A model generated the notes under the pieces. That model was not told the origin of the DNA. It saw only the letters and a program-made list of their open reading frames with translations, and made no database searches. Below, in pieces: positions 1 to 64,000 of a stretch of 64,000 bases of DNA. The position numbers were made by a program, and so were the translations under genes. The stretch spans positions 1-64,000 of the forward strand of contig NZ_FNNA01000003.1 in NCBI RefSeq assembly GCF_900106665.1, written 5' to 3'. Within the stretch, counting starts at the first letter, position 1. The number at the start of each line of letters is the position of its first letter. Origin of the DNA: Paracoccus sanguinis (GTDB lineage Bacteria > Pseudomonadota > Alphaproteobacteria > Rhodobacterales > Rhodobacteraceae).

Positions 1-1
1 C

Positions 2-25
2 GTCTACGGGAAGGCCCAAGACTGA
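2..25 (+). CDS. 3' end of an upstream (probably phage structural) gene
   Basis: The last seven codons of a frame (ending VYGKAQD) stop with a TGA that overlaps the next ATG by one base (TGATG). This is the packing expected inside a phage head-gene operon. By position it could be the end of a major capsid protein, but too little is visible to identify it. Confidence 0.35.
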   Translation, partial: VYGKAQD

Positions 26-552
26 TGCGGCTGGTCCTCGTCACCCCACCGGCCGCACCGCCGATCACGCTGGCCGAGGTCAAGGCGCAGGCCCGGGTCA
101 CGCATGATGACGAGGACCTGCTGATCCAGCATTACATCGACGCGGCAACCGCCTGGCTCGACGGCCCGTCCGGGATCCTCGGCCGCTGCCTTGTGACCCA
201 GACCTGGCGCGCGGAACTGGCGGCGGTCACCGGGCCGATCCGGCTGCCGTTTCCTGATACCGTGATCAGCAGCGCCGTGTTCACCGACGCAGAAGGAGGG
301 GAGCTGATCCATGCATTCGAGCTGCAGGACAAGCGTCCGCTGCTGCGGCTGAGATCAGGCCTCGGCCGGCCTGCGGCGATTACCTTCACCGCGGGCTATG
401 GCGCTCCCGCCGACGTGCCGGCCGCCATCCGCCAGGCCACGCTGCTGCTGGTTACGCAGTGGTACGAGCATCGGCAGGTGACGGGCACAGGCACCGCCTT
501 GCCCTTCGCCGTCGAGGCGCTGCTGGCACCTTATCGCAGGATCCGGCTGTGA
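25..552 (+). CDS. Phage head-tail connector protein (gp6 / phiE125 gp8-like)
   Basis: A 175-residue protein with the layout of the phage gp6-like head-tail connector family. It opens with a Pro-rich stretch followed by 'ITLAEVKAQARV' and 'DDEDLLIQHYIDAATAWL', has a central beta-rich segment, and ends with a helix of the type 'VPAAIRQATLLLVTQWYEHR'. Proteins of this family form a ring between the portal and the tail. The length is normal and the frame is intact. Its start overlaps the upstream stop (TGATG), and its stop overlaps the GTG start of the next gene by 4 bp, as expected in a virion-assembly operon. Identification rests on sequence pattern and synteny. Confidence 0.8.
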   Translation: MRLVLVTPPAAPPITLAEVKAQARVTHDDEDLLIQHYIDAATAWLDGPSGILGRCLVTQTWRAELAAVTGPIRLPFPDTVISSAVFTDAEGGELIHAFELQDKRPLLRLRSGLGRPAAITFTAGYGAPADVPAAIRQATLLLVTQWYEHRQVTGTGTALPFAVEALLAPYRRIRL

Positions 553-875
553 GCAGGGACCCGGGGCAGCTCGATCGGCGCGTCACATTCCAGTCCTTCG
601 TGATGATCGAAGACGACATGGGTGGGGTCATCCAGGGATGGGAGGATCGCTTCACCATCTGGGCACATATCCACTACCTGCGCGGCTCCGAGGCAGTCAT
701 GCAGGCGAGACTCGTATCGAAGGCACCGGTCATCATCACCGTGCGGCGGTCCGCGCAGAGCGTAGGGATCACCTCGGAATGGCGCGCGGTGGTCGGCAGC
801 GTGATCTTCGATCTCAAGGAGGATCCGCGGCCCAGCGAGGATGGCGGGTTTTTCGAGATGCTGGGCGAAGGTTAA
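549..875 (+). CDS. Phage head-tail adaptor (head closure) protein
   Basis: I chose the GTG at 549, which overlaps the preceding stop (GTGA); the open frame extends further upstream without support. The resulting 108-residue protein begins near 'QLDRRVTFQSF' and continues with 'WEDRFTIWAHIHYLRGSEAV', the hallmark of small SPP1 gp16-like head-tail joining proteins (Phage_H_T_join), which stop DNA leakage after packaging. The frame is intact. Directly after its stop the sequence passes into the C-terminal half of an endolysin, so the tail-tube, tape-measure and tail-fibre genes that should follow are missing. Confidence 0.75.
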   Translation: MSRDPGQLDRRVTFQSFVMIEDDMGGVIQGWEDRFTIWAHIHYLRGSEAVMQARLVSKAPVIITVRRSAQSVGITSEWRAVVGSVIFDLKEDPRPSEDGGFFEMLGEG

Positions 876-915
876 TCTCACCGAAGGTGTGTCAGGTGCG
901 ACCCCGCAACAGCCC

Positions 916-1180
916 ATGCCGCTAATCGTCCGCTCAGCCTGCCGTAGCCCCAAGCATAACCGCCCTGTCGGCGGCGCGACCCGGTCGAAGCACATGGAAG
1001 GCGCCGACTTCGACATCTCCATGGCGACACGCCCCGGTGACGTTCGAGGCGGCAGCGCGGGAGGTTGGGTTCCTCGGCTTCGGCTTCTATCCGCGCTCGG
1101 GGTTTATGCACATTGATCTTGGGCCCGCACGCGAGTGGGGCGACCGGTTCCCGGTGCGACCGGTAGCATTTGCAGTGTAA
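916..1180 (+). pseudogene. Truncated and frameshifted M15-family phage endolysin
   Basis: From about 916 the frame reads 'PLIVRSACRSPKHN', then 'GGATRSKHMEGADFDISMA', the metal-binding core of D-Ala-D-Ala carboxypeptidase-like peptidase M15A endolysins. Near 1030 the frame breaks. The continuation lies in another frame, from 1043 ('FEAAAREVGFLGFGFYPRSG', then 'FMHIDLGPAREWGDRF'), and ends in TAA at 1178-1180. The N-terminal third, including the start, is gone. It appears to have been lost in the deletion that joined the head-tail adaptor region to this point. The gene cannot make a complete peptidase. Confidence 0.75.
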
Positions 1181-1435
1181 ATGCCGCCCGCAAGGGAAGT
1201 GCTGGCCGAAAACCGGACAATGACGGCCAGCGGTGCCGCCGGTGTGGCGACGCTGGGTGCGGCTGGCGTCGATGTGGCGCAGAACGTCCTGGCGGAAACC
1301 CAGAGCGCGATCCTGCCGCTCGCCCCTATCTCGACACCCTGGCTGGTTGTTCATCGCTGCGGCGCTCGCGGGCATTGAGGTCACGATCTACGCTCTGCTC
1401 GACGATTGGAAGCGGGGGGCGAGGATCGCCGCCGC
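1181..1435 (+). pseudogene. Frameshifted holin-like membrane protein
   Basis: The ATG at 1181 immediately follows the TAA of the endolysin remnant, as in an intact lysis cassette. The frame reads 'ENRTMTASGAAGVATLGAAG' and 'LAETQSAILPLAP'. It must then change frame twice within about 30 bases to recover 'YLDTL' and then 'WLFIAAALAGIEVTIYALLD' with 'DWKRG'. Reassembled, this is a short protein with an Ala-rich N-terminus and one membrane segment, as in holin-like proteins of Rhodobacterales prophages. Two single-base deletions near 1325-1345 explain the breaks. Sequencing error is possible, but neighbouring genes show independent lesions. Confidence 0.6.
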
Positions 1436-1442
1436 CCCGTGG

Positions 1443-1658
1443 ATGCGGGTGGCCCTGCGCTACGGCGGCATCGCCCCCGCGGTGCTCCTGTTCCTGCTCA
1501 CGCTCCGGCGCTCCGGCGAGCGCGCTGGCCGGCTCGCCGAGCGCCTTGAAACCATGGATAAGGTCAATGACATCCAACGCCAGATGCTCGACGCGGCAGC
1601 TCGCCGTCCTCGTGATCGCAGCGATTTCGCTGACCGCCTGCGCGACGGCCACTTCTGA
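1443..1658 (+). CDS. Rz-like inner-membrane spanin (small phage lysis protein)
   Basis: A 71-residue frame opens with 'MRVALRYGGIAPAVLLFLL', a single N-terminal membrane segment. A charged, probably helical domain follows ('SGERAGRLAERLETMDKVND'). This is the form of Rz-type i-spanins, which together with the Rz1 lipoprotein fuse inner and outer membranes at lysis. A second gene with a lipobox begins inside it in another frame at 1567, the classical embedded Rz/Rz1 arrangement. The frame itself is open, but its partner and the rest of the cassette are damaged, so function is unlikely. Confidence 0.5.
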   Translation: MRVALRYGGIAPAVLLFLLTLRRSGERAGRLAERLETMDKVNDIQRQMLDAAARRPRDRSDFADRLRDGHF

Positions 1659-1822
1659 ACCTCGCATGGCTACGCATGGCTACCGTCTGTCCGCCGCTTG
1701 TTGAGTACAGCCGAGAGGTCCAGGCGCGCGCAGCCCACGAGCTCGATGTCCTGCCGGATGGGTCGGCAGTCGCCGAAATGCTCTCCGACTACAGCGTCAT
1801 GCGCGATCAGGCTCCGGCGTGC
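1567..1822 (+). pseudogene. Rz1-like lipoprotein spanin, broken by a 10-bp duplication
   Basis: The frame starts at ATG 1567 inside the Rz-like gene and encodes a lipoprotein signal: 'RQLAVLVIAAISLTACATAT', with LTAC as the lipobox. After 'SEPRMA' the frame is lost and reading ends at 1704. Taking out one copy of an exact 10-bp tandem duplication (1664-1683) restores continuity into 'CPPLVEYSREVQARAAHELD' and 'DGSAVAEMLSDYSVMRDQA'. That gives a coherent o-spanin-type protein ending near 1822. The lesion is therefore a replication-slippage frameshift. Confidence 0.6.
1664..1683 (+). repeat. Perfect 10-bp tandem duplication causing a frameshift
   Basis: The decamer GCATGGCTAC occurs twice back to back (1664-1673 and 1674-1683). 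Because 10 is not a multiple of three, the duplication shifts the Rz1-like reading frame by one base. Confidence 0.85.
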
Positions 1823-1865
1823 TCTCCGTTATCTGAGAAAAATAGTTATTTTGATGTCGACCCCA

Positions 1866-3011
1866 CTAAACCTTTAGGGCCGCCCATCTGATCATAACAC
1901 TCCCGGCCAGCATGCTCATGCCAATCGCGAGGAGTAATGGACCAGCGAATTCCTCCGCAACAATGCCCGATGACGAGGAAACCGACAGCAGCATCAGGCT
2001 GAATTCTCCTCCGTGGGCCAGGATTATCCCAGTTCGCCATGAGGTCTGAAGCGACTCGCCGAATATTCGGGCGACAACCAAAACGATCACCGCCTTGCCC
2101 GCAAAAATGATCGCGATCCAGCTCAGCACGACTGGCCACGCATACGGGATGATCCAAAGTGGCAATTGCGTTCCGATGCCGACAAAGAAAATCCCCACAA
2201 ACAAATCGCGGAAAGGCCGGATCTCGTTCTCGACAGCATGGCGCGCGTCACCCTCACCGATGATCATCCCGGCCGCGAATGCAGCGAGTGCCGGAGAAAG
2301 GCCGGCGGTGGCCGCGACAGTCGCAGCCCCTAGTACAATGGTGAGCGCGAGAAGCTGGGCAAGTTCCGGATCGCCACGCGACGCTACCCAACGGGCCAGC
2401 AGCTGCAACGGGCCACGGGCAATGAACAGAGCTGCAACCAATGCCGTTGCACTGGCGACGACCGTTATCACGCCATACCCTTCGGCGGCTCCACTCATCG
2501 AATCGTGCAGAAGCAGGAATGCGACAGCTGCCAAGTCTTGAAACAGAAGCACCGCAATGGCCAGGCGTCCTTGGGCCGATCCCAGAGCGTTCGCGCTTGC
2601 GAGCACCTTGAGGCACATGGCCGTGGATGACATGGCAACGGCCCCGCCGATGAGGATTGCGGGGACGGGCGCGAGATCGAAGATCAGACTCGCTATCAAC
2701 GACACCGTTATCGTCGTGACTGCAACCTGCACGGCTCCAAGACCGAAGACATGCTTCCTGAGCCTTACGAGCTTGTCGAACGAGAATTCCAGGCCGAGCG
2801 AGAACAGCAGCAGCACCACTCCGATCTCACCAATGCTGCTAAGGGCAGCGTTTTCGGCAATCAGGTCGAGGCCGGCGGGTCCAATGACTATACCGGCAAG
2901 AATGTAACCGACAATGCTGGGCACGCCGATCCTTGAACATATCGTCACGAGCACGAACGCGGCAAAGACCAACAAGGCCGCGCTTTCGACAAATCCGGTC
3001 ACTCCATGCAT
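1866..3011 (-). CDS. KefB-like monovalent cation:proton antiporter membrane domain (CPA2), no RCK domain
   Basis: I chose the ATG at 3011 because AGGAGAAGAAC lies directly upstream; an in-frame start at 3047 lacks this. The 381-residue product is almost entirely membrane segments typical of CPA2 exchangers. It includes 'VPSIVGYILAGIVIGPAGL', 'LLLFSLGLEFSFDKL' and 'LAAFAAGMIIGEGD'. KefB/KefC family proteins usually carry a C-terminal TrkA-N (RCK) domain and are near 600 residues; here the protein ends after the last helix with no cytoplasmic domain. It is the last gene of the leftward stress operon, facing the prophage remnant, so the C-terminus may have been cut at the island edge. KefB-type genes are standard members of heat-resistance islands. 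Confidence 0.85.
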   Translation of the reverse strand: MHGVTGFVESAALLVFAAFVLVTICSRIGVPSIVGYILAGIVIGPAGLDLIAENAALSSIGEIGVVLLLFSLGLEFSFDKLVRLRKHVFGLGAVQVAVTTITVSLIASLIFDLAPVPAILIGGAVAMSSTAMCLKVLASANALGSAQGRLAIAVLLFQDLAAVAFLLLHDSMSGAAEGYGVITVVASATALVAALFIARGPLQLLARWVASRGDPELAQLLALTIVLGAATVAATAGLSPALAAFAAGMIIGEGDARHAVENEIRPFRDLFVGIFFVGIGTQLPLWIIPYAWPVVLSWIAIIFAGKAVIVLVVARIFGESLQTSWRTGIILAHGGEFSLMLLSVSSSSGIVAEEFAGPLLLAIGMSMLAGSVMIRWAALKV

Positions 3012-3118
3012 GTTCTTCTCCTGATGGCATGGCGCAGGGAAGGCCAATAGCGGCTCGCGACGCTGTCAAGGTAAGGACACAAGCGGCAGATCCTCGCTCG
3101 AGCTGACCATTGCGTTCG

Positions 3119-3691
3119 TTATTTTTTCCCGGCGATCGTCACGCCCGTCCAGGCTGGGGGATCGGAGGCCGGGAAGGATTCAAGACTGGCTTCGAAAACT
3201 GGATCGAATTCCGCCTGTTCTTGCGACGGCAGGTCCACCGAGCCTTCCTGATCGACTGCGCGCCGGAGTCGGTGGTCCGTGCGACCCCGATCCAGGCGGG
3301 ACGGTATGCGAAAGGCGTTCGGGGCGTCGGCTCCCTTGTAGAGGCGATGCCGCTCCTCTCCCCGCCAGCGGTCAGGCGCATGCCGATGAGCCACGTCCTC
3401 ACGCACGAAATAGCGCCAGTCCTGCTGCTCCGCGAATTCCACGGCGCTGTCGCGATCCGGAAACTTCAGCCGAATCGGACGATAGGGATCGCCGCTTGCC
3501 GTCCATCCCATCAGCGGCTCGATCTGCGGCGGCCGGGACGGCTCGAACTCGAGGACCCAGTAGCTGGGCCGAGGCGCCGATGTCATCGCGGAACGGGCAG
3601 GACGGTAGATGATTGCCGTCGGCACGTCCCAGGATGGCAGATCGGTTCCGGGAATTTTCGGCGGGAATGGTGGACGATTATGGCCGCGCAT
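3119..3691 (-). CDS. NDUFS4-like (ETC complex I accessory subunit) domain protein with a C-terminal 'ESFPASDPPAW' tail
   Basis: A 190-residue protein. Residues about 25-100 match the NADH dehydrogenase iron-sulfur protein 4 / ETC complex I subunit family: 'AIIYRPARSAMTSA', 'YWVLEFEP', 'MGWTASGDPYRPIRLKFPD' and 'AVEFAEQQDWRYFV'. The last 30 residues carry 'FEASLESFPASDPPAW', a motif otherwise found as part of small stand-alone alphaproteobacterial proteins, so this looks like a fusion. A Shine-Dalgarno (GGGAG) sits 7 nt before the ATG, and only one base separates it from the upstream stop, indicating translational coupling. A role in stabilising complex I under stress is inferred from context only. 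Confidence 0.75.
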   Translation of the reverse strand: MRGHNRPPFPPKIPGTDLPSWDVPTAIIYRPARSAMTSAPRPSYWVLEFEPSRPPQIEPLMGWTASGDPYRPIRLKFPDRDSAVEFAEQQDWRYFVREDVAHRHAPDRWRGEERHRLYKGADAPNAFRIPSRLDRGRTDHRLRRAVDQEGSVDLPSQEQAEFDPVFEASLESFPASDPPAWTGVTIAGKK

Positions 3692-3692
3692 A

Positions 3693-4313
3693 TCAGTTCT
3701 CCCGGGTGTCGGTGGATACGAGAAGGTGACGTTCGAGATCGTCGAGTTTTTCCATTCGCCTCGAATTCAGGCGAACGGCGCGTTCGGTGTTCTGCGAAGG
3801 AAAGGCAGCAGCGTGCAGGACGTCCGACCGCATCGCTATCGTGAGATCGGCGACGGCATTCATCACGCGCTCTCCGTCCCCGTCCGAGAGCGTGCCGTCA
3901 GCAAAACCGGACTGCAAGCTCTCCAGTACCTGCTCGAAGCTGGACACGACCCCTGCACTCGCGACCACAGCCAGCTTGTGGCTGAGAACACGCAGTTCAT
4001 CGATCAGCTTCGCATCGTGCCTTGCGGTTTCCACGATCTCTGCGACCTTCTCGATGCAGGCCATGTAAATGTCGCATTGCTGCTGGAGGATGATGACCCT
4101 TCCTTCCTTGCGAAGCTCGAGATCGGTCTGGCGATTGAGAAGCGCCGCGGTCAGAATGATCGTCACGACAGCGCCGAGGAAGATGAGCGTCATCTCCTGC
4201 GCGAAAGGCAGTATGTCTTCGGCAAGATACATCGAACGAAAAAAGAAAACGATGCCGATGCCCAAGGCAGCGGCCGCAGCAGCAAATGCCAAGTCAGGCA
4301 GGCGGTTCGACAT
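3693..4313 (-). CDS. Unrecognised two-helix membrane protein of the stress island
   Basis: The ATG at 4313 overlaps the upstream TGA by one base (TGATG) and is preceded by GAGG; a GTG six bases earlier is the alternative. The 206-residue product has two N-terminal membrane segments, around 'LAFAAAAAALGIGIVFFF' and 'MTLIFLGAVVTIILTAALL'. A soluble, probably helical domain of about 140 residues follows, containing 'LQQQCDIYMACIEKVAEIVE' and a charged C-terminus. I do not recognise the family. Its place between HdeD and the NDUFS4-like gene, with coupling on both sides, makes it an integral part of the stress operon. Confidence 0.75.
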   Translation of the reverse strand: MSNRLPDLAFAAAAAALGIGIVFFFRSMYLAEDILPFAQEMTLIFLGAVVTIILTAALLNRQTDLELRKEGRVIILQQQCDIYMACIEKVAEIVETARHDAKLIDELRVLSHKLAVVASAGVVSSFEQVLESLQSGFADGTLSDGDGERVMNAVADLTIAMRSDVLHAAAFPSQNTERAVRLNSRRMEKLDDLERHLLVSTDTREN

Positions 4314-4528
4314 CAGCACCTCGCATTTTCGGTGTCAGGTGGCATGCACGGCCTTGCATCGGCGTCCGGCGCCTCTGCGTCCCGGTGCCGCAGGAAGATT
4401 GGCGTGGGACCGCTGCCGAACGGATTGAAGCCGGTGCTCAGGCAACGGTCGAAGATCGTTTCGTCCCATCGGGTGAAATCGTGCTCCTCGCCGGCAAGTC
4501 GCCCGTCATCCACCACAGGGCACCTCAC
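4313..4528 (-). CDS. Small translationally coupled ORF (71 residues), unknown
   Basis: This GTG-started frame overlaps the hdeD stop by 4 bp (GTGA), and its own TGA overlaps the next ATG (TGATG). It fills exactly what would otherwise be a 200-base hole in a tightly packed operon. The product is polar, without a signal or membrane segment, and has 'FTRWDETIFDRCLSTGFNPF' at its centre. No family is recognised. The double overlap supports it; the lack of a recognised relative argues for caution. Confidence 0.5.
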   Translation of the reverse strand: MRCPVVDDGRLAGEEHDFTRWDETIFDRCLSTGFNPFGSGPTPIFLRHRDAEAPDADARPCMPPDTENARC

Positions 4529-5172
4529 GCCTTTGCCGATGGGGGAGCGTCATCGAAGGCCGCACCGTCCGAACGATCCGCCTTGCGAAGCCGTAGCCCG
4601 AGGAGGATCATCATCACCCCGAAGACCGCGGCGTAGAAGCCGATCACCCAGCCGAGCGCGAGGAAGCTTTCGACCGGGCGCGTCAGCAGCATCCAGGTCA
4701 CGACGACACCGAGAACGACCGAGAGAAGGCCGCTCAGGATCAGCCAGATTTCGCCGTTGATTTCCTTTCGCAGGCGGATCGCTGCCGCGATCTCGAGGGC
4801 ACCCGAGAACACGGACCAGAATGCGATGCTGGCCCAGAGGAATGTCGCAAGCACAAGCGTCGCGACAAAAGGCGAGACAACCACGACGACGCCCGTGGCG
4901 ATGCCCAGAATGCCGCTGAACATCAGCCAGCCCCAGCGTTCGCCCTTGCGGATGTTACGTATCGCGGCGACGAGGCCGAACACGCCGTCGGCAAAGGCGA
5001 ACGCGCCGAAGACCAGCGTGAGCGCCAGAAGCGCTTCCGCAGGCATGACGAAGGCTAGCACTGCGATGATCAATGCGAGCACGCCGCGTAACACGAATGC
5101 CCACCAATTCCGGGACAGGCTGCACAGCATGTCCTGCATCTTGTCGGTCGGGTTTTCAGAGGCTGTGGTCAT
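4525..5172 (-). CDS. hdeD: HdeD family membrane protein
   Basis: The 215-residue product has about six closely spaced hydrophobic segments and the HdeD layout: 'NWWAFVLRGVLALIIAVLAF' near residue 22, 'LFGAF'-type 'LVFGAFAFADGVFGLVAAI', then 'RWGWLMFSGILGIATGVVV'. HdeD is an inner-membrane acid-resistance protein in E. coli and a regular member of locus-of-heat-resistance islands. The start has a clear AGGAG eight bases upstream. It follows the HPF-sigma fusion gene by 26 bp and overlaps the small ORF downstream, so it is mid-operon. Confidence 0.9.
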   Translation of the reverse strand: MTTASENPTDKMQDMLCSLSRNWWAFVLRGVLALIIAVLAFVMPAEALLALTLVFGAFAFADGVFGLVAAIRNIRKGERWGWLMFSGILGIATGVVVVVSPFVATLVLATFLWASIAFWSVFSGALEIAAAIRLRKEINGEIWLILSGLLSVVLGVVVTWMLLTRPVESFLALGWVIGFYAAVFGVMMILLGLRLRKADRSDGAAFDDAPPSAKA

Positions 5173-5198
5173 TGGTCGATCTCCTATTCAGTTCCATG

Positions 5199-6341
5199 TC
5201 AGGTGTCGGAGCCGGCCTCCTCGCCGGTTAGGGCGGCGGCCACGCGGCGGCGATCCTCTATCGGCTGAGGTAGACGCTGCGTGTGAGCGATTTCACGTTC
5301 GATGGGCGCGCGGGCTGATGGATCTCTGACCAACCCGGTTTCGGCAAGCCTCGCGCGTAGTGTCGCGCCCGCATTTTCTGCGATCTCGGCGACCTCTGTC
5401 TCGGTCAGGCCGAAAAGGTCTGCCGTCTCCGCGATCGTGGCGTCTTCCAGGTACATCCGATACAGGACGCGGCGCTCGACCGGAGCAAGATCTGCGATAG
5501 CCCGGTGCAGTGCCATGGCGATATCATGACGATCCACTTCGGTCTCGGGGTCTGTGCCGCCGTCGTCGGCGATGAGGTCCTCCAGCATCAGCACGTCGTC
5601 GGGCTGGTAGAACTCGAACATCGCCTGGTCCGCCTCGGTCGGATCCTCCGCCGGGGCCTCGGGTTCCGCCTCGATGGAGGCGGCATCCTCAGGCACGGCG
5701 CGGCGGGCGGCGCGGGATTCTTCCTCGATGGTCTCAAAAGCCAGCCGTTTCAGCCAGTCGCCGACGGAAAACTCCGAAGGCCGATCCTCGAAGCGGGCCA
5801 GCCCCTTGAGGATCGTCGCATCGACGATATCGCCAACGCTCAGGTAGCCAGCCGGCACGGACCCGCTACACTCGAGATAGGTCAACTCGCGCCTGACGGT
5901 GTCATAGATCGTATCGAGATGATCCTCGATCAGGTCAAAGAAGAGCTGGCGCCGGTCCGCTTCCGCCGCATCCCGCGCGGGCGGCAGCGGGGCGCCGATC
6001 CGGCGCCGGCGGGCGGGACGCTTGTATTCAGGCTCGTGCTTGAGGCGCGCCACATGCCGATCGACCTGGTGGCGCAGGTCGGCAAAGGCCTTGCGCAGGA
6101 CAGGCTCGATCTCGAATCCCTCTTCCCGCGCCGCGATCACGCCCGACGGCAGTTGCAGGCGTAGGCTGACTTTGATGCGTTTCTTGCCCCTCGTCTGCGA
6201 GGCAACGACTTCGAGCCGGACCAGATCCTCGCGAAAGCGCGCAAGGTGCGGTTCAAGTTGCCGCACCTCCTCCTCGATGACCTCAGGCGCGCGCTGTTGG
6301 CCGTGCCGGTCGAGATTGCGGAATGATCTAATGACGTTCAT
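5199..6341 (-). CDS. HPF/RaiA-like domain fused to sigma-70-like regions 2 and 4
   Basis: I chose ATG 6341 because AGGAAGG lies 8 nt upstream; an earlier start at 6422, overlapping the ClpG stop, is possible. The protein has 380 residues. Residues about 10-102 resemble the ribosome hibernation factor fold: an amphipathic helix, then 'KKRIKVSLRLQLPSGVIAAR', then a helix with 'AFADLRHQVDRHVARL'. A basic linker follows. Residues about 132-212 resemble a sigma-70 region 2 core ('LSVGDIVDATILKGLARFED', 'FSVGDWLKRLAFETIEEE'). After an acidic linker, residues about 280-340 form a region-4 helix-turn-helix ('LAPVERRVLYRMYLEDATIA' then 'ETADLFGLTETEVAEIAE'). It may tie translation or hibernation state to transcription of the stress operon; that is inference. 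The gene lies between clpG and hdeD. Confidence 0.75.
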   Translation of the reverse strand: MNVIRSFRNLDRHGQQRAPEVIEEEVRQLEPHLARFREDLVRLEVVASQTRGKKRIKVSLRLQLPSGVIAAREEGFEIEPVLRKAFADLRHQVDRHVARLKHEPEYKRPARRRRIGAPLPPARDAAEADRRQLFFDLIEDHLDTIYDTVRRELTYLECSGSVPAGYLSVGDIVDATILKGLARFEDRPSEFSVGDWLKRLAFETIEEESRAARRAVPEDAASIEAEPEAPAEDPTEADQAMFEFYQPDDVLMLEDLIADDGGTDPETEVDRHDIAMALHRAIADLAPVERRVLYRMYLEDATIAETADLFGLTETEVAEIAENAGATLRARLAETGLVRDPSARAPIEREIAHTQRLPQPIEDRRRVAAALTGEEAGSDT

Positions 6342-6418
6342 GCCGTGGACCTTCCTGTAACTCTCCGAAGAGATGGTCCGGCGCGACCGATATCGCGCCG
6401 GGCCAGTCTTTTGCGCTG

Positions 6419-9313
<2,895 letters not shown>

Positions 9314-10192
9314 TCGTCTTCTCCGTTTTCATTATCCAGTCAGGCTTGGTCGCCGATCATCTGCGCCAGTGACAATGTCACGCAGCGACCGCTTCCGTTC
9401 GTTTCACCTTGGACCCAATAGCCACAAGATCGGGCTCGTCCACGGTCTCTCGTTGCAGGAGACCCTGCGCCGATTGCTCGGTAAGATCCAGTCTTCCTTT
9501 CCATGCCGATTTTGCTCCCTCTAGCGTGAGAGCTGCGCACGTATGCATTCGAGAAGTGCGAGAAGAACACGCCTCTCGTCGACTGATAGGTCCGGTCAAA
9601 TGTCTTCCTTCAACGCGCTCGTCAGGGTTCTGGTTCTCGCAAGATTTTTTGCGTCTTTCTCGTCGGCACAACGGTCTGCGACCGCCGACTATTCGGTGGC
9701 GGCGACCGCTCGACCCAGCCCCCGCGCCATGCGGTCCACGAGTTGCCCGGCTGTCGCACTGCCGACTTCCAGCCGCGCCGTGAGGTCGCTGGTCGCGAGG
9801 CCGGGGAATCGTCCACATGGACGGCTGGCATCCACGACAGTCGCGTCTGACCGGGCTCACGGCTTTCATCGTCGATCCGCGGCTGGATGTGCTGGGCGAC
9901 CGGATGGATCGTCGCGCCGATCAACGCATCGTCGGATGCAATCATCATTTGACCTCCAAGGGTCTGTTGGTCGTCGCGACGCTCCATCACACGCTGCTGG
10001 AGATTGAAATGCTGGCATGAATTATGCCTGCTTGGTATCATTGTGGCAGTAGAGCTGAACCGGGTTCATGATCGATATCTCTTGCCATGGCGCTCGATCC
10101 GTGAACGGCGTACTGTGGATCGTCATCTTCCGGCCTGAGGGGCAGAAGCCGAAGAGAATTCAGATCAGGGCAGCCTGGGAGGAGCTGGAACG
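9314..10192 (+). other. Central divergent promoter region of the stress island, no supported gene
   Basis: This 879-bp stretch separates the leftward clpG operon from the rightward hsp20 operon. Several short frames occur on both strands, but none has a convincing start, a Shine-Dalgarno sequence or a recognisable product. It must hold both operon promoters. I could not pick out convincing sigma-32-type hexamers by eye. The clearest signal is the 13-bp palindrome at 9369. The length, well beyond a normal divergent promoter, leaves room for a decayed gene or an RNA element. Confidence 0.5.
9369..9381. promoter_or_regulatory. 13-bp palindrome upstream of clpG (candidate operator)
   Basis: GTGACAATGTCAC is a perfect inverted repeat (GTGACA-A-TGTCAC) about 56 bp ahead of the clpG start, where a repressor or activator would be expected to act. 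The binding protein is unknown. Confidence 0.4.
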
Positions 10193-10591
10193 ATGAGCAC
10201 CGACATCACGCCAGCCACCGAAAAGACGCCGACCCACGCGCCTGAAGCCGCCGCCGGCGGCCGCATCTACCGCCCGCTGACCGATATCGTCGAGACCGAT
10301 CAGTGTGTCTCCATGATGGTCGAAATGCCTGGCGTGGCCGCCGATGTGGTCGAAATCACGTTTGAAAACCGCGTGCTGACGATCCGCGGCAAGGATGAGC
10401 CGATGCGGCCAGAAGATCTGGAACTTGCCTATGCTGAATATGCCGAGGGCGATTTCGAGCGTGACTTCACGCTTTCCAAGAACTTCGACCGCGACAGGAT
10501 CGAAGCCGAGATGCGTGGAGGCCTCGTCACTCTGACGCTCGCCCGAGCCCCTGAAGGGCAGCCAAAAAGGATCGCCGTCAAGGGCGCCTGA
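10193..10591 (+). CDS. Small heat-shock protein, Hsp20 family (first copy)
   Basis: A 132-residue protein with an alpha-crystallin domain from about residue 25: 'YRPLTDIVETDQCVSMMVEM', 'PGVAADVVEITFENRVLTIR' and the conserved 'GGLVTLTLARA' near the C-terminus. The N-terminal arm is short and disordered. It lacks a clear C-terminal I-x-I/V motif apart from 'KRIAVKG'. A strong GGAGGAG precedes the ATG. It is the first gene of the rightward operon, 20 bp ahead of a second Hsp20. Hsp20 proteins hold unfolding clients for disaggregases such as ClpG, so the divergent pairing makes functional sense. Confidence 0.92.
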   Translation: MSTDITPATEKTPTHAPEAAAGGRIYRPLTDIVETDQCVSMMVEMPGVAADVVEITFENRVLTIRGKDEPMRPEDLELAYAEYAEGDFERDFTLSKNFDRDRIEAEMRGGLVTLTLARAPEGQPKRIAVKGA

Positions 10592-10611
10592 AAACCGACG
10601 GAGACACCATC

Positions 10612-11103
10612 ATGCAGATCAAGGACCTGATCCCCTGGGCGCGCAAGGACGGCGCGCCAGACGCCAAGAGCAGCGAAGACAACCCGATGGCGACGCTCCA
10701 GCGCGAAATGAACCATGTGTTCGAGAACTTCTGGAACCGGGTCGGTCAGTTCGAATGGCCCTGGGGCAGCGGCGAAGCCAAATCCGACGTGGTCGAGACC
10801 GACAACGCGATCGAAGTGTCGATCGAGCTGCCGGGCATGGAGATGAAGGACATCGAGGTGACGGTCAACGATGACATGTTGACTGTGAAGGGGGAGAAGA
10901 AGATCGAGCGCCAGGAGGAGAAGAAGGGATACTACCTCTCCGAGCGCAGCTACGGCGCGATCTACCGGACAATTCCGCTCCCCCCCGGTGTGGATGGCGA
11001 AAAGGCGCAAGCCTCCTTCAAGAACGGGGTTCTGACGATCAAGCTGCCCCAGACTCCCGAGGCGCAGGCCAAGGTCAGGAAAATCGCGGTCAAGGAGGCC
11101 TGA
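10612..11103 (+). CDS. Small heat-shock protein, Hsp20 family (second copy, class with long N-arm)
   Basis: A 163-residue Hsp20 with an N-terminal arm ('MQIKDLIPWARKDG', then 'MNHVFENFWNRV') and a canonical alpha-crystallin domain: 'SDVVETDNAIEVSIELPGME', 'DDMLTVKGEKKIE', 'ERSYGAIYRTIPLPPGVD' and 'FKNGVLTIKLPQ'. The C-terminus carries 'KVRKIAVKEA', an I-x-V motif used for oligomer assembly. GGAG lies eight bases before the ATG. Its sequence differs clearly from the first copy, so this is an old pair rather than a recent tandem duplication. Heat-resistance islands usually carry two distinct sHsps, as here. Confidence 0.94.
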   Translation: MQIKDLIPWARKDGAPDAKSSEDNPMATLQREMNHVFENFWNRVGQFEWPWGSGEAKSDVVETDNAIEVSIELPGMEMKDIEVTVNDDMLTVKGEKKIERQEEKKGYYLSERSYGAIYRTIPLPPGVDGEKAQASFKNGVLTIKLPQTPEAQAKVRKIAVKEA

Positions 11104-11175
11104 GCCGGGCATTGATCGTGCCAACTCTGCGGCGAAACCGCCGTAGAACCAATCACAGCCGAAAGGAACAGACTG

Positions 11176-12165
11176 ATGAAACTCAGGAATCTTTACGCGG
11201 GAACAGCTTTGGCCCTGCTGATTGTCAGCGCCGGCCCTTCCTGGTCTCAGGATACGGCTCAGGCGGAAGCTGAAGCACAGGCGGTCAACCGGGAGCAGGT
11301 CGAAGAGAGCGTGACCGCCAAAACCGATTCACAGCTCGCCGATAAACGCACCGCCCTGATCCAGGAGGCGGTCGACGCGCTCGATGAAACGAACGCTGCG
11401 ATCGCCGCGATCGAGAAGGGCGATAAAGATGCAGCGATTGCTGCGCTCGCGTTGGCCTCGGGGAAGCTCGAGACCGTCGTCGCGCGTGAACCGGATCTCG
11501 CTTTGGCGCCCGTACGGATCGATCATTTCACCTATGACGTTCTGGGCAGCGTCGAAGCCGTCCGAAAACTCGGCAAACAGATCGAGAACTTGGTCGACGA
11601 TGGGAAGTTCCAGGAAGCGAGACCGCTGCTGAGCGGGTTCGCGTCCGAGGTTGTCATCCGGACAACCAGCCTTCCGCTTGCGACCTATCCCGACGCGATC
11701 CTTGCAGCGACGGCACTGCTTGATGACGGAAAGACCGACGAAGCGATGACGGTACTCAACGCCGCACTGAGCACCCAGGTGGTGACCGACACAGTGGTCG
11801 CCCTGCCTCCGCTCAGAGCCGTAGCGATGATCGAGAAGGCCAAAGCTCTGCTCAATGACGACGGTGAGGCGGCAAACGACAAGGCCGCTACTGAAGATAA
11901 AGCCGCTACTGAAGATAAAGCCGCTACTGAAGATAAAGCCGCTACTGAAGATGCCGATCTGACGGCCGCCGACTATGTTGAGGCGGCACGCCAGGAACTC
12001 AAAATCGCCGAAGCGCTCGGCTACGGCCGCGAAAGCGATTTCGAGGATCTGCATAAGGCGCTGGATGAGTTGGACCGTCAGATTGAGGCGCAGGAGGATA
12101 CCGGAGGGATCTTCGAAACGATTGCGACCCGGTTCGAGGAACTTCGAGCGCGCATCTTCAACTAA
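11176..12165 (+). CDS. yfdX: YfdX family periplasmic stress protein
   Basis: The product has 329 residues with a Sec signal peptide (residues 1-25, cleavage after 'AGPSWSQ' or nearby) and the helical YfdX domain: 'KTDSQLADKRTALIQEAVDA', 'GDKDAAIAALALASGKLETV', 'VRIDHFTYDVL' and 'LPLATYPDAILAATALLDDG'. YfdX proteins are periplasmic and are regular members of heat-resistance loci, where they contribute to protein homeostasis. A run of four DKAATE units (around residues 235-258) interrupts the C-terminal part and is encoded by perfect or near-perfect 18-bp repeats. AAAGGA precedes the ATG. A strong terminator follows, so this gene probably ends the hsp20-hsp20-yfdX transcript. Confidence 0.9.
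   Translation: MKLRNLYAGTALALLIVSAGPSWSQDTAQAEAEAQAVNREQVEESVTAKTDSQLADKRTALIQEAVDALDETNAAIAAIEKGDKDAAIAALALASGKLETVVAREPDLALAPVRIDHFTYDVLGSVEAVRKLGKQIENLVDDGKFQEARPLLSGFASEVVIRTTSLPLATYPDAILAATALLDDGKTDEAMTVLNAALSTQVVTDTVVALPPLRAVAMIEKAKALLNDDGEAANDKAATEDKAATEDKAATEDKAATEDADLTAADYVEAARQELKIAEALGYGRESDFEDLHKALDELDRQIEAQEDTGGIFETIATRFEELRARIFN
11878..11949 (+). repeat. Four 18-bp tandem repeats inside yfdX
   Basis: The unit GATAAAGCCGCTACTGAA is repeated four times (the first copy has GACAAG in place of GATAAA) and encodes DKAATE x4. Because the unit is a multiple of three, copy number can change without breaking the frame. The AAG/AAA and GCT codons differ from the GC-rich usage around them, which suggests recent expansion. 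Confidence 0.9.
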
Positions 12166-12181
12166 AAGAGAACCTCTAATG

Positions 12182-12220
12182 GAGCCCCGCCGCAAACGAG
12201 ACCAGCGGCGGGGCTCTTTC
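12182..12220 (+). terminator. Rho-independent terminator after yfdX
   Basis: A perfect 12-bp stem, GAGCCCCGCCGC (12182-12193) with GCGGCGGGGCTC (12205-12216), encloses an 11-nt loop and is followed by TTTC. It lies 17 bp past the yfdX stop. Confidence 0.85.
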
Positions 12221-12386
12221 GCAGGAAGACTGAGGAACGATCGATAGTCTGGGCCCGGAGTCCCGGTTCTCGACACATAACAATTGGTTCCTGGCTCCAT
12301 CGCAGGTAAAGAATTTCCGAATGATCCCGGTCTGCGGCGAAGCCAGGGAGAGCTTGTCTATTCGGGGGGAACTTCGAGGGGTACTG

Positions 12387-12866
12387 ATGAAAGACCTGAA
12401 ACCATCCGGGCTGACCCGTGAACAATGGTCGGCGATGACGCTCTACGAGAAGTTCGAGCAAGTTGTCATCTTCGTCCTCAGCGTCATCATTGCGGCGATC
12501 GTCGTGGCGTCGGTCTGGGCGCTGATGCGCGAAGTCGTGAACCGCTTGCTTCTGGGGGCATTCGACACGCTCGACTACGCCACTTTCCAGGTGGTGTTCG
12601 GCATGATCTTCACCGTGGTGATCGCGCTCGAGTTCAAGCGCTCCCTTCTTGTTGCGACCGAGCGCAGCTTCGGGATCCTCCAGGTCCGCACGATCGTGCT
12701 GATCGCGCTCCTCGCCATCGCGCGCAAATTCATCATCCTGGACCTCGGCGAGACGGAAGCATCCAAGATTGCCGCACTCGCGGGCGCGGCGCTTGCGCTC
12801 GGCGCTGTCCACTGGCTGGTGCGCGATCAGGACCGGCGCGAACTCGAAGGCCACGAGACGCGATGA
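12387..12866 (+). CDS. psiE: PsiE family membrane protein
   Basis: I chose the ATG at 12387 (GAGGGG upstream); a longer frame from 12321 is possible. The 159-residue product has four hydrophobic segments and PsiE-like features: 'LYEKFEQVVIFVLSVIIAAI', 'VFGMIFTVVIALEFKRSLL' and 'VRTIVLIALLAIARKFIILD'. PsiE (phosphate-starvation-inducible) is a membrane protein of unknown mechanism and is a typical tail member of heat-resistance islands. It lies beyond the yfdX terminator, so it probably has its own promoter in 12221-12386. Its stop overlaps the start of the htpX remnant (ATGA). Confidence 0.85.
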   Translation: MKDLKPSGLTREQWSAMTLYEKFEQVVIFVLSVIIAAIVVASVWALMREVVNRLLLGAFDTLDYATFQVVFGMIFTVVIALEFKRSLLVATERSFGILQVRTIVLIALLAIARKFIILDLGETEASKIAALAGAALALGAVHWLVRDQDRRELEGHETR

Positions 12867-13400
12867 CCGCGGCCTCCGCCAGCCACCGCCTGCTCAATTT
12901 CGTGCAATCGGCGCTGCTGCTCGGGCTCATGGCCGCGATCGCCTGGGATCGCGGTGACAGCGATCGCCGGACCCGAAAATGGTCTCCTCATGGCGCTCGC
13001 GATGGGCGGGGGTCTCCCATTTGCGTCCGCGTTGCCACGCCGGCTGCTCCTCTCGGCCTATCAGGCGCAGCGGCTCACCGGTCGTGATGCCCCCAGTCTC
13101 GTCGCGGCCGTGGCCGAACTCAACCGCAGGTCCGGGCTGCAGCCGCGCGGGCGCTTTATCGCGTGCCAAGCCGGCTGCCGAACGCCTTCGGCCTGGGCAG
13201 GCCCGAGGACAGCGCCATCTGCGTCACCGACGGGCTGCTCGACCTGCTCGACGGCCGAGAACTCGCCGGGGTTCTGGCGCATGAGATCGGGCATATCGCC
13301 AACCGCGACCTGTGGATCATGAGCCTCGCAGACATGATGTCGCGCCTCGTCTCGCTGGCAAGCTGGCTCGGACAGCAGAACGGCGACCTGTCAGAAGGCA
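12863..13400 (+). pseudogene. htpX: HtpX-like M48 zinc protease, frameshifted and truncated
   Basis: Three successive frames reconstruct one protein. From ATG 12863: 'HRLLNFVQSALLLGLMAAIA'. From about 12954: 'AIAGPENGLLMALAMGGGL' and 'LLLSAYQAQRLTGRDAPSLV'. From about 13163: 'LPNAFGLGRPEDSAICVTDG' and 'GVLAHEIGHIANRD'. The HEIGH zinc motif is at 13280-13294. The order matches HtpX family membrane metalloproteases: two N-terminal helices, an unfolded linker, then HEXXH. The frame breaks are near 12950 and 13150. Similarity stops near 13400, before the remaining C-terminal helices and the third zinc ligand, so the gene is dead. Membrane proteases (FtsH, HtpX or DegP types) close many heat-resistance islands. 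Confidence 0.8.
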
Positions 13401-13542
13401 GGTCTTCCAGAGAAGGTTGTCTTTCAGGCCCATCCCCTCCGCCAGTTTCCGACGTTGACGCACCCTATGCGTCGCCTTTTTGGCGACGTGGCGGACTGGC
13501 CTCGCCTCACGTATCTCTCACCGGAGTTGACAGGAGACGACC

Positions 13543-14301
13543 ATGACAGCTTTTCACGAGACGGGGCACGGGCGCCGCCTGGCGTATCAAGCGTTGCCTG
13601 CTGTGGCCGAGGGGCCCGGCGTGGTGTTCCTGCACGGGTTCCGGTCCGATATGGAGGGGACGAAGGCGCTCGACCTCGCCGACTGGTGCGGGGCGACGCG
13701 GCGGGGGATGCTGCGGTTCGATCTGTCGGGGCATGGGCTTTCGGCCGAGCAGGGCGCGGTCGAGGACTTCGGGATCACCGACTGGCTCGAGGATGCACGT
13801 GACATCATCGCCGCGCGGGCGCCGGGGCCGCAGGTGCTCGTGGGGTCGTCGCTCGGTGGCTGGCTGGCGCTGCGGCTCGCGCGCGAGGCGCCCGAGCTGG
13901 TGGCGGGGCTGGTGACGATCGCCGCCGCGCCGGACTTCACGACGCGGATGGAGCAGGGGTTCACCGACGCCGACCGGGAGGCGCTGCGCTCGCAGGGTGC
14001 GGTCACCCGGCCGAGCGCCTATGGGGACGATTACGTCTTCTCGCGCCGGCTGTTCGAGCAGGGGGCGGCCGAACAGCTGTTCGACCGGCCGCTGCCTTTG
14101 CCGATGCCGGCGCGGATGTTTCAGGGAACGGCGGACGAGGACGTGCCGATGGGCGAGGCGCTGCGGCTTCTCGATCATGCGGAGGGGCCGGACATCCGCC
14201 TGACGCTCGTCAGGGGAGCCGATCATCGGTTCAGCGAGCCGGGCCAGCTGGGCATGATCCGCGCGGCGGTGGCCGAACTCACCGGCGCCGAAGCGCGGTG
14301 A
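13543..14301 (+). CDS. Alpha/beta hydrolase (ABHD10-like serine hydrolase)
   Basis: A 252-residue cytoplasmic protein with the alpha/beta-hydrolase order: oxyanion strand 'GVVFLHGFRSDMEGTKA', nucleophile elbow 'LVGSSLGGWLALRLA' (Ser in G-S-S-L-G-G), acid in 'GTADEDVPM' and His in 'RGADHRFSEPGQL'. The HGFRSDMxGxKA signature resembles the mitochondrial ABHD10/palmitoyl-thioesterase-like group common in alphaproteobacteria. The substrate is unknown. AGGAG lies six bases before the ATG. The GC-rich codon usage is like the region to the right and unlike the stress island, so this is the first core gene past the island. Confidence 0.85.
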   Translation: MTAFHETGHGRRLAYQALPAVAEGPGVVFLHGFRSDMEGTKALDLADWCGATRRGMLRFDLSGHGLSAEQGAVEDFGITDWLEDARDIIAARAPGPQVLVGSSLGGWLALRLAREAPELVAGLVTIAAAPDFTTRMEQGFTDADREALRSQGAVTRPSAYGDDYVFSRRLFEQGAAEQLFDRPLPLPMPARMFQGTADEDVPMGEALRLLDHAEGPDIRLTLVRGADHRFSEPGQLGMIRAAVAELTGAEAR

Positions 14302-14307
14302 GAGAGA

Positions 14308-14329
14308 GGCAGGCGCGAGCGCGCCTGCC
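14308..14329. terminator. Hairpin between convergent genes (probable bidirectional terminator)
   Basis: GGCAGGCGC (14308-14316) pairs with GCGCCTGCC (14321-14329) around a 4-nt loop. It sits between the ends of the convergent hydrolase and PPOX-like genes. There is no long T-run, so termination strength is uncertain. Confidence 0.5.
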
Positions 14330-14342
14330 CCCAGCGCATCAA

Positions 14343-14816
14343 TCAGGCGAAGCTGATCTCGAAATGCTCGCCCATGTCGGGCTTGGCGCCGGTCAGCTTG
14401 GACTTGGCGATCTGGTACATGAACCCCAGCCCGCCGTCGGTGGACCAGACCTCGGCCGCGCTCAGCGACAGGCGCAGCAGCCGGACGTCGTCGTCCTGCT
14501 TGCCGTCCTCGAACCAGCTCGAGGCGACCGCATTCCAGATCTCGTCCAGCTTCTCGCGGTCGTCCGACAGCGACAGCTCGCCCTCGATCCGGGCGTACAG
14601 CTTGCCGCCCTGGCTCGAGACGACATGGACCGCCTTCTTCGCTTCGCCGCTGACCGCCTCGGCGAGGTCGGTGCCCTCGGCGGTGATGAACCACAGCGCA
14701 TCCTCGTCGGGGTCGGCGTAATGCGACATCGGCACCAGCCGCCAGTCGGGGTCGCAGCCCAGCATGCCGGCGTTCACGTCGTCCAGGCGTTTCCAGAAGG
14801 TCTCGCGGTCGCTCAT
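14343..14816 (-). CDS. PPOX-like general stress protein (FMN-binding split barrel)
   Basis: A 157-residue protein of the pyridoxamine-5'-phosphate-oxidase-like split-barrel group, similar in pattern to the general stress protein 26 family: 'FWKRLDDVNAGMLG', 'WRLVPMSHYADPDEDALWFI', 'KKAVHVVSSQGGKLYARIEG' and 'LDEIWNAVASSWFEDGKQDD'. Such proteins usually bind flavin in a homodimer; the substrate is unknown. AAAGGA precedes the ATG. It is a single gene between two hairpins. Confidence 0.8.
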   Translation of the reverse strand: MSDRETFWKRLDDVNAGMLGCDPDWRLVPMSHYADPDEDALWFITAEGTDLAEAVSGEAKKAVHVVSSQGGKLYARIEGELSLSDDREKLDEIWNAVASSWFEDGKQDDDVRLLRLSLSAAEVWSTDGGLGFMYQIAKSKLTGAKPDMGEHFEISFA

Positions 14817-14854
14817 CTCGGGGTTCCTTTCGGGTTGACCCCCTAGAAACGAGA

Positions 14855-14881
14855 CCGCCCGCCGGCGGTTCCGGCGGGCGG
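14855..14881 (-). terminator. Hairpin downstream of phaZ
   Basis: An 11-bp stem (CCGCCCGCCGG at 14855 and CCGGCGGGCGG at 14871) with a 5-nt loop follows the phaZ stop on the minus strand. The run beyond it (GTCTCGTTTC) is only weakly T-rich. Confidence 0.6.
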
Positions 14882-14905
14882 CAGAGAGATGCCGCGGCGG
14901 CTGGC

Positions 14906-16249
14906 TCAGACGGCGATCTTGGAGTCGTCGTCCGGGCCGAGCGGGCGGGTGTCGCCCTTGACCTGCCCGCCGCGCTTGCGCTTGGCCTTGGGCGTCTCGG
15001 CCTTGCCGGTGTGTTCATCCATGAAGTCGAGCACCAGCGGGCGGATGTTCAGCCGCCAGCTCTTGCCGGCGAAGATGCCGTAGTGGCCGGCGCCCGGTTC
15101 GAGGTGCTGGGCCTTGCGGTCGTCGGGCACGCCGGTGCAGAGCGCCAGCGCCGCGACGCACTGGCCGGGGGCCGAGATGTCGTCGTTGGCGCCCTCGACG
15201 GTCATCACCGCCACGTCGCGGATGGCGCCGATGTCGACCGGCTTGCCCTCGACCGAGAAGCTGTTCGAGGCGATCTCGCCGCGCTTGAAGATGCGGTCCA
15301 CGGTCGAGAGGTAGAACTCGGCCGTCATGTCCATCACGGCGAGGTATTCGTCGTAGAACTTGTTGTGCTTGTCGCCCTCGGACCCGGCGCCGGTGGCCTC
15401 GGCGAAGATCTTGTCCATGAAGGCCTTGCGGTGGGTGTCGGCGTTCATGGCGATGAAGGACGAGAGCTGCGCGAGGCCCGGATAGACCATCCGGCCGGCG
15501 CCGCGATACTTGAAGCCGACCTGCTGGATGGCGAGGTGCTCAAGCTCGCCCATCGTCACCCGGTTGCCGAAGTCGGTGACCTCGGTCGCGGCGGCGTCGG
15601 GGTCGATCGGGCCGCCGATCAGGGTCAGGGTGCGGGGCTGGGCGTCGGGGTTATCAGCCGCGAGGATCGCGGTCGCGGCCAGCGTCAGCGGGGCCGGCTG
15701 GCAGACCGCGATGACGTGCAGGTCGGGCCCGAGGTGGGACATGAAGTCGACGAGGTAGCGGGTGTAGTCCTCGACGTCGAACTTGCCCTCGCTCACCGGG
15801 ATGTCGCGGGCATTGTGCCAGTCCGTCACCCACACGTCGCAGTCGGGCAGGAGCGACGTCACCGTCGAGCGCAGCAGCGTGGCGTAGTGCCCCGACATCG
15901 GCGCGACCAGCAGCACCTTGCGCTCGGCCGGTTCGCGGCGGGCGACGCGGAAGCGGACGAGGTCGCCGAACGGGCGCTCGATCTCGGGCTCGACATAGAC
16001 GAGGTGGTCCTGGCCTTCGGACCCGGGGATCGGCGGGATCTCCCAGTCGGGCTTGATGACCATGCGGGCGAAGCTGCGTTCCGTCACCCGGCCCCAGGCC
16101 GAGAGCAGCTTGAACATCGGGGACGGGACTAGCGCGAAGATCGGGTAGGACGCAATCGCCCGGGCCGAGGCCCCCATCCATTCGTTGGTGTTCCGAAACG
16201 TCTCCATCGCGTCGTACGACACGATCCCTCGATAACCCTTGTACGCCAT
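14906..16249 (-). CDS. phaZ: Intracellular poly(3-hydroxybutyrate) depolymerase
   Basis: The start is ATG 16249, where the conserved 'MAYKGYRGIVSYDAMETFRN' begins; the frame is open further upstream without support. The 447-residue product matches intracellular PHB depolymerases. It contains the nucleophile segment 'LHVIAVCQPAPLTLAA' with the Cys of the C-Q-P box, 'YVEPEIERPFGDLVRF', 'MSGHYATLLRSTV' and a C-terminal catalytic-His region 'LEPGAGHYGIFAGKSWR'. A Lys/Arg-rich tail follows. It releases 3-hydroxybutyrate from storage granules. It is divergent from phaC with only 97 bp between the two starts, so the two are likely co-regulated. Confidence 0.92.
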   Translation of the reverse strand: MAYKGYRGIVSYDAMETFRNTNEWMGASARAIASYPIFALVPSPMFKLLSAWGRVTERSFARMVIKPDWEIPPIPGSEGQDHLVYVEPEIERPFGDLVRFRVARREPAERKVLLVAPMSGHYATLLRSTVTSLLPDCDVWVTDWHNARDIPVSEGKFDVEDYTRYLVDFMSHLGPDLHVIAVCQPAPLTLAATAILAADNPDAQPRTLTLIGGPIDPDAAATEVTDFGNRVTMGELEHLAIQQVGFKYRGAGRMVYPGLAQLSSFIAMNADTHRKAFMDKIFAEATGAGSEGDKHNKFYDEYLAVMDMTAEFYLSTVDRIFKRGEIASNSFSVEGKPVDIGAIRDVAVMTVEGANDDISAPGQCVAALALCTGVPDDRKAQHLEPGAGHYGIFAGKSWRLNIRPLVLDFMDEHTGKAETPKAKRKRGGQVKGDTRPLGPDDDSKIAV

Positions 16250-16346
16250 ATGCACCGTCCCTTTCCGCAGGCCGTCATGCAAAGTCCGGTTTACGCCTTT
16301 CGTCAACCGAGTCTTAATGGGGGTAGGGTAGGGAGGACAGCACGAC

Positions 16347-18815
16347 ATGGCCACGACGCGGGACGAGGGCGCACGGGATCAGGCGGACGGCACGGGTCCG
16401 GCAGGCGGGGCCGAGGGGGGCGCGACGGCGCCGCGCCGCGCCTCGGGTGCGGCGGCCCGGCGTCCGGCGAAGGCGCCAACGTCCGCCAAAGCCGCGGGCG
16501 GGGACGAGTCGGCTGGCGCCGACGGCGCGGCCGGGAAACGCGGGCGCGCCTCGGGACCGCGCGCGGCGAAGTCGTCCGCGGACGGGGCCGGGCGGAAGGG
16601 CGCCCGGGCGGCGGCTGAGGCCGACGGCGCGGCGACGGCGCGTGGGGCAGGGACCGCTGACGCGAAGGGCGGTGGCGATACGGCCGGACGGCGCGGCAAG
16701 GGGCCGGCCAAGGCGGACGGTGCCGCGACGAAAGCCGGGGGTGAGACGAAACGCCGCACTGCAGCAAAGTCGGATGCTGCACCTGCGAAGGCGGCGACTG
16801 CGACGGCGCGAAGCGCGCGCGGCGCCGCGGCCGAATCACGGCCCTCGACTGATTCTCAGCCCCAGCGGTTGGGTGACGAGGCCGCCGCGAAGACCGCCAA
16901 GCGGGACACGGAACGGACAGAAGAACGCGCCGAGACCGCCGCCGAACCCCAGCGCGCGCCGCAGTCCGGTCCCGCCGGTTACCGCGGCGACATGGCCACC
17001 GCCGCCAGCACCCTCGCCGCCACGGCCCCTGCGGACGACGAGGCCGCGCGCAATCCGCTCGCCATCGCCGGTCTGCCCGCCCGCCTCGCCGAGAACATCG
17101 AGCGGATCGAGGCCCTGGGGCAGCGGCTGCTGGCCGCGATGGCGGCCAAGCCCATGCACAGCCCGGCCGTCGAAGGTCCGGGGCCCGAGCTTTACGGCTC
17201 GGTCGCACAGGCGTGGCTGAAGCTTGCCACCGAGCAGCCGGCGCGGCTGATCGAGCAGCAGGTCCGCTACTGGGGCGAGACGCTGCGCCATGTCGCGGCG
17301 GCGCAGGGGGCCTTTGCCCGCAACCTCGCCGCGCCCGAGACGGACACCCCGCCCGACCGGCGCTTCAAGAACCCGCTGTGGACCACCAACCCGTTCTACA
17401 GCTTCGTCATGAACCAGTATCAGATCAACGCCGAGGCGATCCGCAAGGCGGCCGCCGATCTGGACATCCCCGACGAGACCGACCGCCGCCGGATCGACTG
17501 GTTCACCCGCCAGATGATCGACATGCTGGCGCCGACCAACTTCCTCGCCACCAACCCCGACGCGCTCGAGCGGGCGATCGAGACCGAGGGCGAGAGCCTC
17601 GTGCGCGGGCTCGAGAACCTGGTGCGCGACATCGAGGAGAACCGCGGCGACCTCGTCGTGTCGCTGTCGGACCGCAGCGCCTTCCGCGTCGGCGAGAACA
17701 TCGGCACCACGCCGGGCGAGGTCGTCTATCGCACCCCGATGCTCGAGCTGATCCAGTTCCGGCCGACCACCGAACAGGTGCACCGGACCCCGGTCATCGT
17801 GTTCCCGCCGTGGATCAACAAGTACTACATCATGGACCTCAAGCCGCAGAACAGCCTGCTGCGGTGGATCGTCGAGCAGGGCTATACGCTCTTCGTCGTG
17901 TCGTGGAAGAACCCCGGCACCGAGGCGGCCGAGCAATCGATGGACGACTATGTCTCGGCCTATCTCGACGTGGTCGGCAAGGTGCTCGAGCTGACGGACG
18001 AGCCGCAGCTCAATGCCGTCGGCTACTGCATCGCCGGGACGACGCTCTCGACCACGCTGGCGCTGATGCAGCAGAAGGACGATGACCGGATCAAGTCGGC
18101 CACGCTCTTCACGACGCTGACCGATTTTTCGGACCAGGGCGAGTTCACCACCTTCCTGCAGGACGATTTCGTCGGCGGGATCGAGGACGAGGTGGCGCGC
18201 ACCGGCTATCTGTCGGCGCAGCTCATGCAGCGGACCTTCAGCTTCCTGCGCGCCAATGACCTGGTTTGGGGGCCGGCGATCCGCAGCTATATGCTGGGCG
18301 AGGCACCGCCGGCGTTCGACCTGCTCTACTGGAACGGCGACGGCACCAACCTGCCTGGCAAGATGGTCACGCAGTATCTGCGCAACCTGTGCCAGAAGAA
18401 CGCACTCGCCGGCGAGGGGTTCGAGATCCTCGGCCACACGCTGCACCTGCGCGACGTGAAGGTGCCGATCTGCGCCGTCGCCTGCGAGGCCGACCACATC
18501 GCCCCCTGGCTGCACAGCTGGAAGGGCGTGGCGCAGATGGGCTCGGACGACCGGCGGTTCATCCTGTCCGAGTCCGGCCACATCGCCGGGATCATCAACC
18601 CGCCGACCAAGGTGAAATACGGGCACTACACCTCGGACGCCGGGTTCGGGGGCAGCGCCGACGACTGGCGCAAGGCGGCGCAGTACCACGAGGGCAGCTG
18701 GTGGAACCGCTGGGGTGATTGGCTGGCCGAGCGGTCCGGTCCGATGGTCCCGGCCCGCACACCCGCCGAGTCGCTCGGGCCGGCACCGGGAACCTACGTG
18801 CTTGAAAAGGCTTGA
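16347..18815 (+). CDS. phaC: Class I PHA synthase with a long Ala/Lys/Arg-rich N-terminal extension
   Basis: The catalytic part (from about residue 216, M at 16992) has the size and motifs of class I synthases. These are 'FKNPLWTTNPFYSFVMNQY', the lipase-like box 'VGYCIAGTTLSTTLALM' with the nucleophilic Cys, 'WNGDGTNLPGKM' and 'GHIAGIINPP' with the catalytic His. It polymerises 3-hydroxybutyryl-CoA on granules. I start it at 16347 because a strong AGGGAGGA lies before that ATG and none precedes 16992. This adds about 215 residues that are almost purely Ala, Gly, Lys, Arg and Asp, of low complexity and strongly basic, resembling histone-H1/PhaF-like tails. A start at 16992 would give the usual length of about 608. 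Confidence 0.9.
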   Translation: MATTRDEGARDQADGTGPAGGAEGGATAPRRASGAAARRPAKAPTSAKAAGGDESAGADGAAGKRGRASGPRAAKSSADGAGRKGARAAAEADGAATARGAGTADAKGGGDTAGRRGKGPAKADGAATKAGGETKRRTAAKSDAAPAKAATATARSARGAAAESRPSTDSQPQRLGDEAAAKTAKRDTERTEERAETAAEPQRAPQSGPAGYRGDMATAASTLAATAPADDEAARNPLAIAGLPARLAENIERIEALGQRLLAAMAAKPMHSPAVEGPGPELYGSVAQAWLKLATEQPARLIEQQVRYWGETLRHVAAAQGAFARNLAAPETDTPPDRRFKNPLWTTNPFYSFVMNQYQINAEAIRKAAADLDIPDETDRRRIDWFTRQMIDMLAPTNFLATNPDALERAIETEGESLVRGLENLVRDIEENRGDLVVSLSDRSAFRVGENIGTTPGEVVYRTPMLELIQFRPTTEQVHRTPVIVFPPWINKYYIMDLKPQNSLLRWIVEQGYTLFVVSWKNPGTEAAEQSMDDYVSAYLDVVGKVLELTDEPQLNAVGYCIAGTTLSTTLALMQQKDDDRIKSATLFTTLTDFSDQGEFTTFLQDDFVGGIEDEVARTGYLSAQLMQRTFSFLRANDLVWGPAIRSYMLGEAPPAFDLLYWNGDGTNLPGKMVTQYLRNLCQKNALAGEGFEILGHTLHLRDVKVPICAVACEADHIAPWLHSWKGVAQMGSDDRRFILSESGHIAGIINPPTKVKYGHYTSDAGFGGSADDWRKAAQYHEGSWWNRWGDWLAERSGPMVPARTPAESLGPAPGTYVLEKA

Positions 18816-18913
18816 TTGTTTGCCCGGGCCGGTGCGCCGGCCCAGGCGTTCCCCAAGCTGCGGCGCGCGCGCGTGCGGCAACCGCGGCGGGGACGGGAGA
18901 GGGGCAGAAATAT

Positions 18914-18932
18914 TTTGCTGCACCGCAGCAAA
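18914..18932. promoter_or_regulatory. PhaR-type operator upstream of phaP (site 1)
   Basis: TTTGCTGCACCGCAGCAAA is a perfect palindrome around ACC. It contains CTGC-N3-GCAG, the TGC-rich motif described for PhaR of Paracoccus and Rhodobacter. It lies about 85 bp ahead of the phaP start. Confidence 0.75.
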
Positions 18933-18940
18933 CCCTGTTG

Positions 18941-18961
18941 AAATGCTGCGACGCAGCATTT
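18941..18961. promoter_or_regulatory. PhaR-type operator upstream of phaP (site 2)
   Basis: A second perfect palindrome, AATGCTGCGACGCAGCATT (one more A/T pair on each side), also contains CTGC-N3-GCAG. The centres of the two sites are 28 bp apart, close to three helical turns, which would allow cooperative binding. Confidence 0.75.
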
Positions 18962-19016
18962 ATCAATGAGGGCAGACGACAAACCCGCGACCACCACGCT
19001 TACGAGGATGACTTCG

Positions 19017-19490
19017 ATGGCCAAGACCCCCGACTTCACCAAGCCGTTCCAGGACATGATGCAGAACTTCCCGGTCGACACCTCGTCGATGACCGAGGCG
19101 TTCAAGACGCAGTCGCAGCTGGGCGAGAAGATGACCCGCGTGGCGCTGCAGGCCGCCGAGCGCTCGACCGAGATCTCGGCCGCCTGGGCCAAGGACACCA
19201 TCGCCCGCATGGGCGAGCTGGCGACCTCGAAAGAGCAGCCGGCCGACTATGCCAAGGCGATGTCGGACTTTGCCTCGGCCGCCGCGGAACTCGCCGCCGA
19301 GCACATGTCGGCCTATGCCGAGGTTGCCAAGCGCGTGCAGATGGACACCGTCGATCTGCTGATGAACGCCGGCAAGGAAGCCCAGGGCGACATGCAGCGC
19401 ATGGCCGACACCGCGGCCCGCAACGTCAAGGACGCGACCCGCAAGGTGCAGGACGCGGCCGCTGAGGCGACCAACAAGGCCAAGGGCTGA
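19017..19490 (+). CDS. phaP: Phasin (PHA granule surface protein)
   Basis: The ATG at 19017 gives 'MAKTPDFTKPFQDMMQNF'; AGGA lies upstream, and earlier in-frame Met codons look like leader sequence. The 157-residue product is Ala-rich, wholly helical in pattern and of phasin_2 type: 'TEAFKTQSQLGEKMTRVALQ', 'ERSTEISAAWAKDTIARMGE' and 'EHMSAYAEVAKRVQMDTVDL'. Phasins coat and size PHB granules. Two PhaR-type operators upstream, and phaR itself downstream, indicate repression that lifts when PhaR is titrated onto nascent granules. A strong terminator follows. Confidence 0.92.
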   Translation: MAKTPDFTKPFQDMMQNFPVDTSSMTEAFKTQSQLGEKMTRVALQAAERSTEISAAWAKDTIARMGELATSKEQPADYAKAMSDFASAAAELAAEHMSAYAEVAKRVQMDTVDLLMNAGKEAQGDMQRMADTAARNVKDATRKVQDAAAEATNKAKG

Positions 19491-19548
19491 TCCAGCCCCT
19501 GTTGTACGGCTCGCCCTGACGGGCGGGCCGGCCCGGTTCACGAGGACG

Positions 19549-19579
19549 CGCGCCCCCGCGAGGGGCGCGTTTTTCTTTT
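19549..19579 (+). terminator. Rho-independent terminator after phaP
   Basis: CGCGCCCC (19549-19556) pairs with GGGGCGCG (19562-19569) around a 5-nt loop and is followed by TTTTTCTTTT. It separates phaP from phaR transcription. Confidence 0.88.
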
Positions 19580-19619
19580 GCAATTGCAACGCTGCGGCCG
19601 CAAACTTGCCGCAATTGCA
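19578..19619. promoter_or_regulatory. TGC-rich site cluster upstream of phaR (likely autoregulatory)
   Basis: The 42 bp hold three TGC-type elements: the palindrome TTGCAATTGCAA (19578-19589), GCTGCGGCCGCAA (19591-19603) and TTGCCGCAATTGCA. PhaR is known to bind TGC-rich DNA and repress its own gene; the match here is by pattern only. Confidence 0.55.
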
Positions 19620-19632
19620 CAGGACGCGGCCC

Positions 19633-20241
19633 ATGCCCCCCGAGAAGCCTACCGAGACCGACCAGCCCCCCCAGCCGCTGCTGATCAAGCGCTACGCGAG
19701 CCGCCGGCTCTACAACACCGAGAGCAGCGACTACATCACGCTGGACGACATCGCCCGGGTGATCCGCGAGGGGCGCGAGGTGCGGATCGTCGACCTGCGC
19801 TCGGGCGACGACCTGACCCGGCAGTACCTGCTGCAGATCATCGCCGAACACGAGGCCCGGGGCGAGAACGTCCTACCGGTCGACGTGCTGACCGACCTCG
19901 TGCGCAGCTATACCGCGCAGGCGCAGTCGGTGGTCCCGCAGTTCCTGGCCGCGAGCTTCGAGATGCTGCGCGACGGGCAGTCGAAGCTGCTCGAGCAGAT
20001 GACGAGCCTGCAGCATCCGATGGCGTCGATGCCCGGCTTCGCCGAGATGCAGCGCCAGCAGCAGGCCTTCCTGCGGGCGATGATCGGCGGCTGGTCCGGC
20101 AGCAGCGGACCTGCGCCGGACGACGACGGCGAGGCGCCCCAGGGCAAGCCGGCCGCCGAGGCCGCCCGGTCCCCCGCCGCCGAGGCCGAAGAGATCCGCC
20201 GCCAGCTCGCCGCCCTGCAGGACCGCATCGCGCGGCTTTGA
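19633..20241 (+). CDS. phaR: PHB synthesis regulator PhaR
   Basis: The start is ATG 19633, with AGGA eight bases upstream. The 202-residue product has the PhaR N-terminal DNA-binding domain ('LLIKRYASRRLYNTESSDYI', 'DDIARVIREGREVRIVDLRS') and the PHB-accumulation regulatory domain ('YLLQIIAEHEARGENVLPVD', 'LRSYTAQAQS'-like helices). A Gln/Met-rich segment and a charged C-terminal coiled coil follow. PhaR represses phaP and itself and leaves DNA when it binds PHB granules. It is the last gene of the pha cluster, just before tRNA-Ser. Confidence 0.92.
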   Translation: MPPEKPTETDQPPQPLLIKRYASRRLYNTESSDYITLDDIARVIREGREVRIVDLRSGDDLTRQYLLQIIAEHEARGENVLPVDVLTDLVRSYTAQAQSVVPQFLAASFEMLRDGQSKLLEQMTSLQHPMASMPGFAEMQRQQQAFLRAMIGGWSGSSGPAPDDDGEAPQGKPAAEAARSPAAEAEEIRRQLAALQDRIARL

Positions 20242-20325
20242 AGCTTGGCGCGATGGATCGCTGCGGTGGCGGCTGCTCGTCCCCGCTTGCGCCCTTTCCC
20301 ACCCCAAGCTAAACCCCACCGGCAC

Positions 20326-20415
20326 GGACGGTTGGCCGAGTGGTCGAAGGCGCACGCCTGGAAAGTGTGTAGGCGGGGAACCGTCTCGAGGGTTCGAATC
20401 CCTCACCGTCCGCCA
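20326..20415 (+). tRNA. tRNA-Ser (anticodon GGA)
   Basis: The 90-nt gene has acceptor GGACGGT paired with ACCGTCC, discriminator G and an encoded CCA. The D-loop is 'TTGGCCGAGTGG' and the anticodon loop CTGGAAA contains GGA. A class-II long variable arm and T-arm GGGTTCGAATCCC follow. It decodes UCC/UCU. tRNA-Ser 3' ends are frequent integration sites, and the next 9 kb are accessory in character. Confidence 0.95.
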
Positions 20416-20905
20416 TCATCCGAATATTGACCATAGTCATCTGTGCTGAGCAGACGATCGGCATGATCCTTGGCGAAGATGAGCGTAATTTCGTCAAGGT
20501 CGACGCGACGACGTCGTGGGCGGCAGCCTGCGTCTCTATATGACCGCCACGCCGCGGATCACGGTGACGGAGCGAGGCGGTCCGCTTGCGCCATATCTGA
20601 TCGCACCGACAACTTGCACGAACCCTCCCCCCGGGCGGTTTCGGCGCGAGCCGGCGCGCCCCGAGCAAAACCAAGCCGGCGATCAGGGCCTCATTGCTCG
20701 AATCCAATGTGGCGAAACCTCCCGAACGCCTTGACATCGAACCGTGAAAAGCTGCTCTAGTCTGACCGAGACACAGTTCAGGATGCGGAACAACTTAAGA
20801 AAAATCATTGCTCCCGCCTCCTAGTGCTCGACGAATGCGAGCAGCCGTCCCGTATGCGCGACGTGTGATGAAACACATAGCTTCGCTCAATTAGACCAGA
20901 TCCCC
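20416..20905 (+). other. Gene-poor stretch after tRNA-Ser, with a possible helicase relic
   Basis: No intact gene is supported. At 20516-20572 one frame reads 'SLRLYMTATPRITVTE', strikingly like the motif III block (LYMTATPR) of SF2 helicases in restriction enzymes, but the sequence around it does not continue the similarity. It may be a scrap left from an earlier island insertion. The remainder is unremarkable, and the promoter for the DUF262 gene must lie near its right end. No integrase or duplicated tRNA end was seen. Confidence 0.4.
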
Positions 20906-22717
20906 ATGTCCTATGCCTCTCGCACCATTGGTGCCGTGATCGATGACGTCAATCGAACCTATTTCCTGCCTGCGATCCAGCGTCCCTATGTATGGTCCAC
21001 CGGCCAGATCACCGCACTGTTCGATTCGCTGCTCAAAGGTTACCCAATCTCCAGCTTCATGTTCTGGGCGGTGGATGAGGACACCAAGGCCGAGCTGCGC
21101 TGCTACAAGTTCATCGAGAACTATCAGCCCGACTTGATGAACGAGCCGACCCGCGCCGAGGGGCGGCAGGTCATCCTGGTGCTTGACGGCCAGCAGCGTC
21201 TGACCTCGCTGCTGATCGGTTTGCGGGGGACCTTTTTGGAAAAGGCCAAGGGTAAAAGGCGCAGCAATCTCGCCGCCTGGTCGTCCAAGAGCCTGTACCT
21301 CGATCTTTTCAAGGATCCCGACCCCCGAACTCTGGATGAGGATGACGGCGACGAATTTGGCGTGACCTATGGCCTCGCCTTCCACGAGCGTCGTCCAGCA
21401 AACAACCATCGCAAACATTGGTTCAAGGTTGGTTCGATCCTGGACTACCCCACCGAGGAACGGCTCGAAGCCTTGATCGCCAAGGTAAAGACCGAGTTCC
21501 ACCCCGGCGTCTCGGACTGGGAAAAGACCCTTGCCGAAGACACGCTGCGCCGCCTCCATCGGGTGATCTGGCGCGACGAGGGCATCAACTTCTACACCGA
21601 ATACGATCAATCCGCCGACCGCGTGCTCGACATTTTCGTGCGCGCGAACGACGGCGGCACTAAGCTGTCAAAAGCCGATCTGCTGATGTCGATGATCACC
21701 TCGAAGTGGTCCAGCGGAACGGCGCGCGAGGATATCGGCGGGCTCGTTGACAGGATCAACAAAGGCATCGGCGCCCCGAACAAGATCACCCGGGATCTCG
21801 TGCTGAAAGCCTGTCTCGTGGTCTGCGATTACGATGTGGTCTATAACGTCCGCAACTTCACCACCGAAACCATCGCTGATATCGAGCGCAACTGGAATCG
21901 CATCGGGCTAGCCATCGAAAACACGTTCCGGCTGCTCAACCGGCACGGCCTGACCGGCGATAACCTCGGGTCTTTGAACGCGGTTCTACCCCTCGTCTAT
22001 TATATCTACCACACGCCGGAATTTGACTTCCGCGGCTCGACCGAGTTCGAGCGGGTGAACGCGTCGGCGATGCACTATTGGCTTCTGAACAGCCTGTTGG
22101 TCAGCGCCTTCGTGGGGCATTCGGACCAGACCATTGCCACGGCCCGCGCAACCGTTCGGGAACATCTGCGCGTTGCCCGTGACTTTCCTACGCATAAGCT
22201 TTTCGAGGCAATGGCGAAGGGGGGGCGGCTGTCGAAGGTGGATGAGCGGACTGTCGAAGAATTGCTGGAAATGCAATATGGCAAGCCACGGACATTCGTG
22301 GCGCTGTCGCTGCTCTATCAGGGTGTCGACTGGAACGGATCGACCTGGCATGTCGATCACATCATCCCACAGGCCGATGCGCAAAAGAACGTCCTGCGCG
22401 GCCGCAATCTGCCCGAGCACCGTATCGAGGAGATCGTTGCTGCCTCGAACAGTCTCGGGAACCTCCAGCTTTTGCGCAGCGACGAGAACATCGAGAAAGG
22501 TGCGCTTCCGTTTAGATCCTGGATTACCGGCAGGCGCAGAGACTTCTACGCACAGCACATGATTCCTGAGCGCCTGGAGCTTTGCGATGTTACCTCGCTT
22601 CCGGAGTTCGTCCGAGAACGAGAAAAACTGATCCGAAAACGACTTTTGCAACTGCTTGGTGGAGGAGAGGCCGTGAGCGAGGCTCCCATGCCGTATGCCC
22701 TGGAAGATCAGCGATAG
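20906..22717 (+). CDS. DUF262/DUF1524 (GmrSD-like) nuclease-type protein
   Basis: The 603-residue product has an N-terminal DUF262 ParB/Srx-like NTPase core ('YFLPAIQRPYVWSTGQITAL' near residue 18, 'VILVLDGQQRLTSLLIGLRG' near 88). It has 'RANDGGTKLSKADLLMSMI' in the middle and a C-terminal DUF1524 HNH-type nuclease ('TWHVDHIIPQA' near 485, then 'NSLGNLQLLRSDEN'). This order is that of GmrSD/BrxU-type type IV restriction enzymes, which cut modified phage DNA; other DUF262 proteins have other roles. The frame is intact. It is followed 9 bp later by a membrane-anchored protein gene, which is not a usual partner. Its position beside tRNA-Ser suggests acquisition by transfer. Confidence 0.88.
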   Translation: MSYASRTIGAVIDDVNRTYFLPAIQRPYVWSTGQITALFDSLLKGYPISSFMFWAVDEDTKAELRCYKFIENYQPDLMNEPTRAEGRQVILVLDGQQRLTSLLIGLRGTFLEKAKGKRRSNLAAWSSKSLYLDLFKDPDPRTLDEDDGDEFGVTYGLAFHERRPANNHRKHWFKVGSILDYPTEERLEALIAKVKTEFHPGVSDWEKTLAEDTLRRLHRVIWRDEGINFYTEYDQSADRVLDIFVRANDGGTKLSKADLLMSMITSKWSSGTAREDIGGLVDRINKGIGAPNKITRDLVLKACLVVCDYDVVYNVRNFTTETIADIERNWNRIGLAIENTFRLLNRHGLTGDNLGSLNAVLPLVYYIYHTPEFDFRGSTEFERVNASAMHYWLLNSLLVSAFVGHSDQTIATARATVREHLRVARDFPTHKLFEAMAKGGRLSKVDERTVEELLEMQYGKPRTFVALSLLYQGVDWNGSTWHVDHIIPQADAQKNVLRGRNLPEHRIEEIVAASNSLGNLQLLRSDENIEKGALPFRSWITGRRRDFYAQHMIPERLELCDVTSLPEFVREREKLIRKRLLQLLGGGEAVSEAPMPYALEDQR

Positions 22718-22726
22718 GGACCGGCA

Positions 22727-23365
22727 ATGGGTGTCATCATGATTGTCCTTGTCGTGGTCCTGATAATATGGATTCTCGGCGTTATCTTTGTCGTCGGGCC
22801 TCAGCGCAGAATGGATCGACTGCTCGCCCAGGCTGAACTGCCTCCTCGCTGTCATCACGTTCCCTATCAACGAAACGATGGCGTCGTTGCGATCGATCAA
22901 ACAGAAGCCACTAATTCGGCCGAGGCAATGGTCAGCCCTCCGACCCGGGCCGAAATCAGCGTAGACATGCAAGGACGCGAAGAGCTGAAAGCCCAGTGTC
23001 TGGCGCTTCTGAAAGAAGCTGCGCATGAGCATCCGGCTGGGCACAGCAAACTCGTTGCACGCTACGTCATGCGATCACGGAACGACAATCGAATCGAGCT
23101 GATGTTTGAAAAGAGTGACAAAAGTCGCGCCAACCTCTGGCTCGCAAGCCGGTACGGTGCCGAGCTGATGGATGTCGGTATTCGCTGTCGCGCCTATCCA
23201 GCCTCGGCGATTTATCAGGATGCAGCTCCTGGCGGAAAGAAGGTCTACGGCCGCCACTCCGCCCTTAAATCGATGCGTGATCTGGCCCACGCAGATCTCA
23301 TCCGGCTCACGATCGAACGTCCCGCGCAGATGGAGACTATTCTTCGAAAGCTGGATGCGGCGTGA
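22727..23365 (+). CDS. Membrane-anchored protein of unknown function, partner of the DUF262 gene
   Basis: A 212-residue protein with one N-terminal membrane helix ('IMIVLVVVLIIWILGVIFVV') and a soluble C-terminal domain of about 130 residues ('LKAQCLALLKEAAHEHPAGH', 'ARYVMRSRNDNRIELMFEKS'). The soluble domain ends in a helix-rich stretch with 'HSALKSMRDLAHADLIRL'. I do not recognise the family. The gene starts 9 bp after the DUF262 stop and has GAGGGA upstream, so the two are very likely co-expressed. It could tether or regulate the nuclease at the membrane; that is a guess from context. Confidence 0.7.
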   Translation: MGVIMIVLVVVLIIWILGVIFVVGPQRRMDRLLAQAELPPRCHHVPYQRNDGVVAIDQTEATNSAEAMVSPPTRAEISVDMQGREELKAQCLALLKEAAHEHPAGHSKLVARYVMRSRNDNRIELMFEKSDKSRANLWLASRYGAELMDVGIRCRAYPASAIYQDAAPGGKKVYGRHSALKSMRDLAHADLIRLTIERPAQMETILRKLDAA

Positions 23366-23395
23366 CCCGAATTGGATTTCGGTGATCTCCGTCCC

Positions 23396-24061
23396 TCACG
23401 GCAACACCGGATAGAACGGACGCCCCCAGTCGTCGGCAGGGTTCTCCATCATCAGGTCGGCGAAGATCGGCAGCAGGAACGCGAGGATCGCGGCGCCGTC
23501 GCGGACCTGGGCGCGGTTGATGCTGCTGTTCCAGGTCGCGCCGCCGTGGACCAGCTGGTTGCGCAGGACGTAGAGGCGATCGAACACGAAGCTCAGCACC
23601 CGGGCGGTGTCGCCGCTCTGGAACGCCTGGGCGAACGACTTCGCTGACGCCTTGAACCGTTCTTCCCAGTCGGCGAACCCCTCGATCCCGTTGTGGTGCT
23701 GCCAGAAGGGGTGGAAGACGTAGCGATTCTCGAGAAGTAGCCGGACGGGGCCCGAGAACCGCTGCCAGACCGCCTTGTAGATGCGACGGTCGCGGTCCAG
23801 CGCGGTCAGGCGCTCGAAGTAACCGAGGAAGGCCGCGCGCTCGCCCTGCGGGACCGACTGGAAGGCGCGCTCGTCGGCATAGGCGGCGTTGAAGGCGATC
23901 CAGAGGAAGATGAAGCGCGCGTCGTCGTCGCCGCCGCAGGCCTCGGCGCGGCCGATCCAGCTGATGGCGCGGTGGACGCGCAGGCCCATCGTCTGCGGAA
24001 ACCCCGCCCGGATGGCCCGCTGCTTGTCCTTGAGCGCGGCGAAGGTCAGGGGGTCGGGCAT
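23396..24061 (-). CDS. HEPN-like protein (R-x4-H motif) paired with a WYL regulator
   Basis: I start it at ATG 24061, preceded by a near-ideal AAAGGAGG six bases upstream; an earlier GTG overlaps the WYL stop. The 221-residue helical product has 'FIFLWIAFNAAYADERAF' near residue 50 and 'LYVLRNQLVHGGATWNSSIN' near 175. The R-N-Q-L-V-H segment is the R-x4-6-H signature of HEPN domains, many of which are RNases in defence and toxin systems. It is directly coupled to the upstream WYL regulator. Many HEPN proteins of this large type are uncharacterised, so RNase activity is inferred. Confidence 0.65.
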   Translation of the reverse strand: MPDPLTFAALKDKQRAIRAGFPQTMGLRVHRAISWIGRAEACGGDDDARFIFLWIAFNAAYADERAFQSVPQGERAAFLGYFERLTALDRDRRIYKAVWQRFSGPVRLLLENRYVFHPFWQHHNGIEGFADWEERFKASAKSFAQAFQSGDTARVLSFVFDRLYVLRNQLVHGGATWNSSINRAQVRDGAAILAFLLPIFADLMMENPADDWGRPFYPVLP

Positions 24062-24084
24062 CGGCGGCCTCCTTTCGGGATCGG

Positions 24085-25059
24085 TCACGGCATGGCGGCA
24101 AAGTCGGGGCGGCGGTATTCCTGGACGAGGTCACGCAGCGCCTGCGGCGCGACGACCTCGACCTTGTCGCCCCACTGGTAGAGGTGCCACGCCATTTCGA
24201 GCCAGCCCGCGGCGTGGAAGCGGACGATCAGGCTGCCGTCCGGCTGCGGTTCCAGAACCTGCCGCGGGTGAAAGCGGAAGCCCGCGGCGCGGTCGGCGGC
24301 CTCGGCGGCGAAGCGCCAGACGACCTCGCCGTATTGCGCGGGGTCCTGCCAGACGCCGAAGGCCTGGGCGGCGTAATCGGCGATCGAGAACCCGTCGGCG
24401 AAGGCGAAGCTCTCGTGCAGCGCCTCGGCCTCGTGGATCAGGTCGATGCGGAAGTTCCGCACCTCGTCGGCCTTGGCCGGATCGCGCGCCGCAAGATAGG
24501 TCCGGTGCCCAAGCAGCACCCCGTGCGGTTCGAGGATGCGGGGCGCGGCGTCCCCGCTGTAGCGTACGCGCAGCCGGAACGGACCGCGCAGCGCCTCGAT
24601 GATCGCGTCGAGGATCTCGGGCCGCAGCCGGACCTTCGGTCCCGGCCGCGTCACCTGACCCATCGCCATCAGCACGGCCTCGGCATCCGCTTCGACCCGA
24701 GCCCGCGACGGCGCCCGTGACAGTAGCCCGTCGCGCAGGTTGTCGAGCGCCCGCGCATGGCGCAGCCGCCCTTCGGTCTGGGCCGTCCGGGCCGCGATCT
24801 CGAGCGCCTCGAGCCCGGTCTCGTAGCGCAGTTGCAGAGCGGAGAGGCCGGGGTCACGCAGTCGCCAGCGGCGCTTGCGGTCCTCTCCTTCCGTGATCTC
24901 GACGTTGCCGAAGCTTTCCTCCAGCGCGGCGGTCATGCGCTGCGCGGTGCGGTGCGAGATGGCGAACTCGGCGCGGATGTCGTCGAGGGTCACCCCGCCG
25001 CGCCGGGCGGCGGCCATCTGCGCCAGACGGATGAGATCCTGCGCCTTGGAAAATGACAT
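24085..25059 (-). CDS. WYL-domain transcriptional regulator
   Basis: I prefer ATG 25059 over GTG 25089, because the longer form would run through an inverted repeat that looks like an operator. The 324-residue product has an N-terminal winged helix ('ARRGGVTLDDIRAEFAISHR' with 'TAQRMTAALEESFG'), a helical linker, a WYL core ('FRLRVRYSGDAAPRILEPHG', 'LLGHRTYLAARDPAKADEVR') and a WCX-type C-terminal part ('RFHAAGWLEMAWHLYQWGDK'). WYL regulators (BrxR, CapW, PafBC types) sense ligands or nucleic acid and commonly control phage-defence genes. Here it is coupled to the HEPN-like gene and divergent from the nuclease-helicase gene. Confidence 0.88.
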   Translation of the reverse strand: MSFSKAQDLIRLAQMAAARRGGVTLDDIRAEFAISHRTAQRMTAALEESFGNVEITEGEDRKRRWRLRDPGLSALQLRYETGLEALEIAARTAQTEGRLRHARALDNLRDGLLSRAPSRARVEADAEAVLMAMGQVTRPGPKVRLRPEILDAIIEALRGPFRLRVRYSGDAAPRILEPHGVLLGHRTYLAARDPAKADEVRNFRIDLIHEAEALHESFAFADGFSIADYAAQAFGVWQDPAQYGEVVWRFAAEAADRAAGFRFHPRQVLEPQPDGSLIVRFHAAGWLEMAWHLYQWGDKVEVVAPQALRDLVQEYRRPDFAAMP

Positions 25060-25073
25060 GAGGTGCGCAAACC

Positions 25074-25088
25074 TGTCAGGAATTGACA
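25074..25088. promoter_or_regulatory. Inverted repeat TGTCA-N5-TGACA in the WYL/nuclease intergenic region
   Basis: TGTCA (25074-25078) and TGACA (25084-25088) form a 15-bp dyad just ahead of the WYL start, in the 135-bp region shared with the rightward small gene. It is a plausible operator for the WYL protein and could control both transcripts. Confidence 0.5.
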
Positions 25089-25194
25089 CCCGGGCAGGCT
25101 AGGTGTGTCACCGCGTCCTGTCGAGCCGATTCACGAGTGCTCGTTCTGGCGTCGGGGCACGGCAGGGCGCACTAGAGAGCATAGGAGACTGCAC

Positions 25195-25473
25195 ATGGCT
25201 GGTCGGGTGATCAGGATTGAACGGGTTGCGCCGCGCAAGGGCGTCGTCGAGGCGCCGGTCCGTACGGAAAAGGGGTATCAGTTGGCCGATCCGGCGCACG
25301 GTGCGGACAAGCACAGGGTCGCGCACGCGGTGTACGTGGAGACGCTGGAAGAGGCGGCGTCGCTCATCGCGCGCGGTTTCTCGCTGCGCATGGGGGCCAA
25401 TGGAAAATCGCCGTCGCTCGTCGCACGGGACAGCCTGCGGATCGTGCGCGAGGAAGCGGCTCAGGCCGGCTGA
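25195..25473 (+). CDS. Small unknown protein (92 residues) ahead of the nuclease-helicase
   Basis: The ATG at 25195 has AGGAG eight bases upstream; the longer open frame is not supported. The basic N-terminus ('MAGRVIRIERVAPRKGVVEA') is followed by 'VYVETLEEAASLIARGFSLR', which looks like a small alpha/beta fold. It has no signal or membrane segment, and I do not recognise the family. It lies 133 bp before the large nuclease-helicase gene, in the same direction, and is divergent from the WYL regulator. Confidence 0.65.
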   Translation: MAGRVIRIERVAPRKGVVEAPVRTEKGYQLADPAHGADKHRVAHAVYVETLEEAASLIARGFSLRMGANGKSPSLVARDSLRIVREEAAQAG

Positions 25474-25606
25474 ACGTTGCACGCGCGCGGGCGACCGCGC
25501 TCCGTCAGCCGCCTGAGTTGCCTGCGCGGCGTAGGTGATCGAGCAGAAGATCCGACGCGAGCACGTCGCGTCGGATCGCAACGTTGCTAGGGAAAGGAGC
25601 ACCACC

Positions 25607-28600
25607 ATGCGGCATCTCGACGGCGACATCCTCCTTTCGGCGACCGACCTGATGCGGTTCATGGGCTGCGCCCATGCGACCACGCTCGACCTGGGACGGC
25701 TGCGCGGCCAGGGGCCCGAGCCGGGCGAGACGACCGAGGACGCGCTGCTGCTGCAGAAACAGGGCGACGCACACGAGGCGGCGCATCTGCAGATGCTCAA
25801 AACCGCCGGGACATCGGTGATCGAGATCAATCGCGGCGATCTGGCCACGGATGCGCAGGCCACCCGTGCCGCGTTGGCGCAGGGCGCCGAGGTGGTGTTT
25901 CAGGGCGCCTTCCTGTCCGGCAACTGGGGCGGCTGGTCGGATTTCCTGCAGCGCGTCGACCGTCCCTCGGATCTGGGCCCGTTCAGCTACGAGGTGGCCG
26001 ACACCAAGCTGAAGCGCAGCGTGCAGCCCAAGCACGTGCTGCAGCTCGTGCTCTATTCGGACCTTCTGGCCAAGGTTCAGGGTGTGACGCCCGAGTTCGC
26101 CCACGTCGAACTCGGCAGCGGCGAGCGTGCCACGCTGCGGCTGGCGGACTTTCAGCACTACGCCCGTGCGGCGCGGGCCCGGCTCGAGGCGTTCGTGGCC
26201 GACCCCCGGCCGACCCGTCCGGTCCCGTGCGCCGATTGCGGACTCTGCCGCTGGGCGGGACACTGCGAGGGGGTCTGGCAGGCCGAGGACAGCCTCTTCA
26301 ACGTCGCCAATGTCACCCGCGGGCAGGTGAAGAAACTCGAGGCCGCGGGCGTTGCCACCATGGCGGCGCTGGCGGCCTTGACGGAGCCGGTGCGCGGCAT
26401 GGCCGCGGGCACGCAGGCGCGGCTGGTCACGCAAGCGCGCCTGCAACACGGCCGCAAGACCGGCGCGCCCAACTTTGAGCTGCGCGCCCCCGAGCCGGGC
26501 AAGGGCTTCGACCTGCTGCCTGAGCCGCAGCCCGGCGATCTCTTCTACGACATCGAGGGAGACCCGCATCACGAGGGTGGCCTCGAATACCTGCACGGTG
26601 TCTGGTCAGATGGCCAGTTCCGTGCCTTCTGGGCGCATGACCATGCGGCTGAGGCGGAGGCGCTCGATGCCCTGCTCGCCTTTTTCCGCGAACATCTCGA
26701 GTCGTTTCCGACGGCACGCATCTATCACTACGCGGCCTACGAGATCACCGCGCTGCGCCGCCTGACCACGAAATACGAGATCGGCGAGGCGTTCCTCGAC
26801 CGGCTGCTGCGCGAACGTCGGTTCGTCGATCTGTTCGCCGTGGTGCGCGGCGGGCTGTTCGCATCTGAGCCGAACTATTCGCTCAAGTCGCTCGAGGCCT
26901 TCTACGACCTCGTCCGTGCTGGCGAGGTGACGACGGCGGGCGGCTCGGTCGTGGCCTATGAGCGCTGGCGCGAGACGCGCGATCAGCGGATTCTGGACGA
27001 AATCGAGGATTACAACCGCATCGACTGCATCTCGACCGAGGCGCTGCGCGACTGGCTGGTCGGCATCCGGCCCGCAGGGGCGTGGCCCGCGCTGGCGCCC
27101 GAGGCCGCGCTGAAGGAGGCGGAGGAGGACGCCGATGCCCAGGCCCTGCGCGACCTCTTGTCCGCGTCGGATCTGCCCGAGGAGAGGCAGGCGATGCTGT
27201 TCGACCTGGGGCTCTTTCACAAGCGCGAAGCCAAGCCTGCCCAGTGGGCGGTGTTCGACTCGGCCGCGCGGGACGACGACGAACTGATCGACGATCTGGA
27301 CGCCCTCTCGGGGCTCGAGGCCATCGGGCCGGTGCGGCCGGTCAAGCGGTCGTTCACGCGCAGCTATCGCTACCCGCCGCAAGAAACCAAACTGCGCGCA
27401 GGCCAGAAGGCGACCGTCAGCGTGCCGGATGGGGCGCCCGTGTCGGTACTGATCGAGAGCCTCGACTGCCGCTGGCGGCAGATCACGGTCAAGGTCGGTC
27501 CGGGCAAGGACCACCTCCTGACCCCACGTCTGACGCTGGGCCCCGACTGGCCGCTGAACACCGATGTGATCGCGTGGGCCTTGCGCCACGTGATCGCCGA
27601 TCAGTGCGGCCCGCGGACCTATCGCGCCGTCGACGATCTGCTCTCGCGGGCGGCGCCGCGTCTGACGAGCGGGCCGCTGCTGCCGGTGGCCGACCCCGTG
27701 GCCGGCACGATTGCGGCCGTGGGCGCGATGGACGAAACCGTGCTGCCCCTTCAGGGCCCGCCCGGCACGGGCAAGACCTATGTCGCGGCCCGGGCGATCC
27801 TGTCGCTCGTCCGTCAGGGCGCGCGGGTGGGCGTGACCTCGAACAGCCACGAGGCGATCCGCAATGTCCTGATGGGCTGTCTGGGCGCGCTGGAGGACGA
27901 GGACCTGCCGTTCGCGCTCGATCTCGTTCACAAGACCAGCGGCGGCGACGACGGCTATCCCGACGATTGTCCGGTCCGCCGCACCGGCAGCAATGACGAG
28001 GCCGCCGACGCCCGCCACGTCGTCGGCGCCACGGCCTGGTTCTTCACCCGCGACGAGAACGTGCAGGCCTTCGACTGGCTGTTCGTGGACGAGGCCGGAC
28101 AGGTCGGGCTGGCCAACATGGCGGCGATGGGCCGGGCTGCGCGCAATATCGTGCTGATCGGTGACCCGCGCCAGTTGCCGCAGGTGATCCAGGGCGCCCA
28201 CCCCGAACCCGCGAACCTGTCATGCCTCGACTGGATGCTGGGCGAGCACGCGACCGTGCCGCCGGACCGCGGCATCTTCCTGCCGGTCACGCGGCGGATG
28301 CACCCGGCCGTCTGCCGCTTCATCTCCGATCAGGTTTACGAGGGGCGTCTGGCGAGCCACCCGGATACGGGCCGGCAAGCCGTGCGCGGCACCCGCTTGC
28401 CCGAGGCCGGCGCGCACTGGGTCCCGGTGCTGCACGAAGGCAACGCGCAGATCGCAGCCGAGGAGGTCGTCGCGATCCGCTCGGCCGTAGCCGAGCTGCT
28501 GACGGGCAGCTGGACCGACACGGACGGCACCACCCGGCCGATGCAGGCCCGCGACGTCATCGTCGTGGCCCCCTACAACGCCCAGGTGAACGCCCTGCGC

Positions 28601-28873
28601 GACGCGCTGCCGGACGACATCCGCGTCGGTACGGTGGACAAGTTCCAGGGGCAGGAGGCGCCGGTCTGTCTTGTGTCGATGACCGCGTCCTCTGCCGAGG
28701 AAACCTCGCGCGGCATGGAGTTCCTGTTCTCGCTCAACCGGATCAACGTCGCCGTCTCACGTGCCAAGGGGCTGGCGCTCGTCTTCGGTGCGCCGCGCCT
28801 GCGCGACGCGAAGTGCGACACGGTCGAGCAGATGCGGCTGGTGAACACGCTCTGCGCGCTTCCGGCGCTGTGA
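25607..28873 (+). CDS. RecB-like nuclease + DEDDy exonuclease + SF1 helicase fusion (TM0106-like)
   Basis: ATG 25607 follows AAAGGAG. The 1088-residue protein has three parts. Residues 1-250 are a TM0106-type RecB/PD-(D/E)xK nuclease ('YEVADTKLKRSVQPKHVLQL' with D, K and Q positions, and a cysteine cluster in 'PCADCGLCRWAGHCEGVW'). Residues about 300-500 are a predicted RNase H-like exonuclease ('LFYDIEGDPHHEGG' with D-x-E, 'YHYAAYEI', 'DYNRIDCISTEALRDWL'). Residues about 680-1088 are an Upf1/DNA2-like SF1 helicase with Walker A GPPGTGKT, Walker B 'LFVDEAGQ', 'LIGDPRQLPQVIQG', 'TVDKFQGQEAPV' and 'NVAVSRAKG'. A role in DNA processing or defence is inferred from neighbours. Confidence 0.9.
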   Translation: MRHLDGDILLSATDLMRFMGCAHATTLDLGRLRGQGPEPGETTEDALLLQKQGDAHEAAHLQMLKTAGTSVIEINRGDLATDAQATRAALAQGAEVVFQGAFLSGNWGGWSDFLQRVDRPSDLGPFSYEVADTKLKRSVQPKHVLQLVLYSDLLAKVQGVTPEFAHVELGSGERATLRLADFQHYARAARARLEAFVADPRPTRPVPCADCGLCRWAGHCEGVWQAEDSLFNVANVTRGQVKKLEAAGVATMAALAALTEPVRGMAAGTQARLVTQARLQHGRKTGAPNFELRAPEPGKGFDLLPEPQPGDLFYDIEGDPHHEGGLEYLHGVWSDGQFRAFWAHDHAAEAEALDALLAFFREHLESFPTARIYHYAAYEITALRRLTTKYEIGEAFLDRLLRERRFVDLFAVVRGGLFASEPNYSLKSLEAFYDLVRAGEVTTAGGSVVAYERWRETRDQRILDEIEDYNRIDCISTEALRDWLVGIRPAGAWPALAPEAALKEAEEDADAQALRDLLSASDLPEERQAMLFDLGLFHKREAKPAQWAVFDSAARDDDELIDDLDALSGLEAIGPVRPVKRSFTRSYRYPPQETKLRAGQKATVSVPDGAPVSVLIESLDCRWRQITVKVGPGKDHLLTPRLTLGPDWPLNTDVIAWALRHVIADQCGPRTYRAVDDLLSRAAPRLTSGPLLPVADPVAGTIAAVGAMDETVLPLQGPPGTGKTYVAARAILSLVRQGARVGVTSNSHEAIRNVLMGCLGALEDEDLPFALDLVHKTSGGDDGYPDDCPVRRTGSNDEAADARHVVGATAWFFTRDENVQAFDWLFVDEAGQVGLANMAAMGRAARNIVLIGDPRQLPQVIQGAHPEPANLSCLDWMLGEHATVPPDRGIFLPVTRRMHPAVCRFISDQVYEGRLASHPDTGRQAVRGTRLPEAGAHWVPVLHEGNAQIAAEEVVAIRSAVAELLTGSWTDTDGTTRPMQARDVIVVAPYNAQVNALRDALPDDIRVGTVDKFQGQEAPVCLVSMTASSAEETSRGMEFLFSLNRINVAVSRAKGLALVFGAPRLRDAKCDTVEQMRLVNTLCALPAL

Positions 28874-29392
28874 CGGCGGGGGCGCGGGTAGGCGGCGGCA
28901 TTGGCGGCTTTTGGGGAAGGCAAACGCGGTCGGCGGTGCAGTTGCGGTGCAGTGCGCACTGGCGCGGCCCGCCGGTGGTCTGATCACACGTTTAAAACTG
29001 CAGACCTGCCGGAGGCTCAGGCTTGCCCCTCCCGACACGATATGCAGCGTCTCCCAGCCTCACTTTCGTAACGAAACGTCCGGGTGGGAGCGCGCAGTGC
29101 AGCGATTGCACCGCTTTGCCCGGGTCATCCGCGGGCGAACCGACCGCTCAAGTGAAAGCGGTCATGCTGGCACGTCAGCCACTCGTCGAAGCTGCCAATC
29201 GCCGTCGAGTGGCTTCTTCCCACCCCGCGTCCGGCTTACTCGCAAGCGTTCCACTCACCGTCCGGCGAAACGGATCGACCTCACCCTCTGGCGCCGGAAG
29301 GATGGCCACACTTCCCGCAACCTTTGACTCAACCTGACACCTCCATTTACCCCCGTTCCAAAGCTCGCCCCACTACACCTCATCCTTCCGCC
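28874..29392 (+). other. Intergenic stretch at the right edge of the accessory block
   Basis: No gene is supported in these 519 bp. Composition is less GC-rich than the core genes to the right, and short frames on both strands lack ribosome-binding sites. I saw no terminator with a T-run after the helicase gene, and no copy of the tRNA-Ser 3' end that would mark an att site. Confidence 0.5.
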
Positions 29393-30430
29393 TCACCCCC
29401 GCACGCGGCGGCCGGCGAGCGTCAGGATCTCGTCGGCGATCTGCGGCAGCGGCACCAGCCGATCCACCGCCCCCAGCTCATGGGCGACGCGCGGCATCCC
29501 CCAGACCACCGAGGTCGCCTCGTCCTGAGCAAGGCACGTCGCGCCCGCGCGGCGCAGGGCGAGCATCGCCTCGGCGCCGTCGCGGCCCATGCCGGTCAGC
29601 ATCACCCCGATCGCCCGCTCGCCGAGCGCAGCCCCGCTCTCGAACAGGAAGTCCACCGACGGCCGGTGGCCGTTGCGCTTGTCGTCCTCGACCAGTTCGC
29701 AGACCGGGGTCCGCGGCTGTCCGAGGCGCAGATGCGTCTCGCCGCCCGGCGCAATGTAGATCGATCCCTGCTGCACCGGCAGTCCGGTCTCGGCGAGCCG
29801 CACCCGCGGCGCGATCCGCGCGTCGAGCCGCTGGGCGAAATTGGCGAGGAACGTCGGCGGCATGTGCTGGGTGATGAGGGTCGGGGGGCAGTTCGGTGGA
29901 AACTCGGCCAGGATGCGCTCCAAGGCATCTACCCCGCCGGTGGAGGACCCGATCAGCACGACGCGCCCGTTCCAGGCGAAACCACGGTCGCGGGGATCCG
30001 CCGATGGCGGAGCAGGCGCCTGGCGCGGCCGGGCGCGGATGCGGGCGCCCGCGGCGGCGACGATCAGGTCCCGCAGCCCCGCGAAATCCCCCGACTGCGG
30101 CGCCGACGGCTTGCCCACGCAGTCGACCGCGCCCAGCGACAGGGCCTGCACCGCCGCCGCGCTGCCCGATTGGGTGAGCGTCGAGACCATGATCACCGGC
30201 ATCGGGCGATCGACCATCAGCCGCTCGAGGAAGGCGAGGCCGCTCTCTCCCGGCATCTCGACGTCGAGCGTCAGCACGTCGGGGCGCAGCTCGGCGATCC
30301 GCGCGGTGGCCTGGGCGGTGTCGCGGGCCTCGCCCACCACCTCGATGCGCGGATCGTCCGACAGCGCCAGCCGGATCAGCCGCCGCATCGTCATCGAGTC
30401 GTCCACGATGAGGACCTTGACCGGGCGCAT
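29393..30430 (-). CDS. cheB: Chemotaxis protein-glutamate methylesterase, CheB type
   Basis: From ATG 30430 the 345-residue product has a receiver domain ('VKVLIVDDSMTMRRLIRLAL', phospho-acceptor Asp in 'DVLTLDVEMPGESG') and a CheB methylesterase domain. The latter has the catalytic Ser in 'VVLIGSSTGGVDAL', His in 'LITQHMPPTFLANFA' and Asp in 'GVMLTGMGRDGAEAM'. CheB deamidates and demethylates chemoreceptors after phosphorylation by CheA. No other che genes are nearby, so it is an orphan here and may act with a cluster elsewhere or in a non-motility pathway. An open frame reads upstream of 30430 but is not homologous. Confidence 0.9.
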   Translation of the reverse strand: MRPVKVLIVDDSMTMRRLIRLALSDDPRIEVVGEARDTAQATARIAELRPDVLTLDVEMPGESGLAFLERLMVDRPMPVIMVSTLTQSGSAAAVQALSLGAVDCVGKPSAPQSGDFAGLRDLIVAAAGARIRARPRQAPAPPSADPRDRGFAWNGRVVLIGSSTGGVDALERILAEFPPNCPPTLITQHMPPTFLANFAQRLDARIAPRVRLAETGLPVQQGSIYIAPGGETHLRLGQPRTPVCELVEDDKRNGHRPSVDFLFESGAALGERAIGVMLTGMGRDGAEAMLALRRAGATCLAQDEATSVVWGMPRVAHELGAVDRLVPLPQIADEILTLAGRRVRG

Positions 30431-30534
30431 CGGGTCAGGCCGGGCGGGTGAGAGGAACGGGAAGATCGTGGCGCATCGGCGGTCCCTGCGATTCGGCGTC
30501 TCTCGGACCGTCGCAGAAACTGTTGAAGAACCAG

Positions 30535-31284
30535 TTAAATCCACCAGCGTCCGGTGAGGGCGAGGCGGGCGAGCCCCGCCCGACGGGCGAACTCGCTGGG
30601 GCCGGCGGGATCGGTGCCGGCCGCCGCACTCCGCAGCGCCGCCCCGACCGCGGCGCCGGGAAAGAGCACCGCGTGGGCCCCGCGGGGCACGCGGCGCCGC
30701 TGCCCGCGCGCGGATGCGAAGGCCTCGCGCGCGGCCTGCGCCAGCGCCGGCAGCGCCGCCGGGTCCGGGCCGGGCAGCGCCAGCCCCAGCGCCGCCAGCG
30801 CCGGGCGGGCGCGCAACCACGCGACCAGCCCCGCTCCGCGCCCCTGGTTACGGAACACGGCGGGCTCGCCTGCGCCGAGGGCCGCGCCGGCACGCTCCAT
30901 CAGCGCGCCGCCGGTGGCGTCGGCGTAGGCGATCACCGCCTCAACGTCCGGGTGCGGCAGGCGCGCTGCGTCATGCATCCGCGCCTCGGCCAGCGGGGCG
31001 AGCGTCGCCGCCTCGCGCCCCCAGCCCTCCCACAGCGCGTCGAGGAGCGCGTGCGCCGGCGGCGGCCCCTCGGCCATCGCCGCGAGCCGGTCGGCCCACC
31101 AGCGCACCCGCATTTCGGCCACCAGAGGCTCGCGCGCGGCCAAGGCGGTGCGCGCCAGCTCGTCGTTCAGCGCGTAAAGCCCGAGCAGCTGCAGCCGCGC
31201 CGGACGGGGCGCGAGCAGCGCCATGGCCAGCCGGTCCGGGTCGGCCTGTCGCAGCCCGGCGATCAGCGCCTCGGCGCCGCTCAC
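30535..31284 (-). CDS. Squalene/phytoene synthase family protein (NDUFAF6-like)
   Basis: The GTG at 31284 overlaps the cimA stop by 4 bp (GTGA). The 249-residue product has the trans-isoprenyl synthase fold pattern: 'LALLAPRPARLQLLGLYALN', 'EMRVRWWADRLAAM' and 'VIAYADATGGALMERAGAAL'. It is shorter than true phytoene synthases, and I do not see two convincing DxxxD Mg-binding motifs. It therefore belongs with the NDUFAF6-like branch, linked to complex I assembly in mitochondria, more likely than with carotenoid synthesis. The role here is uncertain. It is the last gene of the cysS-cimA operon. Confidence 0.75.
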   Translation of the reverse strand: MSGAEALIAGLRQADPDRLAMALLAPRPARLQLLGLYALNDELARTALAAREPLVAEMRVRWWADRLAAMAEGPPPAHALLDALWEGWGREAATLAPLAEARMHDAARLPHPDVEAVIAYADATGGALMERAGAALGAGEPAVFRNQGRGAGLVAWLRARPALAALGLALPGPDPAALPALAQAAREAFASARGQRRRVPRGAHAVLFPGAAVGAALRSAAAGTDPAGPSEFARRAGLARLALTGRWWI

Positions 31285-32890
31285 GCCGCGCCATCGCGGA
31301 TCAGCTTCCAGCGGATCGCGTCCACCAGCGCCTCGAAGCTCGCGTCCACGATGTTGGGGGAGACGCCGACGGTGGACCACGCCGCGCCGCGGCTGTCGGC
31401 GGAATCGATCGTCACCCGCGTCACCGCATCGGTCCCCGCCCCGATGATCCGCACCCGGAAGTCTGTCAGCGCCATTTCGTCGATCGACCGCTGCCACGGG
31501 CCCAGATCCTTGGCCAGCGCCCGCCAGAGCGCGTTGACCGGGCCCGCATCCTCGCCGGTCTCGCCCACCGAGTCGCTCACCGACATGACCCGCTGGTCGC
31601 CGATGCGGACCACGACCACCGCCTCGCTGACCGAGATCCGCCGACCGATGGCGTTCAGCCGCCGCTCGACGGTGACCCGGTAGCGCTCGACCTCGAACAG
31701 CGGCGGCATCTGGCCCAGCTCGGCCCGCGCCAGCAGCTCGAACGAGGCCTGGGCTGAATCGTAGGCATAGCCCTGATCCTCGCGCGCCTTGACGGCCGAC
31801 AGGATGCGGGCGAGCGCCGGATCGCCCGGCTCGACCGCGATCCCTGCGCCGGCGAGGCGGGCGCGCAGGTTCGACTGCCCCGCCTGGTTCGACATCGGGA
31901 TCACACGGGCGTTGCCGACGAGCGCCGGGTCGACGTGCTCATAGGTCTGCGGCGCCTTGAGGATGGCGCTGGCGTGCAGCCCCGCCTTGTGGGCAAAGGC
32001 CGAGGCGCCGACATAGGGCGCGGCGCGGTCGGGGATGCGGTTCAGGATCTCGTCGAGCCGCCGCGAGATGCGGGTCAGCGCCGCCAGCCCCTCGGGCCCG
32101 ACGCCGAGCGAGAGGGTGCTACGAAAAGGCTCTTTCAACAGCAGGTTCGGGATCAGCGTGGTGAGGCTCGCGTTGCCGCAGCGCTCGCCCAGGCCGTTGA
32201 GCGTGCCCTGCACCTGCCGCGCACCCGCGGCGATGGCGGCGAGCGAGCCTGCGACGGCGTTGCCGGTGTCGTCGTGGCAATGGATGCCCAGCCGGTCGCC
32301 GGGGATGCCGGCGGCGATGACCTCGGCGGTGACGGCGCCGATCCGGTCGGGCAGGGTGCCGCCGTTGGTGTCGCAGAGCACGATCCAGCGCGCCCCGGCC
32401 TCGGCCGCGGCCCGCAGGCAGGTCAGCGCATAGCCTGGATTGGCCGCGTAGCCGTCGAAGAAATGCTCGGCGTCGAAGATCGCCTCGCGACCCTGCGCCA
32501 CGACATGGGCGATCGAGTTGCCGATCGTCTCGAGGTTCTCGTCGAGCGTGATGCCGAGCGCCTCGCGGACGTGGTAATCATGGGTCTTGCCGACGAGGCA
32601 GACCGCGGGCGTCCGCGCATCCAGCACCGCCGCCAGCACGTCGTCGTTCTCCGCCGAGCGCCCGGCGCGGCGGGTCATGCCGAAGGCGGTCATCACCGCG
32701 CGGGTCCGGGGCGGGTTCGCGAAGAACTCGCTGTCGGTCGGGTTCGCCCCCGGCCAGCCGCCCTCGATGTAATCCACCCCCAGCTCGTCGAGCATGGCGG
32801 CGATCTCGGCCTTCTCCGTGGCGGTGAACTGGACGCCCTGGGTCTGCTGGCCGTCGCGCAGCGTGGTGTCGTAGAGGCTGAGGCGGTCGG

Positions 32891-32894
<4 letters not shown>
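31281..32894 (-). CDS. cimA: (R)-citramalate synthase
   Basis: The GTG at 32894 overlaps the cysS stop by 4 bp. The 537-residue product has the DRE-TIM metallolyase core ('[18 protein letters not shown]' at the N-terminus, '[13 protein letters not shown]', '[17 protein letters not shown]', '[20 protein letters not shown]'). A LeuA-type C-terminal regulatory domain follows ('[20 protein letters not shown]'). It condenses acetyl-CoA with pyruvate to citramalate, a threonine-independent route to isoleucine. It differs from isopropylmalate synthase in this region by the pattern seen in CimA-type proteins ('[18 protein letters not shown]'). Confidence 0.9.
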
Positions 32895-34333
<1,439 letters not shown>

Positions 34334-34759
34334 GAGGTCCCCCTGCGGCGGGGGTCGCGTCGATACCGGACGTCCCGCCTGGCTGAATGTCAGACGATCC
34401 GGCAGCAGAACAAAGTGGCGCGCGCGTCCATGGGGGCGGTGTTACCAGCGGGGCGCGGTCCGGGCAAGCGGCGCGGGGGCAGGGGAGGCTCAGCGGTCAG
34501 GGGCTGTATTGAGGCTGGGGGATGGACATGCCTCGAACACCCGCACACGGTCCCCGGCATCCGGCATCCGGCATCCGGCATCCGGCATCCGGCATCCGGC
34601 ATCCGCTGGCAACTGGCAATAACAACGGGCAATCGGCCCGGGGGTTAACGGCGCCGCCTGTCTGTGGCCGGGTCGCGCTCACGCCAAGAACTAGTCTCAG
34701 ACCGGATCGCCCTCACTCCGCTCCGACGGTTGTCGGTGGACCGAGCGTCCCTCCTTCAT
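34334..34759 (+). other. Intergenic region between divergent-end cysS and the GGDEF gene, with a heptamer array
   Basis: No gene is supported in these 426 bp. The region holds the cysS promoter and, near its centre, a 7-bp tandem array (34554-34602). Weak open frames cross the array, but they have no ribosome-binding site and no recognisable product. Confidence 0.5.
34554..34602 (+). repeat. Seven perfect copies of a 7-bp tandem repeat
   Basis: CCGGCAT is repeated seven times without interruption, with a partial eighth copy (CCG). The array is intergenic, about 220 bp upstream of cysS. A 7-bp unit changes any reading frame when it gains or loses a copy, and it could alter promoter spacing. 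Confidence 0.92.
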
Positions 34760-36160
34760 TCAAGCCACCGCGTCGAGCCCTGCGACCATTAACCGGTTCC
34801 GCCCCGCCCGCTTGGCCGACATCAGCGCCCCGTCGGCGCGCAGCAGCAGCGCGGCGGCCCGGTCGCGACCGGCCCCGCACAGGTCCGGCGTCAGCGTCGA
34901 GACGCCCGCCGAAATGGTGATCGAGAGCGTCACCCCGCCGCCCCCGGCCGAGACGGGACGCGCCGACACGGCCTGCCGCATTGCCTCGGCAAGCGCGGCG
35001 GCCTCGGCGGGGCTGGTGTCCGGCAGGGCGGCCAGGAATTCCTCGCCGCCCATCCGCGCGACGAAGCCGGAGGGCGGGACCACGCGCTCGATGCGCTCGG
35101 CCACCTCGATCAGCACCGCGTCGCCTGCCGCGTGGCCGTGGTGGTCGTTCACCTGCTTGAAGCGGTCGATGTCGATCGCAACCACCGCGCAGCCGCGCCC
35201 GTCGCGCGGGGCGGCATCGCACATTCCCGCCAGCCGCGGCAGGGCAAAACGGCGGTTCACCAGCCCCGTCAACGGATCGATCCGCGCCAGCGTCCGCTCG
35301 TGCTCGGCGGCCGCCCTGTTCTTGTCGGCCGAGCGCTTGCGCCGGATCAGGCCCGACAGCCGCAGCGCGGCCTCGTCGGCCACGGCCTCGGCGGCGAAAC
35401 CCGCTGCCAGCACGTCGCCGGCGCCGAGGTCGAGCGCCACCGACATCATCTCCTGCCGGTGCGAGGGCAGGACGACCGCGAAGCTCGCGTTCCGCGAGGT
35501 CCGCCGGCAGCGCAGTTCCGAGAGCAGCCGCAGCCCGTCACCCGGCAGGCTCAGGTCCGCGCCGATCACGTAGAGATCGGGGACCAGCCCCACGGCGGCG
35601 TCGGCCAGCGCCCGGTCGGCATCCGCCACCGAGAGCCGCGCCGCCAGCCGCGGCGCAAGCGTGCGACGCCAGCCGAGCGCCGTTGCGGTGTCCCCGGCCA
35701 CCAGCAGCACGGACGGCGGCGGGAGTGCCGGCAGCGCCGGCTCGAAGGCGAAGGTGGCCTGGTCCTCGGCCAGCCCCGCCAGCAGCGGACGGGGCGCTGC
35801 ATCGGCCTCGTCCCGCATCAGCCCGCGGATGCGCGCGAAGAGGTTCAGATCGTCCACCGGCCCGTCGAGCACCGCCGCCGCGCCCGCCTTGAGCGCCGCG
35901 ATCCGGTCGGCCTGCGGCACGATCATCAGGACCGGCAGCCCCGGCCAGCCGGCCGCGATTCGCCCGCACAGATCGACCGCGCCCATGTCCCCCGGCTCGC
36001 CGCCGATCAGCACCAGCGTCGGGCGCGCCCGGGCCAGGATCGCCAGCGCTTCGGCCCCCGTGCGCGCGGTGAGCGGGTCATAGCAGGCCGCGGCCAGCCT
36101 GACCTTGAGCGTGATTCGATGTGTCGCCGTGCCGTCAACGACGAGGATCTGACCCGACAT
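34760..36160 (-). CDS. pleD: PleD-like REC-REC-GGDEF diguanylate cyclase with degenerate first receiver
   Basis: The 466-residue protein has two receiver-like domains (about 1-120 and 150-270) and a GGDEF domain (about 290-460). The GGDEF domain has an active-type GGEEF in 'VARMGGEEFLAAL', preceded by 'DPLTGLVNRRF' and 'VVAIDIDRFKQVNDHHGHAA'. The layout is that of PleD. In the first receiver, the position expected for the phospho-acceptor Asp reads 'LVLIGGEPGDMG', with Gly in place of Asp, so phosphotransfer there is unlikely. The second receiver retains 'GADLSLPGDG'. A likely cytoplasmic c-di-GMP producer; divergent from a DUF3572 gene. Confidence 0.85.
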   Translation of the reverse strand: MSGQILVVDGTATHRITLKVRLAAACYDPLTARTGAEALAILARARPTLVLIGGEPGDMGAVDLCGRIAAGWPGLPVLMIVPQADRIAALKAGAAAVLDGPVDDLNLFARIRGLMRDEADAAPRPLLAGLAEDQATFAFEPALPALPPPSVLLVAGDTATALGWRRTLAPRLAARLSVADADRALADAAVGLVPDLYVIGADLSLPGDGLRLLSELRCRRTSRNASFAVVLPSHRQEMMSVALDLGAGDVLAAGFAAEAVADEAALRLSGLIRRKRSADKNRAAAEHERTLARIDPLTGLVNRRFALPRLAGMCDAAPRDGRGCAVVAIDIDRFKQVNDHHGHAAGDAVLIEVAERIERVVPPSGFVARMGGEEFLAALPDTSPAEAAALAEAMRQAVSARPVSAGGGGVTLSITISAGVSTLTPDLCGAGRDRAAALLLRADGALMSAKRAGRNRLMVAGLDAVA

Positions 36161-36284
36161 CCGTGGCCCTCTGGGGTTTCATGACGACCACACTCCCTTA
36201 GAAAGATTAACAAATGGTTTGCGCCCGCGCCGCTCACGCGCTCGTGCTTGCGCCGCGGCTCGCACCATCGCTAGATCTGCCGCC

Positions 36285-36563
36285 ATGATCCCCCGCGCGA
36301 CCCTCGACCAGCTGACCCAGGACCTGCTCGCGCATCTCGCGACCTCACCCGACCTGGTCGGGGCGCTGTCCGCCGAGACGGGCCTTGCGCCGGGCGACCT
36401 GCGGCGGCTCGCGGCGCGCACGCCCGAGGATCTCGCGGCGGCGCTGCTCGACTTCATCTGTGGGGACGACTTGCGGCTCATCGGCTTTGCCGAGGCGAGC
36501 GGCTGGCCGGCGGCGCGCGTCGCCTATGCCCGCGCGGCGCTCGAGGCGGGGGCAGTCGGCTGA
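36285..36563 (+). CDS. DUF3572 family protein
   Basis: From ATG 36285 the 92-residue helical product fits DUF3572: 'LDQLTQDLLAHLATSPDLVG', 'TGLAPGDLRRLAARTPEDLA' and 'ALLDFICGDDLRLIGFAEAS'. The function of this alphaproteobacterial family is unknown. It is divergent from the pleD-like gene, an arrangement seen in other alphaproteobacteria. Confidence 0.8.
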   Translation: MIPRATLDQLTQDLLAHLATSPDLVGALSAETGLAPGDLRRLAARTPEDLAAALLDFICGDDLRLIGFAEASGWPAARVAYARAALEAGAVG

Positions 36564-36621
36564 TCTTTACCCGGCCTTAACCCCTGCGCGGCTATGGTTC
36601 GGCCGAGCGGAAGGGTGAGCA

Positions 36622-37188
36622 ATGCACGGGCTGGTTAATCGGGCGATCGAGGAATTCACGCGCAGCACCTATGGCGACGGGATGTGGGCGGGTGCGGCGG
36701 CCGCGGCGGGGGTCGATCCCCGCGGCTTCGTCGTCATGCGCGTCTATGGTGACGCCACCACGCGCACGCTGATCGCCGAACTCGCCCGGCGACTGTCCCG
36801 CAGCGAGGGTGACCTGGCCGAGGACATCGGCGCCTGGGTCGCGCGCATCCCGACGATTCGCCGCCTCCTTCGCTTTGCGGCACCGGATTTCGCCGGGTTC
36901 ATGACGGTCCTGCCCGAGATGGGCGACCGGATCACCATGGTGGTCAGGGGGTTCGAGCTGCCCCGCATCCGGGTCCGGGCCGCCGCGCACGGCTGGTGCG
37001 TGGCGATCGAGGGGGACGGGGTGTGGCCGCATGTCCTGAGCGGCATCCTCCATGCCATGGCCGACGATTACGGGGTGCTGGCGGTGATCTCGGTGCGGCC
37101 CGAGGGGCTGTCGGTCTCGGTGCCGCTCACCGATTTCAGCGAGGGGCGGCCGTTCTCGCTCAGCGATCCGATGGTGGGGCTGGGATGA
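36622..37188 (+). CDS. H-NOX-like protein without the heme-binding residues
   Basis: The 188-residue protein aligns by pattern with H-NOX (HNOB) domains: 'MHGLVNRAIEEFTRSTYGDG' at the start, 'IGAWVARIPTIRRLLRFAAP' in the middle and 'FMTVLPEMGDRITMVVRGFE' where the proximal heme His should be. At that place the residue is Gly ('PEMGDR'), and the Y-x-S-x-R heme-propionate motif is replaced by 'AIEGDGVW'. A canonical heme/NO sensor is therefore unlikely unless coordination differs. Its stop overlaps (ATGA) the start of an HNOBA-GGDEF gene, the usual effector partner of H-NOX. It may sense a different ligand or act as a constitutive partner. Confidence 0.75.
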   Translation: MHGLVNRAIEEFTRSTYGDGMWAGAAAAAGVDPRGFVVMRVYGDATTRTLIAELARRLSRSEGDLAEDIGAWVARIPTIRRLLRFAAPDFAGFMTVLPEMGDRITMVVRGFELPRIRVRAAAHGWCVAIEGDGVWPHVLSGILHAMADDYGVLAVISVRPEGLSVSVPLTDFSEGRPFSLSDPMVGLG

Positions 37189-38144
37189 GTGGCGGGGTTG
37201 ACACGGTAAGCATGACCGCCCTGCGGCTGATGCCGATGCACCTGCATCTCGACGCCAATCGCCGCATCCTCTCGGCGGGGACCACGCTGCGCCACCTGAT
37301 CGGCGAGGCCGCAGATTTCGACGCCGCCTTCGAACCCGCCGGGCCCGAGGGGCTCGCCGGGGCCGGGGCCACGGGACGGGTGTTCCTGCGGCTGCTCGGG
37401 GATGACGGGATCATGCTTAGGGGGCAGGCGGTCCCGGACGGGCAGGGGGGGACGCTGCTAAACCTCGGCTTCGGCATCGGCGTGGTCGAGGCGATCCGCC
37501 GCTTCGGTCTCACCGACCGCGACTTCGCCCCGTCCGAGCTGGTCATGGAGGTGCTGTTCCTCACCGAAGCCAACAACGTCATGACCGACGAGCTGACCCG
37601 CGCCAACCTGCGGCTGGAAGAGGCGCGCAGCAAGGCCGAGGCCGAGGCCTTCACCGACCCGCTCACCGGGCTCTCGAACCGTCGCGGGCTCGAGCTGGCG
37701 TTCGAGGCGCTGCGCCGTGCTGCGGTGGCGGACCCCGAGCGGCAGTTCGCGGTGCTGGTGCTCGACCTCGATCGCTTCAAGGCGCTGAACGACAGCATGG
37801 GCCACGCCGCGGGCGATGCGATGCTGCGCGCCGTCGCGCAGCGGCTTCGCGTCGTGACGCGCGACGAGGACACCATCGCGCGCACCGGCGGCGACGAGTT
37901 CGTGCTGCTGATCCCCGGCCTCGCCGACGCGCGCCAGCTCGAGGCGTTGGGGGCGCGGATCTGCGCGGCGATCACCCGTCCGGTGCCGATCGGCGGCACC
38001 GTCCAGTCCCTGTCCGCGAGCGTCGGGGCGGTGCTGTCGCGTGACTGCCCCACCCTCGACTGGACCGCACTCGAGGCCGCGGCGGACGAGGCGCTCTACG
38101 CCGCCAAGCGGGACGGGCGCGGCTGCCTGCGGGTGTCGCGGTGA
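37185..38144 (+). CDS. HNOBA-GGDEF diguanylate cyclase, partner of the H-NOX-like protein
   Basis: The ATG at 37185 overlaps the preceding stop. The 319-residue product has an N-terminal heme-NO-binding-associated domain (about 10-135: 'LMPMHLHLDANRRILSAGTT', 'LNLGFGIGVVEAIRRFGLTD') and a helical linker ('NNVMTDELTRANLRLEEARS'). A complete GGDEF domain follows ('DPLTGLSNRRGLELAFEAL', 'LDLDRFKALNDSMGHAAGDA', GGDEF in 'IARTGGDEFVLLI'). All substrate-site residues I can check are present, so it should make c-di-GMP. Activity is probably set by the coupled H-NOX-like protein. A strong hairpin follows. Confidence 0.88.
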   Translation: MSGGVDTVSMTALRLMPMHLHLDANRRILSAGTTLRHLIGEAADFDAAFEPAGPEGLAGAGATGRVFLRLLGDDGIMLRGQAVPDGQGGTLLNLGFGIGVVEAIRRFGLTDRDFAPSELVMEVLFLTEANNVMTDELTRANLRLEEARSKAEAEAFTDPLTGLSNRRGLELAFEALRRAAVADPERQFAVLVLDLDRFKALNDSMGHAAGDAMLRAVAQRLRVVTRDEDTIARTGGDEFVLLIPGLADARQLEALGARICAAITRPVPIGGTVQSLSASVGAVLSRDCPTLDWTALEAAADEALYAAKRDGRGCLRVSR

Positions 38145-38157
38145 CGGCCGGCACGGC

Positions 38158-38185
38158 AAAGGGCGCTGCCACCGCAGCGCCCTTT
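38158..38185. terminator. Bidirectional terminator between the GGDEF gene and the pyrimidine operon
   Basis: AAAGGGCGCTGC (38158-38169) pairs perfectly with GCAGCGCCCTTT (38174-38185) around a 4-nt loop. The A/T ends make it usable in both directions between convergent genes. Confidence 0.8.
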
Positions 38186-38233
38186 CGAAGTGTCGAACCT
38201 CTGCGGGAACCGGCCGGACCCGCCGCGCCGGCG

Positions 38234-39220
38234 TTACTTCAGCGCCTTGTCGGTAATGACGCTCGTCCACGCCCCCTCGGGCTTCTTCGAGATCACCGGG
38301 TCAGAGCCGCCGGAGAGCAGCGTCTCGACCGTCCGCTCGGCGTCGGCGGGGTCGAGCGCCCCGTTCGAGCCGGCGGTCAGCTTGGCGACCTCCTGCATCA
38401 TGCGGACCTGATGAGCCTCGGTCTGCGCGCCGGTCTCGTCGTTGTCGAGCACGATCTGCGCGGCTTCCTCGGGGTGCTCTTCGGCGTATTTCCAGCCCTT
38501 CATGCTGGCCCGGACGAAGCGGACCAGCTTGTCCTCCATCGCCGGGTCCTTGAGCTTGTCCTCGAGCGTGTAGAGCCCGTCCTCGAGCGTGGCCACGCCC
38601 TGATCCTCGTACTTGAAGGTCACGAGATCCTCGGGCTTCAGCCCCGCATCCAGCACCTGGCCGTATTCGTTGTAGGTCATGGTCGAGATGCAGGCCGCCT
38701 GCTTCTGCAGCAGCGGGTCGACGTTGAAGCCCTGCTTGAGCACCGTCACGCCTTCGGGGCCGCCGTCGGTCTTGAGCCCGAGGTGGTTCATCCACGACAG
38801 GAACGGGAACTCGTTGCCGAAGAACCAGACGCCCAGCGTCTTGCCCTTGAAGTCGGTCTTGGGGTCGGTGATGCCGCTTTCCTTGAGGCAGGTCAGCATC
38901 ATCCCCGACGCCTTGAACGGCTGGGCGATGTTGACGATCGGCAGCCCCTTCTCGCGCGCGGCCAGCGCGGCCGGCATCCACTCGACCGTCACGTCGGCCC
39001 CGCCGCCGGCCAGCACCTGCGTCGGCGCGATGTCGGGACCGCCGGGGCGGATGGTCACGTCGAGGTTCTCGTCGCCGTAGAATCCCTTGTCCTTGGCCAC
39101 GTAGTAGCCGGCGAACTGGGCCTGCGTCACCCATTTGAGCTGCAGCGTCAGCGGATCGGCGGCCCACGCCCCGCCGGCGAGCAGTGCGAAGGCGGCGGCA
39201 GTCGTCATCAGTCTGGTCAT
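38234..39220 (-). CDS. ABC transporter substrate-binding protein (NMT1/THI5-like), probable pyrimidine uptake
   Basis: The ATG at 39220 has AGGAGAGG upstream. The 328-residue product has a signal peptide ('TTAAAFALLAGGAWAADPLT') and an NMT1/THI5-like binding domain: 'LQLKWVTQAQFAGYYVAKDK', 'GGADVTVEWMPAALAAREKG' and 'WFFGNEFPFLSWMNHLG'. Such proteins bind pyrimidine-like or sulfonate ligands in the periplasm. It is the last gene of the RutR-headed catabolic operon and follows two permease genes, so pyrimidine or a pyrimidine-derived ureide is the likely ligand; that is inferred from context. Confidence 0.85.
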   Translation of the reverse strand: MTRLMTTAAAFALLAGGAWAADPLTLQLKWVTQAQFAGYYVAKDKGFYGDENLDVTIRPGGPDIAPTQVLAGGGADVTVEWMPAALAAREKGLPIVNIAQPFKASGMMLTCLKESGITDPKTDFKGKTLGVWFFGNEFPFLSWMNHLGLKTDGGPEGVTVLKQGFNVDPLLQKQAACISTMTYNEYGQVLDAGLKPEDLVTFKYEDQGVATLEDGLYTLEDKLKDPAMEDKLVRFVRASMKGWKYAEEHPEEAAQIVLDNDETGAQTEAHQVRMMQEVAKLTAGSNGALDPADAERTVETLLSGGSDPVISKKPEGAWTSVITDKALK

Positions 39221-39275
39221 CGCATCCTCTCCTGTTGGCGCGGGGTCGTTGCCCCGCAAGCTTCCGTCCACGCGG

Positions 39276-40247
39276 TCACTGGCGCTGCGAGGGGTGCCAG
39301 AAGGTCACCCGGCGCTCGATCAGCGCAACGAGTCCATAGAACAGCGACCCGGCGATGGCCGCCATCAGAATCTCGGCCCACACGAGCGCGAGGTCCATCT
39401 GCCCCACGGCCGTCGAGATGCGGAACCCCATCCCGCGGGTCGGGCTGCCGAAGAACTCGGCAACGATGGCGCCGATCAGGGCAAGCGTCGTGGTGATCTT
39501 CAACCCGTTGAAGAGGAACGGCATCGCTGCCGGCAGCCGCAGCTTGACGAGGGATTGCCAGTAGCCCGCGCTCCAGGTCGCCATCTGGTCGCGTTGCAGC
39601 GCGTCGGTGGCGGCGAGCCCCGCGACCATGTTCACGAGGATCGGGAAGAACACCATGACCACGACCACGGCGGCCTTGGACTGCCAGTCGAAGCCGAACC
39701 ACATGACGAGGATCGGCGCGATGCCGACGATGGGCAGGGCGGCGACGAAATTGCCGATCGGCAAGAGCCCGCGTTGCAGGAACGGCGAGCGGTCGATGGC
39801 GATGGCGGTGCCGACCGCGGCGGCGGCGCCGATCAGCCAGCCGGTCAGCGCCCCCTTGATCAGCGTCTGCCACAAATCGCCCAGGATCATCGGCAGCGCC
39901 GAGACGAAGCGGGCGCCGATCACCGAGGGCGCGGGCAGGATGACCGAGGGGACGGCGAAGACCGTCACCGCCGCCTCCCACAGGGTGAGGAGCGTCAGGC
40001 CGAAGATCGCCGCCACCGCGAACCGGCGCAGGCGCGCCCAGGCGGGCGCGACCTCCAGCGTGGCGAGGCGCGTGTTGGCGCCCCACAGACCCACCCAGAC
40101 CAGCAGCAGACCCGCCGCACGACTCGCGGTACCAAGTCCGGGGCTCGCCCACAGCACGGCGATGCCCGCGAGCGCCACGCCAAGCGGCACCCACGCTGCC
40201 AGGCCGCGCGCCGCGCCGGCCCCCGCCGCCTCGCTGCGCGCACTCAT
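39276..40247 (-). CDS. ABC transporter permease (first of two)
   Basis: The ATG at 40247 overlaps the preceding permease stop by 4 bp. The 323-residue product has an N-terminal hydrophobic segment pair ahead of the usual BPD_transp_1 core. The EAA-type loop region is 'DALQRDQMATWSAGYWQSLV' with 'KLRLPAAMPFLFNGLKITTT'. It belongs to the SsuC/TauC-like permease group that works with NMT1/THI5-type binding proteins. With the other permease it probably forms a heterodimer. Confidence 0.85.
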   Translation of the reverse strand: MSARSEAAGAGAARGLAAWVPLGVALAGIAVLWASPGLGTASRAAGLLLVWVGLWGANTRLATLEVAPAWARLRRFAVAAIFGLTLLTLWEAAVTVFAVPSVILPAPSVIGARFVSALPMILGDLWQTLIKGALTGWLIGAAAAVGTAIAIDRSPFLQRGLLPIGNFVAALPIVGIAPILVMWFGFDWQSKAAVVVVMVFFPILVNMVAGLAATDALQRDQMATWSAGYWQSLVKLRLPAAMPFLFNGLKITTTLALIGAIVAEFFGSPTRGMGFRISTAVGQMDLALVWAEILMAAIAGSLFYGLVALIERRVTFWHPSQRQ

Positions 40248-41107
40248 CGCGCCAGCCCCATGCGGGTCAGCGTCAGGCGCTCGACCAGCCCGATCAGCAT
40301 CACCAGCCCGGCCGCCAGGATCGCCGCGGCAAACAGCGCCGCCCAGATCTGGATCGTCTGGCCGTAGTAGCTCCCCGACAAGAGCCGCGCCCCGAGGCCC
40401 TGCGAGGCACCCGCGGGCAGCTCCCCCACGATGGTCCCGACCAGCGCCGCCGCCACCGCCACCTTGAGCGAGGCGAAGAGATAGGGCAGCGAGGCCGGCA
40501 GCCGCAGATGCCGCAGCACCTGACCCGCACTCGCATTCCACGACCGCATCAGGTCAAGCTGCATCGCGTCGGGCGCCCTCAGCCCCTTCACCATCCCCAC
40601 CAGCACCGGAAAGAACGACAGCCACGCCGCGATGAAGGCCTTGGGCAAGAGCCCCGTCACCCCGGCGCTGGCGAACACCACGATCACCATCGGCGCGATG
40701 GCGAGGATCGGCACGGTCTGCGAGGCGACCGCCCACGGCATGATCGACATGTCCATCGCCCGGTTGTGGACGATGCCCACCGCCAGCAGCACCCCGGCCG
40801 CCGCGCCGATGGCAAAGCCCGCGAGCGTCGCCGACAGCGTGATCCAGCCGTGCCAGACGAGACTGCGGCGCGAGGTGATCTTCTGCCCGGCGACCCCCTC
40901 CCAGAGCCCGGCGGCGACCTGGTGGGGGGCGGGCAGGACCGGGCGCTCGAGGCTGAGGGTCTCGCGCACCAGCGCCGAGGTCGAGACCGTCTCGCCGCTG
41001 CGGGCCGCCTGGTCGCGCACCCAGGGCGCGTTCATCAGCACGGCGGCGGCGTACCAGACCACCGTGATCACGGCGAGGACCGTCAGCACCGGCAGCAGGC
41101 GCCTCAT
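40244..41107 (-). CDS. ABC transporter permease (second of two)
   Basis: The ATG at 41107 overlaps the GNAT stop (ATGA). The 287-residue product has one N-terminal helix, a periplasmic segment and a BPD_transp_1 core: 'WHGWITLSATLAGFAIGAAA', 'AIAPMVIVVFASAGVTGLLP', and an EAA-like loop 'APDAMQLDLMRSWNASAGQV' followed by 'LRLPASLPYLFASLKVA'. It pairs with the adjacent permease and the ATPase three genes upstream, from which a GNAT gene separates it. Confidence 0.85.
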   Translation of the reverse strand: MRRLLPVLTVLAVITVVWYAAAVLMNAPWVRDQAARSGETVSTSALVRETLSLERPVLPAPHQVAAGLWEGVAGQKITSRRSLVWHGWITLSATLAGFAIGAAAGVLLAVGIVHNRAMDMSIMPWAVASQTVPILAIAPMVIVVFASAGVTGLLPKAFIAAWLSFFPVLVGMVKGLRAPDAMQLDLMRSWNASAGQVLRHLRLPASLPYLFASLKVAVAAALVGTIVGELPAGASQGLGARLLSGSYYGQTIQIWAALFAAAILAAGLVMLIGLVERLTLTRMGLAR

Positions 41108-41577
41108 GCGGGCGCCCCCAGGTCCGGCGCGGACATCCCGGGCCACGCCATCTCCCACACCGGCAACCCGTCGGCATCGACGCTCTCGCCGGCGACGGCC
41201 AGCCCCTCGCGCTCATAGAACCGGCGCGCGGCGGTGTTCGGCTGCCAGACGTTGAGCACGAACCCGCCCGGCGCCTCGGCCTTGATCCGGTCGAGCATCT
41301 GCCGCCCGACGCCGCGCCCCTGCGCCGCGGGGGCGAGGTAGAGCGAGGCGAGAAACGCCGTCGCCGGGTCGAGCGAGGCGTAGCCCACCACCGTGCCGCC
41401 CTGCTCGGCGACCAGCACCCGCCGCCGCTCGAGCAGATCGGGCGAGAACATCGCCGCGATCTCCTCGGCCGGGCGGGCGCGGGGCAGCCAGTCGGTCGCG
41501 TCGATATAGGCGTTGATGATCGCCGCGCAGGCCGGCAGGTCGGCGGGCCGTGCGGCCCGGATCACCGCGTCAGTCAT
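41104..41577 (-). CDS. GNAT family N-acetyltransferase
   Basis: The 157-residue protein has the GNAT fold: 'AVIRAARPADLPACAAIINA' at the N-terminus, the acetyl-CoA loop 'LYLAPAAQGRGVGRQMLDRI' and 'NVWQPNTAARRFYEREGLAV'. It overlaps the ATPase stop by 8 bp and the permease start by 4 bp, so it is firmly in the operon. The substrate is unknown; an amino-acid-like intermediate of pyrimidine breakdown such as beta-alanine or beta-aminoisobutyrate is possible but unproven. Confidence 0.85.
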   Translation of the reverse strand: MTDAVIRAARPADLPACAAIINAYIDATDWLPRARPAEEIAAMFSPDLLERRRVLVAEQGGTVVGYASLDPATAFLASLYLAPAAQGRGVGRQMLDRIKAEAPGGFVLNVWQPNTAARRFYEREGLAVAGESVDADGLPVWEMAWPGMSAPDLGAPA

Positions 41578-42349
41578 AGCTGTGCCCCGCGCGCAGCCCC
41601 TCGCGGACGCGGTGGGCGATGTCGATGAAGGCGGCGCTGTCGCGGATGTCGAGCGGGCGCTCGCGGGGCAGGGGGCTTTCGATCACGTCCGCGATCCGCC
41701 CCGGCCGCGGGCTCATCACCACGATCCGGGTCGAGAGATAGACCGCCTCGGGGATCGAGTGGGTGACGAAGCCGATCGTCTTGCCGGTCTTGGCCCACAG
41801 CGCCAGCAGCGCCTCGTTCAGCCGGTCGCGTACGATCTCGTCAAGCGCCCCGAACGGCTCGTCCATCAGCAGGATGTCGGCGTCGAAGGACAGCGCGCGG
41901 GCGATCGAGGCGCGCTGCTGCATCCCGCCCGAGAGCTGCCAGGGGTATTTGCCGCCAAACCCCTTGAGGTCCACGAGGTCGAGAACCCGCGCCACCCGCT
42001 CGGCCCGGTCGGCGCGGGGAAACCCCATGATCTCGAGCGGCAGGGAAATGTTGCCGGCGATGCTGCGCCAGGGATAGAGGCCAGGCGCCTGGAACACATA
42101 GCCATAGGCCCGCGCGCGCCTTGCCGCGTCCGGGGTCATGCCGTTCACGGTCAGGGTGCCGCCGGTCGGCGTCTCGAGCCCGGCGATGCAGCGCAGGAAG
42201 GTGGTCTTGCCGCAGCCCGAGGGGCCGATGAAGCTGACGAAATCGCCCGCGGCGATGTCGAGCGACACGTCCTTGAGCGCGTGGACCGGGCCGTCCGCGG
42301 TGGGAAAGGTCAGGCTGACGTCGCGGGCCTGGATGACGGGGGTGCTCAT
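41570..42349 (-). CDS. ABC transporter ATP-binding protein (SsuB/TauB type)
   Basis: The 259-residue ATPase has Walker A 'FIGPSGCGKTTFLRCIAGLE', the Q-loop in 'GYVFQAPGLYPWRSIAGNIS', signature 'LSGGMQQRASIARALSFDAD', Walker B 'ILLMDEPFGALD' and the switch His in 'IGFVTHSIPEAVYLSTRIVV'. It energises the two-permease importer encoded downstream. Its start overlaps the SDR stop by 4 bp. Confidence 0.92.
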   Translation of the reverse strand: MSTPVIQARDVSLTFPTADGPVHALKDVSLDIAAGDFVSFIGPSGCGKTTFLRCIAGLETPTGGTLTVNGMTPDAARRARAYGYVFQAPGLYPWRSIAGNISLPLEIMGFPRADRAERVARVLDLVDLKGFGGKYPWQLSGGMQQRASIARALSFDADILLMDEPFGALDEIVRDRLNEALLALWAKTGKTIGFVTHSIPEAVYLSTRIVVMSPRPGRIADVIESPLPRERPLDIRDSAAFIDIAHRVREGLRAGHSYD

Positions 42350-43041
42350 ACCGACCTCATCAGCCCGCCGTCCACGCGGAGGTTCTGCCCGGTGATGTAG
42401 GCCGCCCCCTCCGACGCGAGGAACGCGACGGTCGCCGCGATCTCCCCGGCGGTGCCGTAGCGGCCGAGTGGCACCATCTCGCGGCGTTCCTCGGTCGCGG
42501 GCAGGCTGTCGATCCAGCCGGGCAGGACGTTGTTCATGCGGATGTTCTGGCCCGCGTGCTGGTCGGCGAAGAGCTTGGCGAAGCTGGCGAGCCCCGCCCG
42601 GAACACCGCCGAGGTCGGAAAGGTCGCCGCCGGTTCAAACGCCCAGGCGGAGGAGATGTTGATGATCGCGCCCCCGTCCTGCGCGGCCATCAGCGGCACC
42701 ACAGCCCGCGTGGCGCGGACGACGTTGAGGAAATAGACCTCCATCCCCTCGTGCCACTGGTCGTCGGTCAGCTCGAGCACCGGCGCCCTTGGCCCGTGCC
42801 CGGCCGAGTTGACCAGCACGTCGACCCGGCCCCAACGCGCCTGAGCTTCGTCGACCAGCCGGGCGATGTCGTCGGTCGAGCGGTTCGAGCCGGTGACGCC
42901 GAAGCCGCCGAGGTCGCGCGCCAGCGCCTCGCCCTTGCCCGAGGAGGAGAGCACGCCGACGGCGAACCCGTCCGTGGCCAGCCGCCTGGCGCAGGCCGCG
43001 CCCATGCCCGAGCCGCCGGCGGTAACGAGGGCGACCCGCAT
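42346..43041 (-). CDS. Short-chain dehydrogenase/reductase with an atypical active site
   Basis: The ATG at 43041 overlaps the dihydropyrimidinase stop by one base (TGATG). The 231-residue protein has a Rossmann N-terminus ('VALVTAGGSGMGAACARRLA'), the structural 'DVLVNSAGHGPRAPVLEL' and 'INISSAWAFEP', and a C-terminus 'ASEGAAYITGQNLRVDGGLM'. The usual catalytic Y-x3-K is absent: the aligned stretch reads 'TSAVFRAGLASFAK', with Ser and Arg at those places. It may be a reductase with shifted residues or a non-catalytic homologue. Reduction of malonate semialdehyde from beta-alanine transamination is a plausible but untested role. Confidence 0.85.
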   Translation of the reverse strand: MRVALVTAGGSGMGAACARRLATDGFAVGVLSSSGKGEALARDLGGFGVTGSNRSTDDIARLVDEAQARWGRVDVLVNSAGHGPRAPVLELTDDQWHEGMEVYFLNVVRATRAVVPLMAAQDGGAIINISSAWAFEPAATFPTSAVFRAGLASFAKLFADQHAGQNIRMNNVLPGWIDSLPATEERREMVPLGRYGTAGEIAATVAFLASEGAAYITGQNLRVDGGLMRSV

Positions 43042-44495
43042 CACACCCCCGTCGCGGGGATGCCCGCGCGCTCGACCGGTCGCGGCGCGCTCAGCGCCTT
43101 CCACTCGGACAGCGCGCGGTTGACGGCGCCCTTGGGCTCGCGGGCGACGAACTCGCCCCAGCCTTCGCGCCCGTCAAGCTTGCCCTCGGTCACCGCCACC
43201 CGCCCGCGGGTCAGCGTGAAGCGGGGCAGGCCGGTGACCTCGTGGCCCTCGAACACGTTGTAATCGATGGCCGATTGCTGCGATTTGGCCGAGATGGTCT
43301 TCTTCGCCTTCGAGTCCAGCACGACCAAATCGGCGTCCGCGCCCACCAGCACCGCGCCCTTCCTCGGATACATCCCCATGATCTTGGCGATGTTGGTCGA
43401 GGTCACCGCGACGAACTCGTTCGGCGTCAGCCGCCCGGTCGCCACCCCGTGCGTCCAGAGCATCGGCAGACGATCCTCGAGCCCGCCGGTGCCGTTCGGG
43501 ATCTTGGTGAAGTCGCCCACGCCGAAGCGCTTCTGCTCGGTGGTGAAGGCGCAGTGGTCGGTCGCCACCGCGGACAGCGAGCCCGACATCAGCCCCGACC
43601 AGAGCGACTCCTGATGGCGCTTGTCGCGGAAGGGGGGCGACATGACGCGGCGGGCGGCATGGTCCCAGTCGGGGTTGAGGTATTCGCTCTCGTCCAGCGT
43701 CAGGTGCTGGATCAGCGGCTCGCCCCAGACGCGGCGGCCGAGGGCGCGGGCGCGGCGGATTGCCTCGTGGCTGTCCTCGCAGCTGACGTGGACGACGTAG
43801 AGCGGCACCCGCGCCATGTCGGCGATCATGATGGCGCGGTTGGTCGCCTCGCCCTCGACCGCGGGCGGGCGGGAATAGGCGTGCGCCTCGGGGCCGGTGT
43901 TGCCCTCGGCCAGCAGCCGCGCGCACATCTCGGCCACCACGTCGCCGTTCTCGGCGTGGACCATGGCGATCCCGCCGAGCTCGCCCACCCGGCGGAACGA
44001 CGCGAACAGCTCGTCGTCGTTCACCATCAGCGCGCCCTTGTAGGCCATGAAGTGCTTGAAGCTGGTGATCCCGCGATCCACCACCTCGGCCATCTCGGCG
44101 TGGATGCCCTCATTCCAGCCGGTGATCGCCATGTGGAAGGAATAGTCGCAATGCGCCCGCGCGGTCTTGTTGTCCCAGACCTTGAGCGCGTCCATCAGGC
44201 TCTGCTCGGGCGAGGGGAGGGCGAAGTCGATGACCATCGTCGTGCCACCCGCCAGCGCCGCCCGGGTGCCGCTGTCGAAGTCATCGGCCGAATAAGTGCC
44301 CATGAACGGCATCTCGAGATGCGTGTGCGGGTCGATCCCGCCCGGCATGACGTAGCAGCCGGTGGCATCGAGCACCGTGTCGCCCGAGAGGTTGGGTCCG
44401 ATCTCGGCGATGCGGCCCCCCTCGATCCGCACATCCGCGCCATAGGTGAGGTCTGCGGTGACGACGGTGCCGCCCTTGATGACCGTGCTGCCCAA
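43041..44495 (-). CDS. Dihydropyrimidinase (D-hydantoinase family)
   Basis: The start is a TTG at 44495 with AAGGAG eight bases upstream; no ATG or GTG fits the conserved N-terminus 'STVIKGGTVVTADLTYGADV'. The 484-residue product has the amidohydrolase metal site: 'MPGGIDPHTHLEMPFMGTYS', the carboxylated Lys in 'SFKHFMAYKGALMVNDDELF', His in 'AMVHAENGDV' and 'LYVVHVSCEDSHEA', and Asp in 'ATDHCAFTTEQKRFG'. It opens dihydrouracil and dihydrothymine rings to N-carbamoyl-beta-amino acids. The next enzyme of the pathway lies directly upstream. Confidence 0.92.
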   Translation of the reverse strand: MGSTVIKGGTVVTADLTYGADVRIEGGRIAEIGPNLSGDTVLDATGCYVMPGGIDPHTHLEMPFMGTYSADDFDSGTRAALAGGTTMVIDFALPSPEQSLMDALKVWDNKTARAHCDYSFHMAITGWNEGIHAEMAEVVDRGITSFKHFMAYKGALMVNDDELFASFRRVGELGGIAMVHAENGDVVAEMCARLLAEGNTGPEAHAYSRPPAVEGEATNRAIMIADMARVPLYVVHVSCEDSHEAIRRARALGRRVWGEPLIQHLTLDESEYLNPDWDHAARRVMSPPFRDKRHQESLWSGLMSGSLSAVATDHCAFTTEQKRFGVGDFTKIPNGTGGLEDRLPMLWTHGVATGRLTPNEFVAVTSTNIAKIMGMYPRKGAVLVGADADLVVLDSKAKKTISAKSQQSAIDYNVFEGHEVTGLPRFTLTRGRVAVTEGKLDGREGWGEFVAREPKGAVNRALSEWKALSAPRPVERAGIPATGV

Positions 44496-44560
44496 ATCCG
44501 TTTCTCCTTGACGCAAATATCCTCCGGGGGTGCGGGGTGGAAAACCCACGCTCCGGCGGC

Positions 44561-45826
44561 TCAGTCCGCGCTGCCCGCCACCTCGAGCACCGCGTTCAAC
44601 AACACATCCGCCCCGGCCGACGCCCATTCGGGCGTGATCTCCTCGGCCTCGTTGTGCGAGAGCCCGTCCACGCAGGGGCACATGATCATCACCGTGGGGG
44701 CGACGCGGTTGATCCAGCAGGCGTCGTGGCCGGCGCCCGACACGATATCCATGTGCGAATAGCCCAGCCGTTCGGCCGCGCCGCGGACCACCTCGACCAG
44801 CTTCGGGTCGAAGGTGACGGGGTCGAAATGGCCGACCGGCTCAATCGAGATTCCGAGCCCCAGATCACCGGCGATGGTCGCCGCCTCTTCCTCCAGCCGC
44901 GCCCGCATGGCGTTGAGCTTGCCGAGGTCGGGCGAGCGGAAATCGACCGTGAACACCGCCTTGCCCGGGATCACGTTGCGCGAGTTCGGCCAGACGTTCG
45001 CCTGCCCCACCGCGCCCACCGCGGCAGGCTGGTGGTCCATAGCGATGCGGTGCACCGCCTCGATGATCCGCGCCATGCCCAGCCCCGCGTTCACCCGCAT
45101 CGCCATGGGGGTCGAGCCGGTATGCGCGTCCTTGCCGGTCAGCGTCACCTCGAGCCACCAGAGCCCCTGGCCGTGGGTCACCACGCCGATCTCGCGGCCC
45201 TCGGCCTCGAGGATCGGGCCCTGCTCGATGTGATATTCGAACATAGCGTGGATCGGCCGCCCGCCGACCGGCTCATCCCCCCGCCAGCCGATCCGGTCGA
45301 GCTCGTCGCCGAAGCGCTTGCCCGCAGCGTCCACGCGGCTGTTGGCGTAATCCTCGGTGTGGATGCCCGCGAACACGCCCGAGGCGAGCATGGCGGGCGC
45401 AAACCGCGCGCCCTCTTCGTTGGTCCAGTTCACTACCACGATGGGGCGGCGCGGGGTCACGCCCATGTCGCGGATGGTCCGCACGACCTCGAGCCCCGCG
45501 AGCACGCCCAGCACCCCGTCGAAGCGCCCGCCGGTCGGCTGGGTGTCGAGGTGGCTGCCGATCATCACCGGGTCGGCGTCGGGGTCCGCGCCCTCGAGCC
45601 GCATGAACATGTTGCCCATCCGGTCGAGCGCCATGGTCATCCCCGCCGCCTCGCACCACGACTGGAAGAGCCGCCGCCCCTCGGCATCGGCATCGGTCAG
45701 GGTCTGGCGGTTGTTGCCGCCGGCGACGCCGGGCCCGATCTCGGCCATCTCCATCAGCGAATCCCACAGGCGTTCGCCGTTCACCCGGGTGTTGGCGGCC
45801 GAAACCGGCCCGCTGTCGCTGGTCAT
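44561..45826 (-). CDS. Beta-ureidopropionase / N-carbamoyl-amino-acid hydrolase (M20 family)
   Basis: I chose ATG 45826 for its spacing (8 nt) from GGGAG; an ATG six bases earlier is too close. The 421-residue Zn-dependent hydrolase shows 'MIGSHLDTQPTGGRFDGVLG' with the metal His and bridging Asp, 'VNWTNEEGARFAPAMLASGV' with the catalytic Glu pair, 'FEYHIEQGPILEAE' and 'SGAGHDACWINRVAPTVMIM'. It releases CO2 and ammonia from N-carbamoyl-beta-alanine. Allantoate amidohydrolase is a close relative, but the pathway context favours ureidopropionase. Confidence 0.9.
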   Translation of the reverse strand: MTSDSGPVSAANTRVNGERLWDSLMEMAEIGPGVAGGNNRQTLTDADAEGRRLFQSWCEAAGMTMALDRMGNMFMRLEGADPDADPVMIGSHLDTQPTGGRFDGVLGVLAGLEVVRTIRDMGVTPRRPIVVVNWTNEEGARFAPAMLASGVFAGIHTEDYANSRVDAAGKRFGDELDRIGWRGDEPVGGRPIHAMFEYHIEQGPILEAEGREIGVVTHGQGLWWLEVTLTGKDAHTGSTPMAMRVNAGLGMARIIEAVHRIAMDHQPAAVGAVGQANVWPNSRNVIPGKAVFTVDFRSPDLGKLNAMRARLEEEAATIAGDLGLGISIEPVGHFDPVTFDPKLVEVVRGAAERLGYSHMDIVSGAGHDACWINRVAPTVMIMCPCVDGLSHNEAEEITPEWASAGADVLLNAVLEVAGSAD

Positions 45827-45891
45827 GCTCATGTCTCCCTGTCGCGGCCCGCCGCCCGTCTGTCGGGGCGGTCGGGACAAATGCCGGCCGG

Positions 45892-46173
45892 CTACTTCAG
45901 CTCGACCTCGATGAAGGCCATCGGCGCGGTTCCGGCGTTGATGACGTTGTGCTCGGTCCCCTCGGGGCGGGTATAGGCCTGCCCCGCCGGGATCACGCTG
46001 TCGCGGACCTCGCCGCCCGGCAGTTCCAGCCGCAGGTGGCACTCGGTCAGCGTGGTGATGACGTATTCGTAGGGGTGGACGTGCCAGCCCGTCTCGTCGC
46101 CGGGCTGGAAGTCGAAGCGGGTCACGCGCACCCGCTCGTTCTCCATCAGCGGGGTGCCGACCGCCGCGCTCAT
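45892..46173 (-). CDS. Small cupin protein of the pyrimidine operon
   Basis: From ATG 46173 (4-bp overlap with the aminotransferase stop) the 93-residue product is a single cupin: 'TRFDFQPGDETGWHVHPYEY' with the H-x-H metal motif, 'IPAGQAYTRPEGTEHNVINA' with the second-motif His, and 'MAFIEVELK' at the end. Its function is unknown; single-domain cupins in catabolic operons may be enzymes or ligand-binding proteins. The gene lies between the aminotransferase and ureidopropionase genes and is co-transcribed. Confidence 0.85.
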   Translation of the reverse strand: MSAAVGTPLMENERVRVTRFDFQPGDETGWHVHPYEYVITTLTECHLRLELPGGEVRDSVIPAGQAYTRPEGTEHNVINAGTAPMAFIEVELK

Positions 46174-47495
46174 GCCGCGGCCTTCAGGACCTGGCCGAGG
46201 GTGCCGATCAGCTCGTCGATCTGCGCCTCCGAGATGATGAGCGGCGGCGACAGCGCGATGATGTCGCCGGTCACGCGGATCAGGATGCCGGCCTCGTAGG
46301 CCTTGAGGAAGGCATCGAAGGCGCGCTTGCCCGGCTGGCCGTCGATGGGCGCCAGCTCGACTGCGCCGATCAGCCCCATGTTGCGGATGTCGACGACATG
46401 GGGGTGGTCGGCGAGCCCGTGCAGGGCATTCTCCCAATAGGCCTCGAGGTCGGCGGCGCGGGTCAGCAGCCCGTCCTCGGCATAGGTGTCGAGGGTGGCG
46501 ATGCCCGCCGCGCTGGCGATCGGGTTGCCCGAGTAGGTGTAGCCGTGGAACAGCTCGATGACGTGCTCGGGACCCTGCATAAAGGCGTCGTGGATCGCGG
46601 CCGAGGTCAGCACCGCGCCCATCGGGATCACCCCGTTGGTCAGGCCCTTGGCGCAGGTGATCATGTCCGGCACGACCCCGAAATGCTGGGCCGCGAAGGG
46701 CGAGCCGAGCCGGCCGAACCCGGTGATCACCTCGTCGAAGATCAGCAGGATGCCGTGCTTGCGGGTGATTTCGCGCAGTTTCTCGAGATAGCCCTTCGGC
46801 GGCATTAGCACCCCGGTCGAGCCCGCCATCGGCTCGACGATGACGGCGGCGATGGTCTCGGCCCCGTGCAGCGCCACGATGCGCTCAAGGTCGTCGGCCA
46901 GATGCGCGCCATGCGCGGGCTGGCCGCGGGTCATGCGGTTCTCGGGCAGGTGGGTGTGGGGCAGGTGGTCGACGCCGGCCAGCAGCGAGCCGAAGAAGCG
47001 GCGGTTGTTGACGATGCCGCCGACCGAGATGCCGCCGAAGCCCACGCCGTGATAACCACGCTCACGCCCGATCAGCCGGGTGCGCTGCCCCTCGCCGCGG
47101 GCGCGGTGATAGGCGAGCGCGATCTTCAGTGCCGTGTCGACCGCCTCGGAGCCCGAGTTGCAGTAGAAGACGTGGTCGATCCCGTCCGGTGCGATGTCCA
47201 CGATCCGGTTCGCCAGCTCGAAGGCCGCCGGGTGGCCCATCTGGAACGCCGGCGCATAGTCGAGCGTGCCGGCCATCTCGCTGATCGCCTTGGTGATCTG
47301 CGGCCGCCCGTGGCCGGCGTTACAGCACCAGAGCCCGGCCGTGCCGTCGAGCACCTGCCGCCCGTCCGCGGTCGTGTAGTGCATGTCCTGTGCCGCGACG
47401 AGCATCCGCGGCTGCGACTTGAACTGCCGGTTGGCCGTGAACGGCATCCAGAAGGCGCTGAGGTCGTTCGGGGCGGGCTTGTGGTCAAGTGCCAT
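46170..47495 (-). CDS. Omega-amino acid:pyruvate aminotransferase (beta-alanine transaminase)
   Basis: The 441-residue class-III PLP enzyme has 'FWMPFTANRQFK' and 'GTAGLWCCNAGHGRPQITKA' at the N-terminus. Further along come 'YCNSGSEAVDTALKIALAYH', 'VIVEPMAGSTGVLMPPKGYL', 'LLIFDEVITGFGRLG' with the cofactor Asp, and the Schiff-base Lys in 'ITCAKGLTNGVIPMGAVL'. It converts beta-alanine (or beta-aminoisobutyrate) to malonate semialdehyde. It is the first gene of the ten-gene operon and lies just downstream of the RutR operator. Confidence 0.92.
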   Translation of the reverse strand: MALDHKPAPNDLSAFWMPFTANRQFKSQPRMLVAAQDMHYTTADGRQVLDGTAGLWCCNAGHGRPQITKAISEMAGTLDYAPAFQMGHPAAFELANRIVDIAPDGIDHVFYCNSGSEAVDTALKIALAYHRARGEGQRTRLIGRERGYHGVGFGGISVGGIVNNRRFFGSLLAGVDHLPHTHLPENRMTRGQPAHGAHLADDLERIVALHGAETIAAVIVEPMAGSTGVLMPPKGYLEKLREITRKHGILLIFDEVITGFGRLGSPFAAQHFGVVPDMITCAKGLTNGVIPMGAVLTSAAIHDAFMQGPEHVIELFHGYTYSGNPIASAAGIATLDTYAEDGLLTRAADLEAYWENALHGLADHPHVVDIRNMGLIGAVELAPIDGQPGKRAFDAFLKAYEAGILIRVTGDIIALSPPLIISEAQIDELIGTLGQVLKAAA

Positions 47496-47531
47496 GGCGG
47501 ACCCTTGCTGGCTGGAGGTTTCACGCGGGAA

Positions 47532-47547
47532 TTGACCAGTTGGTCAG
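47532..47547. promoter_or_regulatory. RutR operator between the pyrimidine operon and rutR
   Basis: TTGACCAGTTGGTCAG matches the RutR consensus TTGACCA-N2-TGGTCAA at all but the last position. It is centred 44 bp before the aminotransferase start, where a repressor would block its promoter, in the 190-bp region shared with divergent rutR. Confidence 0.88.
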
Positions 47548-47685
47548 GATCACGCTAGCACGGGACAAGACCCAGTCAAGCCGCCGCGGGTGGGGGCGAT
47601 GCCGCAGCCCGGCCGCACCCCGACCCGGACGCCGGCCCCGTCTCTGGGACGATAGCGGGACGCGACCAACGGAAGAGCCTGCGCC

Positions 47686-48297
47686 ATGCCGCACGACCAG
47701 CCCCTCAGCCGCATCCAGACCCGCAACCGCCGCGTGATCCTGGACGCCGCGCTCGAGGAGTTCGCGGCCGCGGGCTTCGCCGGCGTGACGCTCGACCGGA
47801 TCGCGGCGGCGGCGGGGCTTTCGAAGCCGAACCTGCTCTATTACTTTGCCTCGAAAGAGGCGATCTACACGGCGCTTCTGGACGATCTGCTCGATCTCTG
47901 GCTGGCGCCGCTGCGCGACCTCGACCCAGGGGGCGACCCGCAGGCCGAGATCCTGACCTATGTGCGCAAGAAGCTGGCGCTGTCGCAAAGCCATCCGCGC
48001 GAAAGCCGGCTCTTTGCCAACGAGGTGCTGCAGGGTGCGCCGCGGCTCGGGCCGGTGATCGCGGGGCCGCTGGCGCAGCTCGTCGCCGACCGGGCGGCGC
48101 TGATCCGCGGCTGGGCCGAGGCCGGACGCATCGCCCCGGTCGATCCCCATCACCTGATCTTCTCGGTCTGGGCGCTGACCCAGCATTACGCGGATTTCGA
48201 GGCGCAGGTGCGTGCGGTCCTCGGCCCCGCGCATGATCCCTACGCCGAGGCGGGGCCGTTCCTCGAGACGCTTTACCGGCGGTTGCTGGCGGTCTGA
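47686..48297 (+). CDS. rutR: TetR-family regulator RutR
   Basis: The 203-residue product has a TetR helix-turn-helix ('RRVILDAALEEFAAAGFAGV', 'LDRIAAAAGLSKPNLLYYFA') and a C-terminal domain close in pattern to E. coli RutR: 'DLWLAPLRDLD', 'HPRESRLFANEVLQGAPRLG', 'AALIRGWAEAGRIAPVDPHH' and 'LIFSVWALTQHYADFEAQVR'. RutR is released from DNA by uracil or thymine. A near-consensus RutR site in the adjacent intergenic region confirms the assignment and identifies the divergent operon as its target. Confidence 0.92.
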   Translation: MPHDQPLSRIQTRNRRVILDAALEEFAAAGFAGVTLDRIAAAAGLSKPNLLYYFASKEAIYTALLDDLLDLWLAPLRDLDPGGDPQAEILTYVRKKLALSQSHPRESRLFANEVLQGAPRLGPVIAGPLAQLVADRAALIRGWAEAGRIAPVDPHHLIFSVWALTQHYADFEAQVRAVLGPAHDPYAEAGPFLETLYRRLLAV

Positions 48298-48452
48298 CCG
48301 GCGTGCCCGCAAGGCGGGCAGGGTGGAAACGGGCCGGGCGCGGGCGGGCGTGTGGCCCGGACGCCGGGACTTGCGCGCGCAGGCGAATGGCACTCTTGTC
48401 TTGTCACCAGACGCGGGTCAGAACGCGCCGGCTTTAGACCAGAGGCGAATCG

Positions 48453-50480
48453 ATGCCCGAGCCCCGCGACCCGGCCGCCCCGCAGCGCGCAGCGTCCCGT
48501 CAGCCGACCCCCCCGCAGCCCCCCGAACCCGAGGCCCCCGCCGCCGCGGCGGCGACGCCGCCCGAGGGCGTGGCGTCCGAGGCCGGGGCCGCGCTGCGGA
48601 CACCCGAGCATCCGGGCAGCCACGTCGATGCCAAGGCCACGCCGGCGCTGGTGCTGTCGTGCCTCGGCGTCGTCTTCGGCGACATCGGGACATCCCCGCT
48701 CTATGCGCTGCGCGAATCGCTTGTCCATGCCCACGAGCATCACATGGCCGAGACCGCGGTGATCGGCATCGTCTCGATGCTGTTCTGGACCGTGGTGCTG
48801 ATCGTGACGCTGAAATACGTCACCCTCATCCTGCGCGCCGACAACAACGGCGAGGGGGGCACGCTGTCGCTGGTCGCCAAGGCGCAGGGCGCGCTCGGGC
48901 GGCGGGCCTGGTGGCTCTATCTCATCGGCATCGTCGGCGTGTCGCTGTTCTTCGGGGATGCGATCATCACGCCGGCCATGTCGGTCATGTCGGCGGTCGA
49001 GGGGATGGACCTCGTCGTGCCGGGCTTCGGCGACTGGGTGGTACCGGTGACGCTCTTCATCGTCATCGTGCTGTTCTGGGTCCAGCGCTCCGGGACCGAG
49101 GCGGTCTCGCGCCTGTTCGGCCCGGTGATGCTGGTCTGGTTCGGGACGATGGCGACGCTCGGGGCGCTGCATCTCTTCGACGACGCGCGCATCCTGCAGG
49201 CGCTGAACCCGCTGCGCGCGGCGGGGTTCATCGCCACCAATGGCTTCGGCGCGCTGCCGGTGATGGGATCGGTGTTCCTCGCCGTGACCGGGGCCGAGGC
49301 GCTTTACGCCGACATGGGCCATTTCGGCCGCAGCCCTGTGCGCGTCTCGTGGCTGGCCATCGTGTTCCCGGCGCTGACGATCAGCTATTTCGGGCAGGGC
49401 GCGATGGTGCTCGCGCACCCCGAGACCGCCTCCAACCCGTTCTTCCTGATGGCGCCCGGCTGGTTCACCCTGCCGCTGGTGCTGCTGGCGACCGGGGCCA
49501 CGGTGATCGCCAGCCAGGCGGTGATCTCGGGCGCCTTCTCGGTCAGCCAGCAGGCGGTGCAGCTGGGTCTGCTGCCGCGGCTCGAGATCCAGCACACCTC
49601 GGACACCCAGGCCGGGCAGATCTACATGCCCAAGGTGAACACGCTCTTGATGATCGGGGTCTGCGCGCTGGTACTGGCGTTCGGGTCGTCCTCGGCGCTG
49701 GCGAGCGCCTACGGGATCGCGGTGACGGGCGACATGGTGATCACCTCGATCCTCGCCATCATCGTCTTCCGCTTCGCCTGGGGCTGGCGCTGGCCGGTGG
49801 TGCTGGGGATCATGCTGCCGATCCTCGCCATCGAGCTGGTGTTCTTCTACGCCAACATCCTCAAGGTGCCGGACGGCGGCTACATCCCGCTGATGTTCGC
49901 GGCCGTGGTCATCACCTTCATGGTGGTGTGGATGAAGGGCACGCAGCTGATCCAGCAGAAGCTGTCGGCCGAGTCGGTGCAGATCGACTTCCTGGCCAAG
50001 AAGCTGTCGGACAGCCCGCCGGTGATCGTGCCCGGCACGGCGGTGTTCCTGACCGCCGACCCGGCGCTGGCGCCGCCCGCGCTCATGCACAACCTCAAGC
50101 ACAACCGGGTGCTGCACGAGCGCAACTTCATCGTGAAGGTCGAGACCGCGCCCCGCCCCGTGGTGGCCGAGGCCGACCGCTTGCGGATCGAGCAGATCGC
50201 GCCGCGGTTCTGGCGCGTCTGGCTGCGCTTCGGTTACATGGAGCAGCCGAACGTCCCCCGCGCGCTCGCCATCGCCCGCGAGCACGGGCACCGCTTCGAC
50301 ATCATGTCCACCTCGTATTTCCTGAACCGGCGCTCGCTGCGGGTGGGCAAGGCGCACATGATGCCGCTCTGGGCCTCGCGGCTCTATGCCGGGATGTATC
50401 GCTCGGCGTCTGAGCCCACGAACTTCTACCGCCTGCCCTCGAACCGGGTGGTGGAGCTGGGGCAGCAGATCAACATCTGA
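48453..50480 (+). CDS. kup: Kup-type low-affinity potassium transporter
   Basis: The 675-residue product has a Pro/Ala-rich N-terminal tail (about 55 residues), then the Kup core of 12 membrane helices: 'LSCLGVVFGDIGTSPLYALR', 'YVTLILRADNNGEGGTLSLV', 'GDAIITPAMSVMSAVEG' and 'ALYADMGHFGR'. A C-terminal cytoplasmic domain follows ('PPVIVPGTAVFLTADPALAP', 'MLTSYF'-like 'DIMSTSYFLNRRSLR'). It imports K+ with protons. AGAGG lies before the ATG. It is a single-gene unit. Confidence 0.93.
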   Translation: MPEPRDPAAPQRAASRQPTPPQPPEPEAPAAAAATPPEGVASEAGAALRTPEHPGSHVDAKATPALVLSCLGVVFGDIGTSPLYALRESLVHAHEHHMAETAVIGIVSMLFWTVVLIVTLKYVTLILRADNNGEGGTLSLVAKAQGALGRRAWWLYLIGIVGVSLFFGDAIITPAMSVMSAVEGMDLVVPGFGDWVVPVTLFIVIVLFWVQRSGTEAVSRLFGPVMLVWFGTMATLGALHLFDDARILQALNPLRAAGFIATNGFGALPVMGSVFLAVTGAEALYADMGHFGRSPVRVSWLAIVFPALTISYFGQGAMVLAHPETASNPFFLMAPGWFTLPLVLLATGATVIASQAVISGAFSVSQQAVQLGLLPRLEIQHTSDTQAGQIYMPKVNTLLMIGVCALVLAFGSSSALASAYGIAVTGDMVITSILAIIVFRFAWGWRWPVVLGIMLPILAIELVFFYANILKVPDGGYIPLMFAAVVITFMVVWMKGTQLIQQKLSAESVQIDFLAKKLSDSPPVIVPGTAVFLTADPALAPPALMHNLKHNRVLHERNFIVKVETAPRPVVAEADRLRIEQIAPRFWRVWLRFGYMEQPNVPRALAIAREHGHRFDIMSTSYFLNRRSLRVGKAHMMPLWASRLYAGMYRSASEPTNFYRLPSNRVVELGQQINI

Positions 50481-50803
50481 GGCTGCGCCGCGGGCAGGGC
50501 AGGGACGTCCTTGCGGGGGGCGTGCCTGCTGCGCTTCTCGGCGTGTCCTGTATTAGTACGCTTGGCAGCCCTCGTCAGCGAGCTTGACGGGTCAGAGATT
50601 GGCGACGAGACCCCGCGCCCCCGCCGACGGCTGGGATCAGAAACCGCGCCAGCCCAGAACCGGCCGCGTGACCCGCGCCGCTGCCGTATGTCCGAACGTC
50701 CGGCGGCCGACACTCTCAGACAGACCGCCCCACGTGTGCGGCTAAGCAAGGTTTTAGGGCGCCCCACCCGAAGCCCCACCGCAAGCGCCCGCACAAAAAG
50801 AAA
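50481..50803 (+). other. Intergenic stretch between kup and the TRAP genes
   Basis: I see no gene in these 323 bp. A less GC-biased patch around 50545-50700 has no ribosome-binding site and no recognisable coding pattern. No strong hairpin follows kup. Confidence 0.5.
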
Positions 50804-50826
50804 GCGGCCCCCGCGCAGGGGGCCGC
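50804..50826 (-). terminator. Rho-independent terminator of the TRAP operon
   Basis: GCGGCCCCC (50804-50812) pairs with GGGGGCCGC (50818-50826). On the minus strand it follows the dctM stop and is succeeded by TTTCTTTTTG. Confidence 0.85.
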
Positions 50827-50855
50827 CTCCAGACGTCTCGGCCGTGGCGCCCGGC

Positions 50856-52178
50856 CTACATCCCCAGCGCGTGGGGCAGCCACAGCGACAGCGCGGGCAC
50901 ATAGGTCACCAGCACCAGGAACAGCAGCATCGTGACCAGCCACGGCCAGACCGCCACGGTCAGCTCGGTGATGCCCATCTTGGTGATCCCGCTCGCGACG
51001 TAGAGGTTGAGGCCCACCGGCGGGTGGCACATCCCGACCTCCATGTTGACGACGATCATGATACCGAAATGCACCGGGTCGATCCCCAGCCGCACCGCGA
51101 CCGGGAACAGGATCGGCGCCATGATCAGCACGATCGACGACGGCTCCATGAAGTTGCCGGCCGCGAGCAGCAGGATGTTGACCACGATCAGGAACATCCA
51201 CCACGAGAGCCCCGCGTTCACCATCCACTCGCCCAGCGCCTGCGGGATGCCTTCCGAGGTCATCAGGAAGCTGAACAGCACCGCGTTGGTGATGATGTAG
51301 AGCAGCATGGCGCTCATGTTCGCGGAGGCCAGCAGGACGCGCGGCACGTCGCGCAGGCTCATGTCCTTGTAGACGAAGACCGCGATGACGAAGGCATAGA
51401 CCGCCGACATGGCCGCGGCCTCGGTGGGCGTGAAGATGCCGGCGTAGATCCCGCCGATCACGATGACGATGAGGAAAAGCCCCCACATCGCCTTGCGGAA
51501 CGCATCCCACCGCTGGCGGAAGCTGGCCTTGGGCAGCCGCGGATAGCCGAAGCGGCGCGCCCGGTTCCAGGTGGTGAAGGCCAGGAACCCCGCCAGCATC
51601 AGACCGGGGATGACGCCCGCCATGAACAGCTCGCCCACCGAGGCGCTGTCGACCGGCTGGCCGTCCGGCCCGACCGCCTGCATCCCCGAGGTGGCGACCG
51701 AATACATCACCATCACGATCGACGGCGGGACCAGAATGCCGAGCGCGCCCGAAGTGGTGATGACGCCCGCGCCGAACTGCTTGGGGAACCCCTGCGCCAC
51801 CATCGCCGGCAGGATCACCGAGCCGATGGCCACCACCGTCGCGGGCGACGAGCCCGACACGGCCGCAAACAGCGCACAGGCGATCACGCCCGCAAGCCCC
51901 AAGCCCCCGTGCCAGTGCCCGACCATCGAGGTGGCGAAGTTGATCATCCGCCGCGCCACGCCGCCGTGGGTCAGGAAGTTGCCGGCGAGGATGAAGAACG
52001 GGATCGCCATGATCTCGAACTTCTCGATCCCGGTGAAGAGCTTCAGCGCCACGGTGTCGAGCGGCACCGTGGTCATGGTGAAGAGGAACGTCAGCACCGT
52101 GAGGCCGAGCGCGATCGAGATCGGCATGCCCGTCAGCATCAGCGCGACGAGGATGCCAAAGATGATGAGTGCGCTCAT
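50856..52178 (-). CDS. dctM: TRAP transporter large permease, DctM family
   Basis: The 440-residue protein has about 12 membrane segments and DctM signatures: 'FEIMAIPFFILAGNFLTHGG', 'ALFAAVSGSSPATVVAIGSV', 'TTSGALGILVPPSIVMVMYS', 'IYAGIFTPTEAAAMSAVYAF' and 'EVGMCHPPVGLNLYVASGIT'. It carries out Na+-driven transport of the ligand delivered by DctP. It starts 3 bp after the dctQ stop and is the last gene of the operon, followed by a terminator. Confidence 0.93.
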   Translation of the reverse strand: MSALIIFGILVALMLTGMPISIALGLTVLTFLFTMTTVPLDTVALKLFTGIEKFEIMAIPFFILAGNFLTHGGVARRMINFATSMVGHWHGGLGLAGVIACALFAAVSGSSPATVVAIGSVILPAMVAQGFPKQFGAGVITTSGALGILVPPSIVMVMYSVATSGMQAVGPDGQPVDSASVGELFMAGVIPGLMLAGFLAFTTWNRARRFGYPRLPKASFRQRWDAFRKAMWGLFLIVIVIGGIYAGIFTPTEAAAMSAVYAFVIAVFVYKDMSLRDVPRVLLASANMSAMLLYIITNAVLFSFLMTSEGIPQALGEWMVNAGLSWWMFLIVVNILLLAAGNFMEPSSIVLIMAPILFPVAVRLGIDPVHFGIMIVVNMEVGMCHPPVGLNLYVASGITKMGITELTVAVWPWLVTMLLFLVLVTYVPALSLWLPHALGM

Positions 52179-52181
52179 GGC

Positions 52182-52874
52182 TCAGCGGTCCTTCCGGTCT
52201 TCGGTGAGATCGCGGGGGGTCAGGGGGCTGTCGATCATCGCCTCGCCCACCGGGTCGACGCCGTCGGCGAGGTTCGCCGGGTCGTCGTCGATCCCGTCCA
52301 CGTGGCCGTGATCGTGATGCGGCAGCTCGCCCGTGTGCCAGAAGGACCAGGCCACCTGCAGGAAGCGGAAGCACATCAGCGACGAGCCGAGCGGGATCGC
52401 CAGATAGACGATCCACTGCGGAATCCCGAGGTCGGGCGAGAACGAGGACGCCAGCCGGACGTGATAGACGAACTTCGCCCCCATCGCCGCGATGATGCCG
52501 GTGAAGAGCGCCCCGGCCAGCAGCCCGAACAGGATGAAGAAGCCGCGCGCCCGCGGCTTGAGCCGGTTGATGAGCACGTCGATGCCGACATGGATGCCGG
52601 TTCTGACGCCGTAGGCGGCGCCGAACTTGGCCATCCAGACGAACATGATGATCGTCAGCTCCTGCGCCCAGATCAGGTTCACCGACTTGATGGTCATGAA
52701 CGTCGAGCGCGCGAACGCGGCCAGCCCGTCCATCTCGTGGCCCCGCGCCCAGCGCATCGTGCTGGCCGCCAGATCGAGCGAGTAGCGCTGTGCGACCGAC
52801 ACGAAGATCAGCAGCGTGGCTGCGGCGATCAGCGTGGCGATCAGGATTTCCTCGAGCCTGTCGAGCACCTTCAT
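52182..52874 (-). CDS. dctQ: TRAP transporter small permease, DctQ family
   Basis: The 230-residue protein has four membrane helices, including 'EEILIATLIAAATLLIFVSV' and 'WAQELTIIMFVWMAKFGAAY', and the DctQ motif region 'GIHVGIDVLINRLKPRARGF'. A His/Asp-rich C-terminal tail of about 50 residues ('LPHHDHGHVDGIDDDPANLA') is longer than usual and could bind metal. It forms a complex with DctM. A hairpin separates it from dctP upstream. Confidence 0.9.
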   Translation of the reverse strand: MKVLDRLEEILIATLIAAATLLIFVSVAQRYSLDLAASTMRWARGHEMDGLAAFARSTFMTIKSVNLIWAQELTIIMFVWMAKFGAAYGVRTGIHVGIDVLINRLKPRARGFFILFGLLAGALFTGIIAAMGAKFVYHVRLASSFSPDLGIPQWIVYLAIPLGSSLMCFRFLQVAWSFWHTGELPHHDHGHVDGIDDDPANLADGVDPVGEAMIDSPLTPRDLTEDRKDR

Positions 52875-52918
52875 GCCCGCGTCCCCCCTGATGTGCCTTG
52901 TTGTGGTTGGTGGCAGAC

Positions 52919-52943
52919 GGGCCGGACCGCGATGGTCCGGCCC
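52919..52943 (-). promoter_or_regulatory. Intercistronic hairpin between dctP and dctQ
   Basis: GGGCCGGACC pairs perfectly with GGTCCGGCCC around a 5-nt loop, without a T-run. Such hairpins after binding-protein genes often stabilise the upstream mRNA, so that the binding protein is made in excess over the permeases. Confidence 0.6.
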
Positions 52944-52975
52944 GCCCGCAGGTCAATCCGCCGCGCGGGCGGGGA

Positions 52976-53968
52976 TCACTGGGCCGTGGCCGCCTCGATC
53001 GACTTGATCAGGTCGGCGCCGATGCGGCCCGCCATCTCCTCGCGGACCGGCAGCAGCGCAGCGCGCCAGGCTTCCTTCTCCTCGGGCGTCAGCTCGTGGA
53101 ACTCGGTCTTGCCCGCCGCCTTCATCGCCTCGAGCGCCTTGTCGTTCTCTTCCTTGGCGATGCCGTTGCCGTAAGCGGTCGCCTCGGCCACCGCCTTGTC
53201 CAGCTGGCCGCGGATATCCTCGGGCAGACCGTCCCAGAACGCCTTGTTCACGATCAGCGCATAGCCCAGATAGCCGTGGTTCGAGATCGTGGCGTGCTTC
53301 TGCACCTCGTGCATCTTCTGGGTGAACATGTTCGAGGGCGGGTTCTCGGTCCCGTCCACGACGCCGGTCTGCAGCGCCTGATAGACTTCCGAGAAGGCCA
53401 TCACCTGCGGCACCGCACCCAACGCGTTCATCTCGGCCTCGAGCACCTTCGAGGACTGGATGCGCATCTTCAGCCCCAGGAAATCGTCGGGCGTGTGCAG
53501 CGGGCTGTTGGCCGACATGATCTTGAAGCCGTTGTCCCAGTAGGCGAGGCCCTTGATCCCCTTGTCCTCGAGCTTGGCGAGCATCCCCTTGCCCACCTCG
53601 CCGTCGGTCACCTTGCGCAGCTGGTCGTAGCCGTCAAAGATGTAGGGCAGGTCGAACGCCTCGAAATCCGGGATGCCGAGCGGGCCGAACTTGGCAAGGC
53701 TCGGCGCGAGCATCTGGACCGAGCCGAGCTGCAGCGCCTCGAGCTCTTCCTTGTCCTTGTAGAGCTGGCTGTTCGGGTAGACCTCAACCTTGACCTTGCC
53801 CTCGGTGTACTGCTCGGCGAGTTCCTTGAACTTCTGCGCGGCCTTGCCCTTGGGGGTGTCGGGGGCGACGACGTGGCTGAACTTGATGGTGATGTCCTGC
53901 GCCACGGCAGGCACGGCCAGCGCCGCGGCAACGATCGCGGCAAAGCCGGTCTTGATGAGCATGTTCAT
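52976..53968 (-). CDS. dctP: TRAP transporter substrate-binding protein, DctP family
   Basis: The 330-residue product has a signal peptide ('KTGFAAIVAAALAVPAVAQD') and DctP motifs: 'IKFSHVVAPDTPKGKAAQKF', 'VYPNSQLYKDKEELEALQLG', the ligand Arg in 'GLKMRIQSSKVLEAEMNALG' and 'VYQALQTGVVDGTENPPSNM'. The R-I-Q-x-S motif points to a carboxylate ligand, probably a C4-dicarboxylate. It is the first gene of dctPQM. Confidence 0.92.
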   Translation of the reverse strand: MNMLIKTGFAAIVAAALAVPAVAQDITIKFSHVVAPDTPKGKAAQKFKELAEQYTEGKVKVEVYPNSQLYKDKEELEALQLGSVQMLAPSLAKFGPLGIPDFEAFDLPYIFDGYDQLRKVTDGEVGKGMLAKLEDKGIKGLAYWDNGFKIMSANSPLHTPDDFLGLKMRIQSSKVLEAEMNALGAVPQVMAFSEVYQALQTGVVDGTENPPSNMFTQKMHEVQKHATISNHGYLGYALIVNKAFWDGLPEDIRGQLDKAVAEATAYGNGIAKEENDKALEAMKAAGKTEFHELTPEEKEAWRAALLPVREEMAGRIGADLIKSIEAATAQ

Positions 53969-54137
53969 GGTGTCGGACTCTCTCCCTGAGGTTCTGGCAG
54001 CCCGGCGGGCTGGGTCTCTGACGGCGCACCTTAGGCGCGGTCACCCGATCTGAAAAGGGCGTGAGCGGCCGCTGCGACACTGTTGACAGGTCGCGCGACC
54101 GGGCCGCGGGGGCAGGGGACGACGACGCCGCCCGGCC

Positions 54138-55493
54138 TCAGACCAGCGCGGTGATCTTCCGCTTGCGCCAGACGAAGGTGTAATAGGCCCCCTGCGCGAC
54201 CATCAGCGCCGCGAAGCTCGCCACATAGGCCCACCAGATCCCCTCGAGCCCCATCGACCGCGACAGCAGGACCGCCAGCGGCAGCTCGACGAAGGCCACG
54301 CAGCCCATGGCGATCAGCATCGGCGGGATCACCGTCCCCGAGGCGCGCATGATCCCCGAGAAGATCGTGCCTGCCCCGAACATCAGCGCCGACCAGCTGA
54401 CGATGTGCAGCAGGTGCTGGGCCAGCTCAACGACCTCGGGATCGGCGATGAAGGCCTGCACGAGCAGGCGCGAGAACAGGTAGACGAGCGCCACCAGCCC
54501 GCCGGTCAGCACGAGGTTCATCACCATCGCCGTGCGCAGCACCACGGCCAGCCGGTCGGGCCGCCCCGCGCCGATCGCCTGCGCGCCGAAGATCGAGGCG
54601 GCGATGGCGATCGAGAGCGCCGGGAACTGGGCGTAGTTCTGGACCTGGCTGACGGCGCCATAGGCCGCGGTCGCGTCCGAGCCGAAGCGGTTGATCAGCC
54701 CGACGATCACCAGCCCGGCGAGCGAGCCGACGACGAGCTGCGCGCCGGTCGGCAGCCCGATCCGCAGCACGGTCCGCAGAAGGCCCCAGTCCGGCCACAG
54801 CGCCCGCAGCAGCCCCGCCCCGGGGGCGAGCGGATGCGCGCGAGCCCGAAGCCACAGCCCCAGCACCACCAGCGCCGCGCTCTGCGCCACCCCGACCGAG
54901 AGCGCCGCGGCCGCCACCCCGAAGCCCATCTCGGCCACCATGACGATGGTCAGCCCTGCGGCGACCCCGGTCGCCACCGCCTGCACGACCAGCGGGCGGA
55001 CCGAATCGCCGGTCCCGCGCAGCAGCGCGCCGGCGGCGATGAACAGAAACAGGATCGGCATGGTCGCAAAGGCGGTCCGCGCATAGGAAATCGCCGGCGC
55101 CATGACGTCCGCGGGCGTGCCCATCCGCGCCAGCATCCACGGCGCCAGCGCGATCCCGGTCGTCCCGATCACCAGCCCGATCGCCAGCGTCGCGCCCAGC
55201 GCGGTGCCGCCGATCCGGCGCACGAGGTCGATCTTCTGCGCCCCCCAGGCCTGCCCGATCAGCACGCTCGCCCCGGCCGTGACCCCGATCACGAACGCGA
55301 TGAAGAAGAACGCGAGCGGCATGAACGTCGCCACCGCCGCCAGCGCCCCTGTGCCGAGCATCTGGCCCACGACGATGCTGTTGATCGTCATCCCCAGCGA
55401 TTGCAGGATGTTCTGCCCGATCAGCGGCAGGAGAAAGACGAGAAAGCTCCGCCACAGCGGGCCTTCCTGGATCGAGGGGCGTCTTGGGCTCAT
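54138..55493 (-). CDS. MATE family efflux transporter
   Basis: From ATG 55493 the 451-residue product has 12 membrane segments arranged as two bundles: 'SFLVFLLPLIGQNILQSLGM', 'AAVATFMPLAFFFIAFVIGV', 'ASVLIGQAWGAQKIDLVRRI' and, in the second half, 'IFGAQAIGAGRPDRLAVVLR'. MATE proteins export drugs or metabolites with Na+ or H+. No good Shine-Dalgarno sequence is visible before this ATG. It is a single gene; the substrate is unknown. Confidence 0.88.
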   Translation of the reverse strand: MSPRRPSIQEGPLWRSFLVFLLPLIGQNILQSLGMTINSIVVGQMLGTGALAAVATFMPLAFFFIAFVIGVTAGASVLIGQAWGAQKIDLVRRIGGTALGATLAIGLVIGTTGIALAPWMLARMGTPADVMAPAISYARTAFATMPILFLFIAAGALLRGTGDSVRPLVVQAVATGVAAGLTIVMVAEMGFGVAAAALSVGVAQSAALVVLGLWLRARAHPLAPGAGLLRALWPDWGLLRTVLRIGLPTGAQLVVGSLAGLVIVGLINRFGSDATAAYGAVSQVQNYAQFPALSIAIAASIFGAQAIGAGRPDRLAVVLRTAMVMNLVLTGGLVALVYLFSRLLVQAFIADPEVVELAQHLLHIVSWSALMFGAGTIFSGIMRASGTVIPPMLIAMGCVAFVELPLAVLLSRSMGLEGIWWAYVASFAALMVAQGAYYTFVWRKRKITALV

Positions 55494-55623
55494 GGGGTAT
55501 CCGGGGGCGGTGCGCCGGACCCTGCCGGCGCCGCAGCTTGGCCTAAGCCCGCCGCGCCTGCGACGCAAGGCCGCGGGGCCGGTGCCGGCGGAGAGGCGCG
55601 CGGTCGCCCGTCACCCCCGGCCG

Positions 55624-57054
55624 TCACTTGCGCGCGTAGACGTCGTCGTAGCGGATGATGTCGTCCTCGCCGAGATAGACGCCGGTCTGCACCTCGATCA
55701 GGATCATCGGCACCTTGCCGGGGTTCTCCATCCGGTGCACCGCGCCGAGGGGGACGTAGATCGACTGGTTCTCGGTCACCAGCGTCACCTTGTCGTCCAC
55801 GGTGACGCGGGCGGTGCCGCTGACTACGATCCAGTGCTCGGCGCGATGGACGTGGCTCTGCAGCGAGAGCGCCGCGCCGGGGTGGACGACGATCCGCTTG
55901 ACCTGGAAGCGGTCGCCCATCACCAGCGTCTCGAACCACCCCCAGGGGCGGTGGTCGCGCAGGAACGACTCGGCCTGCCGGACCCCGCGCCCCTTGAGCG
56001 CCGTGACCGCCTGCCGGACGTCCTGCGCGCGGTTCATGTCCGCGACCAGCACCGCGTCGCCGGTGGCGATCACCATCGTGTCGCGGAGCCCGATCCCCAC
56101 CACCTGCATGTCCTCGTCGTCCGAGCGCAGCAGCACGTCGTCGCAGTCGATCGCCGTCGAGCGGGCGTCGGTGACCACCCCCCGCCAGGCCGGCGCGTCG
56201 ATCTGCGCCTCGCGCCAGACGGCATCCCAGCCGCCGAGGTCGGACCAGTGCTCGGAAAAGCGGACGACCGACAGCGCGTCGGATTTCTCCATCACCGCGT
56301 AGTCGACCGAGAGGTCGGGCAGGCTGTTCCACGGCTCGGGCGCAAGCCGCAGGAACCCGAGGTCGGGCGTAGCCTCCGCCAGCGCCGCCTCGACCGGGGC
56401 GACGAACTCGGGGGCATGGGCGCGGAACGCCGCGATCATCGTCCGGGCGGTGAAGAGGAAGATGCCGGCGTTCCACAGGAAGTCGCCGTCGGCGAGCATC
56501 GTCGCGGCCGTCGCGGCATCGGGCTTTTCGACGAAGCGGCGCAGCGGCGCGGTGTCGGGGTCGGCGCTCTCGTCGAGCTCCAGCCAGCCGTAGCCGGTCT
56601 CGGCGCGGGTCGGCTGGATGCCGAAGGTGACGATCCGTCCCGCCTGTGCCAGCGGCACGGCCCGGTCCACGGCCCGGCCGAAGGCCTCGGCATCGGGGAC
56701 GACATGATCCGAGGGCGCGACGAGGATCAGCCCGTCGGGGTCCTGAGCCGCCACATGCAGCGCAGCGGCCAGCACCGCGGGGGCGGTGTTCCGCCCCGAC
56801 GGCTCGATCAGCACCCCCTGCGGCGCGACGCCAATCTCGGCCAGCTGCTCGGTGACGATGAAGCGGAAATCGGCTCCCGTCAGCACCAGCGGCGCGGCAT
56901 AGCGCGGCCCGGCCAGCCGCAGCGCCGAGGCCTGAAACAGCGACTGCGCGCCGATCAGCGGGGCGAACTGCTTGGGGAACGATTTTCGCGAGACCGGCCA
57001 CAGCCGGGTGCCCGAGCCGCCGGCCAGAAGGACGGGGACGACGCCGTGGGTCAT
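55624..57054 (-). CDS. manC: Mannose-1-phosphate guanylyltransferase / mannose-6-phosphate isomerase
   Basis: The start is ATG 57054, with AAGGAG six bases upstream; the longer open frame is unsupported. The 476-residue bifunctional type II enzyme has the nucleotidyltransferase signature 'VLLAGGSGTRLWPVSRKSFP' with 'KQF', 'LIEPSGRNTAPAVLAAALHV', and 'RFVEKPDAATAA'. Its C-terminal cupin-type isomerase region includes 'DHRPWGWFETLVMGDRFQVK' and 'ALSLQSHVHRAEHWIVVSGT'. It makes GDP-mannose for polysaccharide or LPS. It appears to be a single gene here. Confidence 0.9.
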   Translation of the reverse strand: MTHGVVPVLLAGGSGTRLWPVSRKSFPKQFAPLIGAQSLFQASALRLAGPRYAAPLVLTGADFRFIVTEQLAEIGVAPQGVLIEPSGRNTAPAVLAAALHVAAQDPDGLILVAPSDHVVPDAEAFGRAVDRAVPLAQAGRIVTFGIQPTRAETGYGWLELDESADPDTAPLRRFVEKPDAATAATMLADGDFLWNAGIFLFTARTMIAAFRAHAPEFVAPVEAALAEATPDLGFLRLAPEPWNSLPDLSVDYAVMEKSDALSVVRFSEHWSDLGGWDAVWREAQIDAPAWRGVVTDARSTAIDCDDVLLRSDDEDMQVVGIGLRDTMVIATGDAVLVADMNRAQDVRQAVTALKGRGVRQAESFLRDHRPWGWFETLVMGDRFQVKRIVVHPGAALSLQSHVHRAEHWIVVSGTARVTVDDKVTLVTENQSIYVPLGAVHRMENPGKVPMILIEVQTGVYLGEDDIIRYDDVYARK

Positions 57055-57386
57055 GCATTTCTCCTTGACCGCGATCTCGCGGTTCGTGTCCGGCGCGGAG
57101 CCCCGCGCGGTTGGTCTGACTCTGCCTTGGCACCGAGGGGCATGGCAAGTCGGGGACGCGGGGGGAGCGTTGCCGATTGGGCGGCGGTGAAACTGGGGTG
57201 GAGTCGCCCCAGTCAGACGGACTGGCCCGACGAATCGACGTCGCATGGGGGCGTCAGGCTTTGACCGGCCAGCCGATGAACTCCGTGCCAGCGTCCGAGC
57301 GCATTCTCCCGAAAATCAAAAAGCCCGCACATCGGCGGGCTTTCCTCTCAACTCACACGGACGCTGTGCCGGACGGCGCGAACCCC
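57055..57386 (-). other. Intergenic region with manC promoter and DUF882 terminator
   Basis: No gene is supported in these 332 bp. It holds the manC upstream region and, at 57320-57343, the terminator of the gene to the right. Confidence 0.5.
57320..57343 (-). terminator. Rho-independent terminator after the DUF882 gene
   Basis: AAAGCCCGC and GCGGGCTTT form a 9-bp stem with a 6-nt loop. On the minus strand it is followed by TTGATTTTC. Confidence 0.82.
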
Positions 57387-57944
57387 TCAGCCGCCCCAGG
57401 TGCGCAGCGGGCCGCAGTCCATGTGCACGAAGTTCGAGCGCGAGTACTTGCCGACGCCCCCGGCGCGGCACGAGGTCACGGCCTTGTACATCTCCGCGAC
57501 CGAGCGCGACTTGAGCCGCATGTCGGCGGCCTTGCCCGACATGTGCAGCGAGTTGCGCGCCACCGCGCCGCTGCGCGAGCGCAGCATGGCGTTGGTCTTG
57601 GGCGAGCGGTAGCCCGACAGCATCATATAGGGTTCGTTGGTCTGCAGCAGCCGGTGGCTGGCCGCGGCGATGTCGACGGTGCGCGGGTCGATGCCGATCA
57701 CCTGCCCGGTGCGCCAGTCGCGCATGAAGATGTTGATCTCGTTCAGGGCGTCGCGGATGTACTTGCCCTCGACCCAGTAGACGGTGTCGATGCTTTCCCC
57801 GGTGCGACCCGAATACATCCGGATGCGGCGATAGTCACCGGCGCCGCGGATGATGCCGAAGGCATTTGCCATCACAGGGGCGGCGGCCACGGTCGTGGCT
57901 GCGAAGACGCCGAGAATGCCGCGACGCGAGAATTCGAAGGTCAT
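57387..57944 (-). CDS. DUF882 (YcbK-like, peptidase M15A) exported protein
   Basis: The 185-residue protein has a twin-arginine-type leader ('EFSRRGILGVFAATTVAAAP'), then the YcbK/M15 core: 'LNEINIFMRDWRTGQVIGID', 'EPYMMLSGYRSPKTNAMLRS', metal ligands in 'SLHMSGKAADMRL' and 'SNFVHMDCGPLRTWGG'. These are periplasmic murein-acting or putative metallopeptidases. It is divergent from the L,D-transpeptidase gene, and a functional link through peptidoglycan remodelling is likely. Confidence 0.88.
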   Translation of the reverse strand: MTFEFSRRGILGVFAATTVAAAPVMANAFGIIRGAGDYRRIRMYSGRTGESIDTVYWVEGKYIRDALNEINIFMRDWRTGQVIGIDPRTVDIAAASHRLLQTNEPYMMLSGYRSPKTNAMLRSRSGAVARNSLHMSGKAADMRLKSRSVAEMYKAVTSCRAGGVGKYSRSNFVHMDCGPLRTWGG

Positions 57945-58222
57945 GTTCAGATCCGCCTGTCCTGCGTTCGTTTTCTGTGCCAGCGATTGGCTTGTCCGGT
58001 GTACCCCGGAATGATTGACAATATGTCACCAGCGCCCCGGTTGCGGAACTGTGAGTTCCATCGTGCAGCAAGATCGTGCCAATGTCGGCGGAAACTTGCC
58101 GATGACTTCGGGGCCGTTGCGCAAAAGCCGCGCCAAACCCGGGTTTCGCAATCGTGACCTGCCCGCTTGACGGGCACGGCGTTACCCTCGGAACCGCCTT
58201 CAACCGCCGAAAGAGACCCAGC

Positions 58223-59902
58223 GTGACCTACCCGCCACTCAACCGCAGCGCGAATCGATCCCCCCGTCGGCACGGCAACCGGGGGGCCGAGTCGCGGCGC
58301 CGACTGCGCTGCGGACGGCGGCTCGCCCTCGCGCTGATGCTGGCGCTTCCGAGCGTGGCGGCGGCCCAGGCGCCGGCGCCGCGGCTCGACTTTTCCCCCG
58401 ACGAGATGGCGCTGGCCCGGGGCGTCGCGCGCGACGCGGGGCTGGCGGCGTGGTACGGCCGCACCGGCCTCGCGCCGGTCTTCACCGTCCCCGAGGCCGC
58501 CCCGCGCCGTGCCGCGCTCATCGCCGCGGTCGCCGGTGCCGCGAGCCACGGTCTGCCCGACGTCTATGATGCCCGCGGCCTCGCCGCCCTCGACGGCCAG
58601 ACCGGTCCGCGGGCCGAGGCCGCCTTTGCCCGCGCCTTCGCCCGCTGGACCCACGACGTGGGCGGCGGCATCCTGACCCCGCGCCGGGTCGAACCCGGCA
58701 TCCGCCGCGACGTCCCGCGGGTGGCGACCGAGACCCTGCTCGCCCGCTTCGTCGAGGCCCCCGATCCCGCGGCGATGCTCGAGACCGTGCCGCCGCAGTC
58801 GCGCGACTACCGGGCGCTGCGGGCCGCACTCGCCGCGGCGGTCGGCCCGACGGTCGGCGCCAACGTGCCGCCCGCGCCCGAAGGCACCTGGCGCGAGGGG
58901 ATGAACGACCCGGCCATCGTCGCGCTGCGCGCCCGCCTCGCCGCGCTCGGCTTTGACGCGGGCGCCCCCGGCTCGCCCGCCTTCGATGCGCCGCTCGCCG
59001 CCCAGATGGCTGCCTATCAGGCCCGCGTCGGCCTCGCCCCCGACGGGGTCGCCGGTCCACGCACCATCGCCCGGATGAACCGCAGCGGCGGGCAGGCGCC
59101 GCGCGGCCTCCTCATCGCGCTTGAGCGGATGCGCTGGATGGGCACGCATGACCTCGACGGCCGGATGGTCTGGGTGAACCTTCCCGAGTTCGTGGCCCGG
59201 GTGCGCGACGGCGGCGAGACGGTGTTCCAGACCAAGGTGGTGATCGGCAAGTCCGACCCGGCCGACCAGCGCACGCCCGAGTTCTCGGACGAGATGGAGT
59301 ATGTCGTCGTCAACCCGCGCTGGAACGTGCCGCGCTCGATCACGGTCAAGGAATACCTGCCGCGGCTGCAGAAGAACCCGAACGCCGTCTCGCATCTCGA
59401 CATCGTGGACAGCCGCGGCCGCGTCGTGCCGCGCGGCAACATCGACTTCGGCCGCTACACGCCCGCCAACTTCCCCTATCGGATGCGGCAGAAGCCGAGC
59501 GACGACAATGCCTTGGGCGAGGTGAAGTTCATTTTCCCGAACAGCATGAACATCTATCTGCACGACACGCCCTCGAAGGGGCTGTTCGGCGAATCGCGGC
59601 GCGCGTTCTCGCACGGCTGCATCCGGGTGGCCCGGCCGGTGGACCTCGCCCACGAACTGCTCAAGGGCTCGGCCGCCGATCCCGCCGCGCGCTATTCGCG
59701 GGCGCGGGCGTCGGGCAACGAGAGCTTCCTCGAGCTGACCCCGCATCTGCCGGTGCATCTGGTCTATTTCACCACCACCGTGGCCGAGGACGGCTCGCCG
59801 CGGCAGTTCCCGGACGTGTATGGCCGTGACGCTGCGGTGTGGGCGGCGTTGCAGCGGGCGGGTGCGGCGCCCGGACTGGAAACCGCGGCGCTGACCGATT
59901 AG
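58223..59902 (+). CDS. L,D-transpeptidase (YcbB/LdtD-like) with peptidoglycan-binding domain
   Basis: I chose GTG 58223 (GAAAGAGA upstream); an earlier GTG at 58154 is possible. The 559-residue protein has an Arg-rich n-region and signal peptide ('RRLALALMLALPSVAAAQAP'). A scaffold domain comes next. The peptidoglycan-binding domain follows ('DPAIVALRARLAALGFDAGA', 'AAYQARVGLAPDGVAGPRTI'). The YkuD domain has the catalytic 'FSHGCIRVARP' near residue 465. It makes 3-3 crosslinks in the periplasm. lpxD lies 32 bp downstream and may be co-transcribed. Confidence 0.9.
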   Translation: MTYPPLNRSANRSPRRHGNRGAESRRRLRCGRRLALALMLALPSVAAAQAPAPRLDFSPDEMALARGVARDAGLAAWYGRTGLAPVFTVPEAAPRRAALIAAVAGAASHGLPDVYDARGLAALDGQTGPRAEAAFARAFARWTHDVGGGILTPRRVEPGIRRDVPRVATETLLARFVEAPDPAAMLETVPPQSRDYRALRAALAAAVGPTVGANVPPAPEGTWREGMNDPAIVALRARLAALGFDAGAPGSPAFDAPLAAQMAAYQARVGLAPDGVAGPRTIARMNRSGGQAPRGLLIALERMRWMGTHDLDGRMVWVNLPEFVARVRDGGETVFQTKVVIGKSDPADQRTPEFSDEMEYVVVNPRWNVPRSITVKEYLPRLQKNPNAVSHLDIVDSRGRVVPRGNIDFGRYTPANFPYRMRQKPSDDNALGEVKFIFPNSMNIYLHDTPSKGLFGESRRAFSHGCIRVARPVDLAHELLKGSAADPAARYSRARASGNESFLELTPHLPVHLVYFTTTVAEDGSPRQFPDVYGRDAAVWAALQRAGAAPGLETAALTD

Positions 59903-59934
59903 CTCTCGCGGGCGAGGGCGGAACGGAGGCGCCG

Positions 59935-61035
59935 ATGACGATCACCCTGGCCGATCTGGCCCGTGCGCTCGACGCGACGCTGTGGGGCGACGGCAGCCTG
60001 CGGGTGACCGGCGCGGCCGAGCCGGCGGAGGCCGGGGCGGCCCGTGACGGCGCCGCCCGCGTCGCGCTGGCGATGAGCCCCGCCTATGCCGCCCATCTCG
60101 TCCCCGGCGCCGCCGCGCTCATTGGCGCCGGCATGGACCCCGAGGCCTACGGTCTGGCGGGCGCGGTGATCGTGGCCCGGCCGCGGCTGGCGATGGCGGG
60201 GGTGACCCGCGCGCTGGACGCCGGCCCGGGCTTCGCCCCCGGCATCCACCCCAGCGCCGTCATCGACCCCTCCGCCGAGATCGGGGACGACCCCGCCATC
60301 GGCCCCTTCGTCTTGATCGGCCCCGGTGTGCGGCTCGGCCCCCGGGCGCGGATCGGCGCCCATGTCAGCATCGGCGCGGGCACGGTGGTCGGCGCCGAGG
60401 CGCTGGTCCACGCCGGCGCCCGGCTCGCCCACGGCGTCACTGCCGGGGACCGGCTCATCGTTCAGCCCGGCGCGGTGATCGGCTCGGACGGGTTCTCGTT
60501 CGTCACCCCCGAACCCTCGGGGGTCGAGGAGGTGCGCGGCACCCTCGGCCACCGCGGCGAGCTGCGCGACCAGCACTGGGTCCGCATCCACTCGCTCGGC
60601 GGGGTCACGCTTGGCGACGACGTCGAGGTCGGTGCCAACGCCACCATCGACCGCGGCACGATCCGTGCGACATCAATCGGTTCCGGGACCAAGCTCGACA
60701 ACATGGTCCATGTCGGGCACAACGTGCAGGTCGGCCGCGACACGCTGCTCTGCGGGCAGGTCGGGATCGCCGGCTCGGCGCGCATCGGCGACCGGGTGGT
60801 GCTCGGCGGCCAGTGCGGGGTCAGCGACAACATCTTCGTCGGCGACGACGTGGTGGCCGGCGGGGCCTCGAAGATCTTCACCAACGTGCCTGCGGGCCGG
60901 GTGATCCTCGGGTCGCCGGCGGTGAAGATGGACACCCAGATCGAGATCAACAGGGCGGTGCGCCGGCTGCCGCGGATGGCCGCGCAACTGGCCGAGCTTC
61001 AGAAAACCGTTACACGCCTGATGCAGAAGGACTGA
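59935..61035 (+). CDS. lpxD: UDP-3-O-acylglucosamine N-acyltransferase
   Basis: The ATG at 59935 has GGAGG six bases upstream. The 366-residue product has an N-terminal uridine-binding domain ('MTITLADLARALDATLWGDG'), a long left-handed beta-helix of hexapeptide repeats ('IDPSAEIGDDPAIGPFVLIG', 'GVRLGPRARIGAHVSIGAGT'), the catalytic-His segment 'DNMVHVGHNVQVGRDTLLCG' and a C-terminal helix. It adds the N-linked hydroxyacyl chain to lipid A from acyl-ACP. An ACP gene follows 12 bp later. Confidence 0.93.
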   Translation: MTITLADLARALDATLWGDGSLRVTGAAEPAEAGAARDGAARVALAMSPAYAAHLVPGAAALIGAGMDPEAYGLAGAVIVARPRLAMAGVTRALDAGPGFAPGIHPSAVIDPSAEIGDDPAIGPFVLIGPGVRLGPRARIGAHVSIGAGTVVGAEALVHAGARLAHGVTAGDRLIVQPGAVIGSDGFSFVTPEPSGVEEVRGTLGHRGELRDQHWVRIHSLGGVTLGDDVEVGANATIDRGTIRATSIGSGTKLDNMVHVGHNVQVGRDTLLCGQVGIAGSARIGDRVVLGGQCGVSDNIFVGDDVVAGGASKIFTNVPAGRVILGSPAVKMDTQIEINRAVRRLPRMAAQLAELQKTVTRLMQKD

Positions 61036-61047
61036 CCAGAGGTAGCC

Positions 61048-61310
61048 ATGACCCAAGACACCGTCCGCGACCGCATCATCGCCATCATCGCCGAGCAGGC
61101 GATGCTCGACCCGTCCGAGATCACCCTCGAGGCGACCCCGGCCGACCTCGGGATCGACAGCCTCGGGCTGGTCGAGTCGATCTTCGCCATCGAAGAGGCG
61201 TTCGACATCTCGATCCCCTTCAACGCCAACGAGCCCGAGAAGTCCGAGTTCGACATCTCGAACATGGGCGCGATCATCGCCGCGGTCGAGGCGCTCGTCG
61301 CCGCCAAGGC

Positions 61311-61314
<4 letters not shown>
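61048..61314 (+). CDS. Acyl carrier protein (second, specialised copy likely)
   Basis: The 88-residue acidic helical protein has the phosphopantetheine Ser in 'ADLGIDSLGLVESIFAIEEA'. The D-S-L-G context differs from the D-S-L-D/E of housekeeping AcpP, which suggests a specialised carrier. Its stop overlaps the start of the KAS gene (ATGA) and it follows lpxD closely. A role in supplying an unusual acyl chain to lipid A is plausible; AcpXL systems of Rhizobiales are a precedent, though I do not claim orthology. Confidence 0.88.
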
Positions 61315-63252
<1,938 letters not shown>

Positions 63253-63256
63253 GCCG

Positions 63257-64000
63257 ATGGCCGACCCCGCCACCAAGGACCTCGTCCTGACCGTCGCCTG
63301 CGCCTCGCGCCGCGGCATCGTCGCCGCCGTCGCCGGGTTCCTCGCCGAGCACGGCTGCAACATCACCGACTCGGCGCAGTTCGACGACCTCGCCAACGGC
63401 CGCTTCTTCATGCGCGTAAGTTTCCGCAGCGAGACGGGCGCCGCGGCCGACGCACTGCGCGAGGCCTTCGTGCCGGTGGCCGAGGGCTTCGGCATGGACT
63501 GGGCGATCCACGACCCCGCCCGGCGGATGCGGGTGCTGCTGATGGTCTCGGGCTTCGGCCACTGCCTGAACGACATCCTCTATCGCTGGCGGATCGGGGC
63601 GCTGCCGATCGACATCGTCGGCGTCGTCTCGAACCACCTGACCTACGAGAAGCTGGTGGTGAACCACGACCTGCCGTTCCACCACATCCCCGTCACCAAG
63701 GCCCGCAAGGCCGAGGCCGAGGCCCGGCTGATGGAGGTGGTCGAGGAGACCGGCACCGAACTCGTGGTCCTCGCCCGCTACATGCAGGTGCTGTCGGACG
63801 CGATCTGCGCGCGGATGTCGGGCCGGATCATCAACATCCACCACTCGTTCCTGCCGAGCTTCAAGGGCGCCAATCCCTACCGGCAGGCCTATGACCGGGG
63901 GGTGAAGCTGATCGGGGCGACGGCGCATTACGTCACCGCCGATCTCGACGAAGGCCCGATCATCGAGCAGGACACGGTCCGCGTCACCCACGCCCAGTCG
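63257..64000 (+). CDS. purU: Formyltetrahydrofolate deformylase (5' part; runs off the window)
   Basis: The ATG at 63257 opens a frame that is still open at the window edge (248 codons visible of about 290 usual). It has an N-terminal ACT domain ('LVLTVACASRRGIVAAVAGF', 'FRSETG' region) and a formyltransferase-like catalytic domain ('RVLLMVSGFGHCLNDILYRW', 'VVLARYMQVLSDAICARMSG', active-site 'IINIHHSFLPSFKGANPY', 'GATAHYVTADLDEGPIIEQD'). It hydrolyses 10-formyl-THF to formate and THF, balancing one-carbon pools. Confidence 0.93.
   Translation, partial: MADPATKDLVLTVACASRRGIVAAVAGFLAEHGCNITDSAQFDDLANGRFFMRVSFRSETGAAADALREAFVPVAEGFGMDWAIHDPARRMRVLLMVSGFGHCLNDILYRWRIGALPIDIVGVVSNHLTYEKLVVNHDLPFHHIPVTKARKAEAEARLMEVVEETGTELVVLARYMQVLSDAICARMSGRIINIHHSFLPSFKGANPYRQAYDRGVKLIGATAHYVTADLDEGPIIEQDTVRVTHAQS

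What the first reader, a model, noticed from the sequence alone, without database searches (positions are those of the whole stretch)
16347..16991. 215-residue basic low-complexity extension on PHA synthase
The best ribosome-binding site places translation 645 bp before the normal PhaC start. The added part is almost entirely Ala/Gly/Lys/Arg/Asp, resembling histone-H1-like or PhaF/PhaM nucleoid-binding tails. It could attach nascent PHB granules to the nucleoid through the synthase itself, making a separate adaptor unnecessary.
Basis: partly seen in the sequence, partly recalled or inferred. Interest (0 to 1): 0.6.

Follow-up and report, generated by a model that had tools for sequence, protein, structure and literature searches.

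The report
Disordered tail on Paracoccus plastic-making enzyme
The enzyme that makes storage-plastic granules in Paracoccus bacteria carries a long, floppy, usually positively charged tail at its front end; evolution keeps it as protein while scrambling its sequence, and it may hold or space the granules, although in this species' own branch the positive charge is weak or lost.

Summary
The phaC ORF runs 16347-18815 (822 aa); its Shine-Dalgarno precedes ATG 16347, and ATG 16992 has none. The extension is genus-wide: 115 of 115 measurable Paracoccus loci (120 taken, 5 dropped) carry one, 48-343 aa. It is protein: the closest relative has no other in-frame ATG/GTG/TTG before the core, substitutions peak at codon position 3, 12 of 12 gaps are multiples of three (10 pairs), and dN/dS is 0.25-0.54 in 21 of 22 pairs. 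AlphaFold predicts no fold for it (pLDDT about 30).

The nucleoid-anchor reading is partly supported. Net charge is +5 or more in 94 of 115 tails, with lysine enriched, and similar Lys/Ala/Pro-rich tails occur on PhaC in six other alphaproteobacterial families. But this window's tail is only +12 over 215 aa, has no KPAA-type motif, and 11 of 17 species in its clade are net negative. P. denitrificans has a +18 tail, yet published microscopy shows mostly random granules. Nor is the idea new: a basic C-terminal tail on Cobetia PhaC2 was proposed in 2021 as a nucleoid anchor.

Verdict: a real, retained, disordered charged arm on the synthase; new variant of a known kind; mechanism untested.

The parts
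16331..16337 (+). Shine-Dalgarno GGGAGGA of the long phaC start
   Evidence: read. Across 115 Paracoccus loci, positions -16 to -11 before the chosen start are G in 77-113 of 115, and 114 of 115 have a purine triplet there. The start was picked partly by such a signal, so the count is not fully independent.
16347..16991 (+). N-terminal extension of PhaC, 215 residues, low-complexity, net +12, predicted disordered
   Evidence: composition; coding selection in relatives; null model; pLDDT about 30
16992..17072 (+). rest of the disordered N-terminus, from the proposed 'normal' start M216 to the residue before core residue 28; no RBS at 16992
   Evidence: residues 1-234 and 236-239 under pLDDT 50; start codon at this exact place in only 5 of 115 species
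17073..18812 (+). catalytic part of class I PHA synthase PhaC (PhaC_N + alpha/beta hydrolase)
   Evidence: TIGR01838 690.6 bits over cut-off 622.65, residues 295-819; PF07167 and PF00561
14906..16249 (-). divergent phaZ, intracellular PHB depolymerase
   Evidence: TIGR01849 554.5 bits
18966..19490 (+). phaP, phasin (weak Phasin_2)
   Evidence: PF09361 23.9 bits, cut-off 24.9
19606..20241 (+). phaR, PHA synthesis repressor
   Evidence: TIGR01848 154.9 bits

Best explanation
The extension is a genuine part of PhaC: a long, unfolded, highly charged arm carried by the chromosomal phaZ-phaC-phaP-phaR synthase, already present in the last common ancestor of the sampled Paracoccus and kept in every measurable species (shown). 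Because PhaC sits on the surface of the nascent granule (established for PhaC, recalled), the arms would form a hydrated charged fringe around it (inferred). Across the genus the arm is lysine-rich and cationic, so its likeliest action is weak, unspecific binding of polyanions, above all nucleoid DNA, possibly polyphosphate or RNA (inferred). In the window's own subclade net charge has weakened or reversed, so there what is kept is length, disorder and high charge density rather than positive sign: for this species I favour a colloidal or entropic spacer that keeps granules apart and PhaC soluble, with at most weak DNA contact (inferred).
For: Retention with in-frame scrambling: 115 of 115 measurable loci, 12 of 12 gaps multiples of three and substitutions 184/131/301 at codon positions 1/2/3 in 10 close pairs, dN/dS 0.25-0.54 in 21 of 22 close pairs against 0.03-0.20 in the core. 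Composition: Lys above random-DNA expectation in 114 of 115, Arg below it in 115 of 115, hydrophobics not above it in 111 of 115. No fold predicted. Positive net charge in 97 of 98 species outside the window's clade and 6 of 17 inside it. KPAA-like words in 80 of 115 tails against 38.6 in shuffles. Lys/Ala/Pro-rich N-terminal PhaC tails read in 16 further alphaproteobacterial genomes of six other families.
Against: No binding or localisation data for any of these tails. Constraint is weak, so part of the sequence may be free filler. Close pairs were aligned at protein level, which biases dN/dS down. One pair (L139/L151) has dN/dS 1.16 on very few changes. GC3 of the extension is barely above GC1/GC2, unlike the core. 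A conserved short motif in 31 of 115 tails suggests that in some species a specific partner matters more than a generic fringe.
Confidence: 0.55

Rival explanations
1. Synthase-borne nucleoid anchor in this species: the basic tail binds chromosomal DNA without sequence preference and ties nascent granules to the nucleoid, replacing PhaM or PhaF.
For: Tail disordered and charged; genus mostly basic; PF05597 not found in 125 of 125 Paracoccus genomes; PhaF and AlgP use Lys/Pro/Ala tails to position granules (PMC3574117, PMC9239181, passages); the same idea is in print for the Cobetia PhaC2 C-terminus (PMC8686332, passages).
Against: Window tail only +12 over 215 aa, against whole-protein charges of +35 for PhaF and +55 for AlgP (PMC9239181); no KPAA-type motif; 11 of 17 species of its clade net negative, to -41. 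In P. denitrificans, with a +18 tail, granules were mostly random and in one image excluded from the DNA (PMC8353029).
Confidence: 0.2
2. Specific partner-binding arm: the disordered tail displays a short motif (RARxxxRxDxRTxTRRKP) that binds a defined protein, RNA or polyphosphate; the rest is spacer.
For: The motif is in 26 of 26 species of one clade, 4 of 17 of the window's clade and in L119, 31 of 115 in all, against 0.0 on average (at most 1) in 50 shuffles; two more (L090, L091) have a variant read by eye. It survives in tails of net -28 and -41.
Against: Absent by the regular expression from 71 of the 72 remaining species and, clearly, from the window. Presence in one clade may be plain common descent.
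Confidence: 0.15
3. Tolerated filler: the tail is under only frame and solubility constraint and does nothing of its own; lysine- and alanine-rich junk accumulates because it does no harm.
For: Length 48-343 aa, sign of charge reversible, mean column identity 10%; dN/dS 0.25-0.54 is lax.
Against: Never lost in 115 measurable Paracoccus species; lysine far above what the base composition gives; similar tails on PhaC in other families.
Confidence: 0.2
4. Translation really starts at 16992 and the upstream stretch is untranslated leader.
For: ATG 16992 gives a PhaC of the usual alphaproteobacterial size. A 1,872-bp phaC ORF for P. denitrificans stands in an older paper (recalled, no call); an internal ATG of that species' gene would give 621 aa.
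Against: No Shine-Dalgarno at 16992 and a good one at 16347; seven species have no other in-frame start at all; third-position excess and in-frame gaps in relatives.
Confidence: 0.03

Closest known systems
Cobetia PhaC2 (class I PHA synthase with a 380-aa basic C-terminal extension; PMC8686332, passages)
   Same: Class I synthase with a long, mostly unordered, Lys/Arg-rich tail; AAKP motifs in some species; authors speculate DNA binding and replacement of PhaM as nucleoid anchor.
   Different: C-terminal there, N-terminal here. Cobetia tail pI 10.3 and weak HC2-domain hits; the window's tail is only +12 and has no Pfam hit. Not shown to be homologous.
PhaF of Pseudomonas (phasin with Lys-rich C-terminal DNA-binding tail; PMC3574117, PMC9239181, passages)
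   Same: Disordered charged tail on a granule-surface protein.
   Different: Separate phasin, C-terminal tail with KPAA-type repeats, whole-protein charge +35, DNA binding measured. PF05597 not found in 125 of 125 Paracoccus genomes.
PhaM of Ralstonia eutropha and PhaH of Caulobacter (PMC3556143, PMC13052382, passages)
   Same: Job proposed for the tail: tie PHB granules to the nucleoid and spread them over daughter cells.
   Different: Separate adaptor proteins; PhaM was found by its interaction with PhaC1; PhaH uses a helix-hairpin-helix. The 2025 review passages list PhaM, PhaF and PhaH only and name no synthase-borne tail.
AlgP of Pseudomonas aeruginosa (H1-like KPAA tail on polyphosphate granules; PMC9239181, passages)
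   Same: Low-complexity Lys/Ala/Pro tail on a storage granule; removing it changes granule number and spacing.
   Different: Polyphosphate granule, separate protein, C-terminal, +55.

Membership tests
Class I PHA synthase (PhaC) | full-length match to TIGR01838 over its cut-off | tested here: met
   690.6 bits against 622.65, profile positions 2-531 of 532
PhaF/PhaM-type nucleoid-granule adaptor | a protein separate from the synthase, with its own granule-binding domain | tested here: not met
   the tail is fused in frame to PhaC
PhaF/PhaM-type nucleoid-granule adaptor | strongly cationic tail with KPAA-type repeats | tested here: not met
   window: +12 over 215 aa, no KPAA-type word. Genus: 94 of 115 at +5 or more, 80 of 115 with such a word
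PhaF/PhaM-type nucleoid-granule adaptor | unspecific DNA binding | not testable with these tools
   needs a binding assay
PhaF/PhaM-type nucleoid-granule adaptor | positions granules at the nucleoid in the cell | not testable with these tools
   only published images of P. denitrificans, which do not favour it (PMC8353029, passages)
Histone H1 / Hc1 / HC2-like proteins | match to a histone-like Pfam family | tested here: not met
   no Pfam hit for the window's tail at E 1; over 115 tails only Extensin_1 in one at E 0.01. Low-complexity tails can escape such models.
Intrinsically disordered tail | no predicted fold, hydrophobics depleted | tested here: met
   pLDDT under 50 for residues 1-234; hydrophobics 1.4%

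The most novel reading that the evidence does not exclude
Charged, H1-like N-terminal arms fused to PHA synthase are a recurrent alphaproteobacterial device for placing or spacing granules that makes a separate PhaM/PhaF-type adaptor unnecessary, and in the window's branch of Paracoccus the arm has switched from a DNA-binding cationic form to neutral or acidic forms that serve another partner or a purely colloidal role.
Probability: 0.25. Interest if true: 0.7.

Novelty: new variant of a known kind. Interest (0 to 1): 0.5.

Why it matters
If the arms place granules, the synthase alone would suffice to position the organelle it makes, and Paracoccus (including the long-used P. denitrificans, whose PhaC would be about 773 aa) would be a simple system to test it: delete or swap one disordered arm. 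The natural series of 115 arms from +31 to -41 on nearly the same enzyme lets charge be separated from length and disorder. It also warns that PhaC start sites in this genus can be placed too far downstream.

Tried and rejected
Start at 16992: rejected. Chance open frame in GC-rich DNA: rejected by composition and by relatives. Known DNA-binding domain in the tail: none found. AT-hook-like words: in 1 of 115 tails against 0.4 in shuffles, so no signal. A histone-like reading of 'basic' as such: the positive charge of Arg alone is what random GC-rich DNA would give, so I rely on lysine. Extension as a family-wide trait: rejected; in the rows listed the open frames of non-Paracoccus orthologues are 597-652 aa apart from five. 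Read one by one, four of those five are antisense-of-phaZ artefacts and one (L201) has a real tail; among 80 outgroup loci only L201 has one. The first automatic tail label (8 changes) mislabelled L201, L234 and L250 as untailed and L226 and L228 as tailed; with labels set by reading, the tree needs 5 changes, of which well-supported branches force 4. L231-L250 and 20 of the 22 loci L209-L230 were chosen because their open frames were long, so they show that tails exist elsewhere but not how common they are.

Dropped from the 115: L097, L098, L131 (contig end), L193 (run of N), L197 (frame broken, two TGA in the core). Two partial matches (G096, G023) and the low-identity paralogues were not fetched; G101 and G103 had no match.

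Full report
WHAT IS THERE. The open frame 16347-18815 (+) encodes 822 residues without a stop. Residues 295-819 match the class I PHA synthase model TIGR01838 (690.6 bits, cut-off 622.65). The gene lies between divergent phaZ (14906-16249, -) and phaP, phaR downstream. GGGAGGA at 16331-16337 stands 9 bases before ATG 16347; no Shine-Dalgarno was found before ATG 16992. The extension of 215 residues is A64 G35 R25 T18 D15 K14 S12 P12 E12 Q5 plus L, M and Y: net +12, 71% A/G/K/R/D.

WHERE IT COMES FROM. The window belongs to Paracoccus: the nearest PhaC is that of P. sphaerophysae, 83% identical. Of 125 genomes in the genus, 123 have a PhaC match. I took 120 loci; five were dropped (three contig ends, one run of N, one broken frame). 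In the other 115 the extension before core residue 28 is 48-343 aa (median 167), with net charge from -41 to +31 (median +13): +5 or more in 94, -5 or less in 10, in between in 11. Among 80 outgroup loci of the same family, one (L201, another genus, unnamed) has such a tail; the four other long open frames read there are antisense to phaZ. The plasmid-borne PhaC of P. tegillarcae has none (annotated CDS of 584 codons).

IT IS PROTEIN. (1) In P. sphaerophysae and six other species no in-frame ATG, GTG or TTG exists besides the first; 28 of 115 have none in the last 45 codons before the core. (2) A G-rich Shine-Dalgarno is conserved before the chosen start (114 of 115), with the caveat that starts were picked partly by it. 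(3) In 10 close pairs substitutions fall 184/131/301 on codon positions 1/2/3 and 12 of 12 gaps are multiples of three. (4) In 22 disjoint closest pairs dN/dS is 0.25-0.54 in 21 and 1.16 in one with few changes; in the core it is 0.03-0.20; protein-level alignment of simple sequence biases it downwards. (5) Against random DNA of equal base content, Lys is higher in 114 of 115, Arg lower in 115 of 115, hydrophobics not higher in 111 of 115. Against this, GC3 of the extension is hardly above GC1 and GC2, and frames other than the coding one are open in 9-60 of 115, so openness alone would have been weak evidence.

SHAPE. AlphaFold2 on the window's PhaC with 37 relatives gives pLDDT under 50 for residues 1-234 and 236-239 (block means about 26-38 over the first 230 residues), and 523 of 822 residues at 70 or more, nearly all in the catalytic part. 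So the disordered region includes the stretch after M216. No Pfam family matches the tail; of 115 tails one matches Extensin_1 and none a histone family at E 0.01.

CHARGE ON THE TREE. In a tree of 115 Paracoccus PhaC cores and 12 outgroups the genus is one group. Outside the window's 17-species clade 97 of 98 tails are net positive; inside it 6 of 17 are positive and 11 negative. By eye this needs at least three sign changes. The window's clade is therefore the place in the genus where a DNA-binding role is least supported. A motif RARxxxRxDxRTxTRRKP is kept in 31 of 115 (26 of 26 of one clade, 4 of 17 of the window's clade, and L119), against 0.0 on average in 50 shuffles, even in tails of net -28 and -41; the window has no clear copy. 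KPAA-like words occur in 80 of 115 tails (38.6 expected by shuffling, at most 49), but not in the window's.

OTHER LINEAGES. Searches with TIGR01838 in 385 genomes of the class and 398 of the phylum gave 258 and 245 genomes with a match. I read 40 loci picked for long open frames, plus the two best matches. By reading, 16 of the 42 have a Lys/Arg/Ala/Pro-rich N-terminal tail: L223 and L231-L237 (family f63), L240, L241, L248, L250 (f70), L239 (f171), L238 (f176), L224 (f151), L230 (f91). On a 70-row tree with labels set by reading, tail presence needs 5 gains or losses, 4 of them forced by well-supported branches. More than one gain is likely but gains and losses are not separated, and the sample was chosen for tails.

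FUNCTION. Known PHB positioners are PhaM, PhaF and PhaH, separate proteins whose C-terminal end binds DNA (PMC13052382, passages; PMC3556143, passages; PMC3574117, passages). AlgP does a like job for polyphosphate granules with a KPAA tail (PMC9239181, passages). PF05597 (PhaF/PhaI) is found in 0 of 125 Paracoccus genomes; the named control genomes include no well-known PhaF carrier that rang, so the control is weak. In the window's genome PF09361 finds only the phaP next door, under its cut-off, and a chance-level hit. The window genus therefore shows no known adaptor by these models; PhaM and PhaH were not searched as such. P. denitrificans is genome G026 (exact 6,000-base match to its plasmid 1): its PhaC would be 773 aa with a 192-aa tail of +18 and the motif. 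For that species PMC8353029 reports mostly random granules, some more ordered, and one image with granules at the poles and DNA in the centre (abstract and passages). That is against a firm nucleoid anchor even where the tail is basic.

KNOWN OR NEW. The idea that a synthase's own basic tail replaces PhaM is in print for the C-terminal tail of Cobetia PhaC2 (PMC8686332, passages). I found no paper on an N-terminal tail of Paracoccus or other alphaproteobacterial PhaC: 'PHA synthase' + Paracoccus + 'N-terminal extension' gave 0 papers, 'polyhydroxyalkanoate synthase' + 'N-terminal extension' + Alphaproteobacteria gave 0, and the listings showed none by title or abstract. These cover open-licence PMC papers only.

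VERDICT. Real and retained; disordered; usually cationic in the genus; weakly so here. I hold a charged arm with colloidal and weak electrostatic action as likeliest (0.55), a true nucleoid anchor in this species at 0.2.

Noticed in passing
window 20906-22717 (+): GmrSD-type modification-dependent restriction endonuclease gene (PF03235 107.7 bits, PF07510 25.1 bits) downstream of phaR.
   Followed up: no
window 18905-18965: TGCTGC/GCAGCA repeats just before phaP, resembling PhaR operator sites of P. denitrificans (recalled).
   Followed up: no
window 16284-16330 and the same place in L002-L005: The phaZ-phaC intergenic DNA keeps the words GTTTACG..TTTCGTCAA...TTAATG in the close relatives read: a likely shared promoter or operator.
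   Followed up: no
L162, L110, L182, L190 tails: Repeated acidic words of the type SEADAPAS / SQVDAPES in this four-species group only (4 of 115), beside the conserved basic motif.
   Followed up: partly
L197 (G121): phaC with a frame break in the extension and two TGA in the core, while L106 (G120) is intact and very alike; pseudogene or sequencing error.
   Followed up: partly
L202-L205: Frames of 122-455 codons from the most upstream ATG, in frame with phaC, are antisense to phaZ and would fool an automatic start finder.
   Followed up: yes
L102 (P. denitrificans, G026): Internal ATG gives a 621-aa PhaC (1,866 nt), near the 1,872-bp ORF I recall from the older literature; the published start may be too far downstream.
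   Followed up: partly
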